From Sphingomonas sp. (GTDB lineage Bacteria; Pseudomonadota; Alphaproteobacteria; Sphingomonadales; Sphingomonadaceae): DNA of 50,667 nucleotides. Below the pieces are notes generated by a model that was given only the letters and a program-made list of their open reading frames with translations, searched no databases and was not told the DNA's origin. Position numbers and translations under genes: made by a program. The stretch covers positions 1-50,667 of the forward strand of contig NZ_JAFKLZ010000006.1 in NCBI RefSeq assembly GCF_017304615.1, read 5' to 3'. Shown piece after piece: positions 1 through 50,667 of this stretch; the stretch's first letter is position 1; every line of letters starts with the position of its first letter.

Positions 1-304
<304 letters not shown>

Positions 305-487
305 GTTCCACCATCAATGACAGCTCTGGCTGACATTGCGGTTGGATGATTGAGTTCGACGCCAGATTTAATACGAGCCTGCCGGCGATCCGTCGCTGGC
401 AAGCGAACTCATCATCGATGTTTCGAATGATGATCACCAAAAGAGTGCACGATTTTAGAACCGCTTCACCGCATCCGCCGGCTTCAT

Positions 488-605
488 TGCCTGGTGGCCA
501 TAGCGTCGGTGTCCCACCCGATCCCATCCCGAACTCGGCCGTGAAACCCGACTGCGCCGATGGTACTATCGCCTAAGCGATGGAAGAGTAGGTCGTCGCC
601 AGGCA
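488..605 (+). rRNA. rrf: 5S ribosomal RNA
   Basis: The terminal stem pairs GCCTGG (489-494) with CCAGGC (599-604). Between them are the conserved 5S blocks CCCGATCCCATCCCGAACTCGG and GGAAGAGTAGGTCGTCGCC-like sequence in shortened form. Length is about 118 nt, normal for 5S. It sits between the 23S end and tRNA-fMet, as expected for an rrn operon that ends in tRNA genes. Terminal bases are judged from stem pairing and may be off by one or two. Confidence 0.93.
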
Positions 606-698
606 TTGCAGCTGGCGGGTGTGCGTCGAAGCGTTTCCCATGAACCCATTCACAAGGTCGATCGTCCCATCCCCCCTCCCCGGGGCGGTCGGCGCTGG

Positions 699-775
<77 letters not shown>

Positions 776-790
776 ACGCCACGCAGCATT

Positions 791-825
791 AAAGCCCGCG
801 AGTCGCGAGACTCGGCGGGCTTTTT
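791..825 (+). terminator. Rho-independent terminator of the rrn-tRNA-fMet unit
   Basis: AAAGCCCGC (791-799) pairs with GCGGGCTTT (815-823), extended by GAGTC/GACTC around a GCGA tetraloop with a one-base bulge. A run of five T follows the stem directly, the classical intrinsic terminator form. It begins 15 bases after the tRNA-fMet CCA, so it should end the rRNA transcript. Confidence 0.8.
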
Positions 826-897
826 GCGTTTTTCCCAGCGCGAAGCATCGCCGCTTTGTGCCCGCGCCGGATATGTTCAAAACCGTCAATCGCCGCC

Positions 898-926
898 TTG
901 TCAGCCTATGGGAGACCTGTTAATCG
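898..926 (+). promoter_or_regulatory. Candidate promoter for tRNA-Thr
   Basis: TTGTCA at 898-903 and TAATCG at 921-926 are separated by 17 bases, a fair match to housekeeping -35 and -10 elements. Placement after the rrn terminator and about 30 bases before the mature tRNA-Thr end suggests separate transcription of that tRNA. It is inferred from motif and position only. Confidence 0.4.
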
Positions 927-958
927 CGCCGCCTTGCCGTGCCGAAAGGCGCGCGCGG

Positions 959-1034
959 GCCGCCTTAGCTCAGCTGGTAGAGCATCGCATTCGTAATGCG
1001 GGGGTCACAGGTTCGAGTCCTGTAGGCGGCACCA
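959..1034 (+). tRNA. tRNA-Thr (anticodon CGT)
   Basis: A 76-nt cloverleaf with acceptor stem GCCGCCT/AGGCGGC, D-loop AGCTGGTAGAGC, anticodon stem TCGCA/TGCGG around loop TTCGTAA, T-arm ACAGGTTCGAGTCCTGT and an encoded ACCA end. The anticodon CGT (992-994) reads the ACG threonine codon. The converging gene on the other strand ends only 20 bases downstream, and no terminator is evident in that gap. Confidence 0.97.
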
Positions 1035-1054
1035 TTTCCCAGAACACGCTTCGA

Positions 1055-2110
1055 TCACGCGGCGCGGTTGCGACGGGTTACGCTACGCGCGCCGCCGACG
1101 AGCCGGGACGCTAGCAGTTCGTCCAGGCTCGAATATCCCAGGCCGAGATGATCGGGGCGGATCGCCATCGCGGCCGACAGGCCGATCGTCCCGGCCTTGA
1201 GCGCCGTGCGGACGACGCGGCCCCAGCGCAGCGCGCTCTCCCAGCGGATCATCGTCAGGCTGTCCTGATCGACCGCCCGGTTCGACAGAAACTGATCTTG
1301 CAGCCGACCGATCAGCTCGCCGAGCCGCTCGAGCGTCGCGCGATCTGGGACCGGCGTGCCATGCATCAGATGCCGCACGATCAGCGCGGCGTCGTCGGAA
1401 GGGTCAATCGCGCCGAGGCTAGCATAGCTTTCCGCCAACACCCGCGCCGCATTGGCCTGCATCGTATCGACGTAGCGCTGCGACGCGCCGCCGCCATGCT
1501 TGCGATAGAGCAGGAGCGGCTCGTCGATCCGGGCGATCCTGCCGATCCGCGCCATACGATGGTATAGGTCAAAATCCTCCGCGTAGAGGAAATCGGGCCT
1601 CGTAAAATCTCCCGGCGGGACGGCGTCGCGGCGCAGCATGACGGTGGACCAGACCAGCGGGTTTTCGATATGGAGCAGCCATTCGATCAACTGCGGCGTC
1701 GTTACCGGCGACTTGATGCTCGACGTGACCGTGCCGTCTTCCAGCACCGCCGCGGCCGTGCCGAGCAGCACGACGTCCGGGTTGGCGTCGAGGTGTGCAA
1801 CTTGGCGCGCGAACCGCTCGGGCAGACATATATCGTCCTGGTCCAGCCCTGCGACGTAACGGCCGCGCGCTTCGGCAAAGGCGCGATTGCGACTGCGGAC
1901 CGGACCGCCATTCTGTTCGGCGGGGATGATTTTCAGACGGGGGTCGGGACAGGCGCGCAAGATCTCTAGCGTGTCGTCGGTCGAGCAATCGTCAACCGCG
2001 ATCACCTGGAAGTCGGTGAAGGTCTGCGCCCAGAGGCTGTCGAGCGTATCCCCGATCAGGCCGGCGCCGTTATACGCAGCCATGACGACGCTGACCGCGG
2101 GTCGAGTCAT
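1055..2110 (-). CDS. Glycosyltransferase family 2
   Basis: A 351-residue protein. It should transfer a sugar from a nucleotide-activated donor; acceptor and sugar cannot be told from sequence. The N-terminal GT-A fold is clear: VSVVMAAYNG at residues 7-16, the nucleotide-binding DD at 40-41, and DQDD at 90-93 as the metal-binding DxD. YAEDFDLYHR further on probably holds the catalytic base region. No signal peptide or clear membrane span is visible, so it is probably cytosolic or peripheral. The ATG at 2110 was chosen because it overlaps the TGA of the upstream fusion gene as ATGA and starts directly with the GT-A strand; an upstream extension is open but unlike the family. Translational coupling suggests one pathway, perhaps assembly of a glycan or glycosylated metabolite (inference). 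Confidence 0.88.
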   Translation of the reverse strand: MTRPAVSVVMAAYNGAGLIGDTLDSLWAQTFTDFQVIAVDDCSTDDTLEILRACPDPRLKIIPAEQNGGPVRSRNRAFAEARGRYVAGLDQDDICLPERFARQVAHLDANPDVVLLGTAAAVLEDGTVTSSIKSPVTTPQLIEWLLHIENPLVWSTVMLRRDAVPPGDFTRPDFLYAEDFDLYHRMARIGRIARIDEPLLLYRKHGGGASQRYVDTMQANAARVLAESYASLGAIDPSDDAALIVRHLMHGTPVPDRATLERLGELIGRLQDQFLSNRAVDQDSLTMIRWESALRWGRVVRTALKAGTIGLSAAMAIRPDHLGLGYSSLDELLASRLVGGARSVTRRNRAA

Positions 2111-4575
2111 GCCACCGCGCGCTCGCGGTCGCCGAGCACCTGCTCGACGATCATTTGGCCGACATCGTTCTGCCACAGCCAAAGCCCGTTGGCCTGACCG
2201 CGGAAGCTTGCTTCGCCGCCCAGCTGGCCCCAAGGCACGAAACCGGCGGCGAGCCCGATGCCGAATACCCCGGGAATGGGCCGGTCGTTCGCGTCGAGCA
2301 CTCGGCAATGCTTGTCGACCATCGGCCGGTCGCGATGCGCCGCAAGTGCGATGGGCGCGCCGCTCGCGTCGAACAGCGGCAGCGCCTGGGGACGATAGCC
2401 GAGCGCGGCGACGACGAGGTCTGCTTGTTCGATCATCCTGCGGGCGGCCTCCTCATCGTCGCCGATCATGTGTGAGGTGACGCGCGGGTCGGGAGCGCGG
2501 CCGTCCACCTGCAGCATGCGCAGGACGAGTTCGCGCGCTTCGAGCCGGAAACCGCCGAGGCGATACACAAATCCGGACACCGGACAGATGTCATTCTCGT
2601 TGAAATCGTTGAAGTTATCGTCACGCGCGGCATCGGCGCTGTGGTAGAAGGGGCGTAACGGGCGGCTATGGAGCAAGGCGATCCCGCCCGCGCCGAAAGC
2701 GATGCCCGGGCGGCTGCGCAGCATCAACGCGACGCTGGCGAGCGCGCTGGTCGAGCCCCCGATCACGACGACCTTGGGGTTACGTATGCTGCGCAGCAGA
2801 TCCGCAGCACGATCGAGCCCGCCGAGCGCGAGCAGCTCGTCCGACTGCATGATCCGGCCGTCCGCGATCTGGTGTAGCGGCGCCCCGGCGACTTGCTGGG
2901 CGACGAGACGGTCGAGCGGCTGATGGCCACCGGTGGCTATGACGATCGTGTTCGAACGATGCTCGCTCACGGCATTGTCGGATAGGCGGCGGAGGCGCGT
3001 CGTCCAGCTGCCATCGGGCAGGTGGTGCGCATCGACGACTTCATGCCCGGTCGCGATCCGCCCGCCATTGGCCGCAACGATCTGCGCCAGCCGGTCGCCC
3101 GTAGCGCGCAGCAAAGGTCCCGCCTCGACCAGCGGCACGCCCAGCGCGCCGACCGACTTGGCGACCTGGCGCGCGGCTGGATGGTCGATCAGCGATGCGA
3201 TTTCGGGATACGGGTTGTCCCTGACCGCGCTCAGAAAAGTTTCGGCGGTCGAATCCGAGGCGATGGCATAATGGCCCAGCCGGCCGCCGCCGAGCGCATC
3301 GTCGCGTTCGACGATCGTCAGTCCGGCCTGCGCCAGATCGGCGAGCCGCCCCTGCTTCGATGCTGCGGTCAGCAGCGCGGTGCCGGCGGGTCCGCCACCG
3401 ACGATCAGCATGGCGTCGATCCGCTTCGGGCGCGCCGGCGTTCGCTGTGCACGGACCGCGACGCCAACGCGGGCGGCGATGATGCGGGCGTCCGCCGCCG
3501 TCATCGCGTCGGTGATGGGCAGCGAAATGATTCGCGCGGCAACGTCGTCCGCGACCGGCGTCGGCCCGGCGATAGCATGGTCGCGGAACCACGGTTGTTG
3601 GCCGAGATGCGGGCTGAAATACGCGCCGCAACCGATCCCATCGGCCGCCAGCGCCCCCACCACGCGGTCGCGATCGGCATGTTGCGGCAGCAGCGCAGGC
3701 ATGAATTGCGTGGCGCGAGCGGAGCCCGCTACCGCCTGCAGCGTCAGACCGTCGAGCGCGTCGGCATAGGCCGCCTCGACCGCCGCGCGGTTGGCCACCA
3801 CCTCGCCGATCTCGCCGAGCTTGAGCCGCGCCATCGCCGCGACGATCTCCGACATCTTGGCGTTGATCCCGGGCATCACCGCGGCGCGGCTGCCGGCGAA
3901 CCCGAAATTGTTCATGCGACGAAGATCGTCGATCAGGTCGCTATCGCCGCAATGGATCAGCCCGCCCTCGGCGACCGCGAAGGTCTTGGTCGCGTGGAGC
4001 GAATAGATGATTGCGAACGGCGCGCCCGTGCCGAAACCCTGGCCGCTCGTGTCGATCGTGCCGAGCGAAGCGGCCGCATCGACCACCACGCCAACGCCAT
4101 GGCGGCGCATCAGCCAGGCATAGCGATCGAGGTCGATCGCGGTGCCGAACGTGGCGTACGGCACGACGACCGCGATTTGTCCGGCATGCTTTTCGAGCAA
4201 CCGTTCTTCGGCTGCGGCGCACATCGTCCAATCGTGCGGGTCGATGTCGGCGAGCAGCGGGGTCAGCCCGCACCATTCGGCGGCTTGCGCGGTGGCTGCA
4301 AAGGTGAAGGCGGGCATCAGCGCCAGTCCGCCGGGGCGCGGCTCGCGGCCCACCGCCTGGCGGATCGCGAGCATCAGCCCGAGTGTCGCATTGCCGACGC
4401 CCAGGCATGCGCCCTGGCCGCCGAACAGTTTGGCGGTCGCTTCCGCTTCGAACGCGCGCAGTTCGGGTCCGTTGTTCGAATAGATGCCCGATTCCTCGAC
4501 TCGCTTGAGCACATCGAGATGCTCGCTGAGGCGCGGCGGATTGGGATCGATCAGCGGGTAGCGCAGTTGAGCCAT
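2107..4575 (-). CDS. DegT/DnrJ/EryC1-type aminotransferase fused to an FAD/NAD(P) oxidoreductase
   Basis: An 822-residue two-domain protein. Residues 1-375 form a DegT/DnrJ/EryC1/StrS PLP fold: D166 in VVVDAAAS should bind the pyridine nitrogen and K197 in HATKTF is the expected Schiff-base lysine. DegT enzymes normally aminate keto-sugars. Residues 387-822 start with a Rossmann FAD motif (MLIVGGGPAG, 389-398), then an ATGG motif (547-550), a second dinucleotide motif (VVVIGGSTSA, 602-611) and a final GIG motif near 772, resembling flavin monooxygenases of the N-hydroxylase or FAD/NAD(P)-binding type. The frame is open through the junction, so the fusion is visible in the DNA. Usual DegT proteins are about 370-400 residues and carry no flavin domain. 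The product may be an oxidised amino sugar (hydroxylamino or similar), but this is inference. No clear ribosome site precedes the ATG. Confidence 0.85.
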   Translation of the reverse strand: MAQLRYPLIDPNPPRLSEHLDVLKRVEESGIYSNNGPELRAFEAEATAKLFGGQGACLGVGNATLGLMLAIRQAVGREPRPGGLALMPAFTFAATAQAAEWCGLTPLLADIDPHDWTMCAAAEERLLEKHAGQIAVVVPYATFGTAIDLDRYAWLMRRHGVGVVVDAAASLGTIDTSGQGFGTGAPFAIIYSLHATKTFAVAEGGLIHCGDSDLIDDLRRMNNFGFAGSRAAVMPGINAKMSEIVAAMARLKLGEIGEVVANRAAVEAAYADALDGLTLQAVAGSARATQFMPALLPQHADRDRVVGALAADGIGCGAYFSPHLGQQPWFRDHAIAGPTPVADDVAARIISLPITDAMTAADARIIAARVGVAVRAQRTPARPKRIDAMLIVGGGPAGTALLTAASKQGRLADLAQAGLTIVERDDALGGGRLGHYAIASDSTAETFLSAVRDNPYPEIASLIDHPAARQVAKSVGALGVPLVEAGPLLRATGDRLAQIVAANGGRIATGHEVVDAHHLPDGSWTTRLRRLSDNAVSEHRSNTIVIATGGHQPLDRLVAQQVAGAPLHQIADGRIMQSDELLALGGLDRAADLLRSIRNPKVVVIGGSTSALASVALMLRSRPGIAFGAGGIALLHSRPLRPFYHSADAARDDNFNDFNENDICPVSGFVYRLGGFRLEARELVLRMLQVDGRAPDPRVTSHMIGDDEEAARRMIEQADLVVAALGYRPQALPLFDASGAPIALAAHRDRPMVDKHCRVLDANDRPIPGVFGIGLAAGFVPWGQLGGEASFRGQANGLWLWQNDVGQMIVEQVLGDRERAVA

Positions 4576-4734
4576 GATCGGCGCTTGTGACAGGGACCGC
4601 CTAAGAAGCGGTTACGCTCGGTGTAACGGGGGAGGACAGGGCCAGGCTGTGGCCGGTCTGCGGTGATGCTGCGCCGTCCCGCCGCAGCAAAATGGGTGCT
4701 TGACCTGCGCCGCGCTCCGATTGACGATGCGTGT

Positions 4735-5082
4735 ATGACAAGCACAGATCCGGCCGCGATGTTTCGCGAGATGCTGGGCGAATGGGAGAAGCTGGCGAAC
4801 AGCGTGGGGGACGGGCTGGCCAAGTCCGACGAATTTTCGCGCTTCATGCACGGCGCGACGACGGCGCAGATGAACACGCAGGAAGCGATCAGCGGCATGA
4901 TGGCCCGCGCGCTCGCCGCCGCCAACATGCCGAGCCGCGCCGAGATCGAGGATCTGTCCGCTCGCCTCGCGCGGATGGAGGTGATGCTGGCGCGGATTGA
5001 GGAGCGCTTGGGCGGCGCGCCGGAACGGGCCGACCGGCCCAAGCCGAGCCGGACGCGCAAACCTCCGGCGGCCAAGGCCTGA
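4735..5082 (+). CDS. Short PhaE/PhaR-like PHA synthase subunit
   Basis: A 115-residue acidic-to-basic protein directly before a class III-type PHA synthase. The segment PSRAEIEDLSARLARMEVML is a predicted amphipathic or coiled-coil helix and resembles the C-terminal part of PhaE subunits, followed by a Lys/Pro/Ala-rich tail. Known PhaE proteins are around 360 residues and PhaR around 200, so this would be an unusually small partner. By family analogy it would bind PhaC and activate polymerisation at the granule. The ATG at 4735 was chosen; an in-frame ATG at 4663 would add an atypical basic stretch. No Shine-Dalgarno sequence is visible. Its TGA is separated from the synthase TTG start by one codon in the same frame. 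Confidence 0.6.
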   Translation: MTSTDPAAMFREMLGEWEKLANSVGDGLAKSDEFSRFMHGATTAQMNTQEAISGMMARALAAANMPSRAEIEDLSARLARMEVMLARIEERLGGAPERADRPKPSRTRKPPAAKA

Positions 5083-5085
5083 AGT

Positions 5086-6156
5086 TTGGCGACCGCCGCC
5101 CTAGACCTGGCGGACGCCGCGCGCGTCGAGTTCGAACGGGCGATGCAGCGCAATCTGAAGGGACTCGAATACTTCCAGACCAGCGGGCCGACGCTCGGCG
5201 CGACGTCCAAGGACGTGCTGATCGAACGCGGCACGATGCGGCTTTATCATTATCATCCGCGAACGGACGACGTGTATCGCGTGCCGATCCTGCTGGTGAT
5301 GGCGACGACCAACCGCGGCTACGTCTTCGACATGGTGCCGGGGCAGAGCCTGGTCGAATATCTGCTGAACGCGGGGTTCGACGTGTTCATGCTCGACTGG
5401 GACGCGCCGCGCGCCGACGAGCGGACGTTGACGCTCGAAAGCTACGTTCTCGACTTCCTGCCCGCCGCGGTCGCGCGGGTGAAGGCGGAGACGGGGGAGC
5501 CGGACATAAACGTCGTCGCTTATTGCTTTGGCGGCGTGCTGTCGCTGCTGTGGGCGGCGCTGCATCCGGATGCGGGGCTGGCGAATCTCGTCACCTTCAC
5601 GACGCCGGTCGATTTTTCGCAGATGGAGATGTTTCAGACCTGGGCTGACCGGCGTTTCTTCGACGTCGACAAATTGGTCGATACGTTCGGCAACTGCCCC
5701 GGCGACTATCTCTACACAGCGTTCGATATGCTGCGGCCCGCCGCGCGAACGGCCGGCAACATCCGGCTCTACGACAATTTGTGGAACGACGAGTTCGTGA
5801 AGTCGTATCGCATGTTCGACCGCTGGACCTCGGACCAGCTGCCGCTGGCGGGCGAATATTTCCGCCAGACGACCAAGAAGCTGATGTGGGGCAATGAATT
5901 GCTCGCGGGTACGCTGGAAGTCGGCGGGCGACGGGTCGATCTCGGCAAGATCACGGTTCCGTTTCTCCATGTCACTGCCGAGCACGACCATATCGTGCCG
6001 ACCGGCGCCTCCGCTCCGCTGATCGACATGGTCGGATCGACCGACAAGCAGGCGATCATGCTGAAGGGCGGGCATGTCAGCCTGATCGCGGGGCCGAATG
6101 CGATCAAACGGTTGTGGCCCAACCTCGTCGCCTGGCTGGGAGAGCGATCGACATGA
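5086..6156 (+). CDS. phaC: Class III-type polyhydroxyalkanoate synthase (PhaC)
   Basis: A 356-residue alpha/beta-hydrolase that polymerises (R)-3-hydroxyacyl-CoA into polyester granules. The nucleophile motif is AYCFGG with Cys147, where lipases have Ser. Asp301 (AEHDHIVP) and His330 (GGHVSLIAG) complete the triad. This spacing nearly equals the C149-D302-H331 triad known for the Allochromatium vinosum class III enzyme, and the length fits class III rather than the roughly 560-600-residue class I enzymes. The start is TTG at 5086, four bases after the stop of the PhaE-like gene; no better start lies before conserved sequence. An ATGA overlap couples it to the next gene. The main uncertainty is substrate chain length. 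Confidence 0.9.
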   Translation: MATAALDLADAARVEFERAMQRNLKGLEYFQTSGPTLGATSKDVLIERGTMRLYHYHPRTDDVYRVPILLVMATTNRGYVFDMVPGQSLVEYLLNAGFDVFMLDWDAPRADERTLTLESYVLDFLPAAVARVKAETGEPDINVVAYCFGGVLSLLWAALHPDAGLANLVTFTTPVDFSQMEMFQTWADRRFFDVDKLVDTFGNCPGDYLYTAFDMLRPAARTAGNIRLYDNLWNDEFVKSYRMFDRWTSDQLPLAGEYFRQTTKKLMWGNELLAGTLEVGGRRVDLGKITVPFLHVTAEHDHIVPTGASAPLIDMVGSTDKQAIMLKGGHVSLIAGPNAIKRLWPNLVAWLGERST

Positions 6157-6686
6157 GCCACGTTATCCGCCGTTTCCGCCCCGAGGACCGCGACATGGTG
6201 ATCGCCTTCGCCGCGGCCTTGCCCGAACATGACTTGCTGTTTCTCAGCCGCGACGTGCGCGAGCCGCGCGTGGTGGCGGCATGGCTCGACGCGATCGAGG
6301 CGGGACTGATCGACAGCCTGATCGCCGAGGATGGCGGGGAGATCGTCGCCACCGCGGCGCTGGTCCACGATCCGCTGAGCTGGTCGCCGCATGTCGGCGA
6401 AGTGCGCTTGCTGGTCGCGTCGGGGCGGCGGGGGTCGGGGCTGGGCAGCGACTTGCTCCAGGGCATCTTCATGATCGCGCGGGATCGCGGGCTGGCCAAG
6501 CTGACCGCGCGGATGACGGTCGACCAGACCGGATCGATCGCGCTGTTCGAGGGCGTCGGGTTTCGCGCCGAAGCGATGCTGAAGGATCAGGTGCGTGGGG
6601 CGGACGGGCAGAGTCACGACCTCGCCATCCTGAGCTATGACGCTGCCCGAGTCGCGGCGCGGCATCAGGCGATCGGGATCGAATAG
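6153..6686 (+). CDS. GNAT family N-acetyltransferase
   Basis: A 177-residue protein with the GNAT fold. The acetyl-CoA loop is in VRLLVASGRRGSGLGSDLL (R/Q-x-x-G-x-G/A type), and the C-terminal part has the usual VDQTGSIALFEGVGFRAEA segment around the last strand-helix. Substrate is unknown. The ATG at 6153 overlaps the phaC stop as ATGA, so it is translated with the PHA synthase; a longer in-frame start exists but lies inside phaC. Position suggests a role linked to acyl-CoA metabolism or simply co-transcription (inference). Confidence 0.85.
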   Translation: MSHVIRRFRPEDRDMVIAFAAALPEHDLLFLSRDVREPRVVAAWLDAIEAGLIDSLIAEDGGEIVATAALVHDPLSWSPHVGEVRLLVASGRRGSGLGSDLLQGIFMIARDRGLAKLTARMTVDQTGSIALFEGVGFRAEAMLKDQVRGADGQSHDLAILSYDAARVAARHQAIGIE

Positions 6687-6741
6687 GGATCGAATTAACG
6701 GGGCGGGCGTAGAACCCGCTCGACCGCAGGAGAATATCGAA

Positions 6742-7533
6742 ATGGCGACCGCAGCACCCGAAACCAGCGTCAAGGCGCCATCCGCGCTGCTCGCGCTGAC
6801 CGAATTGCCGCGCGCGCTGTTCGAACTGGGCTCGCTGCCCTGGGCGGCGCCGATGCTCGCGACGGCGCCGCGCGGCGACGGGCATCCGGTGATCGTGCTG
6901 CCCGGGTTCGTCACCAGCGACCGCTCGACCGGCATCCTGCGCGGCTTCCTCAAGCGCCATGGCTATGCCGCGCACACCTGGGACCTGGGCCGCAACCTCG
7001 GGCCCAAGGCGATCGGGCATCAGGGCGAGAAGCTGATCGAGCGCGTGCTCGCGGTGTATGAGGAGAGCGGGCAGAAGGTGTCGCTGGTCGGCTGGAGCCT
7101 GGGCGGCGTCATGGCGCGCCTCGTCGCCAAGCGCATTCCCCACGCGATCCGTCAGGTCATCACGCTCGGCTCGCCCTTTTCGGGCAGCCCCAAGGCGTCA
7201 AACGTCTGGCGAGCGTACGAAATGCTGACCGGACAGAAGATCGACGCCGACCATACCAAGGCGCAGCTGCATGAGGTGTCCGCCCCTCCGCCGGTGCCCT
7301 CGACCGCGATCTATTCGCGCGCCGACGGCGTCGTCGCGTGGCAGAATTGCTGCGAGGAGATCGGCCCGATGTCGGACAATATCGAAGTCCATGGCAGCCA
7401 TTGCGGGCTCGGCTTCAACGCCAGTGTCCTCTTTGCGATCGCCGACCGGCTGGCGCAGCCCGAGGACGACTGGCATCCGTTCGAACGCAGCGGGTTGCGG
7501 GCGTTCGTCTATCCGTCGGCGGGGCACGCCTGA
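6742..7533 (+). CDS. Alpha/beta hydrolase, lipase-like
   Basis: A 263-residue cytosolic hydrolase. VIVLPGFVTSD (50-60) forms the oxyanion-side loop, GWSLGG carries the nucleophile Ser119, YSRADGVV probably supplies the acid and GSHCGLG the histidine. These fit PGAP1-like or lipase-type alpha/beta hydrolases that cleave esters. An AGGAG-type ribosome site about nine bases before the ATG at 6742 fixes the start. It lies 55 bases after the acetyltransferase inside a storage-polymer cluster, so an intracellular depolymerase or acyl-ester hydrolase is plausible, but it lacks the typical PhaZ sequence. A strong terminator follows. Confidence 0.8.
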   Translation: MATAAPETSVKAPSALLALTELPRALFELGSLPWAAPMLATAPRGDGHPVIVLPGFVTSDRSTGILRGFLKRHGYAAHTWDLGRNLGPKAIGHQGEKLIERVLAVYEESGQKVSLVGWSLGGVMARLVAKRIPHAIRQVITLGSPFSGSPKASNVWRAYEMLTGQKIDADHTKAQLHEVSAPPPVPSTAIYSRADGVVAWQNCCEEIGPMSDNIEVHGSHCGLGFNASVLFAIADRLAQPEDDWHPFERSGLRAFVYPSAGHA

Positions 7534-7541
7534 CCTCTTGG

Positions 7542-7568
7542 CCTCCCCCCTTGAAGGGGAGGTTTTTT
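7542..7568 (+). terminator. Rho-independent terminator with CCTCCCC/GGGGAGG stem
   Basis: CCTCCCC (7542-7548) pairs with GGGGAGG (7556-7562) across a CCTTGAA loop, followed by six T. It terminates the phaE-like/phaC/GNAT/hydrolase transcript. The stem-loop type resembles a short element that I recall as widespread in sphingomonad intergenic regions. The T-run touches the stop codon of the converging phasin gene. Confidence 0.85.
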
Positions 7569-8012
7569 CAGTCCTTCTTCCCCGAGCCCACGGCATCCTT
7601 GCCGAATTGCATGATCAGGTCGCCGATCTCGCGGGCATGGGCGAGCGCGCGCGCCTTGCTGGCGTAGATAGTCGCCCTGGATCTTCGCCACCTCGGCCGG
7701 GTTCTTCGCACCTGCCGCCGCGCGCATCGCAGCGAAGGCCTCGCGCGTGTTGGCCTCGGCGTGCTCGATCACCTTCATGCTAACCGAATTGCCCTGCTTG
7801 GCAAGTTTTTCCCCCGATTTTCGGATGTTATCGCCAATCCCCTCAACGCGGTCGGCGGTCGCCTTGGCTCCTGAAGCCACTCGGTCGGTCGCGTCCTTGG
7901 TCGCCTTCGCGGCGCGGTCGGTGACGTCCTTGGCGCGCTTGGCGGCGTTGTCGGTCGCGTCCTTCGCGCGTTTCGCTCCCTTGTCGATTGCGTCCTTGAC
8001 CTTCTTCGCCAT
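7568..8012 (-). CDS. Phasin family protein, frameshifted near its C-terminus
   Basis: A granule-coat protein of about 145 residues if the frame is repaired. Five 11-residue Lys/Ala/Asp repeats form the N-terminus, followed by a phasin core (SVSMKVIEHAEANTREAFAA, then AEVAKIQGDYL). After QGDYL the frame is lost at about 7655-7668. The expected ending (KARALAHAREIGDLIMQFGK, then DAVGSGKKD and TGA at 7568-7570) continues in another frame. The unrepaired frame instead runs on to 7509 with an Arg/Pro-rich tail unlike phasins. It is either a real mutation, a sequencing error, or recoding. The ATG at 8012 overlaps the stop of the upstream acyltransferase as ATGA; a GTG at 8015 is the alternative. 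Phasins coat PHA granules and control their size, which fits the neighbouring phaC. Confidence 0.8.
7845..8009 (-). repeat. Five tandem 11-codon (33-bp) repeats in the phasin gene
   Basis: Residues 2-56 of the phasin consist of five consecutive 11-residue units of the type AKRAKDATDNA, with Lys at position 2 or 5, Asp at 6 and 9, and Ala elsewhere. On DNA these are imperfect 33-bp repeats. The pattern predicts a long amphipathic helix like those of LEA group 3 or lipid-droplet proteins, fit for lying on a granule surface. Confidence 0.75.
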
Positions 8013-9526
8013 CACTTTGCTCCCTTGGCAGCGCGCTTGGGCACGAGTTTGGGTTTCGCGGCCGGCGGGCGGGCCGGCCTGTTTTCCTTAGCCTCTTTCG
8101 GCGCCGCCGTCTTGAGCGCCGCCGCCTTCAACGCATCGAATGACGAGCGCAACGCGGCGGCATACGTGCCGGGGTCGGGCAGCATGTCGCGGTCGGCGGT
8201 GAAGGACACCGCGATCGTATCGACGTACGAATAGACCGGGTGGATCAGGCCCATGCTGTCGAACACCGGCGCGGTCCCCGCCGAAAACACCATCTTCGCG
8301 CCGCAGAAATAGAGCGGCACCTTGGGCCCGGGCACGTTGGTGACGACGACGTTGAAAGCCGGCGCATGCATGTTCGCGGCCCCCACGCGCGTGTAGAGCC
8401 GAGCGCCTAGCCCGGCGAGGCCGGAAGGGATGAGCTTCGAATAGTCCGACAGGGTCTTGGCCCCGACCGCGTTGGTCATCGCCTTCGAATTGACCGCCTC
8501 TTCATGCACGAATCGCAGCCGTTCGAGCGGGTCCTCGATCTGCGTGCCAAGGCCCACCACCATGGCCGAAACGAGGTTGCCGAGCGCGGCCTTCTCGCCC
8601 TCCTGCCGCACCGAAATCGGCGCCATCGCGGTCATCGTCTCCTTGGGCAGGTCGTCCTTGTCCTTGAGGTAAGAACGCAGCGCGCCGCCGACGACCGTCA
8701 GGATGACGTCGTTGACCGTCGCGTCGGGCACCGCTTCCTTGATCGCGCGCACTTCGGCGAGCTTGAACGGGACCGCGTCCCAGACGCGATGCGCGGAGAC
8801 CTTGCCGTTGAATCGTGTCTTGGGCGCGGGGCGGGTGTTCTTGAGCGAGACGTCGCCCTTGCCCGCCTGCACCGCGAGCTTCGCCATGCCTGGCAGCGAG
8901 CGGCCGATCGTCTCCGCAATACGCATCGGCTGGAGCAGATTGTTGAAGTAACTGCGCGTCAGCAGGTCCGCCACGCGCGGCATGTTCTCCGGTGCCCAGG
9001 TGTCGGGCTTTTCCGGCGGCGTCATTTTGGCGTCGAGGTCGTGGACCGCGACCGACATCTCGACCCCCGACATGCCGTCGATCGCGGCGTGGTGAACCTT
9101 GGAAACCAGCGCAAAGCAGCCCTTGGGGATGCCGGGAATGTTATCCAGCCCCTCGACCACGGTGAATTCCCAGAGCGGCTTGGTCAGGTCCATCGGGCGG
9201 GCGTGGAGCCGGGCGACCTGGATGCAGAGCTGGCGCCAGTCGCCGGGCTTGGGCAAGGCGATGTGGCGGACGTGGAATTCGATATCGAACTCGGGGTCCT
9301 CGATCCAATAGGGATGATCGACGTCGAACGGCACACGCACCAGCCGCTGCCGGAAGCTGCGCGCGCCCGGCAGCCGTTGCTCGATGAAGCGCAATATGTC
9401 CTTGAACCGCACAAACCCGCCAGGCGCGGTCGACGGGTCGTAGATGCCGACCGACCCGATGTGCATCGGCGTGTGCGGGGTTTCGAGGTAAACGAACGAC
9501 GCGTCCATCGCACTCAATTGCTGCAT
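8012..9526 (-). CDS. Wax ester synthase/diacylglycerol acyltransferase (WS/DGAT)
   Basis: A 504-residue protein of the bifunctional WS/DGAT family, which joins fatty acyl-CoA to long-chain alcohols or diacylglycerol to make wax esters or triacylglycerol. The catalytic HHxxxDG motif is present as HHAAIDG (145-151). The N-terminus (MDASFVYLETPHTPMHIGSV) and the later NVPGPKVPLYFCG segment are also typical. Length matches the family. The C-terminus ends in a Lys/Pro/Ala-rich tail. AGGAG lies about nine bases before the ATG at 9526. Coupling to a phasin by ATGA overlap, beside a PHA synthase, puts two types of storage lipid in one locus. In vivo product is not determinable here. Confidence 0.92.
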   Translation of the reverse strand: MQQLSAMDASFVYLETPHTPMHIGSVGIYDPSTAPGGFVRFKDILRFIEQRLPGARSFRQRLVRVPFDVDHPYWIEDPEFDIEFHVRHIALPKPGDWRQLCIQVARLHARPMDLTKPLWEFTVVEGLDNIPGIPKGCFALVSKVHHAAIDGMSGVEMSVAVHDLDAKMTPPEKPDTWAPENMPRVADLLTRSYFNNLLQPMRIAETIGRSLPGMAKLAVQAGKGDVSLKNTRPAPKTRFNGKVSAHRVWDAVPFKLAEVRAIKEAVPDATVNDVILTVVGGALRSYLKDKDDLPKETMTAMAPISVRQEGEKAALGNLVSAMVVGLGTQIEDPLERLRFVHEEAVNSKAMTNAVGAKTLSDYSKLIPSGLAGLGARLYTRVGAANMHAPAFNVVVTNVPGPKVPLYFCGAKMVFSAGTAPVFDSMGLIHPVYSYVDTIAVSFTADRDMLPDPGTYAAALRSSFDALKAAALKTAAPKEAKENRPARPPAAKPKLVPKRAAKGAK

Positions 9527-9656
9527 CGGGCGGCTCTCCTATTCACGCCGGCTGTGACCGGTCGCGAGCGAGCTTAGCAGAGGGCGGGGAAGCGAGCGAG
9601 TCGCCACCACCGTCCCGCGGCGCTACAGTCCGGGCGAGAGTAATCTGGAGGTTTGG

Positions 9657-10100
9657 ATGCGGGCGATGTTGGCGGGACTGGCGATGCTGGCGACGGGGGC
9701 GTCGAGCGCGCCGTCGATGCCGGGCTGGATTAGCGGATGCTGGGTCGAGCAGAAGGGCGCCAACTGGACCGAGGAATGCTGGACCGGCCCGCGCGCCGAC
9801 CAGATGATGGGTTCCGGTCGCAACGGCCGGGACGACCAGCTCAAGTCGTGGGAAACGATGCAGATCGAGCGCGGCGCGGACGGGACGCTCGTTTTCTACG
9901 GATCCGTCAAGGGCGGCGCGCGAGTGGCGTTCCCAATGGTATCTGCCAGCGATCGCGACATCGTCTTCGCCAATCCGACGCACGATTACCCGCAACGCAT
10001 CCATTACTGGCGCGAGGGAATGGCGCTGAACGCTGAAGTCAGCCTGATGGACGGGACGCAGAAATATGGCTGGAAGTACGCACGGCAGGGCGGGAATTGA
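9657..10100 (+). CDS. Small exported protein, DUF6265-like
   Basis: A 147-residue protein with a short hydrophobic N-terminus (MRAMLAGLAMLATGASSAPS) that looks like a Sec signal peptide. The mature part begins WISGCWVEQKG and has ECWTGPRADQMMG, then a predicted beta-rich domain ending near YGWKYARQ. This pattern matches the DUF6265 family as I recall it; no enzymatic function is known. A GGAGG box lies about ten bases before the ATG at 9657, which sets the start. It is divergent from the acyltransferase gene and appears monocistronic. Confidence 0.75.
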   Translation: MRAMLAGLAMLATGASSAPSMPGWISGCWVEQKGANWTEECWTGPRADQMMGSGRNGRDDQLKSWETMQIERGADGTLVFYGSVKGGARVAFPMVSASDRDIVFANPTHDYPQRIHYWREGMALNAEVSLMDGTQKYGWKYARQGGN

Positions 10101-10195
10101 GCGTCTTGCTGACGCGATAGATGGGTGACTGCTAACGACCCAATTGCGGACGTTACCTATAACGGCGAAACTCCTGCCCGTTGAGGAGAATTGAC

Positions 10196-10525
10196 GTGAG
10201 CGGCATTTACGTTGAACGTCGATTTGAGTCCGCTAGAGGAGAAGTGCTCGCCCACTTTGAAACGCCATAGCTCGCCCCCGGTGGTGAGTTCCGATGCCGC
10301 TGGCGCATTTTATGGCCGGATCACGAGAGCAGTCGCGAGACGGCTGGAATTGACGGAATTCAGGCGCTCCTCCTCGCGATGAAAACTGTCCGGCTGGAGC
10401 TTGTCGAAAGCAATTTATATCGCTCCGGCGATCTCACATATCTCAATCAGCCGGACCTTGATTTGCCGCCGACTTGGGGAAACGGCTCGCTGTACGACGT
10501 CGGACCGCTACCGAACGGCAGCTAA
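10196..10525 (+). pseudogene. DUF6968-like gene with an in-frame TAG
   Basis: A GTG at 10196 preceded by a GAGGAG ribosome site opens a 110-codon frame with a single interruption: a TAG at 10268-10270 (codon 25). Beyond it the frame is open to TAA at 10523-10525 and reads as a sensible protein, including the segment ETAGIDGIQALLLAMKTVRL, which resembles the DUF6968 family. Codon use stays protein-like on both sides of the stop. A nonsense-inactivated gene is the simplest reading; a sequencing error or suppression are alternatives. It fills the stretch between the exported protein and the atp operon. Confidence 0.7.
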
Positions 10526-10546
10526 TCACCCAAAAGCAGCCCTAAG

Positions 10547-10573
10547 AAAAAGCCCGGCGGGTTAGGCCGGGCT
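10547..10573 (-). terminator. Rho-independent terminator of the atp operon
   Basis: On the minus strand AGCCCGGC and GCCGGGCT form an 8-bp stem with a 7-base loop, followed by TTTTT. It lies 30 bases beyond the atpC stop. Confidence 0.8.
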
Positions 10574-10602
10574 TCTCGAATATTCGTCTTGGGCGACGGC
10601 AG

Positions 10603-10856
10603 TTATCCGGCTTGCTCGGCCAGCACCGTCAGCCCGCTCGCCGAAACTTCGGCGAAGCCGCCCTGGATCGGCACGATCTCCGGCTCGCCCTTGTCGGTGG
10701 CGTAGATGTGCAAAGCGCCGTCGCGGATCGTCGACATGAAGGGGGCATGGCCCTCCAGCACGCCGAAATCGCCCTCGGTGCCCGGAACGACGACCTGATA
10801 GACCTCCTCCGAGCGGAGCAGCTTCTCGGGCGTCACGAGTTCGAAGTGAAGCGGCA

Positions 10857-10857
<1 letters not shown>
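10603..10857 (-). CDS. atpC: F1F0 ATP synthase epsilon subunit, short form
   Basis: An 84-residue epsilon subunit of the central stalk. Only the N-terminal beta-sandwich is present ([44 protein letters not shown]). The two-helix C-terminal domain found in the usual 130-140-residue subunit is missing, so the helix-based inhibition of ATP hydrolysis cannot operate. As I recall, this short form is typical of sphingomonads and related alphaproteobacteria. The ATG overlaps the atpD stop by one base (TAATG). It is the last gene of atpHAGDC. Confidence 0.95.
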
Positions 10858-12410
<1,553 letters not shown>

Positions 12411-13295
12411 TTAGAGCGCTTCGGCGCCCGAAATGATTTCCACCAGCTCGGTGGTGATCGCGGCCTGACGGCTGCGGTTGTACTGGATCGTCAGGCGATT
12501 GATCAGGTCGCCGGCGTTGCGCGTGGCGTTGTCCATCGCGGTCATCTTCGATCCCTGCTCCGACGCGGCATTCTCACGCATCGCGCGGAACAACTGGATC
12601 GCGACGTTGCGTGGCAGCAGGTCGGCGAGGATTTCCTCCTCATCGGGTTCGTAATCGACCGCGGCCGATACGCCATCGGCCGCCGCGCCCGAGGATGCCG
12701 GAATGGAAACCGGGATGATCTGCTGCTCGGTCGGCTCCTGTGCCAGCACCGACTTGAAGTGCGAATAGAACAGATGCGCGACGTCGAACTCGCCCGCTTC
12801 GTAGCGTGCGATCAAGTCGTCGGCGTAACCGCGGGCATCCGCGAAGCCGAGCTTGCCGAGGTCGCCCGGCTCGATCGAGTGCATGAAGTCGTTCGGATAC
12901 AGCCGATTGAGGACCGCGCGGCCCTTCTTTCCGATCGTGTAAAACTTGACCGTCTTGCCCTCGGCGATCAGCTCAGCCGCGCGACGCCGGGCCAAGCGTG
13001 CGATGTTGGTGTTGAACGCACCCGCGAGACCACGGTCGCTGGTCGCGACGACGAACAGATGAACCTGGTCGCGGCCGGTGCCGGCCAGCAGTTTGGGCGA
13101 GTTCGGGCCGACCGTGATGGTCGAGGCGAGGCTCGCCACGACCTTCTCCAGCCGAGTCGCATAGGGACGCCCGGCCTCGGCCGCCTCCTGCGCACGGCGC
13201 AGTTTAGCGGCGGCGACCATCTTCATCGCCTTGGTGATCTTCTGGGTCGACTTGACCGAGTTGATCCGGATCTTGAGGGCCTTGAGGCTCGCCAT
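12411..13295 (-). CDS. atpG: F1F0 ATP synthase gamma subunit
   Basis: A 294-residue rotor-shaft subunit. Its N-terminus ([20 protein letters not shown], then [15 protein letters not shown]) and C-terminus ([20 protein letters not shown], then [20 protein letters not shown]) are the two halves of the conserved coiled coil. It rotates inside the alpha-beta hexamer and couples proton flow to catalysis. It sits 13 bases after atpA in the standard order. Length and sequence are ordinary. Confidence 0.97.
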
Positions 13296-13308
13296 CTAGT
13301 CTATCCGA

Positions 13309-16409
<3,101 letters not shown>

Positions 16410-16452
16410 CCGTGCTTGCCAGTCGGCATGACGTGGTCATAAGCATCGGCGT

Positions 16453-16884
16453 ATGAAACCATCCACGCTAATGTCGCTGCGCCGCTGGCACCTGTATGTC
16501 GGCGTCTTCCTTGCGCCCTCCATCCTGTTCTTCGCCTTTACCGGCCTGATTCAGGTGATCGGCTGGCAAGACCAGCGCAACCCGCCGCCGCCGGCCTGGG
16601 TGTCCTGGAGCGCGGGTATCCACAAGCATCAGGCCCCGCCCAAGCCGCGCAAGGTCCAGCCGCAACCTGCATCGGCTCCCGCCGCCAGCCCGCCGCGACG
16701 CGACGATCACGATGACGAGCCGTTCGTGCCGCTCAAGATCTTCGCCATGCTGACGGCGATCGGGCTGTTCGTCACGACGCTGATTGGTCTGGCGGTGGCG
16801 CTAGGCACGCGATCGATGCGGCGTAAGGCCGGGGCGATACTGGCGGCGGGGGTCGTGGTGCCGCTGGTGCTGATGGTGTTGTGA
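16453..16884 (+). CDS. PepSY-associated membrane protein
   Basis: A 143-residue inner-membrane protein with the N-terminal signature RRWHLYVGVFLAPSILFFAF of PepSY-associated membrane proteins. This is followed by a Pro/Lys/His-rich hydrophilic loop (about residues 38-90) and two more spans (IFAMLTAIGLFVTTLIGLAV and AGAILAAGVVVPLVLMVL). The His/Asp-rich loop could bind metal, but this is speculation. The full PepSY domain itself is absent, so it is a short form. Its stop overlaps the next GTG start as GTGA, coupling it to an acetyltransferase. Confidence 0.75.
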   Translation: MKPSTLMSLRRWHLYVGVFLAPSILFFAFTGLIQVIGWQDQRNPPPPAWVSWSAGIHKHQAPPKPRKVQPQPASAPAASPPRRDDHDDEPFVPLKIFAMLTAIGLFVTTLIGLAVALGTRSMRRKAGAILAAGVVVPLVLMVL

Positions 16885-17408
16885 GCGGGCCGCTCGACCG
16901 TCAGCCGAACCTGATCGGTGACCTGGTCGAACTGCGTCCGGCCACGGCCGACGATTTCGAGGCGTTGTTTTCGGTGGCGAGCGATCCACTGATCTGGGAA
17001 ATCCACCCGGCGCATGACCGCTGGCAGAAGCCGGTGTTCCGCAAATTCTTCGAAGACGGGCTGGCGTCGGGCGGGATGCTGGTCGCTACCGATCGCGCAA
17101 CGGGCGAGGTGATCGGCAGCTCGCGCTACGATTTGGGGCGCGCCGAGCCGGGCGAGGTCGAGATCGGCTGGACCTTCCTTGCGCGCAGCCGTTGGGGCGG
17201 ACGGTACAATGGCGAGATGAAGGCGCTGATGCTCGGCCACGCCTTTCGTTCGGTCGAGCGCGTCATCTTCCTCGTTGGCGCGGCCAATATCCGTTCGCGC
17301 AAGGCGTTGGAGAAGATCGGCGGCTATCTGACCCCGCGCGAACACCGCGCCGTGATGGCGGGCAAGCCGGTCGTCCATGTCATCTACGCGATCGACCGGC
17401 CGCTTTGA
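16881..17408 (+). CDS. GNAT family N-acetyltransferase
   Basis: A 175-residue acetyltransferase of the RimJ/RimL-like branch (LVELRPATADDFEALFSVAS at the N-terminus, VEIGWTFLARSRWGG at the core strand, IFLVGAANIRSRKALEKIGG near the end). Such enzymes acetylate protein N-termini, amino acids or small molecules; the substrate here is unknown. The GTG start at 16881 overlaps the TGA of the membrane protein gene. Confidence 0.85.
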   Translation: MSGPLDRQPNLIGDLVELRPATADDFEALFSVASDPLIWEIHPAHDRWQKPVFRKFFEDGLASGGMLVATDRATGEVIGSSRYDLGRAEPGEVEIGWTFLARSRWGGRYNGEMKALMLGHAFRSVERVIFLVGAANIRSRKALEKIGGYLTPREHRAVMAGKPVVHVIYAIDRPL

Positions 17409-17457
17409 CCGCAACCGCCGGGACGCGGGCCGCGTCGCGCGGGCATAGATAGCGCTC

Positions 17458-18492
17458 ATGGCACACGATCCGATCGATACCGACGCCGCCTGGACTGCCT
17501 TCGAACGCCGTGATCGCGCTTATGATGGGCGTTTCGTCGTCGCGGTGAGCACCACGGGCATCTACTGCAAACCGAGTTGCCCCGCGCGCCACCCCAGGCG
17601 CGAGCATGTCTCGTTCCATCGCGACGGCGCGGCGGCGCGTGCGGCTGGCTATCGGGCCTGCTTGCGATGCAAACCCGACGAGGTCGGGCGTGACCGAATC
17701 GCCGTCGCGAAGGCGGTCGCGCTGATCGAAGCGGCGGAGGAGGCGATCCCGCTGGAGGAACTCGCGTCGCGGGTCGGCTATGCGCCGCACCATTTCCACC
17801 GGCTGTTCAAGCGCGCGACCGGGGTGACGCCGGCCGCCTATGCGCGTGGCCTCCGCGCGACGCGCGTGGCGGAAGCGTTGCGGAGCGAGGAGAGCGTGAC
17901 CGGCGCGATCTACGAAGCGGGTTATTCGGCGCCGAGCCGCTTCTACGAAGGTGGCGCGCGGCGGTTGGGCATGACGCCGAGCGCGTGGCGCAAGGGCGGC
18001 GCGGGCGTGACGGTGCGCTGGACGATCGCCGACACCAGCCTGGGCAAGTTGCTGATCGCGGCGACCGACAAAGGGCTGTGCCGCGTCGCGTTCGATGAGG
18101 ATGCGCTCAGCCTGGCGCGACATTTTCCCGAGGCGGAGATCGTGCAGGGCGGCGCGTCGTTGGCGACCCTGGCCGCGCGCGTGGTCGAAAGCGTCGAATC
18201 GCCCGACCGCGATCTGCACTTGCCGCTCGACGTCCAGGGCACCGCTTTCCAGGAGGCGGTGTGGCAAGCGTTGCGCGACATCCCGCCGGGCGAAACGCGC
18301 AGCTACGCCGAACTCGCCGCCGCCGCGGGCAATCCAAAGGCCGTGCGCGCGGCTGGGACCGCGTGCGGGAAGAACCATGTCGCGGTCATCGTCCCCTGCC
18401 ACCGCGCGCAACGCAGCGACGGGTCGATCGGCGGCTATGCCTATGGCGTCGACCGCAAGGTGGCGTTGCTGACTCGCGAAGGATCGAAGTGA
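17458..18492 (+). CDS. ada: Ada: methylphosphotriester/O6-methylguanine methyltransferase and AraC-type regulator
   Basis: A 344-residue alkylation-damage protein. The N-terminal zinc domain has Cys37, Cys41, Cys68 and Cys71, one position off the E. coli Cys38/42/69/72 set; the first Cys takes methyl groups from phosphotriesters. An AraC-type helix-turn-helix follows (LASRVGYAPHHFHRLFKRAT). The C-terminal suicide methyltransferase has PCHR with acceptor Cys314. All three parts are intact, so both repair and self-activated transcription should work. The ATG is at 17458. The next gene starts on its stop codon (TGATG). Confidence 0.96.
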   Translation: MAHDPIDTDAAWTAFERRDRAYDGRFVVAVSTTGIYCKPSCPARHPRREHVSFHRDGAAARAAGYRACLRCKPDEVGRDRIAVAKAVALIEAAEEAIPLEELASRVGYAPHHFHRLFKRATGVTPAAYARGLRATRVAEALRSEESVTGAIYEAGYSAPSRFYEGGARRLGMTPSAWRKGGAGVTVRWTIADTSLGKLLIAATDKGLCRVAFDEDALSLARHFPEAEIVQGGASLATLAARVVESVESPDRDLHLPLDVQGTAFQEAVWQALRDIPPGETRSYAELAAAAGNPKAVRAAGTACGKNHVAVIVPCHRAQRSDGSIGGYAYGVDRKVALLTREGSK

Positions 18493-18959
18493 TGAGCTAC
18501 GTGATCCGCGGGCTTGACCCCGCGCCGTTCGCGCACCTGTTCGGGCTGAGCGATGCCGCGCTCGCCGAGCATCGCGCCGTCCGCCGGCGCGCCGACGCCA
18601 AGCCGGGCTTTCCCTGCCGTGTAACGCTGGAGGATGCCGAGCCTGGGGAAACTCTGATACTGCTCAACCACGAACACCTGCCGGTCGACGGACCGTATCG
18701 CGGTTCCTACGCGATCTATGTCCGCGAGGGTGCGCGCGAGGCGGCGGAGTATCGGGACGCCGTCCCGGCGCAATTGTCGGGCCGCCTGCTCGCATTGCGG
18801 GCGTTCGACGAGGACGGGATGTTGATCAAGGCCGACGTGATCGACGGGACCGAACTCGATGCGCTGATCGAACCGTGGCTGGCCGATCCAGCGGTCGCCT
18901 ATCTCCACGCTTACAACGCCAGGCCGGGCTGTTTCGCGGCACGCATCGACAGGGACTAG
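18492..18959 (+). CDS. DUF1203 family protein
   Basis: A 155-residue protein of the DUF1203 family: it opens with YVIRGLDPAPFAHLFGLSDA and contains the family-like core PGFPCRVTLEDAEPGETLIL, then LNHEHLPVDGPYRGSYAIYV, and ends near YLHAYNARPGCFAARIDRD. The family has no established function. The ATG at 18492 shares one base with the ada stop, so it is likely co-translated, and an alkylation-response role is possible but untested. A longer in-frame reading upstream lies inside ada and was rejected. Confidence 0.85.
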   Translation: MSYVIRGLDPAPFAHLFGLSDAALAEHRAVRRRADAKPGFPCRVTLEDAEPGETLILLNHEHLPVDGPYRGSYAIYVREGAREAAEYRDAVPAQLSGRLLALRAFDEDGMLIKADVIDGTELDALIEPWLADPAVAYLHAYNARPGCFAARIDRD

Positions 18960-18994
18960 CACGCTCACTAGGCTTCTCCGCAAGGAGGAACGAC

Positions 18995-19894
18995 ATGCCG
19001 CCGACCGAACCCAATACGCCGCCGGGCAGCCGGCTCTGGCGCGTCGTTCATCACCCGATGTCGCTGCTGGGGCTGTCGGTGCCGATCATTTTCGTGTGTG
19101 CCCTGTTGAGCAGCGCGGTCGGACGGTTGCTTCATGCCGAGACCAGCGGCGCCGGCACGATCCTGAGCGCGGTGATCGGCGCGGGCATTTTCTTCGGGGC
19201 TTATTGGTTGTTCGTCCGGTACGTCGAGCGGCGGCCGGTCGACGAGTTCGCATTTGCGCCGGCGCTCAAGGAGCTGGCGGTCGGGGTCGCGATCGGCGTG
19301 GCGGTGCTGAGTGTCGTGGTTGGCGTCATGGCGGTACTGGGCAGCTATCGCATCGTCGGCACGCGCGGCGCGGAAGTGTTGCCGCTGGCGCTGGCGACCG
19401 GGATCTTTCCGGGGTTCAGTGAGGAGATCGCGATCCGCGGCCTGTTCTTCCGGCTGTTCGAACGGTGGCTGGGAAGCTGGGCGGCGCTCGCCTTGTCGGC
19501 GGCGTTCTTCGGCATGGGGCATCTGGGCAATCCGGGCGCGACCTGGATCGCGGCGGTGGGGATCGCGTTCGAGGCGGGGATCATGCTCGCCGCCGTTTAC
19601 ATGATTACGCGGCGGCTATGGGTCGCGATCGGTCTGCACGCCGCATGGAACTTCGCCGAAGGCGGGATTTATGGGACGCCTGTGTCGGGACTGACCATCG
19701 ACGGCTTGCTCCGGCCATGGATCGGCGGATCGGACCTCGTCACCGGGGGCGCGTTCGGGCCGGAAGCTTCATTGCCGGCCATGGTGGTGGCCACCGCGCT
19801 CGGCGTCATATTCCTCGTCATCGCCTGGCGGCGGGGCAAGTTCGTCTCGCCCAGTTGGGTCCGGGATCGTCAGTTGGCGGGCGCGCAGGAATAG
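18995..19894 (+). CDS. CPBP family intramembrane glutamic endopeptidase
   Basis: A 299-residue polytopic membrane protein with an EExxxR motif (Glu143-Glu144, Arg148 in FSEEIAIRGLFFRLF), a His motif (AFFGMGHLGN, His176) and a final GLHAAWNFAEGG motif with His and Asn. These are the CPBP/Abi active-site blocks of Rce1-like intramembrane proteases. Roles in the family range from peptide processing to bacteriocin self-immunity; none is indicated here. AAGGAGG seven bases before the ATG at 18995 fixes the start. Its 3' end overlaps the converging protease gene by 25 bases. Confidence 0.9.
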   Translation: MPPTEPNTPPGSRLWRVVHHPMSLLGLSVPIIFVCALLSSAVGRLLHAETSGAGTILSAVIGAGIFFGAYWLFVRYVERRPVDEFAFAPALKELAVGVAIGVAVLSVVVGVMAVLGSYRIVGTRGAEVLPLALATGIFPGFSEEIAIRGLFFRLFERWLGSWAALALSAAFFGMGHLGNPGATWIAAVGIAFEAGIMLAAVYMITRRLWVAIGLHAAWNFAEGGIYGTPVSGLTIDGLLRPWIGGSDLVTGGAFGPEASLPAMVVATALGVIFLVIAWRRGKFVSPSWVRDRQLAGAQE

Positions 19895-21417
19895 ACCAGC
19901 TTTTCGCTGTAATTCGTCGGCAGTGCCGCGCGGATCGATTGCTGTTGCGTGCCGAGTTGCGCGCGCGCCTGCGCATCCGCCGAACATTGCTTGAGCGGAA
20001 TCTGTGAGCGGATCTTGCGCGCGGCGTCCATCTGGTCCGCGCTCAGGAAATAGCGATAGTTGACATAATCGCGCGTCTTTGGATCGAATTCGACGACCGA
20101 CACGGTCTGTTCGTCGCCAGGTACCAGCACGCGGACCCACTTGCCGTCGTCGTCGGCATATTGCGTGCGATCGTTCATGCAACCGTCCTGACCCCAGTTG
20201 AGGCTGACGTCCGAGCCGGTCGATACCGTGACTCGGCTGCGGTCGGGAACGAACTTGCAGACCATCTTGCCGAGCGGAAGTGCTGCGGGGGTCGGGCTGG
20301 TTGAGGCGACAGGCACCTCGAAGCCGCCCTTGGCCTGGATCGGCTTTTCGCCGGGGCGCAGGACGAAGGTAATGATCGCGGCGAGCATCAGCACTCCGCC
20401 GCCCGACGCCGCCCAGATCGCCTCGCGCTGCTTGCCCCGCTGGAACAGCAAGCCGCCGCCGCCCACCGTGAGCGCACCGAGCACGAGCAGTAACGCGGCG
20501 ATCGCGATGACATTTTCGCTGCGCCGCTCGGCGTCGACCCGGGCCTGTTCCGCCGCCTGTTCGCGCGCGAGTTCGGCCTTCGCCGCGGTGTCACGTCGCG
20601 TCGCGTCGGCAGCCTCCGCCGCGGCGCGGTCGGCGGCCTGGTCGGCGCTGACGCGCGCTTCCAGGCTCATGCACGGATTGGTAACCGCGCCGAACGGCTG
20701 CTTCGCCTGCTCGAGGAATGCCGCGAGTTCGGCCTCGCTGATCGCGAAGGCGAAATTGGCGTCACCCTCCTGGCCCTTGGTGATCGCGGAGTTGACCCCG
20801 AGCACGCGGCCGCAACGGTCGAGCACCGGCCCGCCTGAATTGCCACGCGAGATGCTGGCGGTGTGGAGCAGCACGTTGACGCCATCGACCGTCCGCGCCG
20901 CCGACAGCGATCCTTCGGAGCGCACCGGCGCCAACGGCTTGATGTAGTCGGCGGCAGACTGCGCGCTGGCGAGATCGACATTGCCCGGATAGCCGAGCGA
21001 GACGAGTCCCGTGCTGTCATCGAGCGACCCGGCGTAAAGCGTCGCCGGGGGGATTTTCGCCCCGACGATCTCGATCAGCGCAAGGTCGCGCTTGCTGTCG
21101 ATCGCGATGACACGCCCCTGATACGACTTGCTGCCTTCGGACGGCACCACGCCGATCACGACATTATCGGGATATTGCTGCGCCAGCGCCACGACATGCG
21201 CGTTGGTGACGATCCGGTTGGGCGCGACCGCAAAGCCGGAGCCATGCCCGAACCCGACCACTTCCTGATCGACGATCGCGATCGTGACAACGCGCACGAC
21301 GCTGCGTGAAGTCGCGGCGACGTCATCGGCAGCGACGGGTGCCGCGAACATTACACCGCCCAGCGCGAGCAGCGCCGCCATCATCAGTCGCCGGAACCCG
21401 ATCATCCGGCGCGCCAT
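19870..21417 (-). CDS. Trypsin-like serine protease with transmembrane segments
   Basis: A 515-residue protein with a signal peptide ending near AAPVAADD (residue 32). The chymotrypsin-fold domain has His74 (TNAHVV), Asp111 (DLALIEI) and Ser194 (RGNSGGPVLD), as in DegP/HtrA-like proteases. It is followed by an Ala/Glu/Arg-rich coiled coil, two hydrophobic spans (IAIAALLLVLGALTVGGGGL and IWAASGGGVLMLAAIITFVL) and a C-terminal domain with Cys residues. No PDZ domain is seen. The catalytic part should face the periplasm. The ATG at 21417 was chosen to give a normal signal peptide; longer readings extend into the neighbouring gene. The substrate is unknown. Confidence 0.85.
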   Translation of the reverse strand: MARRMIGFRRLMMAALLALGGVMFAAPVAADDVAATSRSVVRVVTIAIVDQEVVGFGHGSGFAVAPNRIVTNAHVVALAQQYPDNVVIGVVPSEGSKSYQGRVIAIDSKRDLALIEIVGAKIPPATLYAGSLDDSTGLVSLGYPGNVDLASAQSAADYIKPLAPVRSEGSLSAARTVDGVNVLLHTASISRGNSGGPVLDRCGRVLGVNSAITKGQEGDANFAFAISEAELAAFLEQAKQPFGAVTNPCMSLEARVSADQAADRAAAEAADATRRDTAAKAELAREQAAEQARVDAERRSENVIAIAALLLVLGALTVGGGGLLFQRGKQREAIWAASGGGVLMLAAIITFVLRPGEKPIQAKGGFEVPVASTSPTPAALPLGKMVCKFVPDRSRVTVSTGSDVSLNWGQDGCMNDRTQYADDDGKWVRVLVPGDEQTVSVVEFDPKTRDYVNYRYFLSADQMDAARKIRSQIPLKQCSADAQARAQLGTQQQSIRAALPTNYSEKLVYSCAPAN

Positions 21418-21454
21418 GGCAGATTCGCGCGACAAGCGACAGGGGTTTGCGCGC

Positions 21455-23032
21455 TCAGGAGCCCTTGCCCTTGTCGCCCTTCTTATCGTCATCGTCTTTG
21501 GCTTCGAGCATCGTGATCGCGCCGGGGATATCCTTTGCCTCGATGGCTGCCAGGGCTTTTTGCGCCTTGGTCGAAACCTTTCGGTCTTCGGCCGAATATG
21601 CCACCGGCGCGAGTGCGACCCTGGCGTATTTGACGTTGTCCTGACGCAGGAACACCCGCGCCGCGACGAGTCGCAGCTCACTGTCATACGGCGCCAGTGC
21701 ATAGGCGTAGATCAGCGCCTTGTCGGCGTTGGCATTCGGCTTCTGGCCAGCTTTTTCGAAACTCTTGTAATATTCGTAGAGCGGCGCCGGATCCTCGGTG
21801 TCGATCTTGTTCGCCATCAGGAACCATCGCCGGATCGCTTGCCACTTTGCGGGGTCGGTCACCTTGTTGCGCGCCGCGATCTCCGCCTGGGCGAGCCCCT
21901 TATAGATCAGAGCGTGGATCGATTTCGGGTCGGCGGCGATCGCGCGATCGGCCGCCGCTTCGGCCAGCGCGAAGCCGGCAAGGGCCTTGGCATCCTCCTC
22001 CTTGTACAGCACGGACGCGACGTCGAACTCGGCTTCTGCGAGTTCGTTCTGTGCGTCGGCGTCGTTGGGATAGGGGGCGGCGAGGCGACGCGCCATGGCG
22101 ACGACGTTGGCGGCATCCTTCTTGGAAACGCCAGCCTTCGACTCGATCAGTGCCGGCATGATCGCGGCCGCACCGGCCGCCAGCGGCGTCAGGGTGACGG
22201 TACCAATCGGCAATTCTGCCGCAGTAAACCGCGCCGACGGGTATTTCCGCTGTTTTGCCCAGACATCCATCTTGGCGTCGAGCGTGTTGGGGTTGCCGAT
22301 GATGCGCGCCGCTTCCTTGACGGGCGTGCCCCCGTTGATCGCACCGATATACTGGGCCAGATCCTTGCGCCGTTCGGCGTCGAACGTGAGATAGTGAACC
22401 AGCAGCCACCCTCGGCTGTAGACTGCGTCGCGACTACCGCCTGTCAGTCGGTCGGACGGCATCGCCTTCAAGAGGTCATCGGCGGGCATCAGGCCGGAAT
22501 TGCCGACCGTCCATCTCCGATAGATTGGCGGCGCGCCGAACGTGTAGCTTTGGTCGGGATCGACGATCGCCGTGGCGTGCAGCTCTGCGAACCCTTCGAC
22601 AAACCAATAGGGAAATCCCGCGTCGGCCCAGTGCAGGAACATCCAGTGGTGGGCATATTCGTGGAACAGGATCGCCTGTGACGAAAGTTCGCCACCGCCA
22701 TCGCTGCGCGGGGTGAAGGCCACCGATCCGCTGGCTTGCGGGTTATAGAAGCCCGCAACCCCGGGGCTCGACAGGCGCTGGATGTCGCCGATTCCGTCCA
22801 CCACGAAAATGGTGACACGCGATGCAGGGCCACGCTTGAGCTCCGGTGTGACATGCCAGACGCTCATCGCCTTGTCGAAGCGTTCGAGCTTTTCGGTGAA
22901 TGCCTTCACCTTCTCGGCGCTGTCGTTGTCGTAAACCACGAAGTGGTCCGAGGTGGCGCGATACCAGGTTGCGTTGGCCGATGCCGGAACCATGGAGAGC
23001 GTTGCGGCGGAGAGAAGTAGCTTGCGGATCAT
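21455..23032 (-). CDS. Exported HExxH metallopeptidase with repeat-like helical tail
   Basis: A 525-residue protein with a Sec signal (MIRKLLLSAATLSMVPASANA). The zinc site is HEYAH (His124, Glu125, His128), and VEGFAELHA with Glu146 fits the third ligand of gluzincins, so this resembles the peptidase MA-like or DUF1570 group. From about residue 300 the sequence becomes Ala-rich and helical with TPR-like spacing. It ends in a charged DDDDKKGDKGKGS tail. It probably acts in the periplasm. It is 45 bases downstream of priA and 38 bases upstream of the serine protease, so two exported proteases follow each other on one strand. Confidence 0.8.
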   Translation of the reverse strand: MIRKLLLSAATLSMVPASANATWYRATSDHFVVYDNDSAEKVKAFTEKLERFDKAMSVWHVTPELKRGPASRVTIFVVDGIGDIQRLSSPGVAGFYNPQASGSVAFTPRSDGGGELSSQAILFHEYAHHWMFLHWADAGFPYWFVEGFAELHATAIVDPDQSYTFGAPPIYRRWTVGNSGLMPADDLLKAMPSDRLTGGSRDAVYSRGWLLVHYLTFDAERRKDLAQYIGAINGGTPVKEAARIIGNPNTLDAKMDVWAKQRKYPSARFTAAELPIGTVTLTPLAAGAAAIMPALIESKAGVSKKDAANVVAMARRLAAPYPNDADAQNELAEAEFDVASVLYKEEDAKALAGFALAEAAADRAIAADPKSIHALIYKGLAQAEIAARNKVTDPAKWQAIRRWFLMANKIDTEDPAPLYEYYKSFEKAGQKPNANADKALIYAYALAPYDSELRLVAARVFLRQDNVKYARVALAPVAYSAEDRKVSTKAQKALAAIEAKDIPGAITMLEAKDDDDKKGDKGKGS

Positions 23033-23076
23033 TTGCCCCCCAAAGACTATGTTTTCCCGCGACCTTATCGCCGATT

Positions 23077-25251
23077 TCAGACAAAGCTATAGGGATCGAT
23101 GTCGACGACGACCCGCACTTTCGCGGGCCAGTCGAGCTTGCTGAGCCAGTCGCGGATGACGTCTTGCACATCCAGAGCGCGGCGGGCGTGGACGAGCAGG
23201 CGGTAGCGGTGCCTGCCGCGTAGCATCGCGAGCGGGGCGGGGGCGGGGCCATAGACTTCCATGCCATCCACCTTCGGCGCGGTGCGGCCGACGAGTTGCG
23301 CGATTTCGTGCGCGGCGGATTGGTCTTCCGAGGAAACGACGATCGCGGCGTAGCGGCCGAACGGCGGGGCGCCCGCCTGGCGCCGCTCGTCGGTTTCGGC
23401 GGCGGTGAAGGCCTCCACGTCGCCGGAAATCAGCGCCGCCATCACCGGGTGAGACGGGTCGTGGGTCTGGATATAGACATGGCCGGGCTTCTCACCGCGC
23501 CCGGCGCGGCCGGCGACTTGCATGATTTGCTGGAACGTGCGCTCCGCCGCCCGAAGATCGCCGCCGCCCAGCCCCAGATCGGCGTCGATCACCCCGACGA
23601 GCGTCAGATTGGGGAAGTGATAGCCCTTGGTCACCAATTGCGTGCCGATGACGATGTCGATGTCGCCGGCTTCCATGCGGTGGACGAACTCGGCGGCCTT
23701 GGCGGGCGACCAGATCGTGTCACTCGTGACGATCGCGGTCTTCGCCTCGGGCCAAAGTAAGGCGGCCTCATCCGCGATACGCTCGACCCCCGGGCCGCAC
23801 GCGACGAGGCTGTCCTCCGCCTTGCATTCGGGGCAGGCGTGCGGGGTCGGCATGATGTGTCCGCAATGGTGGCACGACAGGCGGCGGACAAGGCGGTGCT
23901 CAACCATCCACGCGGTGCAATTGGGACATTGGAAGCGATGCCCGCAGGCCCGGCAGAGGGTTAGCGGGGCGTAGCCGCGGCGATTAAGGAAGAGGAGCGC
24001 CTGTTCGCCCCGCGCGAGCGTATCGTCGATCGCGGTGATCAGCGTCGGCGCGATCCAGCGGCCACGCTCCGGCGGATCGCGGAGCAGGTCGATCGCCTCG
24101 ATCGCGGGCATTTCCGCCGCGCCGTAGCGGCCGGGCAGCTTGAGTTCGGCATAGTTGCCGATCTCGACCTGCTGACGCGTCTCGATCGCGGGAGTGGCGG
24201 TGGCGAGAATCACCGGCACGCCCTCGAACTTGCCGCGCATCACCGCGACGTCGCGCGCGTGGTAATGGACGCCCTCCTCCTGCTTGAAGCTGGTTTCGTG
24301 CGCCTCATCGACGACGATCAGGCCGAGGTTCGAATAGGGCAGGAACAATGCCGAGCGCGCGCCGACGGTGACGAGCGCCTGGCCGGTGGCGATCGCGCGC
24401 CACGCCCGGCGGCGCTGCGACTGACGCAGGCCTGAATGCCACGCGACCGGTTCACAGCCGAACCGGGCGGTGAACCGCTGGAGGAACGGCTCGGTCAGCG
24501 CGATTTCGGGAAGGAGGACGAGCGTCTGGCGACCGGCGCGGATTGCGGCTGCGATCGCCTCGAAATAGACTTCAGTCTTGCCCGACCCGGTAACGCCGTC
24601 GAGCAGGGTGGGCTGGAACGCGTGCGCCTCGACCCCGGCGACCAGCGCGTCCGCAGCCGCCTGTTGCTCTGCCGACAGCACCGGGGCCGCGTGATCGGGG
24701 TCTGGCAGCGGGAAGGGGCTGTCGATATCGACTTCGACCGGCTCGATCGCGCCCGCCTTGACCAGCCCTCGAATGACTCCGTCGGATACGTCGGCGATCG
24801 TCGCGAGTTCGCGGACCAGGCCCTGGCGATCGCCGATCCGCTCGAGCGCCTGTTCGCGTTGCGGGGTCATGCGGTCGGGTACATTGCCGGTCGCGCGATA
24901 TTCGGTGACGGTTCGTGCGCCCTCCAGCGCCGATGTCGACGGCAGCGCCATCCGCGCGACCGAGGCGGGCGCGGCCAAGTAGTAATCCGACGTCCACTCG
25001 ATCAGCCGTCGCATAGCTTCGGTCAGCGGCGGGACGGGGAGGACGCCCATTAGGTTGCGCAGCCTATTGTCGCCGACCTCGGCGTCGCTGGGCATCCGCT
25101 CGGGCTCCCATACAACGCCGAGCAACTGGCGCGGCCCCAGCGGCGCGACGACCAGCGACCCCGGCTCGACCTCCATGCCATGGGGCACGCGGTAATCGAG
25201 CGGGCCGAGCGCTGAATTCATGACGAGGACGCGGGCGCGGGACATTGCCAT
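23077..25251 (-). CDS. priA: Primosomal replication protein N' (PriA helicase)
   Basis: A 724-residue superfamily 2 helicase that restarts stalled replication forks. Visible parts are the N-terminal DNA-binding domain (ALGPLDYRVPHGMEVEPGSL), Walker A (GVTGSGKTEVYFEAI), a DEAH box (VVDEAHETSFKQ), the cysteine-rich zinc insertion (CRACGHRFQCPNC, then CHHCGHIMPTPHACPEC) and motifs V-VI (GTQLVTKGYHFPNL, QVAGRAGRG). All are intact. The ATG at 25251 begins MAMSRARVL; a second ATG at 25245 is possible. It is divergent from the DUF1801 gene, with 35 bases between starts. Confidence 0.95.
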   Translation of the reverse strand: MAMSRARVLVMNSALGPLDYRVPHGMEVEPGSLVVAPLGPRQLLGVVWEPERMPSDAEVGDNRLRNLMGVLPVPPLTEAMRRLIEWTSDYYLAAPASVARMALPSTSALEGARTVTEYRATGNVPDRMTPQREQALERIGDRQGLVRELATIADVSDGVIRGLVKAGAIEPVEVDIDSPFPLPDPDHAAPVLSAEQQAAADALVAGVEAHAFQPTLLDGVTGSGKTEVYFEAIAAAIRAGRQTLVLLPEIALTEPFLQRFTARFGCEPVAWHSGLRQSQRRRAWRAIATGQALVTVGARSALFLPYSNLGLIVVDEAHETSFKQEEGVHYHARDVAVMRGKFEGVPVILATATPAIETRQQVEIGNYAELKLPGRYGAAEMPAIEAIDLLRDPPERGRWIAPTLITAIDDTLARGEQALLFLNRRGYAPLTLCRACGHRFQCPNCTAWMVEHRLVRRLSCHHCGHIMPTPHACPECKAEDSLVACGPGVERIADEAALLWPEAKTAIVTSDTIWSPAKAAEFVHRMEAGDIDIVIGTQLVTKGYHFPNLTLVGVIDADLGLGGGDLRAAERTFQQIMQVAGRAGRGEKPGHVYIQTHDPSHPVMAALISGDVEAFTAAETDERRQAGAPPFGRYAAIVVSSEDQSAAHEIAQLVGRTAPKVDGMEVYGPAPAPLAMLRGRHRYRLLVHARRALDVQDVIRDWLSKLDWPAKVRVVVDIDPYSFV

Positions 25252-25286
25252 CCGACTAATATAGGAATCGCCGCAAGGGCACCCCA

Positions 25287-25730
25287 ATGACACCGCAACA
25301 GCAACTCGACGAGTTCATCGACCGCTTCACGCCCGAGGTCGCAGCGCAGGCGCGGCGCGCCCTGGCGGCGGTGGGCGAGCGGCTGCCGGGCGCGACGCGG
25401 TTGGTCTACGACAATTACAATGCGCTCGCGATCGCGTTCGGACCCGACGACAAGGCGCGAGCGGCTGTCTGTTCGGTGGCGCTCTATCCGCGCTGGGTGA
25501 GCCTGTTCCTGGTCGGCGGTCAGGATCTGTCGGATCCGGCTGGATTGCTGGAGGGCGGCGGCGGCACGATGCGCCACGTCAAATTGACCGGCGATCGGCT
25601 CGACGATCCGGCCTTGTGGGCATTGCTCGACGCGGCGGCAGCGGGCGCGTCGCGGCCGATCGATCCAGCGGGTCAGGAGCGGCTGATCATCAAGTCGATC
25701 TCCGCGAAGCAGCGGCGGCGGCGACCGTGA
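25287..25730 (+). CDS. DUF1801 domain protein
   Basis: A 147-residue protein matching the DUF1801 (YdhG-like) fold by its VYDNYNALAIAFGPDDKARA and VCSVALYPRWVSLFLVGGQD segments. The family is linked to frataxin-like folds but has no settled role. Start ATG 25287 lies close to the priA start on the other strand. Its TGA overlaps the xerC GTG start as GTGA. Confidence 0.8.
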   Translation: MTPQQQLDEFIDRFTPEVAAQARRALAAVGERLPGATRLVYDNYNALAIAFGPDDKARAAVCSVALYPRWVSLFLVGGQDLSDPAGLLEGGGGTMRHVKLTGDRLDDPALWALLDAAAAGASRPIDPAGQERLIIKSISAKQRRRRP

Positions 25731-26611
25731 CGGCGCTACCGCTCGAGTTTGGCAAGCATCTGGCGCGCGACCGGCGGCGGTCGGCGCATACCGTGCGCGC
25801 TTATGAAGCGACGGCGGTGCGGCTGATCGCGTTCCTGGGCGAGCATTGGGGCGAGGCGGTCGATGCGGCGGCGTTGGGTCGGGTGAGTGCGGCGGACCTG
25901 CGCGCGTATCTGGCGAAGCGGCGCGGCGAGGGGCTGGGTAATGCGTCGGCCGCGCGCGAATTGTCTGCGGTCAGGACGTTCCTTCGATGGGCGGGGGGCG
26001 CGGACGCCTCGCCGCGCATCAAGGGGCCGCGCGTCAAGAAGGGCGTGCCGCGCCCAATCTCCCCCGCCGACGCGGTCGCACTGGCGGAGGAAGTGGCGGA
26101 CGACGCCGCCGAGCCGTGGATCGGCGCGCGTGACTGGGCGGTGTTGCTGCTGCTTTATGGCGCGGGATTGCGAATCGGCGAGGCGGTGGGGCTGACCGGC
26201 AGCGTGCTGCCGCTCGGGGAGACGATGGCGGTCACCGGCAAGCGCGACAAGACGCGGATCGTGCCGATCCTGCCGCAAGTGCGCGAGGCGATCGACGCTT
26301 ATGTCGCGAGTTCGCCATGGGGCGTGGCGCGCACCGAGCCGTTGTTTCGCGGGGCGAAGGGCGGGCCGCTATCGGCGGGTGTCGTGCGCCGATCGGTGCA
26401 GGCGGCACGGACGCGGCTTGGGCTGGCCGATCGCACGACGCCGCACGCGCTGCGTCACAGCTTCGCGACGCATCTCCTGGGGCGCGGCGCGGACTTGCGT
26501 CAGCTACAGGAACTGCTGGGCCATGCCAGCTTGAGCTCGACCCAGATCTATACGGCGGTCGATGCCGCGCATCTGCTGGATGTGTACCGGAACGCGCACC
26601 CGCGGGCCTAG
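25727..26611 (+). CDS. xerC: Tyrosine recombinase XerC
   Basis: A 294-residue recombinase with an N-terminal SAM-like core-binding domain (LARDRRRSAHTVRAYEATAV) and a catalytic domain holding Arg149 (AGLRIGE), a Lys in GKRDKTR (172-175), His240-x-x-Arg243 (HALRHSF), His266 (LGHASL) and the nucleophile Tyr275 (STQIYTAVD). With XerD it resolves chromosome dimers at dif. Length and sequence are those of chromosomal XerC, not an element integrase. The GTG start at 25727 overlaps the DUF1801 stop. Confidence 0.93.
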   Translation: MTALPLEFGKHLARDRRRSAHTVRAYEATAVRLIAFLGEHWGEAVDAAALGRVSAADLRAYLAKRRGEGLGNASAARELSAVRTFLRWAGGADASPRIKGPRVKKGVPRPISPADAVALAEEVADDAAEPWIGARDWAVLLLLYGAGLRIGEAVGLTGSVLPLGETMAVTGKRDKTRIVPILPQVREAIDAYVASSPWGVARTEPLFRGAKGGPLSAGVVRRSVQAARTRLGLADRTTPHALRHSFATHLLGRGADLRQLQELLGHASLSSTQIYTAVDAAHLLDVYRNAHPRA

Positions 26612-27207
26612 CCCCGTGGTTTCCACGTCGCGACACGGTAGAGATACCAGATCAGGATCGCCGCGCAGATCGCGACCGCCGCCGGACCCGTCCACGCCTC
26701 CGCCTCGCGGAAATTGTGGCCGAGCCAATAGCCGGCGCCGGTCAGGAACAGGTTCCAGATGAAAGTCCCCGCCAGCGTCCAGACGATGAACTTCCAGCGC
26801 GGCATGTTCGAAATTCCGGCGGGCAGCGAGATGATCGACCGCCCGAACGGCATGAAGCGCATGACGAAGATCAGCCATTGGCCGTGCCGGAAGAAGAAAT
26901 TGTCGATCCGCTCGACATCGCTCCATTCGACCGTCAGCCAGCGTCCGTTGCGCTCCACGAAGGGCTTGAGCTTCTGCAGGGGGACATAGCGCCCGACCCA
27001 GTACCAGAAATAATTGCCCGCCGTTGAGCCGACCGTGCCCGCGGCCATCACGCCCCAGAAATCGAGCTTGCCGTGCGCGACCGCGATCCCGGCGAAGCCC
27101 ATGATGACTTCCGACGGGATCGGCGGGATGATGTTTTCGAGCGCCATCCAGACGAAGATGGCGAGATAGCCCCATTGTTCGAGGCCATCGAGGAACCATT
27201 GGGTCAT
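26608..27207 (-). CDS. DedA family membrane protein
   Basis: A 199-residue polytopic inner-membrane protein of the DedA/Tvp38 (SNARE-associated) family. The signature ENIIPPIPSEVIMGFAG near residue 24, GSTAGNYFWYWVGRYV in the middle and the RFMPFGRSIISLPAGI segment (with the conserved Arg) are present. DedA proteins are implicated in lipid carrier recycling and membrane-potential homeostasis. It is the last gene of the rsmI-yraN-gshB-dedA series. Its stop overlaps the converging xerC end by four bases. Confidence 0.92.
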   Translation of the reverse strand: MTQWFLDGLEQWGYLAIFVWMALENIIPPIPSEVIMGFAGIAVAHGKLDFWGVMAAGTVGSTAGNYFWYWVGRYVPLQKLKPFVERNGRWLTVEWSDVERIDNFFFRHGQWLIFVMRFMPFGRSIISLPAGISNMPRWKFIVWTLAGTFIWNLFLTGAGYWLGHNFREAEAWTGPAAVAICAAILIWYLYRVATWKPRG

Positions 27208-27237
27208 CCGTCGCGACGCCGTTTACGGCCAAAGGGC

Positions 27238-28194
27238 TCAAGCATGGGCGGACACTTTCGCCTCGATCGCGTCCCAGATCATCGCGGCGACGTCGATCCC
27301 GTCGAGCCGCTCGATCGCGACGATGCCGGTAGGCGAGGTGACGTTGATCTCGGTCAACCATTCGCCGCCGATCACGTCGATCCCGACGAACAGCAGTCCG
27401 CGCTTCTTGAGTTCAGGGCCGAGTGCCGCGCAGATTTCGCGCTCCTTCGCCGTCAGTTCGGTCTTTGCGGCCGATCCGCCGACCGCCAGGTTGGACCGGA
27501 ACTCGCCCTCACCGGGGATGCGGTTGATCGCGCCCGCCACCTCGCCATCGACCAGGACGATGCGCTTGTCGCCGCTCGCCACGCCCGGCAGGAATGCCTG
27601 AAGCATGTGCGGCTCGCGCCAAGTCATGTTGAAGACTTCGATCAGCGCGGAGAGATTGGTGCCGGCGTGGTCGACCTTGAACACCGCCTTGCCGCCATTG
27701 CCATGGATCGGCTTGACGACGATCTCGCCATGTTCGTGCAGGAATGCCTTCGCCTCCTCCAGGCTGCGCGTTACCAGCGTGGGCGGCATGAACTGGGCGA
27801 AGTCGAGCACGAACACCTTTTCGGGCGCGTTGCGGACGCTGGCCGGGTCGTTCACGACGAGCGTCTTGTGCGCGATGCGTTCGAGCAGATGCGTCGCAGT
27901 GATGTAGCCGAGATCGAACGGCGGGTCCTGGCGCATCAGCACGACATCCGCCTCGTCGCCGAGGTCCAGGTTGACCGGATCGCCGAACGCGAAATGCTGG
28001 GCCGCGTTACGCTCGACGGTGACCGGATGCGCCTTCGCCCAGACGCGGCCGTCGGCATAGTTGAGTGCGTCGGCGGTGTAGTGGAACAGCTGGTGCCCGC
28101 GCGCTTGCGCCGACAGCATCAGCGCAAAGGTCGAATCGCCCGCGATATTGATCGATTCCAGTGGGTCCATCTGGACGGCGACGGTCAGCGGCAT
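27238..28194 (-). CDS. gshB: Glutathione synthetase
   Basis: A 318-residue ATP-grasp ligase that joins gamma-glutamylcysteine and glycine. It opens LTVAVQMDPLESINIAGDST and has the ATP-grasp pieces VVKPIHGNGGKAVFKV, INRIPGEGEFRSNLAVGGSA and FVGIDVIGGEWLTEINVTSP. AAGGAG ends six bases before the ATG at 28194, which decides against a slightly longer reading. A perfect 9-bp inverted repeat lies 25-48 bases upstream of the start, so the gene may be individually regulated. DedA follows after 30 bases. Confidence 0.96.
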   Translation of the reverse strand: MPLTVAVQMDPLESINIAGDSTFALMLSAQARGHQLFHYTADALNYADGRVWAKAHPVTVERNAAQHFAFGDPVNLDLGDEADVVLMRQDPPFDLGYITATHLLERIAHKTLVVNDPASVRNAPEKVFVLDFAQFMPPTLVTRSLEEAKAFLHEHGEIVVKPIHGNGGKAVFKVDHAGTNLSALIEVFNMTWREPHMLQAFLPGVASGDKRIVLVDGEVAGAINRIPGEGEFRSNLAVGGSAAKTELTAKEREICAALGPELKKRGLLFVGIDVIGGEWLTEINVTSPTGIVAIERLDGIDVAAMIWDAIEAKVSAHA

Positions 28195-28218
28195 GGTTAC
28201 TCCTTGCAACCCGTCCTA

Positions 28219-28242
28219 GGTGACTTATTCAACTAAGTCACC
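28219..28242. promoter_or_regulatory. Perfect inverted repeat upstream of gshB
   Basis: GGTGACTTA and TAAGTCACC are exact inverted copies separated by six bases (TTCAAC). The site overlaps the yraN stop codon and lies just upstream of the gshB ribosome site. It lacks a following T-run, and its AT-rich centre resembles an operator for a dimeric regulator rather than a terminator. An RNA hairpin is the alternative. Confidence 0.5.
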
Positions 28243-28591
28243 CCATCCAGGCGTTTTCGATATGGCGAGGCACCGCGCCGGGGGCAATGAGGATCACGTC
28301 GACGCGGATGTCGTCGCCCGGCCCTGCGTAGCGCGGCATCAGCACTTCGGCGGCGGCCGCGACGCGCGACAGGCGGCGTTCGTCGATGGCGAAGTCGAGT
28401 TCGGCGTCGGTCGCGCGCGTCTTGACCTCGACGAAGGCGATCAGGTTGCCTTTTCGGGCGACGAGGTCGACTTCGCCAGCGGGCGTGCGGACGCGGCGGT
28501 CGAGGATGCGCCAGCCCTTCAGTCGCAACCACCAGGCTGCGATCCGCTCGCCGCGCCGACCCGATGCTTCGGCGGCCTTGCGGTCCCTCAC
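28238..28591 (-). CDS. YraN family (UPF0102) nuclease-like protein
   Basis: A 117-residue protein with the restriction-endonuclease-like fold: GRRGERIAAWWLRLKGWRIL at the N-terminus, then GEVDLVARKGNLIAFVEVKT carrying the catalytic-type D-x(n)-E-x-K. The family role is unclear, though a link to recombination or Holliday junction processing has been proposed. It overlaps the rsmI stop by four bases, and rsmI-yraN beside an lppC-type gene is a widely conserved neighbourhood. Confidence 0.9.
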   Translation of the reverse strand: MRDRKAAEASGRRGERIAAWWLRLKGWRILDRRVRTPAGEVDLVARKGNLIAFVEVKTRATDAELDFAIDERRLSRVAAAAEVLMPRYAGPGDDIRVDVILIAPGAVPRHIENAWMG

Positions 28592-29421
28592 TTCATCTCC
28601 AGCGCGCGGGCATAGAGGGCCTTGCGGTCGAGATTGAGGCGCTTGGCGACTTCGCCCGCCGCCTTCGACGCGGGGAGGCGAGTCAGCGCTTCGGCGAGCG
28701 CGGCGTCGGCGTCCTCGGCGGTCGCGGCTGCCGGTTCCCCGGGCGGAGCGACGACGACGACGATCTCCCCCTTGGGCGCTCCCGCCTCGGCGTAACGTGC
28801 GGCGAGGCTCGACAGCGTGCCGGTCACGGCCTCCTCGAACTTCTTGGTGATCTCGCGCGTCACTGCCGCCTCACGGTCGCCCAGCCCTTCGGCCAGCGCC
28901 GCCAGCGTCGCAGCGAGGCGTGGACCCGATTCGTAGAACACCAGAGTCGCGCGAATCCCGGCGATCTCCGCGATCGAATCGGCGCGCGCGCCCGCCTTGG
29001 ACGGCAGGAAGCCGACGAACAGGAAGCGATCGGTGGGCAGTCCCGCCAAGGTGAGCGCCGCGACCGCCGCGCACGGGCCGGGGATCGTCACCACCGCATG
29101 ACCCGCAGCGCGGGCATCGCGGACCAGCTTGTAGCCCGGATCGGAAATCAGCGGCGTTCCCGCGTCGCTGACCAACGCGATCGCCTCTCGCCCGAGTCGC
29201 GCGATCAATCCGGGCCGGACGCGGTCCGCATTGTGGTCGTGATAGGCGATCATCGGACGCTTGACGCCGATATGTCGCAACAATCCGGCAGTGACGCGCG
29301 TATCCTCCACGGCAATCGCCGCGGCATGCGACAGGACGTGTGCGGCGCGCGGCGACAAGTCGCCGAGATTGCCGATCGGGGTCGCGACGATGTAGAGACC
29401 GGGCAAAAGCGTATCAGTCAT
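28588..29421 (-). CDS. rsmI: 16S rRNA (cytidine1402-2'-O)-methyltransferase RsmI
   Basis: A 277-residue tetrapyrrole-methylase-fold enzyme that uses S-adenosylmethionine to methylate C1402 in the decoding centre. Conserved pieces are GLYIVATPIGNLGDLSPRA, AVEDTRVTAGLLRHIGVKRP and ALVSDAGTPLISDPGYKLV. The ATG at 29421 gives the usual N-terminus; another ATG at 29436 would overlap the start of the divergent lipoprotein gene. No Shine-Dalgarno sequence precedes either. Translation is coupled to yraN downstream. Confidence 0.95.
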   Translation of the reverse strand: MTDTLLPGLYIVATPIGNLGDLSPRAAHVLSHAAAIAVEDTRVTAGLLRHIGVKRPMIAYHDHNADRVRPGLIARLGREAIALVSDAGTPLISDPGYKLVRDARAAGHAVVTIPGPCAAVAALTLAGLPTDRFLFVGFLPSKAGARADSIAEIAGIRATLVFYESGPRLAATLAALAEGLGDREAAVTREITKKFEEAVTGTLSSLAARYAEAGAPKGEIVVVVAPPGEPAAATAEDADAALAEALTRLPASKAAGEVAKRLNLDRKALYARALEMK

Positions 29422-29434
29422 CAGGGAACAGGTC

Positions 29435-30619
29435 ATGGCAGAGGGTGCATCCAAAGAGCAACGCTTGTTGGGGCTGCGGCGCGTCGCGATGCTGGCCGTC
29501 GCGATATTCGTGTCAGCCTGTTCGACGGTCGTGCCCAGGACAGCGCCGCCGCCGGGGCCCGCAGTCGTCGCGCCGCCGCCCGAGCCGGCGGTGGTGGCCG
29601 GCCTGCCGACCGACAGCGACCATCACATGGTCGCTCTGCTGGTGCCGCTGACCGGTGCGAACGGCGCGGTCGGGCGCAGCATCGCGAATGCCACCCAGCT
29701 TGCCTTGCTCGACACCAACAATTCGGTTCTGCGCATCACCACCTACGACACCGCGCTTGGCGCGGCGGCGGCGGCGCAGAAGGCGATCGACGAGGGCGCG
29801 CGGCTGATTCTCGGGCCGTTGCTCGCGGAGGATGTTCGCGCGGTGCTGCCGATCGCGAAGCGCGCCGGCGTGACCGTGATCAGTTTTTCCAACGACTCCA
29901 GCATCGCCGGATCGGGCGCGTATCTGATGGGCTATTCGCCCGGCCAGTCGATCGAGCGCGTCGTGGAATATGCGCGGAGCCAGGGGATCACGACCTATGG
30001 CGGGCTGGTCGCCAACGGCATTTACGGCCAACGCGCCTCGACCTCGTTCCTGCGCGCCGTCGAGGACAACAAGGGCCAGGTCATCTCGCTCCAGCCCTAT
30101 GACCGCTCGGTCGCGTCGATCACGGCGGCCGCGGCGCGGCTCGGCAAATCTGGGCCGGTTGGCGCAGTACTGATCGTCGATGACGCGGCGGCGGCGGCGG
30201 GCATCGTGCCGCTGATGCGCAAGGGCGGCCAGACCGGTGCGCGCGTGCTGGGCACGGAGCGCTGGAACAACGACACCGCGATCGGCGGACGTCCGGCGCT
30301 CAACGGGGCGTGGTTCGCCAGCGTCAGCGACGCCCTCTATCGCCAATATGCCGTCAAATATCGCGCGCGGTTCGGAGCCGGGCCGTATCGCCTGTCGAGC
30401 ATGGGATACGATTCGGTGCTGTTGACGATCCGTATTGCGCGCGACTGGCCGGTCGGGCGGCCGTTCCCGGAAAGCCGCCTGCGCGATTCGGGCGGATTCG
30501 CGGGGATCGACGGCGCGTTCCGGTTCGGCAGCAACGGCGTCGCGGAACGCGCGCTGGAGGTGCAGGAAGTGCGTGGGGGCACGACGGTGACGGTGTCGCC
30601 TGCGCCTTCGAGCTTCTAG
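29435..30619 (+). CDS. LppC/LpoA-like penicillin-binding protein activator, lipoprotein
   Basis: A 394-residue outer-membrane lipoprotein candidate. The signal ends with lipobox VSAC (Cys29). A Pro-rich linker follows, then a type I periplasmic-binding fold (MVALLVPLTGANGAVGRSIA, IDEGARLILGPLLAEDVRAV, GITTYGGLVANGIYGQRAST). This matches the C-terminal half of YraM/LpoA, which in E. coli activates PBP1A; the N-terminal TPR half is missing, as is common outside gammaproteobacteria. The ATG at 29435 lies 14 bases from the rsmI start on the other strand. Confidence 0.87.
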   Translation: MAEGASKEQRLLGLRRVAMLAVAIFVSACSTVVPRTAPPPGPAVVAPPPEPAVVAGLPTDSDHHMVALLVPLTGANGAVGRSIANATQLALLDTNNSVLRITTYDTALGAAAAAQKAIDEGARLILGPLLAEDVRAVLPIAKRAGVTVISFSNDSSIAGSGAYLMGYSPGQSIERVVEYARSQGITTYGGLVANGIYGQRASTSFLRAVEDNKGQVISLQPYDRSVASITAAAARLGKSGPVGAVLIVDDAAAAAGIVPLMRKGGQTGARVLGTERWNNDTAIGGRPALNGAWFASVSDALYRQYAVKYRARFGAGPYRLSSMGYDSVLLTIRIARDWPVGRPFPESRLRDSGGFAGIDGAFRFGSNGVAERALEVQEVRGGTTVTVSPAPSSF

Positions 30620-31779
30620 ATCGCCTCCCGAACGTCGACGATTTCGCCGAGGATCGCGTTGAGCACCGGCATCCCGGCGTCGGTGGCGCGCAATCGCGTG
30701 CCGTCGAGGGTGACGAGACCCTGATCCGCAAGCATCGCGACCTTGGGCATATCGATCAGCCGGTCGATCGGCCGCTCGCCGAGGGTCGCGATGCGCGCGA
30801 GGTCGATCCCCTCGGCGAGCCGCAGTCCCATCAGCATCGCCTCGGTCGCGCGTTCGGCGGGGGTCAGGCGATCCTCGATCTCGATGCCGTGGCCATTGCG
30901 CGTCACGGCATCGATCCAGTTTTCGGGCTTCCGCCGCCGCTGCGTCGCGAAACCGCCGCGCCGCCCGTGCGCCCCTGGACCGATCCCCGCATAGTCGCCG
31001 TAGCGCCAATAGGTCAGGTTGTGGCGGCTCTCCGCGCCGGGCCGGGCATGGTTGGATATTTCGTACGCGGGCAGGCCGGCGCGCGCGGTGGTTTCGCGAG
31101 TCAGCGCGAACAGGTCGGCGGCGCGGTCGGGATCGGGGAGCGCAAGGCGGCCCTCGCGCTCCTCGGTGGCGAAGCGCGTGCCGGCTTCGACGGTGAGCTG
31201 ATAGAGCGAGAGATGCTCGGTTCCGAACGATAGCGCGCGAGTCAGTTCGGCGTGCCAGTCGCCGATAGACTGGTCCGGTCGCGCGTAGATCAAGTCGAAG
31301 CTGACTCGGTCGAACACGCGTTGCGCGACATCGAGCGCGCAAAGCCCTTCAGCCACGTCATGCGCGCGGCCGAGAAACGCGAGCGCCTCATCGTTCAGCG
31401 CTTGCAGCCCCAAACTGACGCGGTTGACCCCGCACTCCGCGAGGTCGGCGAACCGCGCCGCCTCGACCGACGAGGGATTGGCCTCGAGCGTGATCTCGAT
31501 GTCCGGCGCGAAGCCCCACGCTTTCTCCGCCGCATTGAGCACCGCCGCGACCGTTGCGGGCGGCATCAGCGACGGCGTGCCGCCGCCGAAGAAGATCGAC
31601 CCGAGTGTCCGCCCAGGGAGCGCGTCCGCCTCATGCGCAAGGTCGGCGAGCATTGCGTCGCGCCATGCCGCTTGATCGACCGACTCGCGGACATGGCTGT
31701 TGAAGTCGCAATACGGGCATTTCGACACGCAAAACGGCCAGTGGACGTAGAGCGCAAGGGGCGTTTGTTCGTCGGGCAA
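30616..31779 (-). CDS. hemW: HemW, radical SAM heme chaperone
   Basis: A 387-residue radical SAM protein, the HemN-like HemW type that binds heme and delivers it to apo-proteins. The [4Fe-4S] motif is Cys17-x3-Cys21-x2-Cys24 in WPFCVSKCPYCDFNSHV, with FFGGGTPSLM as the GGE-like motif and ITLEANPSS next. A TTG at 31779 eight bases after the rdgB stop gives the expected N-terminus; a CTG overlapping that stop is the alternative, and no ATG fits. It is third in rph-rdgB-hemW. Confidence 0.93.
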   Translation of the reverse strand: MPDEQTPLALYVHWPFCVSKCPYCDFNSHVRESVDQAAWRDAMLADLAHEADALPGRTLGSIFFGGGTPSLMPPATVAAVLNAAEKAWGFAPDIEITLEANPSSVEAARFADLAECGVNRVSLGLQALNDEALAFLGRAHDVAEGLCALDVAQRVFDRVSFDLIYARPDQSIGDWHAELTRALSFGTEHLSLYQLTVEAGTRFATEEREGRLALPDPDRAADLFALTRETTARAGLPAYEISNHARPGAESRHNLTYWRYGDYAGIGPGAHGRRGGFATQRRRKPENWIDAVTRNGHGIEIEDRLTPAERATEAMLMGLRLAEGIDLARIATLGERPIDRLIDMPKVAMLADQGLVTLDGTRLRATDAGMPVLNAILGEIVDVREAI

Positions 31780-31787
31780 TGGGACTG

Positions 31788-32423
31788 TCAGAGAACCGCC
31801 GCCACCAATTGCCGGAAGGCGTCCGCGCGGTGAGTTAGCGGGGTCTTTTCGTCGGGCTCCATCTCGCCGAACGTGCGGTCGTGGCCGTCGGGGAGGAACA
31901 TGGGGTCGTAGCCGAAGCCGTTTTCGCCGCGAGGCGGCCAGACGAGCTGACCGTCGACGCGGCCTTCGAACCATTCGACATGGCCGTCGGGCCAGGCGAG
32001 GGCGAGGGCGCAGACGAAATGCGCGTCGCGGGGCATGTCGGGACCCTTGGCCGCCACCGCCTGCTCGACCTTGCGCATGCCGAGCATCCAGTCGCGCCCG
32101 TCCGGAGTCTCCGCCCAGTCGGCGGTGAAGATGCCGGGCGCGCCGTCCAGCGCGTCGACGCACAGCCCGCTATCGTCGGCGAGCGCCACCAGGCCCGACA
32201 GATCGGCCGCCGATCGCGCCTTGATCTCGGCATTGGCGACGAAGCTGGTGCCGTTCTCGACCGGCTCGGGCAAGTCGAGCGCCTTGGCCGAGATCGGCTC
32301 GATGCCGTACGGGGCGATCAGCGCCCGGATTTCCCTGACCTTGCCCTCGTTATGGCTGGCGATGACCAGCTTGCCGGGGGCGAGCTTGCGGATTTCCTGG
32401 GGGGCGTCGCCTTCGCCGCTCAT
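31788..32423 (-). CDS. rdgB: XTP/dITP diphosphatase (RdgB/HAM1)
   Basis: A 211-residue pyrophosphatase that removes deaminated purine triphosphates (XTP, dITP) before they enter DNA. The [10 protein letters not shown] motif near residue 23, the catalytic [12 protein letters not shown] (81-92) and [15 protein letters not shown] are all present. An N-terminal extension of about 15 residues precedes the family start. It overlaps the rph stop as ATGA. Together these genes form an RNA/nucleotide-quality operon common in alphaproteobacteria. Confidence 0.96.
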
Positions 32424-33133
32424 GCAATCGCCTTCGCTTGCGCCGCAAATATCTCGTTGCAGCCGATCCGCGCCAAACGCAGCAGCCGCAACAGCGCTTC
32501 CTCGTCATAGGTCGCATGTTCGGCAGTCGCCTGCGCCTCGGCAATATGGCCGTTTTCGAGCAGCACGAAATTTGCGTCGGCGTCGGCGTTCGAATCCTCG
32601 TCATAATCGAGGTCGAGAACCGGCGTGCCTTGATAGATGCCGCAGCTGACCGCGGCGACCTTCTGCGTGAGCGGGTCCGCGGCGATCTTGCCGTCCTTCA
32701 GTAGGCCGTTGACCGCCAGCCGAAGCGCAACCCACGCGCCCGAAATCGACGCGGTCCGCGTGCCGCCGTCGGCCTGGATGACGTCACAGTCGAGGGTGAT
32801 TTGATGCTCGCCGAGCAACTTGAGATCGGTCACGGCGCGCAAGCTCCGTCCGATCAGCCGCTGGATTTCCTGCGTGCGGCCCGATTGCTTGCCGCGCGCC
32901 GCCTCGCGATTGCCACGCGTGTGCGTCGCGCGCGGGAGCATGCCGTATTCGGCGGTGACCCAGCCCTGACCCTTGCCGCGCAGCCAGGGCGGCAGGCGAT
33001 CCTCAACGGAGGCCGTCACCAGCACCTTGGTATCGCCGAACCCGACGAGCACCGACCCTTCCGCATGCTTGGTGAAATGGGGTTCGATGGTGATGGCGCG
33101 CATCTGGTCGGGCGCACGGCCGCTGGGGCGCAT
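32420..33133 (-). CDS. rph: Ribonuclease PH
   Basis: A 237-residue phosphorolytic 3' exonuclease that trims tRNA and rRNA ends. Typical parts are [20 protein letters not shown] at the start, [20 protein letters not shown] (tRNA- and phosphate-binding Arg residues) and [20 protein letters not shown]. The ATG at 33133 follows an AAGGAG box at good spacing. It heads the rph-rdgB-hemW operon. Confidence 0.97.
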
Positions 33134-33198
33134 GGAGGTCTCCTTGGATAAGCGCTGCGCCCTACCCGGCGCGGCGCATGGTGTCACCCCTGCGGCAC

Positions 33199-33237
33199 AA
33201 AAACAGAGGGCCGCTCCGGCGTTGCCGGAACGGCCCT
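33199..33237 (-). terminator. Rho-independent terminator after the PEP-CTERM gene
   Basis: On the minus strand AGGGCCG/CGGCCCT and TCCGGC/GCCGGA form a 13-bp stem with one mismatch around an AAC loop, followed by TCTGTTTTT. It separates the PEP-CTERM gene from the rph operon on the same strand. Confidence 0.8.
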
Positions 33238-33275
33238 TGCGACGGGCAAGCCCCCTAGCCCGTCGAGTGCAGCAA

Positions 33276-34037
33276 TTACGCGGCTGCGATAACTCCCGAG
33301 CGGCGGCGGGTGCGAAGCGCACCGCCGACGAGGCCGAAGCCGATCACCAGCATGCCCCAGGTCGCCGGTTCGGGGACCGACGGGGTCACGAACACTTGGC
33401 TCTGGTTCGTCGGCGAATAGAGAACCTTCAGGTCGTAGCCGTTGTTCACCGTCCAGACGTTGTTCTTGACGTTGCTGAGGTAGGTGTTCGCAAGTGATTC
33501 CGCCGAGGTCAGCGCGGTCAGGTTCGCCTGCGAGCTGCCGCCCGGCGTCGTCATGTAGAACGCGCTCGACGAATTGGTCACCGACCAGGCGGACTGCGTT
33601 TCGAACATGATTTCCCAAACCGCCATCTGCGTCGCGGCGGAGATGTTGATCGCGTTCTGGCCGGTCGCGGCGCCGAGCAGCTGAGTCGTGTTGGTCAGCA
33701 GCGCGTTGAGCGCGTTCGACTTGGCGGTCGTCATGCCGGCATAGGAGGAGATCGGAATGATCGTGTAATTGGTGTAGTTGACGTTCCCGAGCGACACCGA
33801 ATGCGCCAGATCGATGCAATAGGTCAGGATGTCGAAGGGCGCGTTGTTGCTGACATAGTTGCCCTTGAACTCGAACTGACCGACGCCGACATCGCCGTTC
33901 AATAGCGAAGAATGAACCGACCCGGTCACCGAACCGGGCGTGAAGGCGACGTTGGTGACCTTCACCGCCTGCGCCGATGCGGTCGAAGCCGCAAACATCA
34001 TCCCTGCCGCCGCAGCGATAGCCATCACCTTATTCAT
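33276..34037 (-). CDS. PEP-CTERM sorting domain protein
   Basis: A 253-residue exported protein. A signal peptide ([20 protein letters not shown]) leads to an Asn/Thr/Ser-rich mature part, and the C-terminus has the sorting signal: VPEPATW, a hydrophobic span ([14 protein letters not shown]) and RTRRR. This tag is cleaved by an exosortase, and such proteins usually end up in the envelope or extracellular polymer. The low-complexity central region gives no enzyme motif. AAGGGGAAG lies before the ATG at 34037. No exosortase gene is in the window. Confidence 0.92.
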
Positions 34038-34073
34038 CGGTCTTCCCCTTAATAATTTCAAAGTCGTCAAATG

Positions 34074-34086
34074 ATGAACAGTTCAT
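34074..34086. promoter_or_regulatory. Palindrome ATGAAC-A-GTTCAT upstream of the PEP-CTERM gene
   Basis: A perfect 6-bp inverted repeat around one base, 36 bases upstream of the PEP-CTERM start, within an AT-rich divergent region that also has ATTCTAGAAT at 34106-34115 and two copies of TGGTTAAT (34124-34131, 34153-34160). It could be an operator. No regulator is assigned. Confidence 0.35.
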
Positions 34087-34160
34087 TAATCGACAGGATT
34101 TGGGGATTCTAGAATAATTACTTTGGTTAATTGTCTCATCATTGGACTTATGTGGTTAAT

Positions 34161-34189
34161 ATTGAGCCGGGGCGGTGCCTGCCCCATAT
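34161..34189 (+). promoter_or_regulatory. RpoH (sigma-32)-like promoter of hrcA-grpE
   Basis: ATTGAGC (34161-34167) and CCCCATAT (34182-34189) with a 14-base spacer match the RpoH consensus CTTGAAA and CCCCATNT closely in the -10 element. Transcription would start around 34196, only a few bases before the hrcA ATG at 34200, implying a nearly leaderless mRNA. Confidence 0.6.
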
Positions 34190-34199
34190 AGCGTTCGTC

Positions 34200-35243
34200 A
34201 TGTCGATTCCGCCGATCTCCGAACTCAGCGATCGCGCCCGCGATGTCTTTCGCGCGGTGGTGGAGGGGTATCTGGAGACGGGCCAGCCGGTGGGGTCGCG
34301 CACGCTGGCGAGTGCGGGGGCATTCCAATTGTCGCCGGCGTCGATCCGCACCGTCATGCACGATCTCGAATCGCTGGGACTCCTCGTCGCACCGCATACG
34401 TCGGCGGGCCGGTTGCCGACCGACATAGGATTGCGGCTGTTCGTCGATGGCATGATGCGCGTCGCCGAGCCGTCGGCGGAGGAACGCGCCGCGATCGAGG
34501 AGCGTGCGGTGCGCGCCGGGCCGGTCGAGGAAGCGCTGGCGGCGACCACCGCGGCGCTGTCCGGCCTATCCGCCTGCGCAGGCCTCGTGCTGGTGCCGAA
34601 GGCCGAACTGGTGCTGCGATCGATCAGCTTCGTGCCACTGTCGCCGGAGCGCGCACTGGCGGTGATCGTCGGCGATGACGGCCAAGTCGAGAATCGGGTA
34701 GTCGACCTTGCGCCGGGCACGGCACCGTCGGTGCTGGTCGAGGCCGGCAATTACATGAGCGCCACTTTGTCCGGTCTGACGCTGGCCGAAGCGCGAGCGC
34801 GGCTGGAGCGCCAACTCGCCGCCGACCGCGCGGCGCTCGACGCCGCCGCCGCCGCCCTTGTCGAACAAGGCATCGCGGTGTGGAGTGAGGATGGCGACCG
34901 CCGCCCGGTGCTGATCGTACGCGGGCAAGGTCGCCTGATCGACGCCGCCGCGGTCGAGGATCTGGAGCGCGTCCGCGACTTGCTCGACGATCTGGAGGGC
35001 AAGCAGGAGATCGCGACCCTGCTCGACAGCGCGCGGACCGGCGATTCGACTCGCATCTTCATCGGCGCGGAAAACAAATTGTTCGCGCTGTCCGGCTCGT
35101 CGGTCATTGCGCGCCCGTTCCGTGGAATCGATGGACGCGTGGTCGGCGTGGTGGGCGTGATCGGCCCGACACGGTTGAACTATGCGCGCGTCGTGCCCAT
35201 GGTGGATTTCACCGCCGCGACCCTCTCCCGTCTGATCGGTTGA
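34200..35243 (+). CDS. hrcA: Heat-inducible transcription repressor HrcA
   Basis: A 347-residue repressor. The N-terminal winged helix (ELSDRARDVFRAVVEGYLET, GSRTLA, SPASIRTVMHDLESLGLLVA) would bind CIRCE operators, and the GAF-like C-terminal domain mediates dimerisation and GroE sensing. Later blocks (LDSARTGDSTRIFIGAENKL, VGVVGVIGPTRLNYARVVPM) are typical. No CIRCE element (TTAGCACTC inverted repeat) is seen before hrcA, dnaK or elsewhere here, so its targets lie outside. The ATG at 34200 has no Shine-Dalgarno sequence. Confidence 0.95.
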   Translation: MSIPPISELSDRARDVFRAVVEGYLETGQPVGSRTLASAGAFQLSPASIRTVMHDLESLGLLVAPHTSAGRLPTDIGLRLFVDGMMRVAEPSAEERAAIEERAVRAGPVEEALAATTAALSGLSACAGLVLVPKAELVLRSISFVPLSPERALAVIVGDDGQVENRVVDLAPGTAPSVLVEAGNYMSATLSGLTLAEARARLERQLAADRAALDAAAAALVEQGIAVWSEDGDRRPVLIVRGQGRLIDAAAVEDLERVRDLLDDLEGKQEIATLLDSARTGDSTRIFIGAENKLFALSGSSVIARPFRGIDGRVVGVVGVIGPTRLNYARVVPMVDFTAATLSRLIG

Positions 35244-35268
35244 GAGGGCCTCAAACGAAACGAAGAGA

Positions 35269-35814
35269 ATGATGACCGAAGAGAAGACCACCGAGACCGA
35301 AGACCTTCGCGCCGAAACCGCCGAAGCCGCGCCCGAACTGGCCGAGCATGACCGCGTTGCCGCGCTGGAAGCCGAACTGGCAGAGGCCAAGTCGCAAGTC
35401 ATGTATGCCCATGCGGAAGCGCAGAACGTCCGTCGCCGTGCGGAGAAGGAAGCGGCCGACGCGCGCGCCTATGCCGTCACCAGCTTCGCGCGCGACGTGC
35501 TGTCCGTCGCCGACAATCTGGAGCGCGGCCTGTCGGCGATCCCCGAGGAGCTGCGTGGCGACGATCGCCTGAAGGGGCTGGTGACCGGGCTAGAGGCGAC
35601 CAAGCGCGAACTCGACGCCGTGTTCCAGCGCAACGGCATCACCCGCATCGCCGCGATGGGCCTGCCGCTCGACCCCAACCAGCACCAGGCGATGCTCGAA
35701 GTGCCGAGCGACCAGGCGTCGGGCACGATCGTCCAGGAAATGCAGGCGGGGTATATGTTGCGCGACCGGTTGCTGCGGCCGGCGCTGGTGGGTGTGGCGA
35801 AGAAGGCGGATTGA
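35269..35814 (+). CDS. grpE: Nucleotide exchange factor GrpE
   Basis: A 181-residue co-chaperone that releases ADP from DnaK. An acidic N-terminus and long helix (AEAQNVRRRAEKEAADARAY) lead to the conserved C-terminal beta domain with MLEVPSDQASGTIVQEMQAG and the final LLRPALVGVAK. Two adjacent ATG codons (35269, 35272) are possible starts. It follows hrcA by 25 bases. The next gene begins on its stop codon (TGATG). Confidence 0.96.
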   Translation: MMTEEKTTETEDLRAETAEAAPELAEHDRVAALEAELAEAKSQVMYAHAEAQNVRRRAEKEAADARAYAVTSFARDVLSVADNLERGLSAIPEELRGDDRLKGLVTGLEATKRELDAVFQRNGITRIAAMGLPLDPNQHQAMLEVPSDQASGTIVQEMQAGYMLRDRLLRPALVGVAKKAD

Positions 35815-36805
35815 TGCCGCCGGGGAACGGGCCGCTAGAGTTCCTTGGCCCGTTTCTCTTTCTTTGTTTTCTCGGTTGGATGATCTGGGCGCAGTTACGA
35901 CGCGGAGGCAACGGGCCGCAGGCAGTTCCTGACGAATCCGACGACACACCATATCACGTTTACACGCGCGATTTCGACACGGCGGTAATGGCTCGCGAGG
36001 CACCTGGGCTGATAGCTGAAGCCGATCGCGGCCTCCCACCAGCTCGACCGCTCAAGCTCCCGACGTGGCCGGCTCGCCTTGCGGCAGTCGAGCGGCTGTC
36101 GGCGAGTGCGGGACCGGCGTTTGCTGATGCGGAAGCGATGCTCGCGCCTGTTCTTAAAAGGCCGGCGGGCGACCTCGCAGTCCTATTGTTGATCGATCAG
36201 TCCGGATCGATGCATGAAAACATTCTCTCGGTCGCTGCTAACATGCGATGGCTGTCCCGCGTGTTCGATGAACGAGCGGTACCGCTGGCGATTGCGGGGT
36301 TCACCACGGTCGGTTGGCGGGGAGGCGCGGCACGGCGGCAGTGGCAAAAAGCGGGGAAGCCGAAACGACCGGGTCGCCTCTGCGCCTTGCTGCACATTCG
36401 CTATCGTGATTTCGACGGGCTGCTGGAAGAAGCAGACTTCAAGGCGATGGCGCATCCCGGCGTTCTTCGGGAAAATGTTGATGGCGAGGCTATCGAGTGG
36501 GCTATCAACGAACTGGTCGAGCGGCCGGAACGCATCAAGGTGCTGATCGTGCTTTCGGACGGTGCGCCGGTCGATGATTCGACGTTGGCGGAAAACGGCA
36601 ACAATTTTCTGGTGCGCCATGTTCGTCAGGTTATCGCAGAGGCTGAAGCGGCACGCGTGGTTCGCCTTGGCGCAGTCGGGATCGAGTATCGCGTGGATGG
36701 ATATTATTCGAGCTCGAGCGATGCGACGGATTTGTCGCGATTACCGCTGGCACTAGCAGCCCAATTAGTTGATTTGGCCAGCGATACGCGCCTCCCGGAT
36801 CTAAA

Positions 36806-36809
<4 letters not shown>
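35814..36809 (+). CDS. Membrane-anchored CobT-like VWA-domain protein
   Basis: A 331-residue protein with an N-terminal membrane segment (FLGPFLFLCFLGWMIWAQLR), then a CobT-like stretch YHVYTRDFDTAV and a VWA domain with MIDAS D128-x-S130-x-S132 (LLLIDQSGSMHEN). Later segments (GFTTVGWRGG, then AGKPKRPGRL, ENVDGEAIEWA, LSDGAPVDDSTLAENGNN) match the C-terminal domain of CobT, the cobaltochelatase subunit. Full CobT is about twice as long and soluble, and no cobN or cobS is near. The function may be metal insertion or a stand-alone VWA/AAA-type role. Base composition looks lower in G+C than in neighbours. It overlaps grpE and thrC. Confidence 0.75.
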
Positions 36810-38021
<1,212 letters not shown>

Positions 38022-38032
<11 letters not shown>

Positions 38033-38492
38033 CGGGTTTCGTCCGCTGATCACCTAGCAACCTGCGGCAGTCGCGAAGCTTCGCCAAGACCATCTTCGCG
38101 TCGCCTGCCTTGAGCCACAGCCGCCCCGCCGCGCTCGCTGGTTCGGCGCTCGAGCTTTCAAAGGCCCAAAATTCTTCGCCATTGTCGCGTAAGATGCGCA
38201 GCGTCGAATGGACGACGTCCGACCGCAGTTTTAGATAGGGCGCTAGATAGTCGATCAGATGACGAACGCGACCGGGGTGAACGAAAACCTGGGCATCGTC
38301 GGCCGCAAGCGTTCTGACCAACTCGATCTTTTGGCCAATAAAATGTGAGGGTTTGCCCTTGGTCAATCCAGAGGCTTTGGCTCGGTCGCTGCGGATCACG
38401 TCGGCGGCCCACCGCTCGATGTGGGTGAAGATGTCTACGAATTCACCGCGAAAGGCATAAGCGTCGTGGATCATGCTCGCCGGATAAAACAC
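38022..38492 (-). CDS. Hypothetical protein
   Basis: A 156-residue protein without a recognised family. It is mostly helical with conserved-looking His and Trp residues (IHDAYAFRGEFVDIFTHIER near the start, FVHPGRVRHLIDYLAPYLKL in the middle) and no signal or membrane segment. Start is GTG at 38492, with ATG at 38474 as an equally plausible choice; neither has a ribosome site. Base composition looks lower in G+C than around it, hinting at transfer. It converges on the thrC gene with an 11-base overlap. Confidence 0.55.
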
Positions 38493-38517
38493 CGGCTATA
38501 AACAACGCGCTAACGGA

Positions 38518-39018
38518 TTACGGCATCGTCGCTTCCTGCACCATGTCGAACTCGCGGACGCCCCGCGCGCGGCGGGCGGCATTGACCAGGTCGCGGAGCT
38601 TCTCACGACGCGTCCGGGCATCCGCGATGTCGCGGATAGCGAACGGTTTGGCGCCGGTGGTCTCGTCGCTCGACAGCAAGGTGATCGTGCCGATCCCGGC
38701 CCATTGGTTGATCAGGCTGAAATCGATACGGATGTCCTTGATCCGGTAGAGTTCGATCTCGTCGATCGACTTGTTGAAGATGCCGCGGTGAAGGATCAGG
38801 CGATCGTCGGTCACCTCATAGGTTATCGCGAGGTTGCCGAGCCACTTGATCGCGACGATGACCAGCGCGGCCGCGACGAACAGCAGCGGATACCAAGTCC
38901 CGGTCACCAGCCAGCCGACCAGACCGATCGGCACCAGCAGGATCGTTCCCCACCCGGCGAGCGTGCCGCGTAGCCAGCCCGATGTCGAAGACCGAAATCG
39001 GTCGAGTGTCTGCGGCAT
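38518..39018 (-). CDS. Bacterial PH-domain (YdbS-like) membrane protein
   Basis: A 166-residue protein with two adjacent membrane spans (GWGTILLVPIGLVGWLVTG and WYPLLFVAAALVIVAIKWLG) followed by the bPH2 segment: YEVTDDRLILHRGIFNKSID, IELYRIKDIRID, GTITLLSSDETTG. Function in the family is unknown, probably membrane-associated. The ATG at 39018 is preceded by GGAGG at 8-base spacing, which decides against the GTG at 39036. Confidence 0.82.
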   Translation of the reverse strand: MPQTLDRFRSSTSGWLRGTLAGWGTILLVPIGLVGWLVTGTWYPLLFVAAALVIVAIKWLGNLAITYEVTDDRLILHRGIFNKSIDEIELYRIKDIRIDFSLINQWAGIGTITLLSSDETTGAKPFAIRDIADARTRREKLRDLVNAARRARGVREFDMVQEATMP

Positions 39019-39071
39019 AAGCGGTTCCTCCGTCACGGCAATCTAGCGCGATGCCGCCACGGGGAAAGCCC

Positions 39072-40238
39072 TCAGATCGTCTGCGCGCGGTTCTCGTCGC
39101 GGTGTTTCTTCAGGTACTTCATGAAGGGCGTGCCGCCGGTGCCGACGTCCGGATCGTTGCCCGCGCCAGAGCTCGCCTGCTTGTTGATGTAGCTGGCGGC
39201 ATATTCGAGGTGGCGGGTGCGGAACCGCGCGACTTGCTCCACACAGGCGTTGAACGCATCCTTTAGGCTCTGCGACTGGGCTACGGCGAAGTCGCGCAAG
39301 CGGCTCGACGCCTGCAAATCCTCGATAAAGGCGCGGTGCTGGCGCGGACGGTATTGGTGGAGGTCGGCCAGGAATTCGCGAAGCTCGTCATTGGTGTGGA
39401 CGACCTGGAACAGCGCATCCATCGCCGGGACGATCGAACTTTGCGAGCCCGTTTGCCCGCGAAACGGCTGGGGCTTGCCGGCGAACTTCGCGACGCCTTC
39501 GTAGACCAGCCCCTCGGGCATCGCCGGATTGTTCTTCCAGCCGTGGATGTAGGGGCGGACGCGGTTGTAATAGATGTAGGGGTCGCACTTATCGATCATG
39601 CGGTCGAAGATGGCGTTGGCCTCGTCCCATACGCCGTTCATCTCCACCAGCATCGCTTCGACCGCCGGAGCATCGCCCGCGTCCGACGCGCGCACCAGCT
39701 TGACCGCTAGGTCGAGCGCGCGCCCGGCGACTGCCTCGATCGCGACATGGACCAGGACGAACCAGTTCTCGTCCTGGCCGCCGAAGAAGTTCTGGTCCAT
39801 CGCGATATTGTCGAGCGTGACGCCGCCCGCTTTGTCGACGCGATACCAATTGTCGAGGACGTAGCCGGCATAGTTCATCACCGGCGGGAAGCCGATATGG
39901 TCGCTGAGCTTGACCAGCGGCGCGGCCAGCGTGACGGGCAGATAGGCGGGCGGGACAGCCTCGCCCCAGACATAGGCCTGGGCAAGAAACGAATAGCGCA
40001 CCATCGCGACGCCGATTTCGGCCTCCGACGCGCTGGCCAGAAAAGCGTCGATGTCGGGGATCGGTAGGCTGTTCAGGAAATGCCGCACGCGGCCGGTGGT
40101 CAGCAGTTCGGACAGGGTCGCAGCGGCGTCCTCGACCTCGGCTAAGTCATCGGGCAGCACGACCTCGTCGATCTCGGTCTGCGCCAGATAGCCGCGGTCG
40201 GCCGACAGGCCGTAATGGGCCAGATCGTGGATAGGCAT
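39072..40238 (-). CDS. Indoleamine 2,3-dioxygenase (IDO) family heme protein
   Basis: A 388-residue protein similar along its length to indoleamine 2,3-dioxygenase, which opens the indole ring of tryptophan to N-formylkynurenine. Matching landmarks are RPYIHGWKNNP with Arg228 (human Arg231 position), GLVYEGV, GQTGSQSSIVP, the proximal heme ligand His343 in RTRHLEYAASYI (human His346), and GTGGTPFMKYLK near the C-terminus. At the human Phe226 position Tyr223 appears. Bacteria more often use the unrelated-length TDO. No kynurenine-pathway gene is nearby, so the role (tryptophan catabolism, oxidant handling or a secondary metabolite) is open. The ATG follows an AGGGA-type site. Confidence 0.88.
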   Translation of the reverse strand: MPIHDLAHYGLSADRGYLAQTEIDEVVLPDDLAEVEDAAATLSELLTTGRVRHFLNSLPIPDIDAFLASASEAEIGVAMVRYSFLAQAYVWGEAVPPAYLPVTLAAPLVKLSDHIGFPPVMNYAGYVLDNWYRVDKAGGVTLDNIAMDQNFFGGQDENWFVLVHVAIEAVAGRALDLAVKLVRASDAGDAPAVEAMLVEMNGVWDEANAIFDRMIDKCDPYIYYNRVRPYIHGWKNNPAMPEGLVYEGVAKFAGKPQPFRGQTGSQSSIVPAMDALFQVVHTNDELREFLADLHQYRPRQHRAFIEDLQASSRLRDFAVAQSQSLKDAFNACVEQVARFRTRHLEYAASYINKQASSGAGNDPDVGTGGTPFMKYLKKHRDENRAQTI

Positions 40239-40257
40239 GTGCGTTCGTCCCTGCAAA

Positions 40258-40279
40258 ACTAGTTTCTTATGAAACCAGT
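40258..40279. promoter_or_regulatory. Candidate operator upstream of the IDO gene
   Basis: ACTAGTTTC and GAAACCAGT form inverted 9-base arms with a single mismatch around TTAT, 19-41 bases before the IDO start on the minus strand. The position and dyad symmetry fit an operator for a dimeric winged-helix regulator. No such regulator is adjacent. Confidence 0.5.
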
Positions 40280-40298
40280 CCTAGCGAGCCAGGCGCTG

Positions 40299-40784
40299 CT
40301 ACGCCATCCCCTGATCGTGCCGGCGGTGCGGCTGGAACGGCAGGATGGTCTGGAGTTGCGCCAGCGGCGGCGCGCCCGCGAAGACAGTGCCGCGGCCGAT
40401 CAGGAAAGCGTGACGAACGATCTCCGCTTGCTGTTCGAGGCCATATTTCCTGAGTTCCCAGCCCGGCTTCACGGTATAGTCGTATCGCGCCCACGGCACG
40501 CGCTTCAGCGGCAGGAAGATGCCCGACTGATGCTGCCAGACATGCGTCATTTCGTGGATGAACAGACCCTGCGTCCCCAGGTCGGCATGGCTGAAATCGT
40601 CGCGATAGGCGGTGCCATGGGGGTGGAAATGGATCCGGCCGCGCGGACTCATCACGACGTTGCGGGGCTGAAAGAACGCCCATTTGCCCAGCACGATGCG
40701 CACCGCCGCATAGTCGATCGAATCGCCAAAAATCGACCGCGCCATGTCGGTCTCGCCGGGGGTCAGCGGGCGGGCGTCGCTCAA
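40299..40784 (-). CDS. HExxH metallopeptidase-like protein (vgr-related type)
   Basis: A 161-residue protein with HEMTH (His77, Glu78, His81) in GLFIHEMTHVWQHQSG, the sort of zinc site seen in a small sphingomonad protein family often annotated vgr-related protein. It lacks a signal peptide. The start is TTG at 40784, overlapping the upstream copper-chaperone stop by four bases; no ATG gives the conserved N-terminus. The substrate is unknown. Confidence 0.75.
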   Translation of the reverse strand: MSDARPLTPGETDMARSIFGDSIDYAAVRIVLGKWAFFQPRNVVMSPRGRIHFHPHGTAYRDDFSHADLGTQGLFIHEMTHVWQHQSGIFLPLKRVPWARYDYTVKPGWELRKYGLEQQAEIVRHAFLIGRGTVFAGAPPLAQLQTILPFQPHRRHDQGMA

Positions 40785-41218
40785 TCGCTCGGCGCCGTTC
40801 CACCGGGCGGGACAACCTTGGCGCTGACGGTGATCTTCTGCCCGCTGGCAAAGGTGAAGACGAGGGGCGTGGTCTTGCCCGGCTGCGCGCTTGGCTGGAG
40901 ACCGAACAGCATGACATGCTTGCCGCCCGGCGCGAACACGACCTGATCACCGGCGCGCAGCGCGACGAGCTTGAGGTCGGCCATGCTTTCGATGCCCGCC
41001 TTTGACACGCGTTCGTGCATTTCCGCGCGCGCCGCCTCGGGCGCTTCCACGCGGGTCAGCGTCTCGTCCTTGGCGCCGCCCTTCAGCGTGAAATAGGCCG
41101 ATGCCGGGGCGTCGGCGACGGGGCTCAGCCGCACCCAGGCCTTGTCGACCGACAGGGTGGCGGGCTGCTGACAGGCCGCCAGCATGGCGATCGCAGGGAT
41201 GAGTAATCCGGTCTTCAT
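40781..41218 (-). CDS. PCu(A)C copper chaperone, lipoprotein
   Basis: A 145-residue exported protein with lipobox LAAC (Cys16). The copper site H(M)x10Mx21HxM is exact: Met67-His68, Met79, His101, Met103. This family delivers Cu(I) to the CuA site of cytochrome oxidase. The ATG at 41218 gives the usual signal; upstream in-frame starts are not supported. No Sco or oxidase genes are nearby. Its start faces the dnaK promoter about 65 bases away. Confidence 0.92.
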   Translation of the reverse strand: MKTGLLIPAIAMLAACQQPATLSVDKAWVRLSPVADAPASAYFTLKGGAKDETLTRVEAPEAARAEMHERVSKAGIESMADLKLVALRAGDQVVFAPGGKHVMLFGLQPSAQPGKTTPLVFTFASGQKITVSAKVVPPGGTAPSD

Positions 41219-41284
41219 GTGCAACGCTTCAATCCCCTTGGCCCGCATTGGGAAAATCACGCCACCACCTAAGCCCGGCGAGTC

Positions 41285-41312
41285 CTTGCGGCAAGCCAAA
41301 GCTCCCCTATAT
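41285..41312 (+). promoter_or_regulatory. RpoH (sigma-32)-like promoter of dnaK
   Basis: CTTGCGG (41285-41291) and CCCCTATAT (41304-41312) with a 12-base spacer match the RpoH elements CTTGAAA and CCCCATNT, shared in form with the site before hrcA. A leader of about 80 bases would precede the dnaK ATG. Confidence 0.65.
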
Positions 41313-41396
41313 CGCCCCTCTGATAGGTGCTCGCGCCGCCTCTCGTGAGGGGTGCGGGCTTGGGTTTGTTTTGAATTGAGGGGCCACAGAGGACCA

Positions 41397-43310
41397 ATGG
41401 CAAAAGTAATCGGTATCGATCTCGGCACGACCAATAGCTGCGTCGCGGTGATGGAGGGCGGCAAGCCCAAGGTGATCGAGAATGCGGAAGGCGCGCGCAC
41501 CACGCCGTCGATCGTCGCCTTCGCCAAGGATGGCGAGCGGTTGATCGGCCAGCCGGCCAAGCGCCAGGCGGTGACCAATCCCGACAACACCGTGTTCGCG
41601 GTCAAGCGCCTGATCGGCCGTCGCTTCGACGATCCGATCACCAAGAAGGACACCGAACTGGTCCCCTATCACATCGTGAAGGGTTCGAACGGCGACGCCT
41701 GGGTCCAGGCCGGCGGCACCGATTATTCTCCTTCGCAGATTTCGGCCTTCATCCTGCAGAAGATGAAGGAAACCGCCGAATCGTATCTCGGCGAGACCGT
41801 GACTCAGGCTGTCATCACCGTTCCCGCTTACTTCAACGACGCGCAGCGTCAGGCGACCAAGGACGCCGGCCAGATCGCGGGCCTCGAAGTGCTGCGCATC
41901 ATCAACGAGCCGACGGCGGCGGCGCTGGCCTATGGGCTGGAGAAGCAGGACGGCAAGACGATCGCGGTCTATGACTTGGGCGGCGGCACGTTTGACATCT
42001 CGGTGCTCGAAATCGGCGACGGCGTGTTCGAGGTGAAGGCCACGAACGGCGACACCTTCCTGGGCGGCGAGGATTTCGACAACAAGATCCTCGCGTTCCT
42101 GGCGGAGGATTTCAAGAAAGCCGAGGGCATCGACCTGACCAAGGACAAGCTCGCGCTGCAACGGCTGAAGGAAGCCGCCGAAAAGGCGAAGATCGAGCTG
42201 TCATCGGCGGCATCGACCGAAGTGAACCTGCCCTTCATCACCGCCGACGCCAACGGGCCGAAGCATCTGGTGAAGACGATCACCCGCGCCGACCTGGAAA
42301 AGCTGGTCGAGGACCTGATCAAGCGCACGCTGGAGCCCTGCAAGAAGGCGCTGGCCGATGCCGGCGTCAAGGCCGCGGACATCAGCGAAGTCGTCCTCGT
42401 CGGCGGCATGACGCGCATGCCGCGCGTCCGTGAGGTCGTGAAGGACTTCTTCGGCAAGGAACCGCACACCGGCGTCAACCCGGACGAAGTCGTCGCGATG
42501 GGCGCCGCGATCCAGGCTGGCGTGCTGCAGGGCGACGTCAAGGACGTGCTGCTGCTCGACGTGACTCCGCTGTCGCTCGGCATCGAAACGCTGGGCGGCG
42601 TGTTCACGCGCATGATCGATCGCAACACGACGATCCCGACCAAGAAGGCGCAGGTCTATTCGACCGCTGACGACAATCAACAGGCGGTGACGATCCGCGT
42701 GTTCCAGGGTGAGCGCGAAATGGCGGCGGACAACAAGCTGCTGGGTCAGTTCGACTTGGTCGGCATCCCGCCGGCGCCGCGCGGCGTGCCGCAGATCGAG
42801 GTGACGTTCGACATCGACGCGAACGGCCTGGTCAGCGTCAGCGCCAAGGACAAGGGCACCGGCAAGGAACAGCAGATCAAGATCCAGGCGTCGGGCGGCC
42901 TCTCGGATTCCGACATCGAACAGATGGTTCGCGACGCCGAGCAGTTCGCCGAGGATGACAAGAAGCGCCGTGAGGCGGCCGAGGCGAAGAACAACGCCGA
43001 AAGCTTGATCCACACCACCGAACGCCAGCTTGCCGACAATGGCGACAAGGTCGATTCGTCGCTGAAGGGCGAGATCGAGGCGGCGATCGCCGAGACCAAG
43101 ACGGCGGTCGAAGGCGGCGACGTCGAGGCGATGAAGGAAAAGGCGTCCGCGCTGGCCCAGGTCGCGATGAAGCTTGGCCAGGCGATCTACGAGAAGCAGG
43201 CGGCCGAGCAAGCCTCGCCCGCGGCCGATGGTGCCGCGGCCGGCGGCGAAGCCGGTGGCGAGGATGTGGTCGATGCGGAATTTTCCGAAGTCGACGACAC
43301 CAAGGCTTGA
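41397..43310 (+). CDS. dnaK: Chaperone DnaK (Hsp70)
   Basis: A 637-residue ATP-dependent chaperone. The nucleotide-binding domain starts [20 protein letters not shown] and contains [17 protein letters not shown]. The linker is [18 protein letters not shown], and the substrate domain with a lid ends in the acidic [12 protein letters not shown] tail. The ATG at 41397 follows a GAGG site. It is transcribed with dnaJ from a heat-shock-type promoter. Confidence 0.98.
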
Positions 43311-43322
43311 TGTGATTCGTAC

Positions 43323-43352
43323 CCCCCGTCACCCCTTATGGCGTGACGGGGG
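43323..43352 (+). promoter_or_regulatory. Strong hairpin between dnaK and dnaJ
   Basis: CCCCCGTCAC (43323-43332) pairs exactly with GTGACGGGGG (43343-43352) across a 10-base loop. There is no T-run, so it is not a standard terminator; more likely it is an RNA processing or stability element, or partial attenuator, between dnaK and the dnaJ start at 43365. Confidence 0.6.
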
Positions 43353-43364
43353 CGGGGGCCTGCG

Positions 43365-44489
43365 ATGAGTACCGAAGTCGATTATTACGAGCTGCTGGAG
43401 GTCGAGCGGACCGCCGACGAGGCGACGATCAAGTCGTCCTACCGCAAGCTCGCGATGAAATATCACCCGGATCGCAACGCCGGGTGCAAGGACAATGAAG
43501 CCAAGTTCAAGGCGGTCAATGAGGCCTATGACTGCCTGAAGGATCCGCAGAAGCGCGCCGCGTACGACCGCTTCGGCCATGCTGCCTTTCAGCAGGGCGG
43601 ACCCGGCGGCTTCGGCGGCGGGCCGCAGGATTTCGGCGGCTTCTCCGACATTTTCGAAAGCGTGTTTGGCGAATTCATGGGTGGTGGCCGGGGTGGCCAG
43701 CGCGGGCCGCAACGCGGCGCCGACCTGCGCTACGACATGGAAATTACGCTGGAGGACGCATTTCACGGCAAGTCCGAGGACATCACCGTCGATGTCGCCG
43801 CGGTGTGCGACTCCTGCCATGGTTCCGGCGCGAAGGCGGGGACCAGCGCCAAAACTTGCGGCACCTGCGCCGGCCACGGCAAGGTTCGCGCGCAACAGGG
43901 TTTCTTCGTGGTCGAGCGCACCTGCCCTTCGTGCCACGGCGCGGGCGAAGTGATCGCCGATCCATGCCGCCAGTGCCGTGGTGAGGGGCGCGTCGAAAAG
44001 ACCAAGACGCTGACCGTCAATATCCCCGCAGGTGTCGATGAAGGCACGCGAGTCCGCTTGACCGGCGAGGGCGAGGCGGGACCGCGCGGCGCGCCGGCCG
44101 GCGATCTCTATATCTTCCTGCATGTGAAGCGCCATCCGATCTTCCAGCGCGAGGGCACGACTCTGTTCGCCAACGCGCCGATCAGCTTCACGACTGCGGC
44201 GCTGGGCGGATCGATCACGATCCCCGGCCCTGACGGCGAAAAGCACGAAATCAAGCTCCCCGCCGGCATCCAGTCGGGCCGCGAGGTGCGTCAGCGTGGC
44301 GCGGGCATGCCGGTGTTGCAGGGCAAGGGGCGCGGCGACCTGGTCGTCCGCATTTCGGTCGAAACCCCAACCAAGTTGACGTCAAAGCAGCGCGAATTGC
44401 TCGAGGAATTCCGCTGCACCGAAACCGGCGAGGAATGCCCGGAGGCGCAGGGCTTCTTCCAGAAGGTTAAGAAGGCGGTCGGCGGCTAA
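43365..44489 (+). CDS. dnaJ: Chaperone DnaJ (Hsp40)
   Basis: A 374-residue co-chaperone that stimulates DnaK ATPase. The J-domain has HPD in KYHPDRNAG, followed by a Gly/Phe-rich linker (residues ~75-115) and four CxxCxGxG zinc motifs ([32 protein letters not shown]) and the C-terminal peptide-binding domains. It is a full type I DnaJ. The dnaK-dnaJ gap is 54 bases. Confidence 0.97.
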
Positions 44490-44510
44490 GGCGCAACCCG
44501 CCGCCCCTGT

Positions 44511-44535
44511 CCGCTCCGGGATTTCACCGGAGCGG
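44511..44535 (+). terminator. Hairpin after dnaJ, probable terminator without T-run
   Basis: CCGCTCCGG (44511-44519) and CCGGAGCGG (44527-44535) form a perfect 9-bp stem with a 7-base loop. It lies 22 bases beyond the dnaJ stop but is followed by TGGGG rather than T, so termination may need Rho or the hairpin may protect the mRNA end. Confidence 0.5.
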
Positions 44536-44547
44536 TGGGGCCGCTGG

Positions 44548-44628
44548 TTAGAGGGAGATCATCCCCGCCACCAGCGCCAGAGTCCCGACGGTCACGATCG
44601 TGCCGGCGAGCACCTCCACGTAGCGCAT
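44548..44628 (-). CDS. Small hydrophobic protein, 26 residues
   Basis: A tiny frame on the minus strand starts at ATG 44628 with CAGGAGAAG a few bases upstream, a strong ribosome site, and reads MRYVEVLAGTIVTVGTLALV, then AGMISL, before TAA. It is one predicted transmembrane helix with a charged N-terminus. A candidate promoter lies at 44668-44696. No homologue is recalled. The precise ribosome site and helix make translation credible, but it is too short to prove from sequence alone. Confidence 0.5.
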   Translation of the reverse strand: MRYVEVLAGTIVTVGTLALVAGMISL

Positions 44629-44667
44629 GGTTGCTTCTCCTGCTGCCGGATAGGTCCGGCTGAGATG

Positions 44668-44696
44668 CATATGGGAATTGTTGCGTGGATGCGCAA
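44668..44696 (-). promoter_or_regulatory. Candidate promoter of the 26-codon ORF
   Basis: On the minus strand TTGCGC and CATATG are separated by 17 bases, about 40 bases before the small ORF start. The match is moderate; the local AT-rich context supports it. Confidence 0.3.
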
Positions 44697-44800
44697 TATT
44701 ATTTCACGAGTTCGCAGTTGCAGCATTTGCACCTGTGTGACCCAAATGCGGCGGTTCGTGGTTAATCTGCCACACTATATCATCGTGACGGCGCGCTGGA

Positions 44801-46189
44801 TCAAACGAACCCGAGGTTCCAAGTCGACGGGTTATAGTTGTTGATGTTGGGCAGCACCGTCGACATCTGGCCGCTCGAAACCCCGAACCAGCTGGCCAGC
44901 GTCGCCGCATATTGGTCGACCGAGATCGTCGGGAGCAGGCGGCCCTGGCCGACATCGTCAGGCGTGCCGTTGCCGATTGCGGGCGCAGTGCCATAGAATT
45001 TCTGACCGTTGACTGCGCCGCCCATCACGAAATGGTGGGAGCCCCAGCCATGGTCCGACCCGTCGTCATTCGCTTGCAGCGTGCGGCCGAAGTCCGATGC
45101 GGTGAAGGTCGTCACCTTGTCGGCGACGCCCAGCGCGGCGGTCGTGTCGTAGAACGCCTTCATCGCGTCCGCGACCCGGCCGATCAGCGTCGGGTGATCG
45201 CGCAGCAGGAAGTCGTGCATGTCGAACCCGCCGAGGGACACGAAGAACACCTGGCGCTTGGCGCCCAGCTCCGCTGATACCGAGATCATCCGCGCGACCA
45301 TCTTGAGCTGATCGGCCAGACTGTTGCCGGTCGGGAACAGCGGGAAGTTCGCTGCGGGCGCTCCGGCAAGCGCGCCGCTGAGCTGCGTATAGGTGTCGAG
45401 CGCTCGCTTGGTCACCTTGGCGTGTTCGTTCGCCAGGATGTTGGTCGAGGAACCCGTGATCATCGACTTGAGCGTGCTCATCGCGGTCGCAGAGCTGTAG
45501 AGCGTGGTCGAATTGTTGATCAGCGCGATCGGGCCGCCTGTGCCGACCGCATATTGCACCGCGCTGCTGCCGGTCAGGTAGACCGCGTTGCCGCTGGTGT
45601 TGATGCAGGTCAGCGTGGAGGAACTGTTGCCCGACTGGAACAGGTCGCCGATCCGGCCGCCCCAACCGGTCGTCGCGCCTTCCGGATTCGATGCCTGGAA
45701 ATAGCTTTGCTGGTCGTTGTGGCTGAACAGCTTCGGCGGCAGCCTGACCGAATTGGCGGTATATTGCGCCTTGGTCGTCGGCTGGACAAGCGTCCCCACG
45801 TTCAGCGCGACCGCAAGCTTACCGGCGTTGAACAAGGGCAGCAGCGACGCCATCGTCGGCGCGAGCGCATATTGCCGGCCATTGGGGAGCGCCGTGCTCG
45901 GCGTCAGCGCGGTCGCCGCAAGCGCTGCGCGGTCGATTGCGAGGACCGAACGCGCCGCCTGATACTGGTTGTAGCCCGTCGTGTCATAGGGCGGCAGCGT
46001 GTTGGCGTAGTCATTGCCGCCATAGAGGAAGATGCAGACCAAAGCTTTGTAGTCGGTCGACGTCGCCGCCGCCGCTTCGCCGATCGCGGCGAGGCTGGTG
46101 ACGAACGGCGTCGCGACTCCGGCGAGGCCAAGCGCGGCGCCGCGCTTCAGGAAGGCGCGGCGCGACTGATCGTGATCGAAACAGCTCAT
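44801..46189 (-). CDS. DUF1501 family protein with Tat signal
   Basis: A 462-residue exported protein. The N-terminus has the twin-arginine motif SRRAFLKRG, a hydrophobic stretch and AEAAAATSTD, so it should fold in the cytosol before export. The body matches DUF1501 (alkaline-phosphatase/sulfatase-like superfamily): LVCIFLYGGNDYANTLPPYD, HNDQQSYFQ, FFVSLGGFDMHDF and TFTASDFGRTLQANDDGSDH with GWGSHHFVMGG. The function is unknown. It follows the DUF1800 gene by one base, and this pair is common in proteobacteria. Confidence 0.9.
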   Translation of the reverse strand: MSCFDHDQSRRAFLKRGAALGLAGVATPFVTSLAAIGEAAAATSTDYKALVCIFLYGGNDYANTLPPYDTTGYNQYQAARSVLAIDRAALAATALTPSTALPNGRQYALAPTMASLLPLFNAGKLAVALNVGTLVQPTTKAQYTANSVRLPPKLFSHNDQQSYFQASNPEGATTGWGGRIGDLFQSGNSSSTLTCINTSGNAVYLTGSSAVQYAVGTGGPIALINNSTTLYSSATAMSTLKSMITGSSTNILANEHAKVTKRALDTYTQLSGALAGAPAANFPLFPTGNSLADQLKMVARMISVSAELGAKRQVFFVSLGGFDMHDFLLRDHPTLIGRVADAMKAFYDTTAALGVADKVTTFTASDFGRTLQANDDGSDHGWGSHHFVMGGAVNGQKFYGTAPAIGNGTPDDVGQGRLLPTISVDQYAATLASWFGVSSGQMSTVLPNINNYNPSTWNLGFV

Positions 46190-46190
46190 G

Positions 46191-47900
46191 TCACTTCACC
46201 GTCAGATATTCGGGGGACGCCATCGTCAGCAGGATGGCGACGCCCACGCGGTTGATCGGGCCGTTCGTGGCGGTGGCGGAGATGCTGTCGACCGCTGTCT
46301 TGATCGATGCTTGGGTCGCACTGGATAACTGGCCGGCGGCGAGGACGATGTTCACCTCGTTCACCAGCGCGGTTGAGTCCGACGCCTTCGTCAGGATGCT
46401 GGTATAGTCTGGCTTCGCGTCGCCCGATCCATTGGCGATCAGGCTCTGGAAATAGTTGATATAGGCGACCACCGATTGTTCGTTGGTGATCTGGAACTCC
46501 GGCGCGACCAGGCCCGCGGCGGAGATCGCCGTAGCGGGCGGCGAGTAACCGGGGCGGAAGAAGTTGAACACGCTGGGCGATCGCCCCGGCGACTGCGCGA
46601 TCCGGGTCGACATGCTGCTGGTATTGCCGAACGGCCAGGTGTTGGCGGGCGAAGTGACTCCGAACGCGCGCGCCCAGCCGGTCAACCGCACGATCGGTTC
46701 GCGGATCTTGCCGGCATTGGCGGCAGTCAGCGCGCTGTCGTCGCGCGCTTCGCTGTCGGTCAGGATCGCCTTGATCACCGCCTTCATGTCACCGCGCACG
46801 CCCGAGCCGTTATTGGCGAATATCGCCGACACGCGCCCGACATAAGCGGGCGATGGGTTGCTGGTGACGAGCCGCTGGATCAGTTGCTTCGACACGAACG
46901 GCGGCACGTTGGGATGGGCGAAGATTGTATCTAGCGCGACCTTGATCGCCGCCATCCCGCCACCCGTCGTGCTGGTGCCAAGGAAGTTGGCGACGCCGGT
47001 CTCGTTGATCGACGCCTGCATCACCAACGGGACCTTGTATCGCGCGGGCGTAGTGCTGTCGGAGCTCGAATAATTCAGACCGGTGAACACGCGCGCCAGT
47101 CCACTGACATCGGCTGGCGTATAGGTCTCGATCGGATTGCCGCCCGACGTCTTCAGGCTGCCGTCCATGTCGAGCTGGTACAGCCCGATCGTGAACAGCT
47201 GCATCAATTCGCGCGCGTAATTCTCGTCCGGCTGCGCGCCGGTCGTCGCATTGGCCTTGCGATTGCCGAGGAATGTCAGGAACGACCCCATCGCCGCATT
47301 GGTCGTGATCGCGTCCATGATCGTGCGAAAATTGCCGAAGGCGTTGTCGAGCAGGACATCGACATAGGCGGCCGTGGCGAACGCCTGCCAATTGGTATTC
47401 ACGGCGTCGATGCCGACCACCAGCATGTCGAGCAGCGCCATGCCGACGCGCTGGCGCAACTGGTCGGGCTCGACGATCAACTGACGCCACATCGTCGTGT
47501 CGAAACCGTTCTGGCTGTTGATGTTGGCCGCGGCGTCGTATCCGTTCGCGGTCAGCCAGTCGAAATGCGAAGTCGCGCGCGTCATCGCGAACTGGTCGGT
47601 CAGCCAGCCGTCTATCCCGCGCGAGATCAGGCCGTCGATCGTGGTGCGCGTCGCGCCCATCGTCGCCTGGCCGAGGAAGCGGCTGGCCTGCGTTTCGGAA
47701 AGGGGCGTGACGACCACCGGAGGCGGAGTCGGCGTTCCGGCGCTGCCCGACGAGCCGCCTCCTTCGCCGCAGGCCGCGAGCGCCAGCGACGACGCCAGCA
47801 CCGTGACGGCCGGCAATCGCTCGGCGACTGGCGTCCCGTCATCCTGAATATGATCGTCGCCGAACCCAGCGCCCGACGTATCAAAAACCAAAGTATCCAC
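46191..47900 (-). CDS. DUF1800 family protein, probable lipoprotein
   Basis: A 569-residue partner of the DUF1501 gene. The body has DUF1800 features: ASRFLGQATMGATRTTIDGL, ENYARELMQLFTIGLYQLDM, FAHPNVPPFVSKQLIQRLVT and SPSVFNFFRPGYSPP. A lipobox LAAC (Cys44) follows a hydrophobic segment, preceded by about 28 unusual polar residues. The start is GTG at 47900 with GGGGGAG upstream. Either the signal has an odd extension or a later non-ATG start is used. The family function is unknown. Confidence 0.88.
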   Translation of the reverse strand: MDTLVFDTSGAGFGDDHIQDDGTPVAERLPAVTVLASSLALAACGEGGGSSGSAGTPTPPPVVVTPLSETQASRFLGQATMGATRTTIDGLISRGIDGWLTDQFAMTRATSHFDWLTANGYDAAANINSQNGFDTTMWRQLIVEPDQLRQRVGMALLDMLVVGIDAVNTNWQAFATAAYVDVLLDNAFGNFRTIMDAITTNAAMGSFLTFLGNRKANATTGAQPDENYARELMQLFTIGLYQLDMDGSLKTSGGNPIETYTPADVSGLARVFTGLNYSSSDSTTPARYKVPLVMQASINETGVANFLGTSTTGGGMAAIKVALDTIFAHPNVPPFVSKQLIQRLVTSNPSPAYVGRVSAIFANNGSGVRGDMKAVIKAILTDSEARDDSALTAANAGKIREPIVRLTGWARAFGVTSPANTWPFGNTSSMSTRIAQSPGRSPSVFNFFRPGYSPPATAISAAGLVAPEFQITNEQSVVAYINYFQSLIANGSGDAKPDYTSILTKASDSTALVNEVNIVLAAGQLSSATQASIKTAVDSISATATNGPINRVGVAILLTMASPEYLTVK

Positions 47901-48056
47901 GGCCCGCTCCCCCGCGTGTCGAGACTCTAACGTAGCGGAACGCGAATCCCTCCGCGATCCGTGCCGAAGTGGCCCTACCGCGATGGATAACCGGTTGGAC
48001 GCACCGGATTCGTAACGAGCGTGGTGGAGTTTTGGGTAACCAAGTCAACGACGCCG

Positions 48057-49370
48057 TCAGCCGCCGAACACGCGCGCGAAGATCGTGTCGACATGTTTAA
48101 GGTGATAATCGAGGTCGAACTTCTCCTCGATTTCGCTCGGCGACAGCGCGGCGGTGACTTCGGGGTCGGCTTTGAGCAGCGCGAGTAGCGACAGCTGGCC
48201 GTCGCTCTCCCACACCTTCATCGCGTTGCGCTGGACGAGGCGATAGGCGTCCTCGCGGCTGACCCCGGCTTGCGTCAGCGCCAGTAAAACGCGCTGCGAA
48301 TGGACCAGCCCGCCCATCTTGTTGAGGTTCTTGTCCATCCGATCGGGATAGATCAGCAATTTGTCGATCACGCCGGTCAGCCGCCCCAATGCGAAGTCGA
48401 GCGTGATCGTGGCATCGGGGCCGATATAGCGCTCGACCGACGAATGGCTGATGTCGCGCTCGTGCCATAGGGCGACGTTCTCAAGCGCGGGCGTGACATA
48501 GCCGCGGACCATGCGCGCGAGGCCGGTGAGGTTTTCGGTCAGCACCGGGTTGCGTTTGTGCGGCATAGCCGAAGAACCCTTTTGTCCGGGCGAGAAATAC
48601 TCCTCGGCTTCGAGCACTTCGGTGCGCTGGAGATGGCGGACCTCCGTCGCGAGGCGCTCGATCGATCCGGCGATCACGCCGAGGGTCGCAAAGAACATCG
48701 CATGGCGATCACGCGGGATCACCTGGGTCGAAACCGGCTCGACGGACAGGCCCAGCTTCTCGGCGACATGCGCTTCGACGCCCGGGTCGATATTGGCGAA
48801 CGTGCCGACGGCGCCGGAGATCGCGCAGGTCGCGATGTCCGCGCGCGCCGCGACCAGCCGCGCGCGATTGCGGTCGAACTCGGCATAGGCCTGGGCGAGC
48901 TTGAGGCCGAACGTCACCGGTTCGGCATGGATGCCGTGGCTGCGGCCGATCGTTGGGGTAAGTTTGTGCTCCTCGGCACGGCGCTTGAGCACCGCGAGCA
49001 GTGCGTCGAGATCAGCAATCAGGATATCGGCGGCGTTGCGCAATTGCACCGCGAGGCACGTATCCAGCACGTCGCTCGACGTCATGCCCTGATGCATGAA
49101 GCGGGCTTCATCGCCAACCTTTTCAGCGACCCAGGTCAGAAAGGCGATGACGTCGTGCTTCGTGACCGCCTCGATCGCGTCAATCGCTGCGACGTCGATC
49201 GCGGGGTTGGTGTTCCACCATTTCCACAACGCCGAGGCCGCTTCCTTCGGCACGACGCCGAGTTCGGCGAGCGCGTCGGTCGCATGCGCCTCGATCTCGA
49301 ACCAGATCCGGAAACGCGCTTCGGGCGTCCAGATCGCGGTCATCTCGGGACGGGAATAGCGCGGGACCAT
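48057..49370 (-). CDS. purB: Adenylosuccinate lyase
   Basis: A 437-residue enzyme that splits SAICAR and adenylosuccinate in purine synthesis. The fumarase/aspartase superfamily signature is SSAMPHKRNP, with TSSDVLDTCLAVQL and GRSHGIHAEPVTFGLKLAQA upstream holding the catalytic residues. MVPRYSRPEMTAIWTPEARF is the usual start. ATG 49370 has AAAGG at fitting distance; a longer reading upstream is not family-like. Confidence 0.97.
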   Translation of the reverse strand: MVPRYSRPEMTAIWTPEARFRIWFEIEAHATDALAELGVVPKEAASALWKWWNTNPAIDVAAIDAIEAVTKHDVIAFLTWVAEKVGDEARFMHQGMTSSDVLDTCLAVQLRNAADILIADLDALLAVLKRRAEEHKLTPTIGRSHGIHAEPVTFGLKLAQAYAEFDRNRARLVAARADIATCAISGAVGTFANIDPGVEAHVAEKLGLSVEPVSTQVIPRDRHAMFFATLGVIAGSIERLATEVRHLQRTEVLEAEEYFSPGQKGSSAMPHKRNPVLTENLTGLARMVRGYVTPALENVALWHERDISHSSVERYIGPDATITLDFALGRLTGVIDKLLIYPDRMDKNLNKMGGLVHSQRVLLALTQAGVSREDAYRLVQRNAMKVWESDGQLSLLALLKADPEVTAALSPSEIEEKFDLDYHLKHVDTIFARVFGG

Positions 49371-49662
49371 TGGGGGCCTTTCGTGGAGCGGGGAAGATGG
49401 CGGGGCCGATAGCAAGCAGGCCCGCGCGCGACAATCTAAGCCTGTGGCGCAAACATGACGGTTCCGGGAAATCGCCCCCGAGTCGTCGCGAGCTCGGCAC
49501 ATCGGAACGGCGAACCGAGCCTGTGTGACGATGAAGTGACGCCATGCCGCACATATCGCGGACCCATGTCGACGTTCGTCGGTTGTTTAGGACGAGCCAT
49601 TCGAGCGGTACGCCCCTCTGGCGCATCGCAGAATCCGACCGTTCAACAATAGGAGATAGACC

Positions 49663-50274
49663 GTGTTGAAACACGTTTTATTGAGTAGCGCCTTTTTGAT
49701 GGCGACGCCCGCGATGGCGCAGACCACGCCAGCCTCGCCGATGCCGCCAGCTGCCGCGACACCGCCTGCGGCTACCCCACCGGCGCCGCCGACTGCGGCT
49801 ATGCCACCGGCACCTCCGGCGGCGGACCCTGCGCCAGCGCCGGTCGCGGCCGATCCCGGTCCGCAGATCGCCGATGTCGTGACAAAGGAATTCCCCAGCT
49901 ATGACAAGAACGGCGACGGCAAGCTGAGTCAGGCCGAGTTCGGCGCGTGGATGTTTGCGCTGCGCAAGGCGGCCGACCCGGCGCTGAAGGACGACGCCGC
50001 CAACAAGAAATATGTCGCCGGCGCGTTCGCCACCGCGGACACCGACAAGTCGAAGAGCGTGTCGAAGGACGAGCTGACCAATTATCTGGTCCAAGGGCAG
50101 AAAAACGCACCGCCGTCGGCAGCGGTGCCCGCTGCACCGCCGGCGGCAGCAGCAGGCCCTGGCGCGCCGCCCCCCGCTGCGCCCGCTCCTGCTCCTGCTC
50201 CTGGTACGGCACCAGAGCCAGCGCCCGCGCCGGCCCCTGCACCTGTGGATCCGGCCGCGCCGAAGCCCAACTAA
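49663..50274 (+). CDS. Exported Ala/Pro-rich EF-hand protein
   Basis: A 203-residue protein with a signal peptide (MLKHVLLSSAFLMATPAMAQ), then a long Ala/Pro stretch (about 24-65), a domain with two EF-hand loops (D81-KNGDGKLSQA-E92, canonical; D126-TDKSKSVSKD-E137, also with Asp/Ser ligands) and a second Ala/Pro-rich tail to the end. It probably binds calcium outside the cytoplasm. The GTG start at 49663 has AGGAG at 8-base spacing. A strong terminator follows. Confidence 0.85.
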   Translation: MLKHVLLSSAFLMATPAMAQTTPASPMPPAAATPPAATPPAPPTAAMPPAPPAADPAPAPVAADPGPQIADVVTKEFPSYDKNGDGKLSQAEFGAWMFALRKAADPALKDDAANKKYVAGAFATADTDKSKSVSKDELTNYLVQGQKNAPPSAAVPAAPPAAAAGPGAPPPAAPAPAPAPGTAPEPAPAPAPAPVDPAAPKPN

Positions 50275-50316
50275 GGTCGCACCGTCAGGCGTCGTGACCT
50301 AACGACGCCCACGCAG

Positions 50317-50357
50317 GGGCCGTCGCGTCTTCCCCCTTTGACGCGGCGGCCCTTTTT
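50317..50357 (+). terminator. Rho-independent terminator after the EF-hand gene
   Basis: GGGCCGTCGCGTC (50317-50329) pairs along 13 positions (one G-U) with GACGCGGCGGCCC (50340-50352), followed by five T. Its stem ends 12 bases before the stop of the converging radC fragment. Confidence 0.9.
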
Positions 50358-50364
50358 ATTGGAG

Positions 50365-50541
50365 TTAGATCAAGCCTTGGCTTCGCAGGCTGGTGAAGCC
50401 CTTGGTGCCCACGATGATATGATCGTGCACCGCGATGCCCAGCTTCTTGCCCGCTTCGGCAACCGATCGTGTCAGGTCGATGTCGGCGCGGCTCGGCGCC
50501 GGATCGCCCGACGGATGATTGTGGATCAACCGCGTCGCATG
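50365..50541 (-). pseudogene. radC: RadC-like (JAB/MPN domain) gene, 5' part missing
   Basis: The minus strand encodes the last 59 residues of a RadC family protein: the JAMM metal motif [20 protein letters not shown], then [20 protein letters not shown] and QGLI before TAA at 50365-50367. Upstream of about 50541 the family sequence stops abruptly, and an in-frame TAA lies at 50557-50559. About 160 or more N-terminal residues of a normal RadC are therefore absent. The break fits insertion of a mobile element or a rearrangement rather than gradual decay, because the remaining part is intact. Confidence 0.8.
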
Positions 50542-50667
50542 CGGTAACCTATTGAATTAATGATGGTTTCTGGTAATGCCCGAGGGGGCGGGGGTATGAG
50601 TTTGGGGTCGGTAGATCGTGAAGTTGCGTGACATTCACTTTCGTTCAGCCTCTGTCTCAATGAGTTT
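50542..50667. other. Unassigned AT-richer DNA abutting the radC fragment
   Basis: These 126 bases are not radC and, at their start, are more AT-rich than the chromosome (ATTGAATTAATGATGG). The only frame seen is a trivial 23-codon one. ATGAGTTT occurs twice (50596-50603 and 50660-50667). The stretch may be the end of an inserted element, or an assembly edge at repeated DNA. It runs off the window. Confidence 0.5.

Follow-up and report, generated by a model that had tools for sequence, protein, structure and literature searches.

What might a single polypeptide do in which a DegT-type PLP enzyme runs directly into a flavin oxidoreductase? The question is raised by a gene in a 50,667-nucleotide stretch of a Sphingomonas sp. 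contig (NZ_JAFKLZ010000006.1; hereafter the window), the features of which are collected in Table 1. The first-pass annotation had read an unbroken frame through both domains, had placed their key residues (Lys197, Asp166, GGGPAG at 393–398 and a second motif near 606), and had considered that the fusion could be a one-off sequence error or that relatives might have lost the flavin motif. The frame is indeed open over 822 residues, with matches to PF01041 and PF07992, and the residues lie where they had been placed, the second motif being GGSTSA (606–611). Both halves occupy one open frame at 30 of 33 retrieved loci (genome contigs), so that the fusion is not a sequencing error; the exceptions are L038, where the frame is broken in the aminotransferase half, L042, which lies at a contig edge, and L043 (Paracoccus), whose aminotransferase match is of 33% only. 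A residue alignment of 38 rows, window included (rows are partly dependent; L003 and L017, for example, are the same locus), showed K197, D166, G393–G395, P396, G606, S608 and T609 to be invariant (38/38), which disposes of the idea that the flavin motif is lost in relatives. A397 (35/38), G398 (36/38) and S610 (37/38) are less strict, and position 607 is Gly in 23 rows and Ala in 15. Both halves are constrained: dN/dS in six comparisons with six relatives was 0.15–0.37 for the aminotransferase half and 0.12–0.34 for the flavin half; for the 10-codon linker (residues 377–386), computable in five comparisons, it was 0.24–0.98, with values of at least 0.75 in four. That the fusion is real, and neither chance nor a sequencing or assembly error, is near certain; no description of it was found in the literature searched. 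The first-pass annotation had also envisaged that the aminated product passes to the flavin half without release; the predicted model of the whole protein (pTM 0.50) is uninformative on the relative arrangement of the halves, and several relatives manage with two separate proteins.

Table 1. Features of the fusion gene and of the adjoining glycosyltransferase gene (window coordinates).
Feature	Position	Strand	Length	Basis or remark
Fusion gene, DegT-type aminotransferase plus group-B-like flavoprotein	2107..4575	minus	822 aa	Open frame, Pfam
Aminotransferase half, residues 1–376	3448..4575	minus		PF01041 at 18–368; best structures 3ju7 and DesI 2po3
Asp166	4078..4080	minus		Invariant in 38/38 fusion rows and 15/15 aligned aminotransferases (window included)
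Lys197 (HATK)	3985..3987	minus		Invariant in 38/38 fusion rows and 15/15 aligned aminotransferases (window included)
Inter-domain linker, residues 377–385	3421..3447	minus		Length and sequence highly variable among relatives
Flavin half, residues 386–822	2110..3420	minus		PF07992; best Foldseek rows SidA and DiatB
GGGPAG, FAD-binding dinucleotide motif, residues 393–398	3382..3399	minus		Conserved in alignment
GGSTSA, likely NADPH-binding motif, residues 606–611	2743..2760	minus		Aligns with NMO motif (profile comparison)
D662-I-C664 motif	2584..2592	minus		Invariant in flavin family; D[IV]C in 18/18 relatives
D719-LVVAAL-G726-Y727	2395..2421	minus		Putative counterpart of N-hydroxylase D...ATGY stretch
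Glycosyltransferase family 2 gene	1055..2110	minus		PF00535, E 3e-31

The N-terminal half belongs to the DegT/DnrJ/EryC1/StrS family (PF01041; 214.6 bits, cut-off 19.8), with Lys197 presumably the Schiff-base lysine for PLP and Asp166 expected to pair with the ring nitrogen of PLP. Its best NCBIfam model is TIGR04427 (DesI), which it matches at 157.4 bits where an equivalog needs 650, so the half is not a DesI orthologue; scores for PseC (139.8 of 423.5), ArnB (105 of 631) and LegC (95 of 420) also fall below their equivalog cut-offs. The closest solved structure is 3ju7, a putative aminotransferase from Bacillus cereus (36% identity, TM 0.92 on target), followed by the DesI structure 2po3. 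With DesI and GDP-perosamine synthase the protein shares the DegT fold and the PLP lysine and aspartate, but it differs from both in being fused to a flavoprotein. This half resembles the C4-aminotransferases of NDP-4-keto-6-deoxy-sugars (DesI, perosamine synthase), and the family match, the DesI model and the structure matches agree with the sugar-aminotransferase-like character first ascribed to it. In the window genome RmlB and GDP-mannose 4,6-dehydratase both score above cut-off, and the fusion is the sole DegT match at E 1e-20.

The C-terminal half matches PF07992 (best stretch 389–612, 34.8 bits against a cut-off of 26.1), and its motifs were compared between 18 diverse flavin relatives and 43 control flavoproteins (11 NMO, 12 FMO and 20 disulphide reductases). 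GxGP, present in 18/18 relatives, is non-discriminating because most of the controls carry it too. The pattern of the likely NADPH-binding motif, G[GAS][SAG].SA, occurs in 18/18 relatives, 7/11 NMO, 2/12 FMO and 0/20 disulphide reductases. The D719–Y727 stretch may correspond to the N-hydroxylase motif D...(L/F)ATGY; its G and Y are invariant in 16/16 rows, and the relaxed form D...[LFA]A.GY was found in 9/18 relatives, 7/11 NMO, 1/12 FMO and 0/20 disulphide reductases. A bare GY is uninformative since it is widespread in the controls (8/12 FMO, 19/20 disulphide reductases, all others). D[IV]C occurs in none of the 43 controls, the 11 NMO included, and its Asp and Cys (flavin-half D277 and C279) are invariant (16/16 rows) in a broader, overlapping alignment. 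A pyridine-nucleotide disulphide reductase was considered and rejected: the CxxxxC redox motif is present in 0/18 relatives versus 19/20 disulphide-reductase controls, and the PF02852 dimerisation domain is absent from the families matched in Pfam.

Sequence profiles placed the flavin half less sharply. Profile comparison gave scores of 119.5 for FMO, 100.4 for NMO (aligned over 118 columns only) and 71.7 for dihydrolipoamide dehydrogenase. PF13434 (Lys/Orn N-oxygenases) did not match the window flavin half even at E 10 and matched 4/18 family members weakly (best E 0.0024); among three distant plasmid relatives scanned, its cut-off of 21.3 was passed by L132 (23.6) and L133 (26.2), from Priestia and Shinella, and missed by L131 (16.7), from Erwinia. 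NCBIfam returned weak matches only, chiefly malate:quinone oxidoreductases; a single-sequence PDB search with the flavin half gave no match below E 0.42, and PDB profile searches returned N-hydroxylases mixed with thioredoxin reductases and ferredoxin-NADP reductases. Within the best 50 of 1020 Foldseek matches, SidA entries and DiatB take up rows 1–37 (E 1.6e-14 to 8.9e-13, TM-scores ~0.48–0.56), the first disulphide reductase stands at row 38 (E 1.8e-12), and KtzI, DfoA and PvdA follow. The predicted fold is thus closest, among the matches listed, to N-hydroxylating monooxygenases, in models whose low-confidence stretches cover conserved flavin parts (395–411 in the flavin model; 641–679 and 780–796 in the whole model). 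SidA, KtzI, DfoA and PvdA, which act on amino acids and diamines, have FAD and NADPH motifs in common with the flavin half; the window protein differs from them in having no PF13434 match and, with its family, an extra invariant Asp-x-Cys.

Oxidation following amination had been proposed at the outset, either at the new nitrogen or at a neighbouring carbon; the nitrogen option fits the N-hydroxylase fold matches, whereas nothing pointed to the neighbouring carbon. More broadly, the flavin half could oxidise the amine carbon or the sugar ring (oxidative deamination, ring hydroxylation or a Baeyer-Villiger type reaction), giving some other modified amino or keto sugar, which we consider unlikely. 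FxGxxxHxxx(Y/F/W), the fingerprint of FMOs and BVMOs, is present in 0/18 relatives versus 8/12 of the FMO set; Foldseek (best 50 of 1020) favours N-hydroxylases; and the PLP enzymes so often paired with the family, most of them aminotransferases or decarboxylases by type, suggest nitrogen as the target. Carbon or ring oxidation would nevertheless agree with the top score of the FMO profile and with the absence of Asp-x-Cys from all 11 NMO sequences examined, so that its active site and that of classical NMOs may not be alike; moreover, other atoms are oxidised by some group B flavoproteins, BVMOs and FMOs among them, according to a review (PMC7347517).

A DegT aminotransferase is fused or adjacent in 20 of 24 genomes with the flavin family (G207 being counted from two contig ends); in the other four (G408, G505, G911, G750), which have a flavin relative, no aminotransferase was found in the 14–19.5 kb examined. 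Both fusion orders occur, aminotransferase–flavin in Sphingomonadaceae and flavin–aminotransferase in Granulicella (L063) and G292 (L066), and several relatives have the halves as adjacent separate genes. Three DegT groups can be told apart among the partner aminotransferases; the best family model was DesI for seven of the eight scanned and LegC for one, all below curated cut-offs, and DesI and perosamine synthase figure among their closest solved structures. A PLP enzyme also lies beside the flavin homologue, or one gene away, in Shinella, Erwinia, Rahnella and Priestia, that of Shinella being a Cys/Met-type enzyme and not an evident aminotransferase. The best-placed flavin-free aminotransferase relative in a plasmid search, from Peribacillus (38.8% identity over 5–353), adjoins an acetyltransferase, rfbA and rfbB; here the acetyltransferase is the next gene, and no flavoprotein is named among the 14 annotated features listed.

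Dehydrogenase and aminotransferase pairs such as NtdC/NtdA and WbpB/WbpE, and the FAD dehydrogenase with an aminotransferase in aminoglycoside pathways, oxidise and then aminate, the more usual sequence in pairs of this sort. By analogy, the flavin half could act first, converting a sugar hydroxyl to a ketone for the aminotransferase half, and the reductases and dehydrogenases found besides monooxygenases among its profile matches would suit that role. However, it is closer to monooxygenases in fold and NADPH motif; the oxidation step would be unneeded because aminotransferases similar to this one obtain their ketone from a 4,6-dehydratase; and the distant relatives occur with quite different PLP enzymes, for which a shared amine is a better fit than a shared sugar alcohol. 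We therefore regard oxidation before amination as rather unlikely. Another form of cooperation is found in the E1/E3 system, in which a PMP-dependent dehydrase and a flavin reductase together form 3-deoxysugars. That the flavin half is likewise a redox accessory of the PLP half, or a mere structural domain, seems very improbable, even though 3-dehydrases of the E1 kind occur among the matches of two partner aminotransferases and ferredoxin-NADP reductases appear among the sequence-profile matches of the flavin half. PMP-dependent 3-dehydrases (E1, ColD) have histidine in place of the PLP lysine, and this replacement is absent here, the lysine being kept in all rows; no ferredoxin-reductase type appears among the Foldseek matches listed (best 50 of 1020); and the flavin half is as constrained as the aminotransferase and occurs as a separate gene.

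The start of the glycosyltransferase gene overlaps the fusion stop by 4 bases (ATGA, 2107–2110). The coupling anticipated in the first-pass annotation holds as a gene pairing, with a relative of this glycosyltransferase directly downstream in 33/33 loci holding the flavin half (window included) and a stop/start overlap, with ATG or GTG as the start, in 31 of them; the upstream frames of the other two, L037 and L040, end in TAG. Wzx-type genes come after the glycosyltransferase in L031, L034 and L036, flippase-like and Wzc-type proteins are encoded in L073, and Granulicella has Wzz and export genes. No NDP-sugar dehydratase adjoins the window gene and, besides the glycosyltransferase, no gene family adjoins the fusion in most loci (neighbours at Sphingomonas loci lay outside the Pfam scan). 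The substrate that becomes N-hydroxylated might, instead of a sugar nucleotide, be a carbonyl compound of another kind, such as a cyclitol, an amino acid or a lipid head group: cyclitols and aromatic precursors are likewise aminated by DegT enzymes, AHBA synthase is among the matches, and one distant flavin relative is located in an NRPS/PKS cluster. Against this, several loci have a glycosyltransferase and genes of Wzx, Wzc or Wzz type nearby, and 8/8 scanned partner aminotransferases score best, although below cut-offs, against models of sugar-nucleotide aminotransferases; on these grounds it is distinctly unlikely.

Sequence, fold and gene context together suggest, with about even chances in our estimation, a bifunctional nucleotide-sugar enzyme that carries out amination and then N-hydroxylation for a surface glycan. 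The PLP half, through Lys197, would aminate an NDP-4-keto-6-deoxy-hexose at its C4 ketone, dTDP-4-keto-6-deoxyglucose being our best guess for the substrate. The flavin half, using FAD, NADPH and O2, would then N-hydroxylate, by SidA-type chemistry, the primary amine so formed to give an NDP-4-(hydroxyamino)-4,6-dideoxy-sugar, possibly oxidised further to an oxime or nitroso compound, and the putatively co-translated family-2 glycosyltransferase would add the N-oxygenated sugar to a cell-surface glycan.

To our knowledge, N-oxygenated sugars are known only from a few antibiotics. There, KijD3, ORF36, RubN8 and CalS13/CalE10 (calicheamicin) serve to N-oxygenate a dTDP-amino-sugar that a DegT enzyme has aminated; these are acyl-CoA-dehydrogenase-like flavoproteins or P450, neither group B nor fused. 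A PLP half is also carried by FrbH. This protein is given as a cytidylyltransferase of the FR-900098 pathway in one paper (PMC6697681). In the same pathway FrbG is described in the review as an FAD N-hydroxylase whose target is the aminopropylphosphonate unit of a CMP conjugate; a figure legend draws this amine N-acetylated, so that FrbG may take the acetylated and not the free amine (PMC7347517). Likened by that description and not by sequence, FrbG is a precedent for N-hydroxylation of a nucleotide conjugate, but it acts on a phosphonate, whereas the proposed substrate of the fusion is a sugar.

Somewhat short of even odds, in our view, is the wider proposal that a dispersed and repeatedly fused enzyme pair makes NDP-4-(hydroxyamino)- or nitroso-sugars for surface glycans, by way of an Asp-x-Cys family of group B flavoproteins specialised in N-oxygenating amines from a neighbouring PLP enzyme. 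If true, a two-gene module would place N-oxygenated sugars on the surface chains of common environmental bacteria, widening the chemistry of glycans, and the fusion would be a compact bifunctional catalyst because one polypeptide and a dehydratase product would suffice. That the fusion occurs in both orders, and that aminotransferases of different groups are exchanged about a single flavin family, yields a direct and testable functional prediction for proteins whose annotation, in the two plasmid records inspected, reads only 'DegT/DnrJ/EryC1/StrS family aminotransferase'.

The minus-strand frame of the fusion gene is uninterrupted, with a Pfam DegT/DnrJ/EryC1 domain at residues 18-368 (214.6 bits) and a Pyr_redox_2 domain in the second half, whose best stretch (389-612) scores 34.8 bits; every motif position listed in the first-pass annotation was confirmed in the protein. 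A search of genome contigs for the fusion found 33 loci, of which 30 have a single open frame through both halves, in keeping with the earlier view of a genuine DegT-flavoprotein fusion. The exceptions are a frame broken in the aminotransferase half (L038), a locus at a contig edge (L042) and one with a distant aminotransferase (L043). The broken frame is that of Sphingomonas yabuuchiae DSM 14562; another S. yabuuchiae record (L026) is unbroken. Sphingomonas and unplaced proteobacterial bins supply the closest protein relatives, at 83% (a proteobacterial MAG) and 79% (S. asaccharolytica).

Invariant positions in a 38-row alignment number 85 in residues 1-380 and 94 in the remainder, the rows not all being independent (L003 and L017 are one locus; L002, a duplicate of the window, was excluded). 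They include Lys197, Asp166 and GGGP; the invariance of GGGP excludes loss of the flavin motif in relatives, one of the outcomes that the first-pass annotation had named as fatal to its reading. In six pairwise comparisons, dN was well below dS in both halves and mostly not in the linker, the ratios being rough as dS was high; the linker varies in both length and sequence among relatives. A one-off fusion or frameshift artefact is ruled out by the single frame at most loci together with motif conservation, and an inactive flavin remnant by the kept motifs and sequence constraint. The DegT-flavin fusion is certainly real. No description of one was found in the open-licence literature among the titles and abstract openings of the matches listed. 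The whole-protein model (pTM 0.50) was unusable for the arrangement of the halves or for channelling.

Coordinates of the fusion gene, its neighbours and features at related loci
Locus	Feature	Position	Strand	Remark
Window	tRNA-Met	699-775	plus	adjoins end of fusion-glycosyltransferase unit
Window	tRNA-Thr	959-1034	plus	adjoins end of fusion-glycosyltransferase unit
Window	family-2 glycosyltransferase gene	1055-2110	minus	start inside fusion stop codon (ATGA)
Window	DegT-flavin fusion gene	2107-4575	minus	822 residues
L065	neighbour protein beside aminotransferase-flavin pair	7301-8188		related to those of L066 and L067
L065	FkbM-type methyltransferase gene near flavin gene	11199-11903		by look only
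L066	neighbour protein beside aminotransferase-flavin pair	8408-9334		no Pfam match at E 0.001
L067	neighbour protein beside aminotransferase-flavin pair	10399-11817		Pfam matches to F5/8 type C models only
L068	FkbM-type methyltransferase gene near flavin gene	5155-6000		Pfam
L077	FkbM-type methyltransferase gene near flavin gene	8178-8903		Pfam
L070, L071	gene run with divergent flavin relative	about 3500-11500		similar gene sizes in both
L132	gene run with flavin relative	6494-14598		Priestia megaterium pBM700

The flavin half is present in 10 of 249 sampled genomes of Sphingomonadaceae, so the module is sporadic. Eight of the ten carry single-frame fusions, one (G207) is interrupted by contig ends and one (G011) has separate genes for aminotransferase, flavin protein and glycosyltransferase, in that order, each start overlapping the preceding stop. 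Separate, adjoining aminotransferase and flavin-protein genes also occur in genomes G491, G578, G313 and G449, and a reversed fusion, flavin half first, in Granulicella tundricola (Acidobacteriota; plasmid pACIX904) and G292. Four genomes of one family, f194 (three of one genus), have the order flavin protein, aminotransferase, 503-506 aa protein, glycosyltransferase, 734-737 aa protein. Over three partly overlapping draws, a DegT aminotransferase is fused or adjoining in 20 of 24 flavin-family genomes; for G408, G505, G911 and G750, the 14-19.5 kb retrieved around the flavin gene showed no such aminotransferase.

The two reversed fusions group together in the flavin tree, a small one with some long branches (support 94/91, slightly under the threshold that the tool sets), and the separate-gene forms are weakly placed between them and Sphingomonadaceae. 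Given this placement, at least two fusion events, in opposite orders, are the simplest reading. Within Sphingomonadaceae an unfused form (L078) pairs with a fused one (L079; 90/82), making one later split or one further fusion likely. Independent fusion of the same partners is strong evidence for a common pathway. A record titled Arthrobacter sp. TPD3018 (L037) has the module at the locus coordinates of Sphingomonas aquatilis (L040), with similar neighbours, probably through a misnamed organism or a mixed sample.

The fusion protein is likely to aminate a sugar nucleotide. The solved structure closest to its aminotransferase half is 3ju7 (function unknown), then DesI with TDP-sugar product, with GDP-perosamine synthase and ArnB among the next-closest. 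DesI is also the best family model, scoring far under the equivalog cut-off, which leaves the exact substrate tentative. Partner aminotransferases of the flavin family form three groups in a tree: the window type, with DesI as best model; the f194 type, with DesI at about 280 bits; and that of G313 and G449, nearest LegC and perosamine synthase (G313 scanned), with a CBS-like match below cut-off. Sugar-nucleotide aminotransferase models gave the best scores for all eight partners scanned, none over cut-off, and the PLP lysine and aspartate are retained in 15 of 15 aligned aminotransferases. The best-scoring sugar-nucleotide aminotransferases act at C4.

A plasmid search with the aminotransferase gave 482 records, of which the best 30 were listed and four (H1-H4) inspected. 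Peribacillus has a 38.8% relative of the window half with an acetyltransferase, rfbA, rfbB and rfbD after it, and in Allorhizobium (H4, 33%) an acetyltransferase is nearby; the annotation near either names no flavoprotein. The window genome encodes dTDP-glucose 4,6-dehydratase and GDP-mannose 4,6-dehydratase, both above cut-offs, on another contig, and has no second DegT match at E 1e-20. By analogy with Peribacillus, the probable substrate of amination by the window half is dTDP-4-keto-6-deoxyglucose, with the flavin half probably standing in for the acetyltransferase.

Searching the PDB with an AlphaFold2 model of the flavin half (mean pLDDT 83, pTM 0.82) placed SidA ornithine N-hydroxylase and DiatB in rows 1-37, a disulphide reductase at row 38, and after it KtzI, DfoA, PvdA and other N-hydroxylases interspersed with further reductases (best 50 of 1020 matches). 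Compared with the disulphide reductase, the N-hydroxylases have a TM-score higher by 0.07-0.10 and an E-value lower by two orders of magnitude, so that the N-hydroxylase-like fold of the model is by itself suggestive, not proof. PDB profile searches likewise mixed N-hydroxylases with thioredoxin and ferredoxin-NADP reductases, and a single-sequence search gave nothing below E 0.42. The flavin half had no match to PF13434 even at E 10 and is therefore not classed there; NCBIfam gave weak matches only, chiefly to malate:quinone oxidoreductases.

Motifs in the sequence are consistent with a monooxygenase. An SA-type NADPH motif is present in 18 of 18 diverse flavin-family members, 7 of 11 N-hydroxylating monooxygenases (NMO), 2 of 12 flavin-containing monooxygenases (FMO; one of 13 loci lacked a usable frame) and 0 of 20 disulphide reductases, and both CxxxxC and the FMO fingerprint are absent from all 18. 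By profile comparison the flavin half scored 119.5 against FMO (294 columns), 100.4 against NMO (118 columns) and, lower than both, 71.7 against dihydrolipoamide dehydrogenase (173 columns). Motifs and profiles reject or weaken a disulphide reductase, a classical FMO or Baeyer-Villiger-type monooxygenase and an E1/E3 system, though the FMO profile still scores highest. An invariant Asp-x-Cys (D662, C664) occurs in all 18 members and in every one of the 16 rows of a wider alignment with partly shared rows, and is absent from all 43 control flavoproteins examined. This stretch is not resolved in the whole-protein model (641-679 under 50); in the flavin-only model the Asp-x-Cys block averages 72 and the next block 51.

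N-oxygenation of the newly made amine is the best single explanation, held with middling confidence: the fusion is predicted to work like an aminotransferase and N-hydroxylase pair. Rival readings are that the flavin half oxidises carbon instead or carries out a prior dehydrogenation. Titles and abstract openings of the matches listed in the open-licence literature gave no case of sugar-nucleotide N-oxygenation by an NMO-type enzyme.

A plasmid protein search with the flavin half alone gave nine records, two of them fusions. Seven were inspected (all but H38 and H39). In six of them a PLP enzyme is fused to the flavin relative or no more than one gene away; the Tistrella record lacks annotation, and no aminotransferase was found near its flavin relative in L070, which matches that record in position. 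The Shinella relative, annotated 'SidA/IucD/PvdA family monooxygenase', belongs to an NRPS/PKS cluster and overlaps a PLP enzyme that is Cys/Met-type by Pfam. The gene after the flavin relative bears the annotation class I/II PLP enzyme in both Erwinia and Rahnella; that of Erwinia, which was scanned, joins a nucleotidyltransferase to a PLP enzyme, and a nucleotidyltransferase-PLP fusion in Priestia lies one gene away from the flavin relative, with an acetyltransferase between. The PLP parts of these two fusions score best, below cut-off, as the decarboxylase CobD. The flavin proteins of Priestia and Shinella exceed the PF13434 cut-off and that of Erwinia does not.

A review describes FrbG as an FAD N-hydroxylase whose target is the aminopropylphosphonate unit of a CMP conjugate, although a figure legend there draws the amine acetylated (PMC7347517); a second paper gives FrbH as a cytidylyltransferase of the FR-900098 pathway (PMC6697681). 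FrbG and FrbH are set beside the flavin relatives by published description, and FrbG does not appear by name among the solved-structure matches listed. Gene content suggested an FR-900098-like phosphonate pathway in the Priestia and Erwinia clusters, but PEP mutase was found on none of three plasmids (plasmids only), so that no such pathway is proposed for them.

The Priestia run (L132) holds two ATP-grasp genes, the flavin relative, an AAC(3)-type acetyltransferase, the nucleotidyltransferase-PLP fusion and a DXP reductoisomerase gene; it looks like a small-molecule cluster, with the reductoisomerase perhaps a self-resistance copy. Plasmids of Erwinia rhapontici (L131) and Rahnella sikkimica (L135) share the order flavin relative, class I/II PLP enzyme, CDP-alcohol phosphatidyltransferase, HAD hydrolase and HAD-IIIC protein, an unnamed pathway. 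At L070 (from G505, matching Tistrella mobilis pTM3 in position and length), which was scanned, a haem-oxygenase-like iron protein and an ATP-grasp enzyme flank the flavin relative, and the run also holds an HMGL-like gene and an MFS transporter; this run and its counterpart in the same genus (L071, from G408) are probable natural-product clusters.

The product is most likely destined for a surface glycan. The glycosyltransferase is directly downstream in all 33 flavin-half loci, window included, with stop and start overlapping in 31. A Wzx-type gene is added at L031, L034 and L036 (two Novosphingobium, one uncultured Sphingomonadales), and Wzz, export and sugar-transferase genes lie by the reversed fusion of Granulicella. 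The 503-506 aa and 734-737 aa proteins of f194 are flippase-like and Wzc-type in L073, the locus scanned. Pfam scans of neighbourhoods covered selected genes, those of Sphingomonas loci falling outside them, and beyond the pair no neighbour family was common to most loci.

Three genomes of different families (L065, L066, L067) share related neighbour proteins, 39% between L065 and L066, possibly an extra pathway step. The nearby FkbM-type methyltransferase genes hint that the predicted sugar may also be methylated. Two tRNA genes adjoin the window unit; mobile DNA often inserts at tRNA genes.
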